From NCBI GenBank assembly GCA_015056245.1, contig SVGQ01000021.1, positions 1-33,724 of the forward strand: a DNA stretch of 33,724 nt, in the 5' to 3' direction. The number at the start of each line of letters is the position of its first letter. Positions within the stretch are counted from its first letter, which is position 1. Positions 1-33,724 of this stretch are shown here, in pieces. This DNA comes from Clostridiales bacterium (lineage in GTDB: Bacteria > Bacillota > Clostridia > Christensenellales > Aristaeellaceae). The notes under the pieces were generated by a model. The model made no database searches, had not been told where the DNA came from, and saw nothing but the letters and a program-made list of their open reading frames with translations. The position numbers and the translations under genes are program-made.

Positions 1-869
1 AGATGAGCCAGCTCCTGCTCAAACAGCCGCTCCCACACCTGCTTCACATGGGCGACAGTTTCCGTTTCCATGCAGCTGTAGTACAGGTAGCACTCGGTAA
101 ACTGGTGCATCAGCAGGTTTTCCAACCAGGTGCAGTTCACATCCATCAGGCTGCCGTAGTGGGATACATGCTGCTCCTCTACCAGCCCGATTTCCCGGTA
201 CAGGGCGCGGCCTGTGTCGTTGGGGTAGGCGGCGCACACGTTCATGTAGTAGTTCATGGTCTGCTGCTCGGCAGCGGTGATGATGCCCACGCACAGCTTG
301 GTCTGCAGATCAGCGGTTTTGGCATTGATGGGCTTCTTGATGGAATCAAAGGGGTGGCGATGATGGGCGATGGTGGGCCGTCCGGGCATGATCTCCGTAT
401 AGCCGCCCACAAGGCTTTCGGCCCGCTGCCCATTTTCGGATTCCATCATGTCCGCGTAGCGGTACAGGTGGTCGAAATCCTCCAACAGGGCAAAATCCAG
501 CGCAGCCTTTACATAGGGATCCGGTTCCTGCTTTGCCAGCTGGGCGGTCAGATCCACAGCCAGCTGTTCGTAACCGATGGTGTGCTCCAGCAGGGTTTCA
601 TCGGCGGGCTTCAGAGCCGCTATCAGTTTCTGCTGCTGTTGCTCGCTGCGGCGCAACATGGCGATGGCCCGGCGCACATCCCCGTTGGGACAGTTGCGGC
701 TCAGCTGATGGCTGAACCACACGTTTTCAAATTCTGTGCCGTTCATCAGGATCACCCGGGTTCGGGTATAGGGATCCACGGTGTGTTTGTCATAGCTCAT
801 GGGGGTCATGTCCCGCCAGTCCATCAGACAGCTTTCCAGCTTGGGTGCGTGTTGATCAAAAGGGTTCAT
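1..869 (-). CDS. Ferritin-like (four-helix, probable di-metal) protein, C-terminus cut by window edge
   Basis: The reading frame is open from the ATG at 869 to the window edge (289 full codons, no stop), so the C-terminus is missing. A good ribosome site (AGGAGG-like, 'ccaaggaggcagagcc') precedes the ATG. The protein is mostly helical. It carries spaced acidic/His clusters typical of ferritin-like carboxylate-bridged di-metal proteins: E101 in 'GYEQLAVDL', E130-H134 in 'LLEDFDHLYRY', then 'ITAAEQQTMNYYM' and 'EEQHVSHYGSL'. Ferritin-like members bind two metals with such Glu/His pairs in a four-helix bundle; whether this one oxidises a substrate, stores metal or detoxifies oxygen is unknown. 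It has no signal peptide and is probably cytoplasmic. It is transcribed divergently from the epimerase gene. The fold assignment is an inference from the motif pattern; the sequence also resembles conserved hypothetical proteins of Clostridia. Confidence 0.7.
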   Translation of the reverse strand, partial: MNPFDQHAPKLESCLMDWRDMTPMSYDKHTVDPYTRTRVILMNGTEFENVWFSHQLSRNCPNGDVRRAIAMLRRSEQQQQKLIAALKPADETLLEHTIGYEQLAVDLTAQLAKQEPDPYVKAALDFALLEDFDHLYRYADMMESENGQRAESLVGGYTEIMPGRPTIAHHRHPFDSIKKPINAKTADLQTKLCVGIITAAEQQTMNYYMNVCAAYPNDTGRALYREIGLVEEQHVSHYGSLMDVNCTWLENLLMHQFTECYLYYSCMETETVAHVKQVWERLFEQELAH

Positions 870-1032
870 GGCTCTGCCTCCTTGGTTGAAGATGCTTCGC
901 CGTTAGTATGCGCATATGCGGATTCCCTATTCCCGGCAGGAAATACGCTGGCTGGGGGCGAATGTAGTTGTTTGACTGACAATCAAAACACAGCGGCAAT
1001 CGCTGTTTTATATGGGAAAGGAGCCATAAAGA

Positions 1033-1911
1033 ATGATCGTTCTGGAATATGAAGGCGCTTTGATGGAGATTGCAGAGCTGGGCGCGGAGATGCGCCGTTT
1101 TCGCAGCAAGGATGGGGTGGAGCGCATCTGGTGCGGTGATCCCGCTGTGTGGAAGAGCACGGCCCCGGTGCTGTTTCCCACCATCAACCTGCTCAAGGAT
1201 GGCGTGGTGACCATTGACGGCGTCAAATGCGCGGTGCCTAAGCATGGATTTGCCAAGTATCAGGTGTTTGAGGTGACCGATCAGGGCGAGGATTATGTGA
1301 CCCTGACCCTCAGCGAGAATGCCGAGACCAAAGCGGTCTACCCCTTTGATTTTGCCCTGAGTGTAACCCACCGCTTCACCGAGGGCGGCTTTGAGACCCG
1401 CTATGTGGTGGAGAACCACACGGGCCGCAAGATGCCCTTTGTCATCGGCGGTCATCCGGGCTTTACCTGCCCCATGGCGGAGGGTGAGCAGTTCACCGAC
1501 TATGTGCTGCGCTTTGCCAAGGAAGAGGAAGGCCGTCATCTGCTGAACACCCCTGAGCACTACATGGGCGAGGAATCGGTGGTGGATCTGGGCGCGGATC
1601 ATCGTACCCTGACCCTGCGCTATGAGGACTTTGACCGGCTGGATACCTATGTGTTCGCAGGCCTGAACAGCCGCAGTGTGGAGCTGGTGCACCGGGAGCA
1701 TGGACACGGCATCCGGGTGGATTTCCCGGAGATGGAGGTGCTGGCCGTATGGACCATGCCGGGCAAGCGTGCGCCCTATCTGTGCATCGAACCTTGGCAG
1801 GGCCTGCCGCCCATGGCGGATGAAACCGGACGCTTTGAGGACAAGCCCTACCATATCACCTTGGGCGCAGGAGAGTGCTACACCTGCGGCTACCGAATGG
1901 AGGTCATCTGA
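1033..1911 (+). CDS. Aldose 1-epimerase family protein (LacX-like)
   Basis: 292-aa protein of the galactose-mutarotase-like fold. These enzymes interconvert alpha and beta anomers of hexoses. Family landmarks visible are the 'PKHGFAK' His region, the 'GGHPGF' His region in the centre, and the acidic 'CIEPWQGLP' near the C-terminus. These correspond to the two His and the catalytic Glu that perform the proton transfer. The compact length and 'HGFA...GGHPGF' pattern fit the LacX branch better than the longer GalM enzymes. The start at 1033 follows 'gggaaaggagccataaaga', a good ribosome site. The stop overlaps the next start (TGATG), so it is translationally coupled to the first VOC gene. No signal peptide; cytoplasmic. 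The exact sugar is not determinable. Confidence in the family is high. Confidence 0.88.
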   Translation: MIVLEYEGALMEIAELGAEMRRFRSKDGVERIWCGDPAVWKSTAPVLFPTINLLKDGVVTIDGVKCAVPKHGFAKYQVFEVTDQGEDYVTLTLSENAETKAVYPFDFALSVTHRFTEGGFETRYVVENHTGRKMPFVIGGHPGFTCPMAEGEQFTDYVLRFAKEEEGRHLLNTPEHYMGEESVVDLGADHRTLTLRYEDFDRLDTYVFAGLNSRSVELVHREHGHGIRVDFPEMEVLAVWTMPGKRAPYLCIEPWQGLPPMADETGRFEDKPYHITLGAGECYTCGYRMEVI

Positions 1912-2312
1912 TGGCGGTGATCGGCATTGGCTTGTATGTGACCGGCAGCATGGAGGCGGTCAGGCTCTATTGCGACGCTTTTCATATGGAGCTGGGCTAC
2001 CATGTGCTGCGTCAGGATGGCAAGGGCTACTATCATTCGGAACTGATGAAGGATGGCGAACCTGCCCTCAGTGTGGTGGAGGCGGAAAACCATCCGGGAG
2101 ATAACCCGGTGCAGCTGGGCTTCACTTTTGACAGCCGGGCTGCCTTGGAACGTGCATACCAGTTGCTCGCGGATGGCGGCGCAGTGGAGATGCCGCCCCA
2201 AACCCTGCCGTGGAGCCCGTGGGCGGCCTGCCTGCGGGACCGTTTCGGCGTGCGTTGGTTTTTGAGTCTGCCCCAGCATCAGCCGGGGGAGGATTTTGTG
2301 CCGGAGGTATAG
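1911..2312 (+). CDS. VOC (glyoxalase/PhnB-like) fold protein, copy 1
   Basis: 133-aa protein of the vicinal-oxygen-chelate superfamily. The N-terminal 'GIGLYVTGSMEAVRLYCDAF' pattern, the 'GYYHSEL' strand, and the C-terminal 'PWSPWAACLRDRFGVRWFLSL' ending are typical of PhnB/3-demethylubiquinone-type VOC proteins, whose final strand reads 'D.FGV.W'. Start chosen at 1911 because it overlaps the epimerase stop (TGATG); a longer in-frame start at 1875 lies inside the epimerase and has no ribosome site. The substrate is unknown; members include metalloenzymes acting on thiol adducts, dioxygenases and antibiotic-binding proteins. It is a close paralogue of the gene at 2369, so the pair arose by tandem duplication. 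Confidence 0.85.
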   Translation: MAVIGIGLYVTGSMEAVRLYCDAFHMELGYHVLRQDGKGYYHSELMKDGEPALSVVEAENHPGDNPVQLGFTFDSRAALERAYQLLADGGAVEMPPQTLPWSPWAACLRDRFGVRWFLSLPQHQPGEDFVPEV

Positions 2313-2368
2313 GCCTGCGCTGGCTGATACCGCTGCTGTAATAACCCATAGAAAGGGCGGGATGACGT

Positions 2369-2767
2369 ATGCTGCTGGGCGTGGGTCTGTATGTAACGGG
2401 CAGTATCGAAGCGGTCAGGCTGTACTGCGATGCCTTCGGCATGGAGCTGCGCTACCCTGTGCTGTTGAAGGACGGCAGCGGCTATTATCACTCCGAGTTG
2501 TATAAGGACGGTAAGGAAGTCTGCAATGTGATCGAAGCAGAGCACACCGCGGGCCCCAACCCGGTACAGCTGTATTTCGTTTTTCAGACCCGTCAGGAAT
2601 TGGAGCGGGCCTTTGAATTGCTCTCTCAGGGCGGCATGGTGGAAATGCCGCCCCAGCCCCTGCCGTGGAGCCCATGGGCTGCCAATGTGCGGGATCGCTT
2701 CGGTGTGCGGTGGTACCTGACGCTGCCCCAGCATTATCCCGGGCCAGATTTTGTGCCGGAGAGATGA
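2369..2767 (+). CDS. VOC (glyoxalase/PhnB-like) fold protein, copy 2
   Basis: 132-aa VOC-superfamily protein, clearly a tandem paralogue of its upstream neighbour. Long identical stretches are shared ('LYVTGS.EAVRLYCDAF', 'GYYHSEL', 'LPWSPWAA', 'RDRFGVRW', 'LPQH.PG.DFVPE'). Differences concentrate in the middle ('EVCNVIEAEHTAGPNPVQLYF' against 'ALSVVEAENHPGDNPVQLGF'), which forms the ligand cup in this fold, so the two copies may bind different ligands. The ATG at 2369 follows 'gaaagggcgggatgacgt', a weak GGGCGGG ribosome site. The gap from copy 1 is 56 bp with no terminator, so both probably share one transcript. No catalytic assignment is possible from sequence. Confidence 0.84.
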   Translation: MLLGVGLYVTGSIEAVRLYCDAFGMELRYPVLLKDGSGYYHSELYKDGKEVCNVIEAEHTAGPNPVQLYFVFQTRQELERAFELLSQGGMVEMPPQPLPWSPWAANVRDRFGVRWYLTLPQHYPGPDFVPER

Positions 2768-2820
2768 GCGCTCAAGGGGTAAACCATGAACATCCTGATT
2801 GAAAAGGAGATAAACCCAAC

Positions 2821-3273
2821 ATGAGCGACCACGGATTTGAATTGAATGAACGGATGGAAGAACTGACGCAGCGGCTGGAAGAAGCTGCTGAGGAAGCTTG
2901 TCAGGATGCGGCAGAGAATGTGATTGATGACTTGCTGGAAGACCGGCTGGACGATGCGGTGCGCGATGCCTTGCAGGAAGTACTGCCGGAAGCGGTGGGG
3001 GAATGCCTTGCCGGGTACGAGTTCGTGTTGAAGGATGGCACGCTGGTGCGTCCCCGCCAGCGGCTCCGGGTGCTCAGCCCGGATGGCTCCAAGCTGCTGG
3101 AATGCTACGGCGGGTTGAAGGTGGATGGCAAATGCCTGCTGATCCAGACCCGCGTCAGTTGCTGGGAGACGATCGCAGCTTATTCTGACCGGGAAACAGC
3201 CATTGCCGCGTTGCAGCAGGTCTTGGCTGCCATGGAGGCAGAGGAGAAGCTGCTGAAACTGCCACCGGCATGA
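2821..3273 (+). CDS. Acidic coiled-coil protein of unknown function
   Basis: 150-aa protein I do not recognise. Residues 1-65 are very acidic and heptad-like ('ERMEELTQRLEEAAEEACQ', 'DLLEDRLDDAVRDALQEVL'), predicting a long amphipathic helix or coiled coil. Residues 66-130 look like a small beta domain ('FVLKDGTLVRPRQRLRVLS', 'GLKVDGKCLLIQTR'), followed by a helical tail. No signal peptide or membrane segment. The ATG at 2821 follows 'gaaaaggagataaacccaac', a strong ribosome site. It is the last gene of the epimerase-VOC-VOC unit and is followed 17 bp later by the hairpin at 3291-3330, which probably ends the transcript. Confidence 0.75.
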   Translation: MSDHGFELNERMEELTQRLEEAAEEACQDAAENVIDDLLEDRLDDAVRDALQEVLPEAVGECLAGYEFVLKDGTLVRPRQRLRVLSPDGSKLLECYGGLKVDGKCLLIQTRVSCWETIAAYSDRETAIAALQQVLAAMEAEEKLLKLPPA

Positions 3274-3290
3274 ATCGGTGAAAATAGCAA

Positions 3291-3330
3291 AAACCCCAAG
3301 ACACGGAGCGGATTCCGCGACTTGGGGTTT
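3291..3330 (+). terminator. Imperfect terminator hairpin ending the epimerase-VOC unit (copy 1 of a repeated hairpin)
   Basis: A 40-nt inverted repeat with outer arms 'aaaccccaag' and 'cttggggttt'. Two internal mismatches weaken the middle of the stem; the loop region reads 'agcggatt'. It lies 17 bp after the stop of the acidic-protein gene. A near-identical copy in the same orientation lies at 3633-3672. Confidence 0.65.
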
Positions 3331-3632
3331 CAGACTGTCAAATAACCCAGGAGGTGTAGGAGGGCCGCAGCCCTCCTACTTTCAATCCGAAACCAGCGAC
3401 ATGTGTTGCGGCCCAAACCCAACCTTCAGTTTGTTTTGGGCTTCGGCACTGCGGGAGCGCTTCGCGCTGTCCTCGCGCCTCGGTTCGCTTCGCTCACCCT
3501 TCCGGTGGTTTCGGAACCCTTGCGCAGCAAGGGATTCCTATCGCCGTTTGCCGCCCGGGGGGCCGTAGGTTCCTAGGCAAACGGTGCAAAACTCGTCAAA
3601 AAAGTTGCCGAAGGCAATTTTTTGACGACCTA
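3331..3632. repeat. Hairpin-rich non-coding spacer, possible palindromic repeat element
   Basis: About 300 bp without a credible gene, containing a series of inverted repeats. At 3356-3379 there is a perfect 10-bp stem ('gtaggagggc'/'gccctcctac') with a 4-nt loop. At 3513-3538 there is a 'cccttgc'/'gcaaggg' stem with a bulged 'ggaa'/'ttcc' extension. At 3545-3583 the arms are 'cgtttgcc'/'ggcaaacg'. At 3593-3628 there is a 16-bp stem ('tcgtcaaaaaa..ttgcc') with one bulged G and a 3-nt loop. The block is bounded by two near-identical 40-nt hairpins. The density of palindromes is unlike ordinary spacer and suggests a mobile palindromic element or a structured RNA. Confidence 0.6.
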
Positions 3633-3672
3633 AAACCCCAAGACGCGGAGCGGATTCCGCGTCTTGGGGTTT
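3633..3672 (-). terminator. Perfect 13-bp terminator hairpin for the aminotransferase gene (copy 2 of the repeated hairpin)
   Basis: Stem 'ccccaagacgcgg'/'ccgcgtcttgggg' is perfect, with loop 'agcggatt' and flanking 'aaa'/'ttt' giving short U runs on either strand. It lies 7 bp beyond the stop of the minus-strand aminotransferase gene and differs from the copy at 3291-3330 at only two stem positions. Confidence 0.7.
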
Positions 3673-3679
3673 GCTGTTC

Positions 3680-4987
3680 TCAGGCTTCCACGACCACCTG
3701 ATGCTCATCTTTGAGCAATTTCTTGATGCTGGAGATGCGCACACAGAGGGTGAAGATCTTCATGGCGGTTTCCAGATCGCTCAGGCAGGGATAGGTGGGT
3801 GCAATACGGATGTTGCTGTCCTGCGGATCGTTGCCGTAGGGCCAGGTGGCGCCTGCGCCGGTCATGGTAACGCCGGCTTTTTTCGCCAGGGCAACGATGT
3901 CTTTGGCACAACCGGGCAGAGAATCGAACAGGATGAAGTAGCCGCCCAGCGGGCAGGTCCACTGACCGATGCCCAGCCCTTCCAGATCATCCTTGAGGAT
4001 CTGTTCCACCGCCTCAAATTTGGGCCGGATGATGTCTGCGTGCTTGCGCATATGCTCTACCATGCCGTGGATATCTTTGAAGAAGCGCACGTGGCGCAGC
4101 TGGTTCACCTTGTCGTGACCGATGGTCTGGTGGCGCAGGTAGGTGAGGAAATCCTCCATGTTGTTGGGGCTGGTGGCGATGGCGGCAATGCCGCTGCCGG
4201 GGAAAGTGATCTTGGAGGTGGAAGCAAATTTGTATACCAGATCGGGGTTTCCAGCGCGCTTGCACTCTGCCAGAATCTCGATCAGGTGGTCCTGATGATG
4301 GTCGTAGAGATGATGCATACCGTAGGCATTGTCCCAGAAAATGCGGAAGTCGGGCGCGGCAGGCTCCAGACGGGCAAAGCGGCGCACGGTCTCATCGGAG
4401 TAGGAAATGCCCTGCGGATTGGAGTACTTGGGTACGCACCAGATGCCTTTGATGGTTTCATCCTCGCTGACCAGTTTTTCCACCAGATCCATATCCGGGC
4501 CTTCTGGAGTCATGGGCACAGGGATCATCTTGATGCCGAAGTATGCTGTGATGCTGAAATGCCGGTCATAGCCGGGCACGGGGCAGAGGAATTTGACCTC
4601 CGGCAGCTGGCACCAGGGCGTGTTGCCCATCACGCCGTGGGTCCATACCCGGCTGATGGTATCAAACATCACGTTCAGGGAGGAGTTGCCGTAGATGATG
4701 ATATCCTTGGGATTGTTCTCCATCATATCGCCCAGCAGCTCACGGGCTTCCTGAATGCCGGTCAGCTGACCGTAGTTACGGCAGTCGGTGCCGTCCTCAC
4801 AGGTCAGGTCGGAGGAGGAATCCAGCACATCCATCATGCCCATGGACAGGTCCAGCTGCTCCTGACAGGGCTTGCCGCGGCTCATATCCAGCTGCATGCC
4901 CAGCGCCTGCACCTTTTTGTATTGTACTTTCAGCTCCATCAGTTCGCCCTGGAGCTCACCAGCGGTCATTTCAATATAAGGCTTCAT
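3680..4987 (-). CDS. PLP-dependent aminotransferase, aspartate aminotransferase type Ic-like
   Basis: 435-aa fold-type I PLP enzyme. The start at 4987 ('MKPYIEM') is preferred because it follows 'agagagggaacaaac'; an upstream in-frame ATG at 5056 has no ribosome site and lies on the likely transcript start. Features: N-terminal 'MSRGKPCQEQLDLS' typical of the long aspartate-aminotransferase subgroup Ic (Pfam Asp_aminotransf, from memory); N190 in 'PKYSNPQG'; D219 in 'IFWDNAYG' that contacts the PLP pyridine nitrogen; the Schiff-base lysine K259 in 'STSKITFPGSG'; and a substrate-carboxylate Arg probably in 'SNIRIAPTYP' near the C-terminus. It should transfer the amino group between aspartate (or a similar amino acid) and 2-oxoglutarate in the cytoplasm. 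It is monocistronic, ending at the hairpin at 3633-3672. Confidence 0.87.
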   Translation of the reverse strand: MKPYIEMTAGELQGELMELKVQYKKVQALGMQLDMSRGKPCQEQLDLSMGMMDVLDSSSDLTCEDGTDCRNYGQLTGIQEARELLGDMMENNPKDIIIYGNSSLNVMFDTISRVWTHGVMGNTPWCQLPEVKFLCPVPGYDRHFSITAYFGIKMIPVPMTPEGPDMDLVEKLVSEDETIKGIWCVPKYSNPQGISYSDETVRRFARLEPAAPDFRIFWDNAYGMHHLYDHHQDHLIEILAECKRAGNPDLVYKFASTSKITFPGSGIAAIATSPNNMEDFLTYLRHQTIGHDKVNQLRHVRFFKDIHGMVEHMRKHADIIRPKFEAVEQILKDDLEGLGIGQWTCPLGGYFILFDSLPGCAKDIVALAKKAGVTMTGAGATWPYGNDPQDSNIRIAPTYPCLSDLETAMKIFTLCVRISSIKKLLKDEHQVVVEA

Positions 4988-5054
4988 GTTTGTTCCCTCT
5001 CTGTTGCGTTGGGTGGACTGCCCGGCCTTGATGGGGCGGCTGGACAGCTTGTTC

Positions 5055-5108
5055 ATTATACCAAACCCGTCCCTATTCCCACAATATGCAGTTGGTACGG
5101 GTTTTGTA
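5055..5108 (-). promoter_or_regulatory. Candidate promoter of the aminotransferase gene with overlapping inverted repeat
   Basis: On the minus strand TTGTGG (5084-5079), an 18-nt spacer and TATAAT (5060-5055) form a sigma-A-like promoter about 70 bp upstream of the ATG. An interrupted inverted repeat ('accaaacccgt' at 5060-5070, 'acgggtttt' from 5097) covers the promoter and could be an operator. The operator role is inferred only from its position. Confidence 0.5.
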
Positions 5109-5164
5109 CTGGATTTTGATGGATCGCATGCAGTTGAATTGGTAAATTTCGCTTTACGAAACGG

Positions 5165-5192
5165 TTTGGTTGTGGTATTCTGATGCTATAGA
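5165..5192 (+). promoter_or_regulatory. Weak candidate promoter for the SH3b gene
   Basis: TTTGGT (5165-5170), 16-nt spacer and TATAGA (5187-5192) preceded by TGC (extended -10). It lies 60 bp upstream of the SH3b start codon. The -35 is poor, so this is a tentative call. Confidence 0.4.
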
Positions 5193-5251
5193 AAAGACTT
5201 GACCGTTTGGACAGAACCCGTGGACAGGTCGAATGAAAGAAGGAAAAAGAA

Positions 5252-5884
5252 ATGAAAAAGAAATGTTTGGTGCTGTTGTGTTTGTTGATGATCCTGTGTA
5301 TGCTGCCTCTGGGCGGCATGGCAATCCGTTATGGCAGCGTGGTGCGGATTACCAACGGCAATGCTGTGAATGTGCGCAAGGGCCCCGGTACAGGTTACGG
5401 CGTACTGGGCGAGGCTCAGCCGCAGAACCTGTATGTTCATCTGGGTTCTTCCGGCGACTGGGAATGTATCCTTTATCAGGGCGAGGAAGGCTATGTTTCC
5501 GCCAGCCGTGTAACGGTGGAAGAAGGCCTCGTGCCTGACCAGTACGGCTATGGCAGCTATGTGGATGCCATCGTCCGGGTCACCCATGGCAACGCGCTGA
5601 ATGTGCGCAAGGGCCCCGGCAAAAAATATGGTTCTATCGGACAGGCCAAGCCCGGCACCACCTGGGAATACCTGGGCATGGACGACGGTTGGAATATCAT
5701 TGCCTACAATGATCAGGTCGGCTATATTGCCGCCAACCGCACCGAAGTGGAAGCGGTCTCTAGCCCCACGCCCACGGCATCCAGCAGCGATTGCGAATAT
5801 TGCAACGGCACGGGCAAGCTGACCATTCTGGAGCTGAACATGAAAATTGAATGTGCCTTCTGTGATGGCACTGGGAAACAGTAA
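5252..5884 (+). CDS. Secreted protein with two bacterial SH3 domains and a C-terminal pair of CXXCXGXG motifs
   Basis: 210 aa. Residues 1-24 form a signal peptide: 'MKKK' then a hydrophobic stretch ending 'GGMA'. A Cys within the hydrophobic core makes a lipoprotein conceivable, but no clean lipobox is seen. Two SH3b repeats follow (about 28-90 and 104-168), each with the 'G.A.NVRKGPG..YG..G.A.P' signature that binds cell-wall peptides. A Ser/Thr/Pro linker (169-180) leads to two DnaJ-type motifs, 'CEYCNGTG' (181-188) and 'CAFCDGTG' (201-208). These four cysteines can bind one zinc ion, which is unusual on an exported protein. The ribosome site 'gaaggaaaaag' precedes the ATG. The likely role is at the cell wall; the zinc-motif partner is unknown. 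Confidence 0.82.
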   Translation: MKKKCLVLLCLLMILCMLPLGGMAIRYGSVVRITNGNAVNVRKGPGTGYGVLGEAQPQNLYVHLGSSGDWECILYQGEEGYVSASRVTVEEGLVPDQYGYGSYVDAIVRVTHGNALNVRKGPGKKYGSIGQAKPGTTWEYLGMDDGWNIIAYNDQVGYIAANRTEVEAVSSPTPTASSSDCEYCNGTGKLTILELNMKIECAFCDGTGKQ

Positions 5885-5939
5885 TCACAGGCAGTGGTCG
5901 TAAAGGGATTCATCCAGAATCCTACAGGAGGATTTTTCA

Positions 5940-6764
5940 TTGATTCGCGCAGTATTCTTTGATCTGGACGGAACGCTGCTGAACAACCAAAAACAAATCC
6001 CTGTTTCTGCCCGGCAGGCAATTTTGCGCTGCCGGGCGCTTGGCGTACGCACGTATGTCGTTACCGCTCGCTCGCCCCGGCTGCATGTAACACTGGGGTG
6101 GACGGAGGATGATTTTGCGCTGTTTGACGGAGCCGTTCATTCCAATGGGGCCTGCATCAAGCTGGGAGATACGCTGCAATACTGCTTCATTGCTCCGGAG
6201 GCGGTTCGGCATTGCTTGCGGGAGGTGTCCAGCACCGAAGGAGCGGAGATGTCTCTGCATCTGCCAAAGGACGGGCATGCATTCACCTTCCCGCATGGGG
6301 ATGAACGTCTTGCCCATTGGCAGGTACCACCGGAGAAGCTGCGTCCCATCGATGAAGAAACCATTCGAAATACCCTGAAGATCCTGATTTTCCATGGTGA
6401 TCTGGTGGATGACCGCCCGCCTTTGCCCGAAGCGTTGAGCATTCGCCTGCAGGGAACCTGCGCCGGTCTTGCCCGGGTAATTGTGACCGATCAGGGGCGA
6501 ACCATCCAACTGGTGCCGCAGGAAGCGGGCAAGCTGGCGGCGGTGGAGCGCATCCAGCAGCAGTTGGGGCTTGCTGAGGACGAGATCTCCGTATTTGGCG
6601 ATGACTTGAACGATCTGGAAATGATCGCTCGCTATCCCCGCAGCGTAGCCATGGGCAACGCCGTGGGCGCAGTGAAAGCGGCAGCCGGGTATGTGACGGC
6701 TTCCAATGAGGAAGATGGCATCGCCAAAGGGCTTGCGTGGCTGATGGAAGAAGCGCGCCTCTGA
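5940..6764 (+). CDS. Cof-type HAD-superfamily phosphatase
   Basis: 274-aa haloacid-dehalogenase-fold hydrolase of the Cof/YidA type (HAD-IIB). Motif I is 'FFDLDGTLL' (nucleophile and acid Asp near residues 8-10). Motif II is the Thr/Ser in 'VVTARS', motif III the Lys in 'EAGKLAAV', and motif IV 'GDDLNDLEMI' followed by 'AMGNA'. Such enzymes dephosphorylate small sugar phosphates or flavin/PLP cofactors in a Mg-dependent reaction; the substrate is not predictable. The start is TTG at 5940, placed 7 nt after a near-perfect 'aggagg'; no ATG is available before the catalytic motif. It lies 55 bp after the SH3b gene with only a short weak hairpin between them, so co-transcription is possible. Confidence 0.88.
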   Translation: MIRAVFFDLDGTLLNNQKQIPVSARQAILRCRALGVRTYVVTARSPRLHVTLGWTEDDFALFDGAVHSNGACIKLGDTLQYCFIAPEAVRHCLREVSSTEGAEMSLHLPKDGHAFTFPHGDERLAHWQVPPEKLRPIDEETIRNTLKILIFHGDLVDDRPPLPEALSIRLQGTCAGLARVIVTDQGRTIQLVPQEAGKLAAVERIQQQLGLAEDEISVFGDDLNDLEMIARYPRSVAMGNAVGAVKAAAGYVTASNEEDGIAKGLAWLMEEARL

Positions 6765-6819
6765 TCAGCATTGTTTTGTTCTCTCGTTGTATTTCTCAAA
6801 CCCTCTCCCAACGAACCCA

Positions 6820-6849
6820 TTGACAATTCACGCGCGCCTGTGCTATCAT
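6820..6849 (+). promoter_or_regulatory. Strong sigma-A promoter for the T-box leader
   Basis: A consensus TTGACA (6820-6825), 18-nt spacer and TATCAT (6844-6849). The predicted transcript start is near 6856, just ahead of the first T-box helix, giving a leader of about 310 nt. Confidence 0.78.
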
Positions 6850-6877
6850 CCAAACCGTAAACTGAATACCCTCCCCA

Positions 6878-7134
6878 AAGACTATGACGAAGACGGCCGA
6901 AACGGACGCTTTCAGAGAGCCGGTGGTTGGTGTAAACCGGCAGCCAATGTTTCAAGTGCCCATCCCTTCCGAGTTGAAAGTCTGAAATTTCAGCAGAGTA
7001 AGGCTTTCCGTGAGGCTGCGTGAATGCACAGGGTTTGACAGAACCCGATGAGTGGCAGTGAAAACTGCAATTTGAGTGGTACCGCGGATGTAATAACACC
7101 CGTCTCAAAGAAAGAATCTTTGGGATGGGTTTTT
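6878..7134 (+). ncRNA. T-box riboswitch (tRNA-sensing leader) with terminator/antiterminator
   Basis: Conserved T-box parts are visible in order. 'AGAGAG' (about 6914) is followed by the Stem I distal hairpin ('gccggtggttggtgtaaaccggc'-type, 6918-6941). A hairpin with 7-bp arms 'aaagtct'/'aggcttt' and the S-turn pair 'gaa'...'agta' lies at 6977-7006. Short hairpins include 'gggttt..gaaccc' and 'gcagtgaaaactgc'. The T-box core is 'gag-TGGT-accgcgg' with the tRNA-CCA-pairing UGGU at 7077-7080. The competing terminator is 'acccgtctcaaag'/'ctttgggatgggt' plus U5 (7098-7134). Uncharged cognate tRNA would favour 'tttgag'/'ctcaaa' pairing and read-through. I could not fix the specifier codon; candidates near 6954-6958 are GTG or TGC. 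Confidence 0.9.
7098..7134 (+). terminator. T-box intrinsic terminator
   Basis: A 13-bp stem (with G-U pairs) and loop 'aaagaat' followed by TTTTT at 7130-7134. Its 5' arm includes the 3' half of the antiterminator, so the two structures are mutually exclusive. It lies 33 bp upstream of the start codon of the controlled gene. Confidence 0.88.
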
Positions 7135-7166
7135 CGTTTGCAAAAGCAAACAAGGAGGTATACCCC

Positions 7167-9431
7167 ATGAACCAGGCCGGACAGCAAATTCAGGAGATCG
7201 CCCTTCGTATTCGAGAGATGCGCAACATCATGGGCTATTCCACGGAAGAAATGTCCCTGCGCACGCAGGTGAGCGAAGCTACCTATACCGAATATGAAAC
7301 GGGATTGGTGGATCTGCCCTTCTCTTTCATCCACAAGTGCGCCCTTGCCTTCGGCATCGAACTGACCGATCTGCTGGAAGGCTACAGCGCCAACCTGAGC
7401 AACTATACCGTTACCCGTAAGGATCGTGGTATCACCACCGCCAAGGAGCGGGGTATCCGCATCCAGAATCTGGCCCCCATGTTCCGTCAGAAGATCGCCG
7501 AGCCCTACTGGGTGCGCTACGACTACCTGCCCGAGCAGCAGGATAAGCCCATCCAGCTGGCCACCCACGCCGGTCAGGAGTTTGACCTGATCCTGAAAGG
7601 CTCCCTGAAGGTGCAGATCGGCGAGCAGGTAGAGATCCTCCACGAGGGTGACAGCATCTACTACGACTCCGCCACGCCCCACGGCATGATCGCTGTGGAG
7701 GGAGAGGAATGCTTGTTTTTGGCCATGGTGCTCAATGGTAAGAGCAACGTGGCTCCCGAAATTCAGGAAAAGCATGCCCCGATATCCGAAACCGATCCTG
7801 AACTGTGCTGCAAGAAGTTCATCAATGCGGTGGAGGATGAGAACGGTTCTCTGGTATCCATCGACTTTACCAACGAGGATCAGTTCAACTTCGGCTTTGA
7901 TATCGTGGATGCCGTGGCCCGCAAGGATCCCGAAAAGCTGGCTATGCTGCATGTGTCCCGGGAGAAGCAGGAGCGCCGCTTCACCTTCAAGGATATGAAG
8001 GATCTTTCCAACCAGGCTGCCAACTACCTGACCTCTTTGGGCGTGCGCAAGGGAGACCGGGTTATGCTGGTATTGAAGCGTCACTGGCAGTTCTGGCCTG
8101 CCATGACCGCCCTGTGCAAGCTGGGTGCCATCGCCATCCCTGCCACCAACCAGCTGCTGGCCCACGATTTTGAATACCGTTTCCAGGCTGCTGGTGTCAG
8201 CGCCATCCTGTGCACGGCTGACGGTGATGTGGCCCATCAGGTGGATCTGGCGCAGCAAACCAGCCCCACCCTCAAAACTAAGATTCTTGTGGGCGGCAAG
8301 CGGGATGGCTGGAACGACTTCGACAGCGAATTCAGCCTGTTCAGCCGCCGCTATCTGCGCACGGAGGAAACGCCCTGCGGCGATGATCCCATGCTGATGT
8401 TCTTCACCTCCGGCACCACCGGCTATCCCAAGATCGCCACCCACAGCTTCAAGTATCCGCTGGGCCACTACATCACCGCCAAGTACTGGCACTGTGTGCA
8501 TCGTGACGGCCTGCACTTCACCATCTCCGATACCGGCTGGGGCAAAGCGCTCTGGGGCAAGTATTACGGTCAGTGGCTGTGTGAAGGCGGCGTGTTCACT
8601 TACGACTTCGACCGCTTCGATGCGGCGGACATCCTGCCCATGTTCGGCAAGCACAAGATCACCACTTTCTGTGCGCCGCCTACCATGTACCGCATGATGA
8701 TCAAGCAGGATCTGACCAAGTACGACTTCTCCAGCGTGGTGCGTGCCACCACCGCCGGCGAGGCCCTGAACCCCGAAGTGTACTATCAGTTCGAAAAGCA
8801 GACTGGTCTGCAGCTGATCGAAGGCTTTGGTCAGACTGAAACCACCCTGTCCATCGCCAATCTGGTGGGCCATGCCCATAAGGTGGGCTCCATGGGCAAA
8901 GCCAGCCCCCTGTATGATATCCAGCTGCTGGATCCCGACGGCAACCCCGTCACCCCCGGTCAGGCTGGCGAGATCTGCATCAAAACCAGCGACAAGGTTC
9001 CCTGCGGCTTGTTCCTAGGCTACTACCGGGACGAAGAAAAGACGGCTGCCGTGCTGCATGACGGCTGGTATCATACCGGCGATGTGGCTTGGAAGGACGA
9101 GCAGGGCTACTTCTGGTACGTCAGCCGCGTGGACGATGTGATCAAGTCCTCCGGCTACCGCATCGGGCCGTTCGAGATCGAGAGCGTCATCATGGAGCTG
9201 CCCTATGTGCTGGAATGCGGCGTCACCGGCGCGCCGGATGAAGTGCGCGGTCAGGTGGTCAAGGCCTGCATCGTGCTCACCAAGGACACCGAGGGCACCG
9301 ATGAACTGAAGAAGGACATTCAGAACTACGTTAAGCAGCACACCGCCCCCTACAAGTACCCCCGTATCGTGGAGTTCCGGGACGAGCTGCCCAAGACCAT
9401 CTCCGGCAAGATCCAGCGCAATAAGCTGTAA
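7167..9431 (+). CDS. Fusion of XRE helix-turn-helix, cupin and AMP-forming acyl-CoA synthetase
   Basis: 754-aa protein with three parts. Residues 8-70 form an XRE-type DNA-binding domain ('MGYSTEEMSLRTQVSEATYTEYE'-type HTH). Residues 110-190 form a small-molecule cupin ('THAGQEFDLILKG', 'GDSIYYDSATPHG'). Residues 240-754 form an ANL adenylating enzyme: the phosphate loop 'TSGTTGYPK' (414-422), 'GFGQTE', 'YHTGD', hinge 'RVDDVIKSSGYRIGP', and catalytic Lys748 in 'ISGKIQ'. It should activate a carboxylic acid with ATP and transfer it to CoA; the sequence resembles acetyl/medium-chain acyl-CoA ligases. The start at 7167 has a strong 'aaggaggta' site; an earlier in-frame ATG (7125) sits inside the terminator. 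Expression is governed by the T-box upstream, so an amino-acid-linked acid is the likely substrate (inference). Confidence 0.9.
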   Translation: MNQAGQQIQEIALRIREMRNIMGYSTEEMSLRTQVSEATYTEYETGLVDLPFSFIHKCALAFGIELTDLLEGYSANLSNYTVTRKDRGITTAKERGIRIQNLAPMFRQKIAEPYWVRYDYLPEQQDKPIQLATHAGQEFDLILKGSLKVQIGEQVEILHEGDSIYYDSATPHGMIAVEGEECLFLAMVLNGKSNVAPEIQEKHAPISETDPELCCKKFINAVEDENGSLVSIDFTNEDQFNFGFDIVDAVARKDPEKLAMLHVSREKQERRFTFKDMKDLSNQAANYLTSLGVRKGDRVMLVLKRHWQFWPAMTALCKLGAIAIPATNQLLAHDFEYRFQAAGVSAILCTADGDVAHQVDLAQQTSPTLKTKILVGGKRDGWNDFDSEFSLFSRRYLRTEETPCGDDPMLMFFTSGTTGYPKIATHSFKYPLGHYITAKYWHCVHRDGLHFTISDTGWGKALWGKYYGQWLCEGGVFTYDFDRFDAADILPMFGKHKITTFCAPPTMYRMMIKQDLTKYDFSSVVRATTAGEALNPEVYYQFEKQTGLQLIEGFGQTETTLSIANLVGHAHKVGSMGKASPLYDIQLLDPDGNPVTPGQAGEICIKTSDKVPCGLFLGYYRDEEKTAAVLHDGWYHTGDVAWKDEQGYFWYVSRVDDVIKSSGYRIGPFEIESVIMELPYVLECGVTGAPDEVRGQVVKACIVLTKDTEGTDELKKDIQNYVKQHTAPYKYPRIVEFRDELPKTISGKIQRNKL

Positions 9432-9446
9432 ACGGTAATACGAATA

Positions 9447-9486
9447 ACTTGGGAGGCTTTCCATGATGAAGGGAAGCCTCCCAAGT
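9447..9486 (+). terminator. Long hairpin after the acyl-CoA ligase gene
   Basis: A 13-bp perfect stem ('acttgggaggctt'/'aagcctcccaagt') with a short loop, starting 15 bp after the stop codon. There is no good U-tract, so it may act as an mRNA-stabilising or weak terminator structure and not a strong intrinsic terminator. Confidence 0.55.
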
Positions 9487-9634
9487 CCCAATTGATCACC
9501 TTTCTGTCATTTTGTTTGTATCTGTGATTTACCTCCTTGTTACTGTCTGGAACCAACACGGCGAAGTGATGTTGAAGATGCTGCAGAAGCCGTTGTCAAC
9601 CGTCGACCCGTGTGATATTGACCGGCATCATGTT

Positions 9635-9640
9635 TATAAT
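9635..9640 (+). promoter_or_regulatory. Candidate -10 box immediately before the ACT-hydrolase gene
   Basis: TATAAT at 9635-9640. The best hexamer 17 bp upstream (GTGATA) is poor, and TTGACC lies only 11 bp away. If used, transcription would begin near 9647, giving an almost leaderless mRNA. Read-through from the upstream gene is the alternative. Confidence 0.35.
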
Positions 9641-9654
9641 GCGAGGTGACTGTT

Positions 9655-11091
9655 GTGCGTAAATCTTATGTTACTTCCATGCCGAACCATATCGGAGCAT
9701 TTTTGAAAGCCAGCGAGTGTTTTTCCGCATTGGGTGTAAATATTATTCGCGTCAGCTATAATAAAGCGGTTGACTCACATATGCTGTTTGTTGATGCGGA
9801 GGGCACCGAAGAACAACTGCGAAAAGCGGATGTTGAGCTTGAAAAGATTGGCTATCTGCACAACAACACAGCCAAGACCAGTGTTGTGCTGGTAGAATTC
9901 TGCCTGCTGGATGTGCCCGGCAGCGTAACCAATGTTCTCCGGCTGATCAATGATTTCCGAATCAACATCTCCTATATCAGTTCGCAGGAGAATGGAACGG
10001 ATGTTCAGTATTTCAAAATGGGTTTGTATGTGGACGACCCGGAGCATATCGCTGCTTTTCTGAACGAAGCAGAAAAAATCTGCAAGGTAAGGGTAATCGA
10101 CTACAACCGTTCCGAAAAGATCTATGACAACAGCATCTTCTATACTTCTTATGTAACCAGTCTTGCACAAACCATGAGTTTGCCAGAGGATGTGCAGCAG
10201 GAGCTTTTGGTGCAAGTCAATCTGGCCATGCAGACATTGGATGAACATGGTCTGTCTCCCTACAGAACCTTTGACAGCATCAGCAAGTTTGCCGAACTGT
10301 TGGGGGCTTCCAGAGGCGAGGCGTTTGTGCCCAGAATCAGTACGCATAAGGTGACAGATCAAACAGAAATCATCTTGATTGAACCTCCCTGTGGCAGCAA
10401 CACGATCATTATCAAAAGCAAACAAAAGATTCTGTTTGTTGACAGTGGTTATGCCTGTTACCAGAGCGAAATGCATCAGGTGTTCAGAAGATTGGTGCCT
10501 GCATTTGATGAAATGCACAAAACCATTCTTATCACTCATGCAGACGTGGATCATTGTGGATTGCTGCCAATGTTTGATGAGATTATTACCAGTCCGAGAA
10601 CAGCTGATTGCTTGAAAAGGGAATACAATAAACAGGATGGATACCGGGAGCAGAATCCCTTGCATAAGCCATATATCAATATTTGTAAGATTCTCACATC
10701 TTACAAGGCGGTTCATCCGGATAAGCTCCACGTCCAATGGCAAGAGATCGAGACGCTTCATGCCCCGTTGACACCTATTGGTTACTTCGATTTTGAAGAA
10801 CTACATTTTGAAGTGTATGAAGGAAAGGGAGGGCATCTGCCCGGAGAAGTTGTTTTGATTGACTATGAACATCATCTGACTTTTACGGGTGATATTTATG
10901 TGAACATCCACGGCCTGACGCCGGAACAGGCTGCTTACAATCAATATGCTCCCATCCTGATGACCTCTGTTGATAGTAATCCGAAGCTGTGTGCAGAAGA
11001 ACGAAAGGCTGTTATGCAAAGACTGGGCGTAGGACAGTGGCAGATTTTTGGCGCTCATGGATTTAGGAAAGATTATGTGGTGAATACATAA
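9655..11091 (+). CDS. Tandem ACT domains fused to a metallo-beta-lactamase-fold hydrolase
   Basis: 478 aa from GTG at 9655, chosen because GAGGTGA (9643-9649) sits 5 nt upstream; an in-frame GTG at 9646 would overlap that site. Residues 1-75 and 80-150 look like two ACT domains ('KSYVTSMPNHIGAFLKASE', 'VVLVEFCLLDVPGSVTNVL'), which usually bind amino acids. After a helical linker, residues 235-478 form a metallo-beta-lactamase fold. Its metal motif is 'THADVDHCG' (H295, D297, D299, H300), an HxDxDH variant of the usual HxHxDH. Further ligands are likely in 'GGHLPGE', 'TFTGDIY' and 'FGAHGF'. The ligands look complete, so a hydrolytic or redox di-metal site is plausible. It lies 223 bp after the T-box-controlled ligase and points the same way; an amino-acid-regulated role is inferred. 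Confidence 0.85.
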   Translation: MRKSYVTSMPNHIGAFLKASECFSALGVNIIRVSYNKAVDSHMLFVDAEGTEEQLRKADVELEKIGYLHNNTAKTSVVLVEFCLLDVPGSVTNVLRLINDFRINISYISSQENGTDVQYFKMGLYVDDPEHIAAFLNEAEKICKVRVIDYNRSEKIYDNSIFYTSYVTSLAQTMSLPEDVQQELLVQVNLAMQTLDEHGLSPYRTFDSISKFAELLGASRGEAFVPRISTHKVTDQTEIILIEPPCGSNTIIIKSKQKILFVDSGYACYQSEMHQVFRRLVPAFDEMHKTILITHADVDHCGLLPMFDEIITSPRTADCLKREYNKQDGYREQNPLHKPYINICKILTSYKAVHPDKLHVQWQEIETLHAPLTPIGYFDFEELHFEVYEGKGGHLPGEVVLIDYEHHLTFTGDIYVNIHGLTPEQAAYNQYAPILMTSVDSNPKLCAEERKAVMQRLGVGQWQIFGAHGFRKDYVVNT

Positions 11092-11107
11092 GCCAAACCA
11101 TACAGCA

Positions 11108-11135
11108 GAAGGCAGCATCATCAGGTGCTGTCTTC
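11108..11135 (+). terminator. Weak hairpin after the ACT-hydrolase gene
   Basis: A 10-bp stem ('gaaggcagca'/'tgctgtcttc', one G-U pair) 17 bp after the stop codon with no U-tract. It is a candidate transcript end only. Confidence 0.45.
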
Positions 11136-11183
11136 GTTGGTTGAACACAGTTTGTGTCGCATCAGCTTTCCGACGCATTTTCC

Positions 11184-11255
11184 TTGACTTTTTCCCAAAT
11201 AAAGTGGTATATTCTTCATCGTGAGAAAAGCATCGGATCCCGTCGCTTTTCCACG
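11184..11255 (+). promoter_or_regulatory. aqpZ-like gene promoter and 5'-UTR hairpin
   Basis: TTGACT (11184-11189), 18-nt spacer and TATATT (11208-11213) form a good sigma-A promoter with start near 11220. A hairpin begins at that point (11220-11255): arms 'gtg.gaaaagc' and 'gcttttc.cac' around an inner 'cgg'/'ccg' stem. It is followed by 'gattttcatttt' before the ribosome site, so it could stabilise the mRNA or attenuate it. Confidence 0.6.
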
Positions 11256-11281
11256 ATTTTCATTTTAGGAGGACTCATTGT

Positions 11282-11983
11282 ATGAAGGCTACCAAGAAGT
11301 ACATCGCTGAGTTCATTGGTACTCTCACTCTGGTTACCCTTGGCTGCGGCACCGCTATGCTGGTGGGCTGCAATGCTGCTGCTGGTTCCGGCTACCTGCT
11401 GACCGCTCTGGCTTTCGGTCTGGTGATCGTGGGCATGGCTTACTGCGTTGGCAACATCTCTGGTTGCCATATCAACCCTGCTGTTTCTCTGGGCGTGCTG
11501 ATGAGCAAGGGCATGTCCGTGAAGGATTTCATCGGCTATGTAATCGCCCAGTGCCTGGGCGCTCTGGCTGGTGCCGGCCTGCTGGCTGCCATCTTTGGTC
11601 TGGGCGGCGTGGTTGACATGACCGGCGGCTTCGGCTCCAACGGTCTGGCTGGCGTAGGCGGCAATGCCATCGCCGGTCTGCTGGTGGAAATCGTGCTGAC
11701 CTTCTTCTTCGTGCTGGTTATTCTGGGCGTCACCTCCAAGAAGGCCGGCCATGGTTCCTTCGCTGGCGTTGTGATTGGCTTCACTCTGGTTCTGGTGCAC
11801 ATTCTGGGCATCGGCCTCACCGGCACCTCCGTCAACCCCGCCCGCAGCTTTGGCCCCGCTCTGGTGGCTCTGTTCACCGGCAACGCCGCTCCCATCGCCT
11901 GCCTGTGGGTATTCATCGTTGGCCCCTTCGTTGGCGCTGCTCTGGCTGCCATCGTGTACAACTTCCTGGAGAAGGATGCCTAA
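11282..11983 (+). CDS. aqpZ: Aquaporin (MIP family water channel)
   Basis: 233-aa membrane channel with six predicted transmembrane helices and two half-helix loops. Both NPA boxes are present: 'CHINPAVSLG' (loop B) and 'SVNPARSFGPAL' (loop E). The His in 'VHILGIG', followed by 'TGTSVNPARS' with Arg three residues after the second NPA Asn, matches the narrow aromatic/Arg filter of water-selective AqpZ, not the wider glycerol-facilitator type (which usually has insertions and a longer length). It should carry water across the cytoplasmic membrane under osmotic change. The start at 11282 follows 'aggaggactcattgt'. It is monocistronic: its own promoter lies upstream and a strong terminator at 12004-12039. 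Codon use is strongly biased, suggesting high expression. Confidence 0.9.
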   Translation: MKATKKYIAEFIGTLTLVTLGCGTAMLVGCNAAAGSGYLLTALAFGLVIVGMAYCVGNISGCHINPAVSLGVLMSKGMSVKDFIGYVIAQCLGALAGAGLLAAIFGLGGVVDMTGGFGSNGLAGVGGNAIAGLLVEIVLTFFFVLVILGVTSKKAGHGSFAGVVIGFTLVLVHILGIGLTGTSVNPARSFGPALVALFTGNAAPIACLWVFIVGPFVGAALAAIVYNFLEKDA

Positions 11984-12003
11984 TTGGCTGACTGACCCTG
12001 TTG

Positions 12004-12039
12004 CGCCCCGCCCTCTGTTCCAAGAGGACGGGGCGTTTT
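12004..12039 (+). terminator. Intrinsic terminator of the aquaporin gene
   Basis: GC-rich stem 'cgccccg.cctc'/'gagg.cggggcg' with loop 'tgttccaa' and a TTTT tail, 20 bp after the stop codon. Confidence 0.85.
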
Positions 12040-12042
12040 GCG

Positions 12043-12071
12043 TTGCAGCAGGTTTTGGTCTTTGCTATAAT
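12043..12071 (+). promoter_or_regulatory. Promoter of the SDR-peptidase unit
   Basis: TTGCAG (12043-12048), 17-nt spacer and a consensus TATAAT (12066-12071), about 50 bp before the SDR start codon and directly behind the aquaporin terminator. Confidence 0.7.
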
Positions 12072-12123
12072 GGAGCAAGGAAGTGCCAGCGGTGCAACAT
12101 GACGCTGGGAAAGGAGCAAAACA

Positions 12124-12840
12124 ATGGAATTTCAGGATAAAGTAGTGGTGGTCACCGGCGGTGTGCAGGGCATTGGCAAGTGCATCTGCGATATGTTCCG
12201 GCAGGCAGGGGCCAAGGTGTGCATCATCGATGTGCAGGAGAACGACTATTTTACCGGTGATCTGGCGGATAAGGCCACGCTGGAAGCCTTTGCAGCCAAG
12301 GTGATCGCCGATCACGGACGGGTGGACTGTCTGATCAACAACGCGGCTCCGCTGTTCAAGGGCATTGACCAGTGCAGCTATGAGGAGTTTGAGTACGCCC
12401 AGCGGGTGGGTGTGACCGCGCCCTTCTACCTGACCAAGCTGTTCCAGCCATACTTTGCCAAGGGGGCCAGCATCGTCAATATTTCCTCCAGCCGGGACCG
12501 GATGAGCCAGCCCCAGTCGGAAAGCTACACCGCAGCCAAGGGCGGCATTCACGCGCTGACCCACGGACTGGCGGTCAGTCTGGCAGGCCGGGTACGGGTC
12601 AATTCCATCTCCCCGGGCTGGATCGATAATGACTACATTGTTTATGAGGGCCCGGATGCCGCCCAGCAGCCTGCCGGGCGGGTGGGCGATCCCCGGGACA
12701 TCGGGCACATGGTGCTGTTTCTCTGTTCGGAGAAGGCGGGTTTCATCACGGGGGAGAATATCTGCATCGATGGCGGCATGACCCGGCTGATGGTGTACCA
12801 TGGCGACCATGGCTGGACGCTGAATGAAGGGGAGAGCTGA
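12124..12840 (+). CDS. Short-chain dehydrogenase/reductase (SDR) oxidoreductase
   Basis: 238-aa classical SDR with a Rossmann fold. The nucleotide-binding motif is 'TGGVQGIG' near residue 12, the structural motif 'NNAA' near residue 75, and the catalytic Ser and YxxxK appear as 'NISSS' and 'SYTAAKGG'. The C-terminal 'GENICIDGGM' is also typical. An Asp after the second strand ('CIIDVQE') favours NAD(H) over NADP(H). The second glycine-rich position reads Val-Gln where FabG-like proteins usually have Ser/Arg-Gly. The substrate is unknown; the family covers sugars, sterols, alcohols and 3-oxoacyl groups. The start at 12124 follows 'gggaaaggagcaaaaca'. Its stop is one base before the next start, so the two genes are coupled. 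Confidence 0.87.
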   Translation: MEFQDKVVVVTGGVQGIGKCICDMFRQAGAKVCIIDVQENDYFTGDLADKATLEAFAAKVIADHGRVDCLINNAAPLFKGIDQCSYEEFEYAQRVGVTAPFYLTKLFQPYFAKGASIVNISSSRDRMSQPQSESYTAAKGGIHALTHGLAVSLAGRVRVNSISPGWIDNDYIVYEGPDAAQQPAGRVGDPRDIGHMVLFLCSEKAGFITGENICIDGGMTRLMVYHGDHGWTLNEGES

Positions 12841-12841
12841 G

Positions 12842-13309
12842 ATGAAACGCGCGCTTTATGTGCTGTGGCAGTGCACATGGGGGATCCTGCAGACTTTGCT
12901 GGGCTTGATCCACTTTCTGATTTATTGGCGCTGTCCCCATTTCTGGTATCATGGCGCAGTGGTGACCCAATGGGCCAATAAAGCCAGTGTGTCGCTGGGG
13001 CTGTTTGTATTCGTGACGGACGATCTGCCCTACTATGACCGGGTGGCGGATACCATGACCCGCCCTGAACTGGCACGCAGATTGCTGGTGCATGAGTATG
13101 GTCACACCATCCAGTCGCTGCTGCTGGGGCCGCTGTATCTGCTGGTCATGGGCGTGCCCAGCATGGTATGGGGCTTCTGGCCAGCCTTGAGCCGCAAGCG
13201 CAGGGATAAACAATTGTCCTATTTTGCTTTCTTTACGGAGCGCTGGGCCAATGCTTTGGGCGAGGCAGTCACAGGCGAGGAGTCTATGGGACAGATGGTG
13301 ATCGATTAA
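12842..13309 (+). CDS. Small membrane-associated protein with an HEYGH (HExxH) zinc-protease motif
   Basis: 155 aa from ATG 12842, chosen for its position 1 nt after the SDR stop and its 'ggggagagctgag' ribosome site. Residues 4-28 are a hydrophobic segment ('LYVLWQCTWGILQTLLGLIHFL'-like) and a second hydrophobic stretch lies near 93-113, so it is probably in the membrane. 'LLVHEYGHTIQS' (84-88) is a zinc-binding HExxH; a Glu in 'FTERWANALGE' (residue 133) is a candidate third ligand. This pattern fits a small metallopeptidase, but the family is one I do not recognise, and inactive relatives exist. Co-transcribed with the SDR gene; the functional link is unknown. Confidence 0.75.
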   Translation: MKRALYVLWQCTWGILQTLLGLIHFLIYWRCPHFWYHGAVVTQWANKASVSLGLFVFVTDDLPYYDRVADTMTRPELARRLLVHEYGHTIQSLLLGPLYLLVMGVPSMVWGFWPALSRKRRDKQLSYFAFFTERWANALGEAVTGEESMGQMVID

Positions 13310-13396
13310 GGTCTTTCATCCTTATGCCACAAGGTCTTTATAGCGATGCGTCAAAAAAGGTGGATCGGTACAAAAACTGCATATCCAGCGAAAAAT

Positions 13397-13444
13397 AAAG
13401 CAGGCAAGCAAACAGATTTGTTCTGAAAATGCTTTCCTGCTTTT
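13397..13444 (+). terminator. Terminator hairpin after the SDR-peptidase unit
   Basis: A 14-bp stem with one mismatch ('aaagcaggcaagca'/'tgctttcctgcttt') ending in TTTT. The 5' arm ('ggcaagcaa') can alternatively pair with 'ttgcttgcc' at 13448-13456, which overlaps the next promoter's -35. Confidence 0.7.
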
Positions 13445-13448
13445 GTGC

Positions 13449-13477
13449 TTGCTTGCCCTCGCTGGCTATGATATAAT
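13449..13477 (+). promoter_or_regulatory. Promoter of the GGDEF-EAL gene
   Basis: TTGCTT (13449-13454), 17-nt spacer and consensus TATAAT (13472-13477); predicted start near 13484, about 35 nt before the start codon. Confidence 0.65.
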
Positions 13478-13518
13478 TTTATAAAACAATGTAACACAAC
13501 GACATGAGGATTCGCAAG

Positions 13519-16500
13519 ATGAACCGGTTTGAAGATGTTGTCAGGCGGATGGATATTTCGACCATTTCAGGGGACTTCGTCAGCCCGTATACCTTTCAGG
13601 AACGGGATTTCTTCGTGTGCGAATATGCCTTGGCAGATGGCAAACGCCTCTACTCACAGGGCGGTCTGGCATCTGCTTTTGGTCTGGAGATTCCCCAGCA
13701 GCTGGATGCGTTGGCACAAGCCAGTAAGGAATGGCCGATTACAGCGGAATACCAGCAGGCTACGGAAGTGTTCTTCAGCAATCTGAGAGAGCAGGCAGTC
13801 CAGATGAATGGCGCGCCCTCCCTGTTTGAAATGCGGATGTCTGCGGATGGTATGGAAAGCTGGATCTGCCTGAGCAGCGCGGCAGCCTTCCGGGATGGGG
13901 AGCGCACCTTGCAGCTGCGCCTGATGCGGGTGGATAATGAGAAGCGGGAACTGGCCCGGCTGGTGGACCGTTCCGAGACCGACCCCCTGACCCATGCCCT
14001 GAACCGAAACGGCCTCATCCATGCCATGGGAGAGCTGGCAGCCAATGGTCAGACCTATGCCTTTTTGATGCTTGATATCGACGGTTTCAAGCGTTTTAAT
14101 GATACCTATGGTCATCTGGCGGGGGACGCCTTGCTGACCCGGATCTCCGATCAGCTGGCGGCAGGTCTGCAGCCGGAGGATCTGATTGCCCGTATAGGCG
14201 GCGATGAATTTATCATCTGTCTGTACAACGCGGAGGAAAACCAGTCCATCCAGCGCACGGTGCGCCATGTGCACAAAGCGGTGCTGGAGGATTCCCCTGA
14301 GGGCTTGCAGCTCAGCGTCAGCATGGGCGTTGCCCTCAGCCCCAAGGATGGCACCACCTTTGAGGAACTGTACCACAAAGCGGATATTGCCATGTACTGC
14401 GCCAAGCGCAGAGGCGGCGACAGTTATCTGTTCTATGAGGCCGATATGGTCATGCCTGATCCGGACGAGGTGGAAAGCCGTCCGGAGATCTGCCAGCAGC
14501 ATATGCTGATCCGTTATTGCCCGGAAACCGATACGTTCCAGTACCCGCCGGAGCTGCGGGATGTGTTCCAGGTCAGCTTTGAGGGACGCAGCCTGTGGGA
14601 TGTACTGGCACAGGAGCACATTGCCCGCAGCGATACCATCCAGCGGCTTCAGGCCGATTTTCAGCGCATGTGCAGCTGTGCCGGAGTGGACTTCTCCGAG
14701 TATCTTTTGAAAAACGCCACGGGTATGTGGCGTTGGTTCAGGATCGGCTTCATTTCTGCCGGGGCGGGCAAGGAACTGTCCATCACCCTGACGGATGTGA
14801 ACGACGAACTGCATAGCGCGCGCCAGATGCGGCATCTGTCCGAGTTTGACGAACTGACCGGCCTGCTCAGCCACAGCGCCTTTGTGCAGCATGCGGAAAA
14901 AATCCTCAGCGCAGACCCGCAGGGACAGCAAAACGGCGAATATGCTGTAGTTTATTTCGATATTTTGCGGTTTAAAGCCATCAATGACCGTTTTGGTGTC
15001 AGCGAGGGAGACCGCTTGCTCACCTATATCGCCAATGGACTTGCCTCCCATATTACCCAAGGGGAAGCAGCCTGTCGTTTGGCAGCGGATCAGTTTGCCC
15101 TGCTGCTTCACCGCAGTGGAGAGAAATTGCAATCCTTCGTGACCAACTACCTCAAAGCGGTGGAAAGCTACGACCTGAGCTTTGAGATCGTCAGCAATGT
15201 GGGTATCTATACCGTCACTGAGCTGGGTTTGTCCGTGGATGCCATGCTGGATCGCGCCATTCTGGCTCAGTCCACCATCAAGGGCAGCTATGTGACCAAG
15301 TACAATTACTACTCCGAAGAATTGCGCAGCGCCATGCTTGGTGAGCAGGAAATCGTGGGTATGATGAACGCTGCTTTGGCAGAGCGTCAGTTTGTGGTGT
15401 ACTATCAGCCCCAGTACGATCATTCCACCGGCGAGCTCATCGGCGCGGAGGCTTTGGTGCGCTGGCTCCATCCCGAGCATGGCCTGATTTCTCCCGGCGT
15501 GTTCATTCCCATCTTCGAGAAAAACGGCTTCATCACCCGGCTGGACTTCTTTGTATTCGATCAGGTGTGCCGCTTCCAGCGCATGTGTCTGGATCAGGGC
15601 CGCAAAACCGTGCCCATCTCCGTCAACCTGACCCGCTACGATATTTACCAGCGGGACTTCATCGACCAGCTGGAGGCCATTCGCCAGCGGCACAATGTGC
15701 CGGTGGAACTGACCTGCATCGAGATCACCGAAACCGCTGTGGTGGGAGATAACCTGCACGCTTCCAAGATTATCGAGCAGCTGCACCAGAAGGGCTATGT
15801 CATCGAAATGGATGACTTTGGCAGCGGCTATTCCTCCCTGAACGTGCTCAAGGATATCGATCTGGATATCCTCAAGCTGGATATGCGCTTCCTGACCACC
15901 GCCATGGCGACCAATCGCAGCGGCACCATTCTCAGCTCCATCGTACGCATGGCGAAGTGGCTCAGCCTGCCGGTGATTGCCGAGGGCGTGGAAAGCATGC
16001 AGCAGGCCGATTACCTCAAGAGCATCGGCTGCAACTACATTCAGGGCTTCCTCTACGCCCGTCCCATGCCGGAGGGGGATTTTACCACCCTGCTGAACCG
16101 TTCCACTGTGGGCGAGACCCGTCCCTCCATGCGCCTGATCGAAACCCTCAGCGCGGATGATTTCTGGAATCCGGAGTCTCAGGAAACGCTGATTTTCAGT
16201 AACTATGTGGGGGGCGCCTCCATCTTCGACTATCACGGAGGACGGGTGGAGGTACTGCGGGTGAATCCCAAGTACCTGCACGAGATTGAGAACTGCATCA
16301 ACGAGCAGGAACTGATGGCCCGGGATGCCCTCACCCTCTTTGACGATGCCAACCGCCAGCTGTATATTGATATGCTGGAGCGGGCCATCAACTCCGGCGA
16401 GGAGGAAGAGTGTGAAACCTGGCGCACCTACACCGGCTGCCCCTGTGAGCGCATCTGTGTGCGCAGCTCCGTGCGGGTGATCGGTCGCAGCAAGGATAAC

Positions 16501-16911
16501 TACCTCTTCTATGAGCTGATCCGCAATATCACCCGGGAGAAGGAAGCTCTGGCTGAGGTCGCTCATCGGGAGACCCTGTTCCGGGCTGCCAGCGAACAGG
16601 TGAATATCTACTACTGGGAATATGATGTGGCTACCCGGGAGATGCGTCCCTGCTTCCGCTGCAAGCGGGATCTGGGCCTGCCGGAACTGGTGACCAACTA
16701 TCCGGAACCCGCCATCGAGATGGGCATCTTCCCGCAGGATGTGGCGGACCAGTACCGGGAAATGCACCGCCAGATCGAGGCCGGTGCCAAGGAACTGGAA
16801 GCCATTCTGCCCCTGACTGCAGCCCGGGTCATGTTCCGGGTAAGGTACACCACAGAGTTTGATAAGGACGGCAAGCCGGTGAAAGCTTATGGCTCGGCTG
16901 TGCCGGTGTAG
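13519..16911 (+). CDS. Large cyclic-di-GMP enzyme: GGDEF + degenerate GGDEF + EAL with PAS-like flanks
   Basis: 1130 aa from ATG 13519, preferred over ATG 13504 because 'atgagga' gives a ribosome site. Order: an N-terminal sensor-like region (1-145); an active-looking GGDEF cyclase with 'RIGGDEF' at 225-231 and 'DIDGFKRFNDTYGH'; a PAS-like linker; a second GGDEF whose signature is 'AADQF' (522-526), so probably catalytically dead; an intact EAL phosphodiesterase with 'EALVRW' from 644, 'SVNLT', 'EITET', 'DDFGSGYSS' from 765 and 'EGVES'; and a C-terminal PAS-like region (from about 890). The product could both make and break c-di-GMP, the second messenger controlling motility and adhesion, with the dead domain acting as a GTP-sensing regulator (inference). 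No transmembrane segment is evident. Monocistronic. Confidence 0.93.
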   Translation: MNRFEDVVRRMDISTISGDFVSPYTFQERDFFVCEYALADGKRLYSQGGLASAFGLEIPQQLDALAQASKEWPITAEYQQATEVFFSNLREQAVQMNGAPSLFEMRMSADGMESWICLSSAAAFRDGERTLQLRLMRVDNEKRELARLVDRSETDPLTHALNRNGLIHAMGELAANGQTYAFLMLDIDGFKRFNDTYGHLAGDALLTRISDQLAAGLQPEDLIARIGGDEFIICLYNAEENQSIQRTVRHVHKAVLEDSPEGLQLSVSMGVALSPKDGTTFEELYHKADIAMYCAKRRGGDSYLFYEADMVMPDPDEVESRPEICQQHMLIRYCPETDTFQYPPELRDVFQVSFEGRSLWDVLAQEHIARSDTIQRLQADFQRMCSCAGVDFSEYLLKNATGMWRWFRIGFISAGAGKELSITLTDVNDELHSARQMRHLSEFDELTGLLSHSAFVQHAEKILSADPQGQQNGEYAVVYFDILRFKAINDRFGVSEGDRLLTYIANGLASHITQGEAACRLAADQFALLLHRSGEKLQSFVTNYLKAVESYDLSFEIVSNVGIYTVTELGLSVDAMLDRAILAQSTIKGSYVTKYNYYSEELRSAMLGEQEIVGMMNAALAERQFVVYYQPQYDHSTGELIGAEALVRWLHPEHGLISPGVFIPIFEKNGFITRLDFFVFDQVCRFQRMCLDQGRKTVPISVNLTRYDIYQRDFIDQLEAIRQRHNVPVELTCIEITETAVVGDNLHASKIIEQLHQKGYVIEMDDFGSGYSSLNVLKDIDLDILKLDMRFLTTAMATNRSGTILSSIVRMAKWLSLPVIAEGVESMQQADYLKSIGCNYIQGFLYARPMPEGDFTTLLNRSTVGETRPSMRLIETLSADDFWNPESQETLIFSNYVGGASIFDYHGGRVEVLRVNPKYLHEIENCINEQELMARDALTLFDDANRQLYIDMLERAINSGEEEECETWRTYTGCPCERICVRSSVRVIGRSKDNYLFYELIRNITREKEALAEVAHRETLFRAASEQVNIYYWEYDVATREMRPCFRCKRDLGLPELVTNYPEPAIEMGIFPQDVADQYREMHRQIEAGAKELEAILPLTAARVMFRVRYTTEFDKDGKPVKAYGSAVPV

Positions 16912-17118
16912 TTCTTCAGGAATGGGAATAATCGGTTTGCAGGCTCAGCCCACATCCGGCAGGGGAGACAGAGGGAAGTGTGCGCCTGGTGGGCATTTGC
17001 GCAAAGCAGAAAAAGCCCCGCACTCGCGGGCCGAAATGAGCGCGGGCTACGGCAGTAGCCTGTTCAGCAATTGAGGTTGCAGAAATCATCCCCTGCCCCG
17101 CACTTTTTCAACAATCTA

Positions 17119-17156
17119 ACAGGGACTGTTGCAGATTGAGCAACAGTCCCTGTTTT
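17119..17156 (+). terminator. Strong hairpin between convergent genes
   Basis: A 14-bp perfect stem ('acagggactgttgc'/'gcaacagtccctgt') with a 7-nt loop, then TTTT on the plus strand. It probably ends the GGDEF-EAL transcript, and its reverse face could also slow the minus-strand RNA-repair operon, which ends 9 bp away. The remaining spacer 16912-17118 holds only a minor GC-rich repeat ('gccccgcactcgcgggc'). Confidence 0.8.
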
Positions 17157-17164
17157 CATGTTTA

Positions 17165-18337
17165 CTACACACAAAGATATTCCACCTGCCGCGCTTCGTA
17201 TCCCTCCGGCGGGCTCAGTTTGTCCAGCATGCGCCCAATGGCGGCTTCCGACACTACGGCGGTACGGCTCTGGTTGCGGCGCAACTGTTCCTGCCACGGG
17301 GTTTCCAGATACACGATGCGCACCGATGCGCCGTAGCTTTCAAACAACTTTACCAGTCCCGCCCGGATGGAGAAGGTCAGGTTGGTGGCATTGTAGACAA
17401 AGGGTTGGTGGGCCCGCAGATATTCCCGGCAGCGTTCCTGTCCGGCTTGTACCACCGGGCCTTGCGGTTCGGTGGGGGAAATGTGCATCTCGTGGCGCAG
17501 CTCATCCAGACTGACCATGGGCATTTGGGGGCAGTTCTGGCTGATCCATGTATCCTTGCCGGTGCCAGGCAGGCCGCACAGCAGGATCACCTCGCCCCAC
17601 GTGTTATCGAAAAGCGCTTGCTCGGGCCAGATGTTGCGCCCGGAAAGATACGCCCGTGCAGTATGGAGCGTGGCAAAGGGGCGGGGGCTGCGGAGGCAGT
17701 CCAGTTCTTCGGCAGCCAAGGCGCACAGTTCCACTTTTTCCACCCCTTGGGCGGTATCATCCGCAAGGCGGCCCAAGGTATCGGCTTTGGCAAGGGCACA
17801 CAGCCGTTGCAGGGTGAAATCCGGCAGGAACAAGCCGTTGCTTGCCATTTTGCTCAGCCGAAGCTCCGGGTCGTCTCCTTCCAGCACCCGGGTAGGGATC
17901 ATGTGGTAGCGCACCAGCCAGCAGATGGTTTCTCGCAGTTGCTGGGCTTCCGGGGTACCGCACAGGCCGCAGTCCACCCACAGATACCGGCGGGCCATTC
18001 GCGCTCCGGTCACCGCGTGATAGGGAGAAGTCCAGTTGCCATCATCCATTACCGTGCAGGGAATCTTGCCGATGTCATGCAAAAGCGCCGCCAGAAACAA
18101 AAGTTGCTGGTGCCGGGAGCTTTCAGCGTGGTATTCCGGCAGCTGAACCAGCTGTTCGCAAACCATGCGGGTGTGGCTCCACACATCGCCTTCTCCATGC
18201 CAGCTGGGATTTTGCTGGGTTTCTGCCATCTTGCGGGCAAAGGTGCCATAGCCGGTGGCGGTGATGGCTTCCCAACGGATGGGTTCCTCCGGTGAAACGG
18301 GCAGGGCTGCCAGCAGAGCATTCCATTCAGCGGTCAT
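17165..18337 (-). CDS. HD-domain 2',3'-phosphoesterase fused to 5'-OH polynucleotide kinase (HD-Pnk-like RNA end-healing enzyme)
   Basis: 390 aa. The N-terminal HD domain has H55 ('SHTRM'), H87-D88 ('LLHDIGK'), further His at 107 and 145, and D186 ('LAKAD'), a complete metal set. The C-terminal P-loop kinase has 'GLPGTGKD' (255-262), 'SLDELR' (D278 and R281, like the catalytic Asp and 3'-phosphate Arg of T4 Pnkp), 'NATN' (317-320) and a lid with 'RRNQSR'. This arrangement matches the HD-Pnk family described from Runella: it heals broken ends by removing 2',3'-cyclic or 3'-phosphates and phosphorylating 5'-OH. The ATG overlaps the ligase stop by 11 nt and uses 'aaggagg' inside the ligase gene, so the two are coupled. 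Last gene of the operon. Confidence 0.88.
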   Translation of the reverse strand: MTAEWNALLAALPVSPEEPIRWEAITATGYGTFARKMAETQQNPSWHGEGDVWSHTRMVCEQLVQLPEYHAESSRHQQLLFLAALLHDIGKIPCTVMDDGNWTSPYHAVTGARMARRYLWVDCGLCGTPEAQQLRETICWLVRYHMIPTRVLEGDDPELRLSKMASNGLFLPDFTLQRLCALAKADTLGRLADDTAQGVEKVELCALAAEELDCLRSPRPFATLHTARAYLSGRNIWPEQALFDNTWGEVILLCGLPGTGKDTWISQNCPQMPMVSLDELRHEMHISPTEPQGPVVQAGQERCREYLRAHQPFVYNATNLTFSIRAGLVKLFESYGASVRIVYLETPWQEQLRRNQSRTAVVSEAAIGRMLDKLSPPEGYEARQVEYLCV

Positions 18338-19154
18338 GAGGTTCCTCCTTGGGCAATTGGGGCAGGTACAGATCGCCGATGGGGCGGCACAGCTGATTGG
18401 GAATGATAGGCCGCTCCAGCCAGTGGCTCTGGGACTGTTCCACGGTTTGCAGGAAACTGCTGCGCACGAACTTGACCCGGCGGGTCACCTGCCCATCCTC
18501 TTCCACCTTCAGGTAAAGGCCTTCCATGGTACGGGCGGCGTCGGTTTCCCGTAGGGAACGCTCCACATCCTGGCCTTCTTTTTCGGTGGCGGCCCGCAGG
18601 TTGTCCAGATGGTTCTCCGTAATGTAGCAGGAGTCGCCCAGATAGCTCAGCACATCAGCGGCTTTGTGGAAGCAGCCCCGGGCCAATACCGGCACGGAGC
18701 AGACTGGCAGATCTTTGAGCATCTGGTGACGCCGGTCGGTGGAGAGAAACTGACCGCTTTCCCGGTCCAGAATATCAAACTCCATAAAGTAGTGGGGGAG
18801 CGCATCATAGAAGATGCTGTGCTTGGCGTACATCCATTCGCCGTACATCACGTAGCGGCAGCCCAGCACCTGCCAGAACGCCTCCCGGTGGATGCCTGCC
18901 CACTGCTTGAACAGCTGGTAGTGCTTCTCCCGGTAGCCGCCGGTCAGGTAATGTCCCCGGCTCTGGAGCAGCAGTTGCCCAGCAGGATCAAAGGATAGGG
19001 CAGAGTTGGCCCCATCGATTTTTTCTTCGATCACCAACGGCAGATCGGCGATCTCCGCAAAGGGAATCTGGGAGAGATCCTCATCGCCGGGCTGCAGGCG
19101 GGAGCCTTCGATGTGGGGCGTACGGGGGTATTTGATGATCCGATAGTCGTCCAT
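18327..19154 (-). CDS. ATP-dependent RNA ligase (nucleotidyltransferase superfamily)
   Basis: 275 aa from ATG 19154, chosen because 'agaaaggattcccct' lies in front; an in-frame ATG at 19178 would lie inside the methyltransferase gene. Motif I is 'EEKIDGAN' with the AMP-accepting Lys45; motif Ia is 'SRG' (65-67); motif III is 'YGEWMYAKHSI'; motif IIIa is 'FMEFDILDR'; motif IV is 'EGLYLK' (211-216); motif V is 'VKFVR' (227-231). This is the classical ligase set, and the compact size fits the RNA ligase branch (Pfam RNA_ligase) more than NAD- or ATP-dependent DNA ligases. It would seal 3'-OH/5'-PO4 RNA ends prepared by the adjacent HD-kinase. Which RNA it repairs is not known; tRNA cut by ribotoxins is a reasonable guess. 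Confidence 0.9.
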   Translation of the reverse strand: MDDYRIIKYPRTPHIEGSRLQPGDEDLSQIPFAEIADLPLVIEEKIDGANSALSFDPAGQLLLQSRGHYLTGGYREKHYQLFKQWAGIHREAFWQVLGCRYVMYGEWMYAKHSIFYDALPHYFMEFDILDRESGQFLSTDRRHQMLKDLPVCSVPVLARGCFHKAADVLSYLGDSCYITENHLDNLRAATEKEGQDVERSLRETDAARTMEGLYLKVEEDGQVTRRVKFVRSSFLQTVEQSQSHWLERPIIPNQLCRPIGDLYLPQLPKEEPHDR

Positions 19155-19168
19155 AGGGGAATCCTTTC

Positions 19169-19864
19169 TTATTTCCATGCCATCATCAGCAGATGATTGG
19201 GCACGCCGTCAAAATGCAGGTTGGTGCAGTCTGCCTTGGCAAACAGGTCGGTCAGGATGGGTTTGGTCAGCAGATGGATGTGCTCCGGGTTGTCATCGGG
19301 CTTGGAGGGCACGCTGAGGATGATGCAGCGCCGGGCCAGCCGTACCGCTGCGCGGATGGCTTCCTCCACGTTGGGGATGTGCTCCAGTACCTCCAATAGG
19401 GTGACCACATCGAAGGTATCATCAGGCATCTCCCATGTGGTGATGTCCTGCTGCAAGGCTGTCAGGTGGGGATAGCCGCCCCGCTGTACATCGTTTAGCA
19501 GCTCCACCCGGTGGGCCAGCAGATCCAGCGAGGTAACGGGCACGCCGGGAAAGGCTTTCAGAAAGGGGAAGAGAAAGACGCCCCGCCCGCTGCCTACATC
19601 CAAAAGGGATTCCGGCTGCACACCGCTGAGCAGCCCCAGCACCCGCTTCACCCGGGGCAGGTCGTGGTGATCCTTGAAGCGGTAGAGCTTCATTTCAGCT
19701 TTGCGCCCGGCAGCAAGGATGGTCTGCTTTTCTTCTTCTGTCAGCTCTGCCAGTGGTTTGGAGGTCAGCTCTGCTGACAGCGCGGGCATGCCGGTGCGCA
19801 GGGATACGCCCCGCACCCACGCGCAAGCCAAAGGTGTGTCAAAACGGTCATTCGTGTCGTACAT
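19169..19864 (-). CDS. SAM-dependent methyltransferase with a Hen1-like ExxEH...H signature
   Basis: 231-aa class I (Rossmann) methyltransferase. SAM-binding motif I is 'LLDVGSGRG' (87-95), with Asp114 ('SLDLL') and Asp140 ('LQQDI'). A metal-type pattern is visible: E158, E161 and H162 in 'LLEVLEHIP', then H195 and H197 in 'PEHIHLL'. Hen1-type enzymes use such Glu/Glu/His/His residues to 2'-O-methylate the terminal RNA nucleotide, and bacterial Hen1 works with Pnkp before sealing. However, 'LEVLEH' is also common in small-molecule methyltransferases, so the Hen1 role is a hypothesis based on context. It starts at 19864, overlapping the MATE stop by 17 nt, and ends 14 bp before the ligase. Residues 1-75 are a helical extension ('LAELTEEEKQTILAAGR'). 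Confidence 0.82.
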   Translation of the reverse strand: MYDTNDRFDTPLACAWVRGVSLRTGMPALSAELTSKPLAELTEEEKQTILAAGRKAEMKLYRFKDHHDLPRVKRVLGLLSGVQPESLLDVGSGRGVFLFPFLKAFPGVPVTSLDLLAHRVELLNDVQRGGYPHLTALQQDITTWEMPDDTFDVVTLLEVLEHIPNVEEAIRAAVRLARRCIILSVPSKPDDNPEHIHLLTKPILTDLFAKADCTNLHFDGVPNHLLMMAWK

Positions 19865-21239
19865 CGTCCGTCTCCTTTTCGGGAAGCATCCTTCCCTTTT
19901 TCCAGTGACCGGTCAGGTAGAATACCAGCCCGATCCAGAACGGGGTGAAACCAGCCAGCGCATCGCCCAGCCAGAATCCGAAATGTTTCATGTTCAGTAC
20001 CAAGCCAAACAGCACCGACAGGCCGATGCGCAGCACAATGCCGTCCAGAATGGCAGTGACAAAGTTGATGCGGTGATTGCCGCTGCCGTTGATGAGGGCG
20101 TTCATGATAGCCCGGAGCGCGCTTCCGATGAACAGCAGCACCGCAATGGGAATATAGCGGGGAACCAGCTCCATTACCGCCGGATCGGTGGTGAAGATGC
20201 TGAAAATAGCCTGAGGGAAGAGAATGATCAGCCCGGAGAACACCGCCGCTACCGACAGGTTGATCACTGCCAGCGCCCGCAGAGTCTTGTTGACCCGGTG
20301 GAAATCGCCTGCCGCCAGATTCTGACCCACCACGGTGGAACCGGAGGTATTCATGGCGTTGGAAACCAGAATGCTCACATTGCCCACTTTGTTGGCGATA
20401 CCCGCAAAGGCGGAAACCACGATGCCGTAGGAGTTGATCCACGAATTGACGAACAGTTTGGAGATCTGCACCGAAGCGCTTTTGATCGCCATGGGGAAGC
20501 CCAGTTTCAGAAGGTCGCTGAGCATTTCCCGGTTCCAGCGCAGGAAACTGGCAGGGCGCACATTCAGTTGAAACTGCTCCTTGTGGCGCAACAGGAAGAT
20601 GGAACAGGCGATGAAACTGACCGCCTGACTCAGTACCGTGGCAATGGCTGCGCCGGCAGGGCCCATCTCAAACACCATCACAAACAGGATGTCCAATATC
20701 AGATTCAGTACTGCCGCAATACTGATGAAAATAAAGGGATGCTTGGAGTCGCCCATGCCGCGCAGGATGGCGCTGACGATGTTGTAGCCGTAAATGAACA
20801 CCAAACCCGCCATACATACCGCGGAGTATTCCAGCGCGCCCTGATAGGCTTCCGCAGGCGTGTGCATGAGCCTGAGCAGGGTGTGGCGCATCAGGAAACT
20901 GACGCCGCTGACCACCAGCGCTGCTGCCAGCAGGAAACCCGTCATGGTGCCCACGAAAGTACCGATATCCTTTTGCCGCCGTGCGCCGATCAGCCGGGCG
21001 ATGATCACCTGTCCTGCGCCGGAAAAACCGATGGCGAGGAAGGTAAGCAGACCGCTCACATCGCCGCCGACAGCCACGGCGGACAGGGCATTCTTGCCCA
21101 GATGGTTGCCGATTACGATCATATCCACCATGTTGTAGACGATCTGCAACAGGTTGGATAAAAACAGCGGCAGAGAGAAAATGATCAGTTCCTTGGCGAT
21201 GGGGCCTTTGGTAAAATCCTTGATTTGCGAAGTTTGCAT
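19848..21239 (-). CDS. MATE-family efflux transporter
   Basis: 463-aa multi-drug and toxic-compound extrusion (MATE) transporter, the length typical of the family. Twelve hydrophobic segments are visible. Conserved features include 'LSLPLFLSNLLQIVYNMVD' near the N-terminus, 'GFSGAGQVIIAR' and 'ILRGMGDSKHPF' in the first half, and 'NAMNTSGSTVVGQNLAAGD' at the start of the second pseudo-repeat. It would export small organic compounds using a Na+ or H+ gradient. It is the first gene of the four-gene minus-strand operon, sharing 17 nt with the methyltransferase, which is unusual for RNA repair. The ribosome site is 'agaggtcacacatccc'. Substrate unknown. Confidence 0.88.
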   Translation of the reverse strand: MQTSQIKDFTKGPIAKELIIFSLPLFLSNLLQIVYNMVDMIVIGNHLGKNALSAVAVGGDVSGLLTFLAIGFSGAGQVIIARLIGARRQKDIGTFVGTMTGFLLAAALVVSGVSFLMRHTLLRLMHTPAEAYQGALEYSAVCMAGLVFIYGYNIVSAILRGMGDSKHPFIFISIAAVLNLILDILFVMVFEMGPAGAAIATVLSQAVSFIACSIFLLRHKEQFQLNVRPASFLRWNREMLSDLLKLGFPMAIKSASVQISKLFVNSWINSYGIVVSAFAGIANKVGNVSILVSNAMNTSGSTVVGQNLAAGDFHRVNKTLRALAVINLSVAAVFSGLIILFPQAIFSIFTTDPAVMELVPRYIPIAVLLFIGSALRAIMNALINGSGNHRINFVTAILDGIVLRIGLSVLFGLVLNMKHFGFWLGDALAGFTPFWIGLVFYLTGHWKKGRMLPEKETDDVRHE

Positions 21240-21274
21240 GGGATGTGTGACCTCTTTTGTTTGATACGCTCCCT

Positions 21275-21319
21275 ATTGTAGCACGATACAAAAAGCCTGC
21301 GCAAGAGGATGCGCAGGCT
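21275..21319 (-). promoter_or_regulatory. Promoter of the MATE/RNA-repair operon with overlapping hairpin
   Basis: On the minus strand TTGCGC (21304-21299), 18-nt spacer and TACAAT (21280-21275). The -35 lies inside a perfect 10-bp hairpin ('agcctgcgca'/'tgcgcaggct', 21294-21319) which on the minus strand ends in TTTTT. The hairpin can act as a terminator for upstream read-through, insulating the operon. Confidence 0.6.
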
Positions 21320-21527
21320 GTATCCAATCGTTGGATATAGAAGAAGACCGCAATAAAAACTTTATAGCTACACATTTTCGCTTCTGGTTGAATAAGTAGG
21401 AAGAGAACTTTTGAATATACGTTATCGCGATTAAAGATAGATACATTTAGTAAGTTGAAATAGCATTTCACAAAGCGCAATCAAGACGTGTAAATATTCA
21501 GTTTTCAATGTAACAAAGGAGTGATAT

Positions 21528-21602
21528 ATGTGGTACTGTTGTAAGCACATTCAGAACAGGCGTACACAGAGTCTGGAGTTAAAGTGTGCTATGTGTATGT
21601 GA
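21528..21602 (+). CDS. Possible 24-aa Cys-rich small protein
   Basis: Reads 'MWYCCKHIQNRR' then 'LKCAMCM', with four Cys and one His, after a good ribosome site ('aaaggagtgatat'). It could be a small metal-binding peptide, a remnant of a longer zinc-ribbon gene, or chance. There is no promoter I can defend, and it lies in AT-rich DNA. The surrounding stretches 21320-21527 and 21603-21851 show no other gene, repeat or RNA. Confidence 0.25.
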   Translation: MWYCCKHIQNRRTQSLELKCAMCM

Positions 21603-21851
21603 AATGAAGCACTTGCTCTTGTGGAATGATGTTTATCAGTAATTTTTTGTTTAGAACTTCGTGGATAGCGTCGATGGCTTAATCATTCCAATAAATTGAT
21701 AAAAATGAACTTTTTGCATGTATCATATATAGCACATTGGGCTGTAATAAGGCTTTTTTGACTTGTCGTATTGCTGAATTGATGAAGTATATTCAAAACG
21801 ACGGAGAATAAATGCCTACATCAAGGAATCAATATTTTTTTCAGTGTTGAA

Positions 21852-23366
21852 TCATTTAATAGTTTTTTTATGTTCGGTGTTCAAACGACGCCATTCAATC
21901 ATGTGACCAAGACAAAGAAAAAAGGAAAAGTCCATTGGGTGCAAGTTGTTACCACCGGGCAGAAAATGTCCACCTAAAAACAGATGTGGTTCCATAAAAC
22001 CTACACCAAACAAGCCGACAACTAACAATGCAACGCATTTTTTCCAAGCTTCATAACATTTGCCAAATAATATGGCTATCACATGCCAAATGGAAATGGT
22101 TGTAATCCCAAATATCATTAGAAAACCGGGCACCCCAAGCGCTGATAGTGCCTCAAGCCACGAATTATGAGTATGTGGATGGTTGATATTAATACTTTCT
22201 AAAGTATACATAGAATAGTCTAGACCAAATAGAAGAACAGTTTTATTTTGCGATATATTCTCGAGAAAACTAATCCAAATTGGAATCCGGCCATTGAGAG
22301 TTGGGAGCGCCCACAATTGACGCTGAAATGCAGATAATGATTTCGCAGTCGATAAAAGAGACACTGAAGTACTTGCTTTTCGTGCAACGACTGGTTGCAT
22401 TGCTTTATATCTCTCACGATTTGCGCAAATACTACCAATACCAGCCACGGTTTGATGAAACATATCTGGCAAAGATCTATCTGCTTGCTTTTCATCAACT
22501 TTTATCTGATGATATTGAGAGGAAGGCGTTTCAGCTTTTTCCTTATACATATCCCAGTGCCATACGAAGACTAATTGATTTATTAAGAATGCGACAACAA
22601 TAATAATAATTGCTGCCATCACGCCGGCAATAAAACGAATATAGCCTCCTTTGTTGATGAGAACAAAAACACATCCTGCTGATACTAAGTATGCCATCCA
22701 AATCGCAGCATTACATTTTGTCAACGCTAACACAATAAACATTAGGATTATCATAATCACTAATGCTACCTTAATTTGCATTCGTTTTGTTATAGAAAAA
22801 GCTGTGAAAGCAAACCCAATTCCTGCTACCAACAAACCTCCTAATTGACTAGGATGTACCATAATACTAATCCCGCTATTGTAAAGAAAAACATCGGATT
22901 TCAAAAAAAACGGCACCTGATCTATTACCAGCAAACCAGCAAGAACAAGAATTACAATCAATCCTGCAAAAAAGAACCCCATATATAGTTTTAAGCCTTT
23001 ACAACTCTCTCCATCCTTGGCAATGCTGGCAAACGGAAGCGCCAACAAATAAACTGATGAAAACACGCCAATGGGACGTACCTTCAACCCTTGTTGCTGA
23101 TGAATCAATTGAACGATCAAAAACCAAAGGACCATAATGCTTCCAAGTATCAATAATTGCTTGGTTGTTTTGGTCTTGGTCTTAACGATTGCAATCCCAA
23201 AGAATAACACTGTTGGAATCAACGACCATGCATTTACCACAAAATCAATACGGTTTTCAAAAACAATCAATAAAAAATCCAGAACCGCTACCATCAATAA
23301 GCAATAATATATCACATCCGTTTTACGGATTCTATCAATTATTCTGTTGGCTTGCCAACCTTTCAT
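21852..23366 (-). CDS. O-antigen-ligase-like polymer ligase (Wzy/WaaL family)
   Basis: 504-aa polytopic membrane protein with about 10-12 hydrophobic segments. A large extracellular loop follows 'VFVWHWDMYKEK' (about residues 275-370), and the family hallmark 'HPHTHNSWLEALSALGVPGFLMI' follows, similar to the 'H.HN.YLQ...E.G..G' end of the Wzy_C/O-antigen ligase loop. Such proteins polymerise or ligate lipid-linked glycans at the outer face of the membrane. The ATG at 23366 follows 'aaaggagcgccgtc'. It is strikingly AT-rich compared with neighbours and stands alone, without glycosyltransferase genes, which suggests horizontal transfer. The promoter is at 23405-23434. Exact glycan unknown. Confidence 0.83.
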   Translation of the reverse strand: MKGWQANRIIDRIRKTDVIYYCLLMVAVLDFLLIVFENRIDFVVNAWSLIPTVLFFGIAIVKTKTKTTKQLLILGSIMVLWFLIVQLIHQQQGLKVRPIGVFSSVYLLALPFASIAKDGESCKGLKLYMGFFFAGLIVILVLAGLLVIDQVPFFLKSDVFLYNSGISIMVHPSQLGGLLVAGIGFAFTAFSITKRMQIKVALVIMIILMFIVLALTKCNAAIWMAYLVSAGCVFVLINKGGYIRFIAGVMAAIIIIVVAFLINQLVFVWHWDMYKEKAETPSSQYHQIKVDEKQADRSLPDMFHQTVAGIGSICANRERYKAMQPVVARKASTSVSLLSTAKSLSAFQRQLWALPTLNGRIPIWISFLENISQNKTVLLFGLDYSMYTLESININHPHTHNSWLEALSALGVPGFLMIFGITTISIWHVIAILFGKCYEAWKKCVALLVVGLFGVGFMEPHLFLGGHFLPGGNNLHPMDFSFFLCLGHMIEWRRLNTEHKKTIK

Positions 23367-23404
23367 GACGGCGCTCCTTTCTTGAATCTACAATCTTACA
23401 TATT

Positions 23405-23434
23405 ATTATAGCACATTCCACTATAACCATGCAA
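23405..23434 (-). promoter_or_regulatory. Promoter of the O-antigen-ligase-like gene
   Basis: On the minus strand TTGCAT (23434-23429), 18-nt spacer and consensus TATAAT (23410-23405), preceded by TG (extended -10). It lies about 40 bp upstream of the start codon. Confidence 0.65.
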
Positions 23435-23596
23435 CCAGCAATCGACCGGAATCCCATACCTCACATCTGCCATCAACACGCGACTCACATAGAACCAAGC
23501 CCATCAACAGTAAATATACACATCTGTGCGAGCAACGTACCACTAATAAAATTCCTGACATCCCATCGTTTATTTCTGCTGTCATACATTCATCCA

Positions 23597-23626
23597 TTGA
23601 CAAAACAGGCTAACAATTACTATAAT
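23597..23626 (+). promoter_or_regulatory. Strong promoter of the beta-mannoside operon
   Basis: A perfect TTGACA (23597-23602), 18-nt spacer and a perfect TATAAT (23621-23626). It lies about 45 bp upstream of the GTG of the 108-aa protein. The spacer between the divergent promoters (23435-23596) has no further clear signal. Confidence 0.75.
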
Positions 23627-23671
23627 ACAAATTAATAATTTACTTTATCACTTCGTAAGGAGGGACTTCTC

Positions 23672-23998
23672 GTGCTCAAAACCACCATGAAGGTCACCTT
23701 CTTCGATAAACAAGGTACCTCCATCGCAGACTGGTCTGGCTACGATGCTACACGCATCCTGCGCCCCGCATTCAACCTTGGGGACCAGCTGTTTTCCGGC
23801 AATATTACCAGCAACGAAAACATGTACGATTGGAACCACCTCTACACAGTTCAGGTGGATTTTTTCACCATTGATACACCGGAGGTTTTGTCTGTGGTGA
23901 AAGATCAGCTGGTTACCGGCAGGTGCTATCCCATCCATATCGGCAAGAAAATCATCGGACAGGCTGAAATGCTGACCTTTACCTACGAAACCCTCTGA
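23672..23998 (+). CDS. Small beta-rich protein of unknown function, first gene of the beta-mannoside operon
   Basis: 108 aa from GTG 23672, chosen because 'aaggaggg' sits 7 nt in front; an ATG exists only 5 codons in. Sequence is beta-strand-like ('MKVTFFDKQGTSIADWSGY', 'LYTVQVDFFTIDTPEVL', 'GRCYPIHIGKKIIGQAEML'). No signal peptide, no membrane helix, no recognised motif. It is separated from the mannosidase by 16 bp, so it is co-transcribed. The position suggests a small accessory or regulatory role in mannoside use, which is inference. It might instead be a beta-barrel translation-factor-like domain. Confidence 0.7.
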   Translation: MLKTTMKVTFFDKQGTSIADWSGYDATRILRPAFNLGDQLFSGNITSNENMYDWNHLYTVQVDFFTIDTPEVLSVVKDQLVTGRCYPIHIGKKIIGQAEMLTFTYETL

Positions 23999-24014
23999 TG
24001 AAGGAGACAGGCAC

Positions 24015-26555
24015 ATGAACAAAACCACCATTTCTCTCAACGGCACTTGGCAAATGGGCTGGTGCCCCATCGGTCAGGGCACCCCAGACACCTTCACCGC
24101 ACTGAAACATCTGCCCTACACCGTTCCCGGCGATGTGCACACTCCCCTGATGGAAGCCGGCCTCATGAAGGAACCCCTCTACGGTCTCAACAGCCTTAAC
24201 TGCCGGTGGGTGGAGGATCAGGAATTCTGGTGTGAACGTCGCTTCACGCTGGCTGCGGAAGACATCCGCGAAGTGATGGAGCTGACCTTCCACGGCCTTG
24301 ATCTGACGGCGGATGTATACCTGAATGGTCAGTTCATTGGGCGGCACAACAACGCATTTGTAGAGATCACATGGCCTGTGCAGGCCTACCTGCGCGAGGG
24401 AAAGAACACTCTGCTGGTGCGGATTGATCAAGGCCTTGCGGATGCCCAGACCCACAAGCTGGAACGAATGGATATGATGTGGAACAACGACCAGCCGTGG
24501 CGCTCGTGGATGCGCAAGCCTCAGTATGTATATAGCTGGGACTGGACCATCTGGCTGGCTTCGCTGGGCATCTGGCGGGATGTGACCCTGACCGGCTACG
24601 ATCAGGCGATATTGACGGATGTGTATGCCCGTCCCTCTGGTGAATCCCTCACTGAGGGCCAGCCTGCTACGGTGACCGTTACCGCAGAGATTGCCATGCT
24701 CTCCTCCGTTCCTTGCCAGCTGGTCTGTGCCATTGCTGACCAGGAAGGCCAGATCGTGGCGCAAGCCCTCCAACCAGTTACCGGCAGTGAGACCACCCTG
24801 CAGCTGACCATTCCCGCTGCACGGCTGTGGTGGTGCAACGGCATGGGCGAAGCCTATCTGTACAGCCTTTCGGTGCAGCTGCAAACCGCCGACGGCTCCC
24901 CGCTGGACAGCCACACCCAGAGGCTGGGCCTGCGCACCATCGCGCTGGAAGAGCCTGTATTTGAAAACGGCGAATCCGGCTTCACCTTTGTGCTCAACGG
25001 CGAGCCAGTGTTCTGTAAGGGTGCCAATCATGTGCCCTGCGACTGTCTGCCGGGGCGCATCACCACGGAAAAGGAACGCCAGCTGGTATCCATGGCCCGG
25101 GATGAGCACATGAACATGCTGCGCATCTGGGGCGGCGGCGTGTACGCCTCCGAGACGCTGATGGATGCCTGTGATGAGGCGGGCATTATGATCTGGCACG
25201 ATTTCCTTTACGCCTGCGGCTACCACCCGGACCATGACCCGGGCTTTGTGGAAAACATCACCGACGAAGCCATGAAGGGTATCCGCCGCCTGCGCCGCCA
25301 CAGCAGCCTGATCGGCTGGTCCGGCAACAACGAGGTGCAGGAGATGTACCTGAGCCAGAAGTCGTGGAATCCCGATTTGCCATGGTACGGCGGCACCATT
25401 TATGAAAAGATCCTGCCGGAGCTGGTAGCTAAGATGTGCCCAACGCTGATCTATCGGCAAAGCAGCCCCTTTGGCGGCGAATATCAGGCAGACTGCCGCC
25501 ACGGCGATCAGCACATCTGGGTGCTGACCCATGTGGACAGCCATCCTCATTATCTGGACATGTGGCGGTTTACCGAATTCGGGGTCAAATTCCTCAGCGA
25601 ATTCGGCCTGATGGGTGCCATGACCATGGAAACAGCCCAGAGCTGCATTCCTGCGGAAAATATGCATCCCGATGATCCAATATGGGTACACCACACCAAC
25701 TCCTGCCAGAATCATACCCTGCTGGGCCGCATGATGAAGCAGTACTTCGGTGACGGTCAGTATTCACCCCAGCAGTACATCCTGCGCAGTCAGGCTATTC
25801 AGGCGGAGATCACCCGGCACATGTATGAGGAATTCCGGCGGCAGAAGTTTATCTGCTCAGGCCTCCTGTTCTGGACCCTCAGTGATAGCTACGGCGTGCA
25901 CAACTGGTCCCTGATCGATTACGGTCTGCGCAGAAAGCCCATCTATCACGCCCTGAAACAGGCTATGGCTCCGCTGGCCCTGTGCGTTACCGGCTGGGAT
26001 GTGCAGACCAATGAAGGCCGCCAGAACTGGCAGGAGCATTGGGCAAGCGCCCCCGGTAAGCTGTCCCTGTGGGGCATGAACGACACCCTGACCCAGCGGG
26101 AAGCACTGCTGGAATGGGCGGTCATCACCGTAGACGGGCAAACTCTCCGGCAGGGACATCAGGTAGCCGTTCTGCCTGCCAACCAGTCCGTGCATCTGGG
26201 CGATGCCGATCTGGAAGGTCTCACCATTGAGCCGGAGAAAACTGTATTCCGGGCCCGGTTGCTGGCAGACGGCAAAGTCATCAACGAGACCAAATATTTC
26301 TTCGCGCCTTTCGACCATATGATCCCTTCTGACGCTCAGGTGCATTGCGAATGTACCCCCATCAGTGAGGATCGCTGGCAGATGACCCTCACTGCTGATC
26401 GCTTCATCTGGATGCTGCATGTGGCAGAGCCGGATGGAATCACCTGTTCCGAAAACGACTTTGAGTTGTGGCCCGGCGAGAGCAAGACCATCACCATCAC
26501 CACCAAACAGAAGGATTTCACCCCCGTCCTTCACTGGATGGGTAAGGAGGCGTAA
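24015..26555 (+). CDS. Glycoside hydrolase family 2 beta-mannosidase
   Basis: 846-aa cytoplasmic enzyme with no signal peptide. The N-terminal jelly-roll ('LNGTWQMGWCPIG', 'VPGDVHTPLMEAGLM', 'DPYYG'-like 'EPLYGLNS', 'RWVEDQEFWCERRF') is typical of GH2 mannosidases. In the TIM barrel, the acid/base Glu440 sits in 'WSGNNE' and the nucleophile Glu529 in 'LSEFGLM'. The C-terminal Ig-like domains follow. It releases beta-linked mannose from the non-reducing ends of mannooligosaccharides. The start at 24015 has 'gaaggagacaggcac' ahead. It lies 16 bp after the small gene and 2 bp before the GH26 gene, forming an intracellular mannan-oligosaccharide degradation operon. Confidence 0.92.
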   Translation: MNKTTISLNGTWQMGWCPIGQGTPDTFTALKHLPYTVPGDVHTPLMEAGLMKEPLYGLNSLNCRWVEDQEFWCERRFTLAAEDIREVMELTFHGLDLTADVYLNGQFIGRHNNAFVEITWPVQAYLREGKNTLLVRIDQGLADAQTHKLERMDMMWNNDQPWRSWMRKPQYVYSWDWTIWLASLGIWRDVTLTGYDQAILTDVYARPSGESLTEGQPATVTVTAEIAMLSSVPCQLVCAIADQEGQIVAQALQPVTGSETTLQLTIPAARLWWCNGMGEAYLYSLSVQLQTADGSPLDSHTQRLGLRTIALEEPVFENGESGFTFVLNGEPVFCKGANHVPCDCLPGRITTEKERQLVSMARDEHMNMLRIWGGGVYASETLMDACDEAGIMIWHDFLYACGYHPDHDPGFVENITDEAMKGIRRLRRHSSLIGWSGNNEVQEMYLSQKSWNPDLPWYGGTIYEKILPELVAKMCPTLIYRQSSPFGGEYQADCRHGDQHIWVLTHVDSHPHYLDMWRFTEFGVKFLSEFGLMGAMTMETAQSCIPAENMHPDDPIWVHHTNSCQNHTLLGRMMKQYFGDGQYSPQQYILRSQAIQAEITRHMYEEFRRQKFICSGLLFWTLSDSYGVHNWSLIDYGLRRKPIYHALKQAMAPLALCVTGWDVQTNEGRQNWQEHWASAPGKLSLWGMNDTLTQREALLEWAVITVDGQTLRQGHQVAVLPANQSVHLGDADLEGLTIEPEKTVFRARLLADGKVINETKYFFAPFDHMIPSDAQVHCECTPISEDRWQMTLTADRFIWMLHVAEPDGITCSENDFELWPGESKTITITTKQKDFTPVLHWMGKEA

Positions 26556-26557
26556 CC

Positions 26558-27523
26558 ATGAAATGGATCACCACCCCCTGCAATCCCAATGCACAGCCCT
26601 GTGTACATAAGCTGATGACCTATCTGGGACAGTTGGCTGGACACGGCATCCTGACAGGCCAACACACCAAGACCCGGGGCATGGAGGAGCTGTGCCACAT
26701 CGAAGCCATCACCGGTAAACAGCCCGCCCTGCTGGGCTTTGAGCTGCTTTCCTACTCCCCCAATATCAATTATCGGGATACCGATGAGGAATGTCTCACC
26801 GAGGTGGAGGACAATTACGGTACCCTGCAGCAAGCGTGGGCATGGGCTGCCCAAAAAGGCATCCTGACCCTCACATGGCACTGGTTCTCCCCGCTGGGAG
26901 GCCGCAGCAAGGCCTTTTATACCGCCAACACCGCTTTTGACGCCTCACTGTCCCTTGTGCCCGGCACCCCCGAAAACAAAGCCCTCCTGTCCGATATGGA
27001 TGTGATGGCAGGCATCCTGCGTCCCTTCTGCGAAGCGGGTATTCCCATTCTGTGGCGGCCCTTTCATGAAGGCGACGGCGACTGGTTCTGGTGGGGCGCC
27101 AAGGGGCCCGAGACCCTGAAAGGCCTGTGGCGGCTCATGTACGATCGCTATACCAACCTGCACGGCCTCAGTAACCTGATCTGGGTATGGAATTCCCCTG
27201 TGCCCGCATGCTATCCTGGCGATGACGTGGTAGATATCATCTCCCGGGATATGTATCCCCCGGCTCACGAGCACACCGCGCAGATGGATAAGCTGCTGGA
27301 TCTGCAGAAGATCACGCAGCAGCCCAAAATTCCCCTCATCGGTGAGATCGGGACCATTCCCTCCGCAAAAGCCCTGTGTGAAGAAAAAGCAGCATGGGCC
27401 AGCTACATGACCTGGTGTGGCGAATTCACCCTCACCGAAAACAACACCACCAACGAGGAACTCCGAGCCATGTACAATCATCCCTGGGCCATTACCAAGG
27501 ATCGTTTGCCGGAGCTGTACTGA
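26558..27523 (+). CDS. Glycoside hydrolase family 26 beta-mannanase-like enzyme, intracellular
   Basis: 321 aa. GH26 clan-A features: acid/base Glu171 in 'LWRPFHEGDGDWFWWG', the conserved 'HWFSPLGGRS' region, and nucleophile Glu263 in 'IGEIGTIP'. There is no signal peptide, so it acts on imported oligosaccharides and not on polymeric mannan. The start at 26558 is 2 bp after the beta-mannosidase stop and has 'taaggaggcgtaacc' ahead, overlapping that gene's end. Together the two enzymes would cut mannooligosaccharides to mannose. No transporter or phosphorylase is found next to them in this window, though ABC genes lie 2.6 kb downstream. Terminator at 27536-27571. Confidence 0.9.
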   Translation: MKWITTPCNPNAQPCVHKLMTYLGQLAGHGILTGQHTKTRGMEELCHIEAITGKQPALLGFELLSYSPNINYRDTDEECLTEVEDNYGTLQQAWAWAAQKGILTLTWHWFSPLGGRSKAFYTANTAFDASLSLVPGTPENKALLSDMDVMAGILRPFCEAGIPILWRPFHEGDGDWFWWGAKGPETLKGLWRLMYDRYTNLHGLSNLIWVWNSPVPACYPGDDVVDIISRDMYPPAHEHTAQMDKLLDLQKITQQPKIPLIGEIGTIPSAKALCEEKAAWASYMTWCGEFTLTENNTTNEELRAMYNHPWAITKDRLPELY

Positions 27524-27535
27524 TAAAACGAACAC

Positions 27536-27571
27536 GCTCTCTGTGGGAAGGATCCCACGGAGAGCTTTTTT
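27536..27571 (+). terminator. Terminator of the beta-mannoside operon
   Basis: Stem 'gctctctgtggga'/'tcccacggagagc' (one G-U-like mismatch), loop 'agga', and six T's. It lies 12 bp after the GH26 stop. Confidence 0.88.
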
Positions 27572-27667
27572 CTGTGGTGAATCGCAGCATTTTAAACGCA
27601 TAACAACAGCACTTAAGCAGAAGAAAACAGTCTGCTGTACCTGTTCTGTTCTCTCCAGCTCTGAACC

Positions 27668-27697
27668 TTGCGCCCATCCCTTGGCAGGTGCTATACT
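27668..27697 (+). promoter_or_regulatory. Promoter of azlCD
   Basis: TTGCGC (27668-27673), 18-nt spacer and TATACT (27692-27697) with TGC immediately before it (extended -10), about 25 bp upstream of the azlC start codon. Confidence 0.62.
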
Positions 27698-27721
27698 CAT
27701 CCCTGAAACGGAGGGACGATC

Positions 27722-28432
27722 ATGCAATCAAGCGGGATCAAACGCAAGGCGCTGGCGGCGGCCTTTCCCCATACGCTGCCCATTCTGACCGGTTTCGGCT
27801 TTCTGGGCATGGCCTACGGCATCCATATGAGCGTTTCCGGCTTTCCTTTCTGGTATCCCATGCTGATGGCAATGATCATCTTTGGCGGTTCGCTGGAATT
27901 TGTGTGCGTATCCATGCTGCTGAGCAGTTTCGCGCCCATGCAGACCTTTCTCATGGCGTTGCTGATCCAAGCCCGCCACCTGTTCTACGGCATCGCCATG
28001 CTGGACAAGTACCGGGATCTGGGCTGGAAGCGCTTCTACCTGATCTTTGGCCTGTGCGATGAATCCTTTTCCATCAATTGCAGCACCGTAGTACCTGCGG
28101 ATGTGGACAAGGGCTGGTTCTATTTCTTTGTTACCCTGCTCAACCAAAGCTACTGGGTCACTGCGGCTACCATCGGCGGTCTGCTGGGTTCCCTTATCAC
28201 CTTTGATACCATGGGCCTGGATTTCGTGATGACCGCCATGTTTGTGGTCATCTTTCTGGAACAGTGGCTCAAGGAAAAGCAGCACCTGTCCTCCCTCATC
28301 GGCGTGGGTGCATCGGTTTTGTGCCTGATGATCTTCGGCCCGGATTCCTTTCTGGTGCCTGCCATGGCTGTTATCCTGTGCATGCTGACCCTGTGCCGCA
28401 AACCCATCGAAAAGGCAGGTGAGCCGCTATGA
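27722..28432 (+). CDS. azlC: AzlC-type branched-chain amino acid exporter, large subunit
   Basis: 236-aa integral membrane protein. The family motifs 'AFPHTLPILTGFGFLGMAYGI' (N-terminus), 'GGSLEFVCVSML' and 'ARHLFYGIAML' followed by 'LTDESF'-like 'LCDESFSI' are typical of AzlC/YgaZ. Several hydrophobic helices are visible. With AzlD it exports branched-chain amino acids (or analogues such as azaleucine). Start at 27722, behind 'gaaacggagggacgatc'. It overlaps azlD by 4 nt (ATGA), the usual coupling of this pair. Regulated by its own promoter at 27668. Confidence 0.9.
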   Translation: MQSSGIKRKALAAAFPHTLPILTGFGFLGMAYGIHMSVSGFPFWYPMLMAMIIFGGSLEFVCVSMLLSSFAPMQTFLMALLIQARHLFYGIAMLDKYRDLGWKRFYLIFGLCDESFSINCSTVVPADVDKGWFYFFVTLLNQSYWVTAATIGGLLGSLITFDTMGLDFVMTAMFVVIFLEQWLKEKQHLSSLIGVGASVLCLMIFGPDSFLVPAMAVILCMLTLCRKPIEKAGEPL

Positions 28433-28752
28433 CCACAGCCCAGCAATTCGTCACCATCAGTCTGTGCGCCATCGCCACCATGCTGACCCGTTTTGTGCCT
28501 TTCCTGCTGTTCTCGGGCAAAAAGACACCCCGGTTCATTCAGTATCTGGGGCAGGCACTGCCCGGAGCCATCTTTGGCATGCTGGTGGTCTACTGCCTCA
28601 AGGGCGTCAACCCCATGGTATACAGCCACGGCCTGCCGGAAGCCCTCGCTATTCTGGTAACGGTTGCCCTGCACCTGTGGAAGCGGCAGATGCTGGTCTC
28701 CATCGCCGGGGGCACGGTGTGCTATATGCTGCTGTTGCAGTTGGTGTTTTGA
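28429..28752 (+). CDS. azlD: AzlD-type branched-chain amino acid exporter, small subunit
   Basis: 107-aa membrane protein, the normal length for AzlD/YgaH. Features 'TMLTRFVPFLLFSGKKTPRFI', 'YLGQALPGAIFGMLVVYCLK' and a C-terminal helix pair ('MLVSIAGGTVCYMLLLQLVF') are typical. It forms the exporter complex with AzlC. The start overlaps the azlC stop (ATGA). No clear terminator follows before the decayed transposase. Confidence 0.9.
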   Translation: MTTAQQFVTISLCAIATMLTRFVPFLLFSGKKTPRFIQYLGQALPGAIFGMLVVYCLKGVNPMVYSHGLPEALAILVTVALHLWKRQMLVSIAGGTVCYMLLLQLVF

Positions 28753-28830
28753 TTTTTCAGCTTCTGCAACTATGTACCAGAAAAATAGCTAAATGCCATC
28801 TCTTGTTGAGGATGGTCGTGTGTCATAAAC

Positions 28831-29915
28831 TTGGAGGAATGCATTGGAGAGAAAAGGTTTTCGGAGATAGTGCAAGAACGGAATATCAGCAGCATAGATG
28901 ACACCCAAGAATCATACAGGCAGACTGTCGATCAATTCATTGAAAATGCCTTGGAAAGCGAAATGGACGAAAGAACGGGATTTGGGCGGTACGACCAAAC
29001 CATGCAAGACACTGAAACAGTTGAAACTGTTGTAGCAAGAAAAAGCTGAAAAACAGTTGTTAAGATGCAGAAAACGCTGTGCTCCGGGATCGAGAAAGCG
29101 AGTTCAATCTTCAGAACCTGAAAAACCAAAGCCAGTGACAGCAAAGATGATGAAGCAAGATTATCTCCACTTTTGCAAAAGTGATGATCTGCAATGATAT
29201 CGATGAACGATTCGAAAACATATATAGTATAGAGGTTCCCAAAGTACCATCAGCCTTATTACCCACAATGTGGTGGAAGAAAGTCAAGGAATAGTAACAA
29301 TGGCAGCTGAAGAATCTATAAGGCGTAGCTTTTCTGGATGCTATCCACTATTATGTGCACTGTGAGGGCCGGTTCGTTAAGGTGGCTGTAAATGTATTAC
29401 TTTCTGGATCAATCTGGAAAGCAAGAGGGATGTACTCGATATGTGGCTGATGAAAACGAAAGCGTGTGAAACCGGACAATTGTACTCACTATTGATATCT
29501 GGAATTACATTGTCCATCGGGTCGCAATTTCAGCAAGTATAGTTTGTGCAAGGATTCGGAACCGTTCACTGCGGATCTGAAGAATGTTGTGTAGCTGAGA
29601 ATGAAAAAACGCGCCGGCTGCTTGGATGACTTTGTAGAAATCTGGGACTTGAGATATCCTGAGATTTTAAATCTGGACAAAAAGAATGATCTAATCCTAG
29701 TATCTATTCAAGTTCCTCGAGAAGCTATGGTGCTGAATCTATTCTACCAGCAATACCGAAAGCTTTAACTAACACTCAGGAAGTAATCAAGTCAAAAGGA
29801 TTTCCAACTTTTGACTGTTGCTTCAAAGTGGTGCATTTAGCTATGCCGCAGGATTGAACGGAGCAGAATTCAATTTCAGTTTACTGTATTCTACGGTGAG
29901 CGCATTTCTGAATAA
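28831..29915 (+). pseudogene. Decayed IS256-family (Mutator) transposase
   Basis: No intact frame exists, but pieces of an IS256-type transposase appear in different frames and in the right order. The N-terminal 'ENALESEMDERTGFGRYD' is at about 28940-29000. The catalytic-core segment 'DAIHYYVHCEGRFVKVAVNV', starting with the DDE-type Asp in 'DA', is at about 29338-29400. 'LESKRDVLDMWL' follows in a shifted frame. Near 29720-29850 come 'FYQQYRKL' and 'VIKSKGFPT..CCFKVVHLAM', then a 'FTVFYGERIS' C-terminus. Several stops and at least three frame changes are visible, so it is long dead. I could not find terminal inverted repeats, so the element ends are undefined. The rest of the gap 28753-30111 holds only a hairpin and AT-rich sequence. 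Confidence 0.82.
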
Positions 29916-29957
29916 TAGAAGCCCTTGACAACCTTTCAGGTTTCAGTTACTTTGCAG

Positions 29958-29985
29958 CTAAGGGTGGTTCGAACACCACCCTTAG
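29958..29985. terminator. Perfect hairpin downstream of the decayed transposase
   Basis: An 11-bp perfect stem ('ctaagggtggt'/'accacccttag') with a 6-nt loop, without a long U run. It may be a remnant terminator or element boundary. Between here and 30111 nothing further is seen. Confidence 0.5.
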
Positions 29986-30111
29986 ATTTCGTTATCATTT
30001 TGTGGGATTTTGAGATTTTCAAAGAATTTTGGACGGAGCCGCCTTTATATTGAAAAAATGACCCTTTAGATCTTTAACGGTCTATGCTTGTTGGCGAATA
30101 TTTCTTTCCCC

Positions 30112-31191
30112 TTAACAAATCACTTCTTCGCTCACCGCATCGAAGAGATAAACGTTTTCATATGGCACAGAGAAAGTCAGCTCGCTGTCCATCTCAGGAA
30201 TCTCATGGGGAGTTACCTTCAAAATGGAGTGATCCTCGTCGATGTTCATGTAAACATTGGCGTTGTCGCCAAGCATTTCAGTCAGTTCTACCTGACCGGA
30301 GATGTGGCAGGCGCCGTCCTGCGCACCCAGCACTACGCCTTCGGGTCGGAATCCAAATACGATGTCCTTGCCTTCGTACTGGCTCAGCTTATCGCCCAGC
30401 TTGGGTTGTAGGCTGATGCTATGCCCGCCGATGGTGATGCAGCCATTCTGCACAGGACGGCGGATGAAGTTCATGGGCGGCTCACCGATAAAGCCAGCAA
30501 CGAACATGTTCACAGGGTTGAAGTACACTTCCTTGGGTGTGCCGATCTGCTGCACGTAGCCTTCCTTCATGACCACGATGCGATCCGCCATGGTCATGGC
30601 CTCAGTTTGGTCGTGGGTCACGTAGATAGTGGTGGCTCCGGTCTCATTGTGAATCTGGGTGATCTCGGAACGCATGGTCACGCGCTGCTTGGCATCCAGG
30701 TTGGAAAGGGGCTCGTCCATGAGGAATACACCCACTTTGCGGATGATGGAGCGACCTACGGCTACGCGCTGGCGCTGACCGCCGGACAGGGCGCGGGGCA
30801 TGCGATCCAGATAATCTGTCAGACCCAGAATGGCGGCGGTCTTCTTCACGCGCTCGTCGATCACGTCCTCATCTACGCCTTGCAGGTTCAGACCAAAGGC
30901 CAGATTATCGTACACAGACATGTGGGGATAGAGGGCGTAGCTCTGGAAAACCATGGCGATTTCGCGCTCGCGGGGGCCCCACTGGTTTGCCAGCTGACCA
31001 TCGATCAGGAATTCGCCCTTGCTGATATCCTCCAGACCGGCAATCATGCGCAGCGTGGTGGACTTACCGCAGCCGGACGGGCCGACAAACACGATAAACT
31101 CGCCGCGTTCGGCCTCCAGATTGAAATCATGCACGGCGTGGAAACCATTGGGGTAGATTTTGTTGATGTTTTTGAGCGTGAGATATGCCAT
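30112..31191 (-). CDS. Sugar ABC transporter ATP-binding protein (MsmK/UgpC type)
   Basis: 359 aa from ATG 31191 ('MAYLTLKNIN'), chosen for the 'aaaggagcgtttccac' ribosome site; an in-frame ATG 17 codons earlier lacks one and lies in the promoter region. Walker A 'GPSGCGKST' (37-45), Q-loop Gln83, signature 'LSGGQ' (135-139), Walker B 'VFLMDE' (155-160) and switch His193 are intact. The C-terminal 120 residues form the regulatory TOBE/OB domains typical of carbohydrate importers that energise several permeases. No permease or binding-protein gene lies beside it, so it probably serves transporters encoded elsewhere, as MsmK-type shared ATPases do. Divergent from an AraC regulator, which may control it. 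Confidence 0.9.
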   Translation of the reverse strand: MAYLTLKNINKIYPNGFHAVHDFNLEAERGEFIVFVGPSGCGKSTTLRMIAGLEDISKGEFLIDGQLANQWGPREREIAMVFQSYALYPHMSVYDNLAFGLNLQGVDEDVIDERVKKTAAILGLTDYLDRMPRALSGGQRQRVAVGRSIIRKVGVFLMDEPLSNLDAKQRVTMRSEITQIHNETGATTIYVTHDQTEAMTMADRIVVMKEGYVQQIGTPKEVYFNPVNMFVAGFIGEPPMNFIRRPVQNGCITIGGHSISLQPKLGDKLSQYEGKDIVFGFRPEGVVLGAQDGACHISGQVELTEMLGDNANVYMNIDEDHSILKVTPHEIPEMDSELTFSVPYENVYLFDAVSEEVIC

Positions 31192-31234
31192 GTGGAAACG
31201 CTCCTTTGCTTGGTTTGGAGTGGAAATGTCAGAT

Positions 31235-31283
31235 ATGGACAAACCCGCAGGGCATGGACAAATCCGACATAATCTGATACAAT
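31235..31283 (+). promoter_or_regulatory. Divergent control region: direct repeats over the AraC-gene promoter
   Basis: TGGACA (31255-31260), 17-nt spacer and TACAAT (31278-31283) form a promoter for the AraC-type gene. The repeat 'atggacaaa' occurs at 31235 and 31254 (19 bp apart, about two helix turns), and the second copy overlaps the -35. The spacing suits an AraC-family dimer, so autoregulation and control of the divergent ATPase gene are plausible. Confidence 0.5.
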
Positions 31284-31310
31284 GAATCGAAACAACTGCG
31301 AGGTGACATC

Positions 31311-32075
31311 ATGAATGACATCATCTTTGCCGGAAAGCATTTTCTGACCTATACGGTCAGCCGGCATCAGCATAACAACTGGGAGCTGGTTTACTGCACC
31401 AGCGATCAGGGCCGCTTTTTGTTTGCGGAGGAAGAACTCTGCTACAGCGAGGGAGATGTGGTGGTGATCCCGCCCAACACGCCTCACGAGAATGTGAGCG
31501 AAAACGGCTTTACCAACATTCACCTGCATATGGATGATGCCACGCTGGCTTTCCGTTCTCCGGCCCTCATCCGGGATGATGCCAACCAGTCCATCCTGCA
31601 CTTGTTTTCCGACGCATATTTCGTGTACTGCGGCGATCCGGATCGCAAGGACATGCTGCTGTCTGCTTACGGTAACCTGATCGTGCGGTACATGGCTGCT
31701 TATCAGGCGGCGGTACATCCTCAGAACCGCATTGTGGAAGGTATCGAGCAGAGCATCGTGCAGAACTACGCCAACGCCAACTATGAGCTGGACGAGGTGC
31801 TGCGCAGCATGCCCTATTCCTACGACTACCTGTGCAAGCTGTTCCGCAAGGAAGTGGGCATGACCCCCAACCGCTATCTGGCAAATATCCGCATGCAGAC
31901 CGCCGCGGAAATGCTCTCTTCCGGTCACAACGACGGAAACATCACCGATATTGCCCATCTGTGCGGCTTCCGGGATCCGCTGTACTTCTCCCGCATGTTC
32001 AAGAAGAAGTACAATGTATCTCCCAAGGAGTACTATCGCCAGAAATTGCAGGAGCGTCAGAATATTCAGGAGTGA
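31311..32075 (+). CDS. AraC-family transcriptional regulator with cupin sensor domain
   Basis: 254 aa. The N-terminal cupin (about 5-95) has 'HQHNNWELVYCTSDQGRF' and 'EGDVVVIPPNTPHE', the sugar-sensing AraC fold. The C-terminal double helix-turn-helix (about 145-250) has 'LCKLFRKEVGMTPNRYL' and the family end signature 'ITDIAHLCGFRDPLYFSRMFKKKYNVSPKEYY'-type. It should bind direct-repeat operators and respond to a carbohydrate. The start at 31311 has 'gaggtgacatc' ahead. It faces away from the MsmK-type ATPase gene, making that gene and itself likely targets; the beta-mannoside operon is another possibility. The terminator is at 32089-32125. Confidence 0.92.
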   Translation: MNDIIFAGKHFLTYTVSRHQHNNWELVYCTSDQGRFLFAEEELCYSEGDVVVIPPNTPHENVSENGFTNIHLHMDDATLAFRSPALIRDDANQSILHLFSDAYFVYCGDPDRKDMLLSAYGNLIVRYMAAYQAAVHPQNRIVEGIEQSIVQNYANANYELDEVLRSMPYSYDYLCKLFRKEVGMTPNRYLANIRMQTAAEMLSSGHNDGNITDIAHLCGFRDPLYFSRMFKKKYNVSPKEYYRQKLQERQNIQE

Positions 32076-32088
32076 ACCGCCAAGGTTC

Positions 32089-32125
32089 CAAACCATCCGG
32101 AGGAATACCTCCGGGTGGTTTTATT
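32089..32125 (+). terminator. Terminator of the AraC-type gene
   Basis: Stem 'aaccatccggagg'/'cctccgggtggtt' (one G-U pair), loop 'aata', tail TTATTTT. It overlaps the last codons of the convergent membrane-protein gene, so the two transcripts meet here. Confidence 0.85.
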
Positions 32126-32756
32126 TTGCCTTGGCATCCCGGAGGATACTCTGGCACAGGTGCTTGATGGCGATGCAAAACTGGTCAGCGCCGGTGCACA
32201 GCAGACCGTACATCAGGGGTTCCACCCCAAGGAAGGGTGGATTTCCGCCGCCAAAGACCGCTGCCAGCGCCATGTTGATCAGCGTGTAGGCTGTTACCAC
32301 CAGAAAGATGATCACGAAGCCGTACATCAGATTCAGGAAGAAGCCCATGGTGCTCTTCTGGGCCACCATCATCCAGCGGTTGGCGCCGCCGGGCAGGCTT
32401 TCCGTAAAGCGCAGAAAGTGCCGCAGTAATAAGTCGGTCACCATACCGGTGATGATGGCGGCGATGAAGTACATATCCAGCTGGTCAGCCACATACAGGC
32501 CAAGGCCCCAGAACACGAAGAAACAGATGGCTCCGTGAAACCAGAACTTGATCAGCAGCACCTTCAGCCATTCAGGCAGTTTAAACTTGCCCTTGCTGGA
32601 ACGGTACTTTTCCAGCTCCTCTTTGGAATACTCCGGGGTGTTTTCCTTGCTGGCAGTTACCAGATCCTCCACTGCCTGCGTGTGCAGCTGGAAGTAGGAG
32701 CTGGTATCGCTGCTCTTGGCAGGCGTTACTGCCTTAGGCCGCTCGTTTTTGTTCAT
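32121..32756 (-). CDS. Multi-pass membrane protein of unknown function
   Basis: 211 aa. Residues 1-65 are a charged cytoplasmic tail ('KNERPKAVTPAKSSD', 'EYSKEELEKYRSS'). Three or four hydrophobic segments follow in about residues 70-190 ('FHGAICFFVFWGLGLYVA', 'YFIAAIITGMVTDLLL', 'LMYGFVIIFLVVTAYTLI'), and the C-terminus is soluble. No catalytic motif is seen and I do not recognise the family. The start at 32756 is 2 nt after the upstream stop with 'agaggactgagg' ahead. It forms a unit with the adjacent membrane protein and a sugar ABC ATPase; a transport-related role is inferred only from that context. Ends convergently against the AraC gene. Confidence 0.75.
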   Translation of the reverse strand: MNKNERPKAVTPAKSSDTSSYFQLHTQAVEDLVTASKENTPEYSKEELEKYRSSKGKFKLPEWLKVLLIKFWFHGAICFFVFWGLGLYVADQLDMYFIAAIITGMVTDLLLRHFLRFTESLPGGANRWMMVAQKSTMGFFLNLMYGFVIIFLVVTAYTLINMALAAVFGGGNPPFLGVEPLMYGLLCTGADQFCIAIKHLCQSILRDAKAK

Positions 32757-32758
32757 CC

Positions 32759-33325
32759 TCAGTCCTCTTGACTCAGGTGGAGGGATTCCATCTGGCTGCC
32801 TTCTTCCACGGGCAGGGAGGTATCGATCTTCCGCAGCAGGTTGCGCAGCACGGGCACCAGCAGCGTCAGCACAAAGCCGACGATCAGGATGATACGGTGC
32901 ACGCCCAGCATGTCATAGGCCTGCTGGATGTACTGGGTCGCCGCCTCAATGGCGATGGGGTGGTCGGGACGGGTGATGGCTCTGCTGATGCAGCCCATGT
33001 AGTAGGTATCGCAGAAGATCAGGCCAGCAACCATCAGGAGCATCAGCACCAGCATGGGGATATTGGTCTTCTTGCGGTGAGGATAGGCGTTGAGGAAGCA
33101 GACAAAGGACAGCATGCTGAACAGCATGGTGCAGAATCCGCTCAGACCCATGCCCTGAGACTGAATCTTTGCTGTGGTATCGGATACATGGGTCAGGTTC
33201 AGGGAGTAATACAGGAAGGCCGCCGCCAGCACCAGCATGGGGATGGTCTGGGGTTTGCGCTTCAAGGAAACGATGGTTTTGCGCAGCATTTCCTTCAGGC
33301 CGCCTTGTTTGGCTTTATGGTTCAT
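32759..33325 (-). CDS. Multi-pass membrane protein of unknown function, second member of the pair
   Basis: 188 aa with about four or five hydrophobic segments ('IPMLVLAAAFLYYSLNLT', 'GLSGFCTMLFSMLSFVCFLNA', 'IPMLVLMLLMVAGLIFCD', 'IILIVGFVLTLLVPVL'). A short cationic N-terminus ('KEMLRKTIVSLKRKPQ') and an acidic C-terminus flank them. No known motif. The start at 33325 has 'gaaaggaggatggagc' ahead, 14 bp after the ABC ATPase stop. It is not a typical MalF/MalG permease: no EAA loop ('EAA---G') is visible. Co-transcribed with the ATPase and with the 211-aa membrane protein. Confidence 0.75.
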   Translation of the reverse strand: MNHKAKQGGLKEMLRKTIVSLKRKPQTIPMLVLAAAFLYYSLNLTHVSDTTAKIQSQGMGLSGFCTMLFSMLSFVCFLNAYPHRKKTNIPMLVLMLLMVAGLIFCDTYYMGCISRAITRPDHPIAIEAATQYIQQAYDMLGVHRIILIVGFVLTLLVPVLRNLLRKIDTSLPVEEGSQMESLHLSQED

Positions 33326-33339
33326 GCTCCATCCTCCTT

Positions 33340-33724
33340 TCAGCGGATCGCGTTGGTGGTTTCCTTATCGAAGAAGTGGCGCTTCACAAACTGCACGTTC
33401 ACCTGATCGCCGCGCTTGTAGTCGCACCAGCCGCGCAGTTTACAGGTGATGGTCTGAGCGTTGCTGCCCAGATAGCCATGTACCAGCGTGTTCATGCCCA
33501 GATTCTCGTTGGAGAACACATTCACAGCCACATTACCGCCCTCTTCGATGTTCTCGGGGCGAACACCAAGCACGACGGTTTTGCCTTCGTAAGCGGTAAG
33601 CAGCTGCTTTTCTTCATCAGTGAGAGCCATAGTGAAATAGGGGCTCTTCACGGTTCCATCCTTCACTTCCACATCGAAGAAGTTCATGGGCGGCAGGCCG
33701 ATAAAGCTGGCGACAAACAGGTTG
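33340..33724 (-). CDS. C-terminal part of a second MsmK-type sugar ABC ATPase, cut by window edge
   Basis: The frame runs off the right edge; only about the last 128 residues are visible. It begins 'NLFVASFIGLPPMNFF', which corresponds to 'NMFVAGFIGEPPMNFI' of the ATPase at 30112-31191. Next come the TOBE-type strands 'TVVLGVRPENIEEGGNV' and 'LGMNTLVHGYLGSNAQ'. The catalytic Walker motifs lie outside the window. It is therefore a paralogue of the first ATPase, and its three-gene unit continues into the two small membrane proteins. Confidence 0.85.
   Translation of the reverse strand, partial: NLFVASFIGLPPMNFFDVEVKDGTVKSPYFTMALTDEEKQLLTAYEGKTVVLGVRPENIEEGGNVAVNVFSNENLGMNTLVHGYLGSNAQTITCKLRGWCDYKRGDQVNVQFVKRHFFDKETTNAIR

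Follow-up and report, generated by a model that had tools for sequence, protein, structure and literature searches.

Three adjacent genes, encoding a class I SAM-dependent methyltransferase (MT), an ATP-dependent RNA ligase, and an HD-Pnk protein, form a conserved unit that does not include the MATE-family exporter gene at the head of the same gene string. Judging from their sequences, we consider it somewhat probable that this trio is a horizontally mobile RNA-repair cassette, predicted to heal, mark, and seal broken RNA. The genes lie in a 33,724-nucleotide stretch of DNA from an uncultured Clostridiales gut bacterium (hereafter, the window), with the following features:

19848-21239, minus strand: MATE-family exporter gene, 463 aa (Pfam MatE, 1.1e-48), heading the gene string
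19169-19864, minus strand: MT gene, 231 aa (Pfam Methyltransf_23, 7e-14)
18327-19178, minus strand: ATP-dependent RNA ligase gene read from its first ATG, 283 aa (Pfam RNA_ligase PF09414, 1.2e-33)
18327-19154, minus strand: the same ligase gene from its likely start, 275 aa, nucleotidyltransferase domain only
17165-18337, minus strand: HD-Pnk gene (HD and P-loop kinase), 390 aa (Pfam AAA_33, 2.1e-23; HD, 1.5e-8)
17118-17154, strand unstated: 15-pair hairpin just past the HD-Pnk stop codon, a possible terminator (pattern scan, consensus match only)
21294-21319, minus strand: T-tailed 10-pair hairpin, ~55 bp upstream of the MATE gene start (pattern scan)

All four open reading frames of the minus-strand string MATE, MT, ligase, and HD-Pnk, as proposed in an initial annotation, were confirmed at these coordinates. 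MATE and MT overlap by 17 bp, and ligase and HD-Pnk by 11 bp. Aligned relatives of the ligase begin at or near an internal ATG at 19154, which is thus its probable start; using it leaves a 14-bp gap after MT, in place of the 10-bp overlap given by the first ATG. The upstream hairpin (21294-21319) is a candidate terminator of the preceding unit or a candidate attenuator. Pattern scanning yielded no sigma-70-like promoter in 16900-21900, no Rfam match reached the gathering score in 16000-23000, and no tRNA gene was detected in the window.

To evaluate conservation, we compared gene neighborhoods across a wide set of 80 ligase relatives from named genome records of Bacillota, Bacteroidota, and Planctomycetota, in which partner genes were located by tblastn, as greedy ORF picking took antisense ORFs in G+C-rich loci. 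The proposed grouping of MT, ligase, and HD-Pnk proved to be a real and widely conserved unit, beyond chance since relatives hold the three core genes together. HD-Pnk lies directly downstream of the ligase in 79/80 loci and is rearranged in the remaining one, and MT is present in 67 of the 76 loci with enough upstream sequence. MT is missing from the other nine and is therefore not indispensable. Within 40 whole genomes, a subset of the 80 hand-picked after the neighbors were known and hence not blind, all 34 strong MT copies lie <4 kb from a ligase, i.e., the linkage of MT to the cassette is exclusive in the genomes scanned. At the family level, HD-Pnk is absent within 1.5 kb of a full ligase in 2/18 loci (L015 and L017). 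The ligase itself occurs in 20/150 family genomes and 5/17 genomes of the genus, each count including our own genome, and in 2/398 phylum genomes, namely our own and one with a weak partial match. The same trio, in the same order, is common to very different gut bacteria. No earlier description of it was found in open-licence papers, although Burroughs and Aravind 2016 or the Runella HD-Pnk paper may contain one.

The MATE gene follows a different pattern. It adjoins the trio in two of the five ligase-bearing genus genomes (our own and one 90%-identical relative), and a MATE-type gene is found near the ligase in 4/80 wide loci: adjacent and 86% identical in L040, whose ligase is 90% identical to ours; about 4 kb off and 60% identical in L077; and about 1.2 kb off and 23% identical in L048 and L059. 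We thus rejected MATE as a cassette component and regard it as a local neighbor. The initial annotation had suggested that the exporter may link RNA repair to efflux, and had named poor conservation of either the MT or the MATE gene beside ligase and HD-Pnk as evidence against its reading. MT is conserved there (67/76 loci), whereas MATE is not, and the proposed link between the exporter and repair was dropped.

For the ligase, assignment as an RNA ligase was upheld by a PF09414 score of 117.1 bits (cut-off 27) and by a predicted model that, among solved structures, comes closest to RNA ligases; clear DNA ligases rank lower, and one "putative DNA ligase" entry (3qwu) is among the nearer folds. 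The KIDGAN motif spans residues 53-58, and the nucleotidyl lysine of K-x-D-G and the downstream motif residues are invariant in 79/79 sequences. Identity to the Naegleria gruberi RNA ligase and T4 Rnl2 is about 17-18%; the alignment takes in the Naegleria chain from residue 139 onward, leaving its N-terminal part unmatched. HD-Pnk joins an N-terminal HD phosphoesterase domain and a C-terminal P-loop domain resembling 5'-OH polynucleotide kinases in one protein. Residues H47, H55, H87-D88, H107, H145, and D186, along with G260-K261-D262 of the P-loop, D278, and R281, are invariant in 53/53 aligned sequences. Residues 38-380 also match a phage family of unknown function (phrog_6931, 1.1e-16).

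MT displays a methyltransferase domain and a Rossmann-like fold with a glycine-rich motif, as in class I SAM-dependent enzymes. Within its motif E158-x-x-E161-H162...H195/H197, the residues E158, E161, H162, and H195 are invariant in 65/65 aligned sequences and H197 is kept in 64/65. An hhalign comparison with the Hen1 C-domain alignment (probability 96.7%) places E158, E161, and H162 on the E, E, and H of the Hen1 metal site; because this alignment ends before the fourth metal ligand, H195/H197 are matched to Hen1 by motif position only. Among 17 methyltransferases found in our own genome, MT is the only one with a Hen1-type motif at this position; this control covered 17 reading frames, including one with a stop that was read up to the stop, and three of them have no match to the MT profile. 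UbiG has an E-x-x-E-H stretch too. Profile searches were consistent with a resemblance and not with family membership: against the bacterial Hen1 model (TIGR04074), MT scored 17.5 bits (E 0.0011) for a cut-off of 340 and matched positions 230-370 of 462 only, which ruled it out as a bacterial Hen1. The Hen1 N-terminal ligase-activating region is not present in MT, the MT profile scored 2.8-19.9 bits against six Hen1 or Hen1-like proteins taken singly, and a mycofactocin-oligosaccharide methyltransferase model (MftM) scored 70.7 bits, below its cut-off of 200. The initial description of MT as "Hen1-like" thus denotes a similarity and not a family assignment.

Structural comparison gave a similarly broad picture. 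For the MT model (pLDDT 95.2), the best 50 matches listed in each of two structural searches span diverse class I methyltransferases and do not include Hen1, so the fold gives no specific pointer to Hen1. We discarded the structure as proof of Hen1 kinship since the fold is generic; equally, the absence of Hen1 from the listed matches is no evidence against kinship. Both profile and structural matches include METTL6, a tRNA base methyltransferase. Searching our own genome (81% complete) for a bacterial Hen1 yielded no match at E 0.001. Based on its motif, MT is a candidate 3'-terminal ribose 2'-O-methyltransferase.

A ligase relative was detected in 23 viral contigs, of which three (L103, L107, and L125) also hold a long HD-Pnk match and six others (L110, L112, L117, and L122-L124) a short kinase-region match, excluding HD-Pnk matches that overlap the ligase and stem from a mislabeled fragment in the query set (L020). 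None of the 23 holds MT, for which the viral search returned one weak relative. A viral origin of the trio was rejected on these counts. A PADLOC scan for defense systems yielded matches to mad2 for MT (residues 68-186, 8.8e-12) and to Cas3 for HD-Pnk (0.00093), and none for the ligase or MATE.

The best reading of these data is heal-mark-seal repair of cleaved RNA, in which the marking step would fall to MT. Judging from its motifs and from the known HD-Pnk enzyme, the HD domain of HD-Pnk would remove the 2',3'-cyclic or 3' phosphate, and the kinase domain would phosphorylate the 5'-OH end. MT would then probably add a methyl group to the 3'-terminal ribose thus exposed, at its 2'-OH, with the help of a metal bound at the E-x-x-E-H...H site, and the Rnl2-like ligase, to go by its fold and motifs, would join the ends with ATP. 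The product would be an RNA, most likely a tRNA, resistant to recutting by the same nuclease at that place.

Parts of this scheme have precedents. The Runella slithyformis HD-Pnk, from work of the Shuman laboratory, reportedly likewise places an HD and P-loop kinase protein beside an ATP-dependent ligase gene. To our knowledge, no methyltransferase has been described in such operons, and the trio differs by a cassette-tied methyltransferase family. The heal, 2'-O-methylate, and seal logic is that of the bacterial Pnkp-Hen1 complex, in which healing and ligase activities reside in one protein, Pnkp (PMC4411300); here, each is carried by its own protein, an HD domain serves as the phosphatase, and MT falls below the Hen1 family cut-off. 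In the Pnkp1-Rnl-Hen1 system of Capnocytophaga gingivalis, end-healer, ligase, and methyltransferase are three separate proteins, yet the hen1 gene is remote from the pnkp1-rnl operon and the healer resembles T4 Pnkp (PMC4411300), whereas all three genes are adjacent here and the healer combines HD and AAA_33. Accordingly, the combination of a T4-Pnkp-like healer with a Hen1 subunit is not found in the trio. Phage RNA-repair sets also pair ATP-grasp RNA ligases with polynucleotide kinases, with HD-like phosphatases reported in a few jumbo phages (PMC7824862), but MT was found in none of the ligase-bearing viral contigs.

Alternatively, the trio may repair RNA without marking the terminal ribose, with MT methylating another site of the same substrate, e.g., an anticodon-loop base, and thereby restoring a modification or blocking recleavage. 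The nine MT-free loci, and the viral contigs in which a ligase is at times accompanied by HD-Pnk and never by MT, indicate that the ligase and HD-Pnk pair can exist alone, and the METTL6 matches also speak for this alternative. However, all aligned MT sequences carry the metal-type E-x-x-E-H...H residues without exception, which would be a surprising requirement for a base methyltransferase; we regard this alternative as rather unlikely. The ligase and HD-Pnk could also heal and seal DNA breaks, as a characterized HD-Pnk reportedly acts on DNA ends too and 3qwu is among the nearer folds of the ligase. This is very improbable, since the ligase model comes closest to solved RNA ligases, with other DNA ligases ranking lower, and the MT motif type would point to a ribose diol, which is absent from DNA.

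A role in RNA processing, in which the trio would mature or circularize a particular cellular RNA, has a parallel in ATP-dependent RNA ligases that circularize RNA elsewhere (PMC12153264), but appears improbable given the very patchy occurrence of the ligase, the conflict-type neighbors at many loci, and the lack of Rfam matches around the trio. These neighbors could instead suggest an ADP-ribose or nucleotide conflict island, where the trio would act not on nuclease-cut RNA but on the ends of ADP-ribosylated RNA or on soluble ADP-ribose products. In 24/80 loci, a gene for an ADP-ribosylglycohydrolase, a PARG-type enzyme, or NADAR lies within about 6 kb. Across the 40 whole genomes, 12/33 NADAR and 19/55 ADP_ribosyl_GH matches lie <10 kb from the ligase, compared to 0.21 and 0.36 expected, ratios that are inflated because these genomes were picked after the neighbors were known (counts represent 33 of 34 and 55 of 61 rows, omitting extra pieces of split matches, a stop-bearing fragment, and sub-cut-off rows). 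On the tree, this neighbor label changes at least 16 times, a number inflated by short contigs scored as having no neighbor. Conversely, 56/80 loci have no such neighbor, many of them with short flanks, and a scan of ORFs in the window detected no ADP-ribose-removing gene, so that we give this alternative little credence. Some of the neighbors, namely ADP-ribosylglycohydrolase and NADAR along with calcineurin-like and alarmone-type HD phosphatases, agree with genes of ARG-centered host systems acting against ADP-ribosylation (PMC9503650). The description of these systems in section 3.8 of that paper names no RNA ligase, whereas here such genes are optional neighbors of an RNA-repair trio.

Returning to heal-mark-seal repair, a broader proposal, which we advance only tentatively and consider unlikely as a whole, is that the trio represents a distinct mobile gut RNA-repair system, with Hen1-independent marking by a tied MT family, often located in ADP-ribose-removing islands, and reversing both RNA cutting and ADP-ribosylation in conflicts between bacteria, phages, and toxins. 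If so, repair with a protective mark would have arisen with a second methyltransferase family, and marked repair split over three adjacent genes would have spread across gut phyla. The ADP-ribose neighbors would then suggest that RNA in gut communities may face ADP-ribosylation as well as nucleases. The trio would also provide a concrete test case for whether bacteria mark mended RNA.

The unit conserved at this locus consists of three genes, encoding a class I methyltransferase (MT), an ATP-dependent RNA ligase, and an HD-domain P-loop kinase (HD-Pnk). In the window, four minus-strand ORFs in the order MATE exporter, MT, ligase, and HD-Pnk (17165–21239) all matched the expected Pfam domains, in agreement with the initial annotation on ORFs, order, coordinates, and domains. 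The likely start codon of the ligase is the ATG at 19154, because relatives start near there, and the gene is present as one copy in its own genome (3.1 Mb assembly, 189 contigs, 81% complete). The surroundings of the string include:
13504–16911, plus strand: a 1135-aa GGDEF + EAL protein, convergent with the cassette
5′ of MATE: a 10-pair hairpin with a T tail, from a pattern scan
3′ of HD-Pnk: a 15-pair hairpin, from a pattern scan
GGDEF + EAL-like proteins, similar by eye, also flank the trio at loci L021, L022, and L040.

The ligase was detected in 20 of 150 family genomes, own genome included, and 17 of the other 19 encode MT and 17 encode HD-Pnk at the locus. MT is missing from loci L018 and L020, the latter retaining no more than a remnant of the ligase and a short match to HD-Pnk; L015 and L017 have no HD-Pnk within about 1.5 kb of the ligase. 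Beyond the family, at least 543 ligase relatives were found in named genome records, and the best 80 were kept; these are the closest relatives, and remoter ones may differ. Within these 80 loci, HD-Pnk is always present (immediately downstream of the ligase in 79), and MT is found in 67, of which 62 place it ≤130 bp upstream of the ligase. Since 4 of the 13 loci without MT have <400 bp of upstream sequence, MT occurs in 67 of 76 testable loci, and the three-gene core proposed initially is kept across relatives. By record title, these loci belong to Bacillota (58), Bacteroidota (16), Planctomycetota (4), and Chloroflexota (1), with one unassigned, and many titles refer to samples from gut or rumen; metagenome-assembly titles can mislead, and the Bacteroidota and Planctomycetota spread rests in each case on several records.

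MT is tied to this cassette. Across 40 whole genomes, chosen by us from the 80 wide-locus genomes, the MT profile yielded 34 strong matches (292–364 bits), one per genome and all ≤4 kb from the ligase, the next-best match scoring 49 bits; for the six genomes without MT at the locus, the profile search found no strong copy elsewhere. Tree distances across 76 loci were correlated for MT and HD-Pnk (Pearson 0.72, Spearman 0.56), ligase and HD-Pnk (0.65, 0.42), and MT and ligase (0.58, 0.33), with shuffled controls ≤0.16. On a 92-row ligase + HD-Pnk tree, MT presence requires at least eight changes and phylum label at least five, indicating that the trio has moved and that MT was lost or gained several times. 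Separately, viral contigs L117 and L120–L124 each carry two different ligase relatives about 4–6 kb apart.

The MATE exporter, initially read as an operon member with the repair genes, is instead a local neighbour. Five of the 17 genus genomes (own included) encode the ligase, and MATE adjoins the trio in two of these; two genomes in which the ligase was not found likewise carry a MATE orthologue (about 70% identity). In one genus genome without a detected ligase (G590, L166:1501–3981), a MATE orthologue (70% identity) is directly followed by an HD-Pnk homologue (45%) that has kept the HD residues and lost the P-loop lysine, and here the kinase may decay once the ligase is absent.

The suggestion that MT is Hen1-like stood in part. 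Family membership is ruled out (17.5 bits against a cut-off of 340), the Hen1 model had no match in the 81% complete own genome, and, of 299 genomes of the phylum, 4 have a true Hen1 above the cut-off. However, E158, E161, H162, and H195 of the 231-aa protein are invariant in 65 of 65 MT sequences (H197 in 64), and hhalign against an alignment of six Hen1 or Hen1-like proteins, two of them below the family cut-off, gave 96.7% probability, pairing E158/E161/H162 with the Hen1 E, E, and H, the fourth ligand lying outside the alignment. The corresponding HEN1 residues, together with a His further along the chain, coordinate a metal that binds the 2′- and 3′-OH of the terminal ribose (PMC10781085). 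Among 17 PF13489 methyltransferases found in the own genome, only MT has the motif at that position, one other having E-x-x-E-H at its C-terminus. Against Hen1 likeness, the six proteins score singly at just 2.8–19.9 bits with the MT profile, UbiG shares the motif stretch, and Hen1 does not stand out in a structural fold search. MT (19169–19864) also matches the PADLOC model mad2 of the MADS defence system (8.8e-12, residues 68–186), probably through a shared methyltransferase fold.

Recurrent extra genes at the 80 loci include those encoding ADP_ribosyl_GH, PARG_cat_microb, and NADAR (also fused to an NMNAT-like domain), along with calcineurin phosphoesterase (9 loci), LigT-like 2H phosphoesterase (6; Pfam score 23.1, slightly below the 23.3 cut-off), HD_4 (5), and RtcB (3). 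In 24 of 80 loci, at least one ADP-ribose gene is located no more than about 6 kb away; none was seen among ten other window ORFs scanned. Of the NADAR matches in the 40 genomes, 12 of 33 fall ≤10 kb from the ligase (0.21 expected), as do 19 of the 55 ADP_ribosyl_GH matches (0.36 expected), an excess inflated by our genome choice, and the neighbour label requires at least 16 changes on the tree, a figure raised by short contigs. Two loci carry an NMNAT-NADAR gene within the cassette (L053:4160–5886; L085:3426–5852), the order in L053 being MT, HD-Pnk, NMNAT-NADAR, NADAR, ligase. Iyer et al. (PMC9503650, section 3.8) describe ARG-centred host systems that this neighbour set resembles in part; that section does not name an RNA ligase. 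At L061:9339–11441, about 3 kb downstream of the ligase, microbial-type PARG and ADP-ribosylglycohydrolase domains are fused. RtcB lies ≤5 kb from the trio in L032, L044, and L090, giving two unrelated RNA ligases per locus in 3 of 80, and two neighbour families recurring in three loci each (L053:782–2086, L051:2765–3313) have no Pfam match at 0.01.

HD-Pnk next to a ligase is an already known arrangement, and no description of the trio was found in the literature searched, whose coverage is incomplete for the most relevant work; we therefore regard the trio as a new version of that arrangement. All 53 aligned HD-Pnk sequences keep the P-loop and the HD-type histidines and aspartates unchanged, and profile matches include seryl-tRNA(Sec) kinase, T4 polynucleotide kinase, and the HD portion of chains that carry the title poly A polymerase. 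Such proteins reportedly heal 2′,3′-cyclic phosphate and 5′-OH ends, as for a Runella enzyme. The simplest account using all three enzymes is that HD-Pnk would mend broken ends, MT would methylate them, and the ligase would join them, the same heal, mark, and seal logic outlined for Pnkp-Hen1 and Pnkp1-Rnl-Hen1 (PMC4411300). Motifs give good support for the healing and sealing steps, as does the fold in the case of the ligase; marking by MT is a putative step. By analogy, the substrate may be tRNA and the trigger a ribotoxin.
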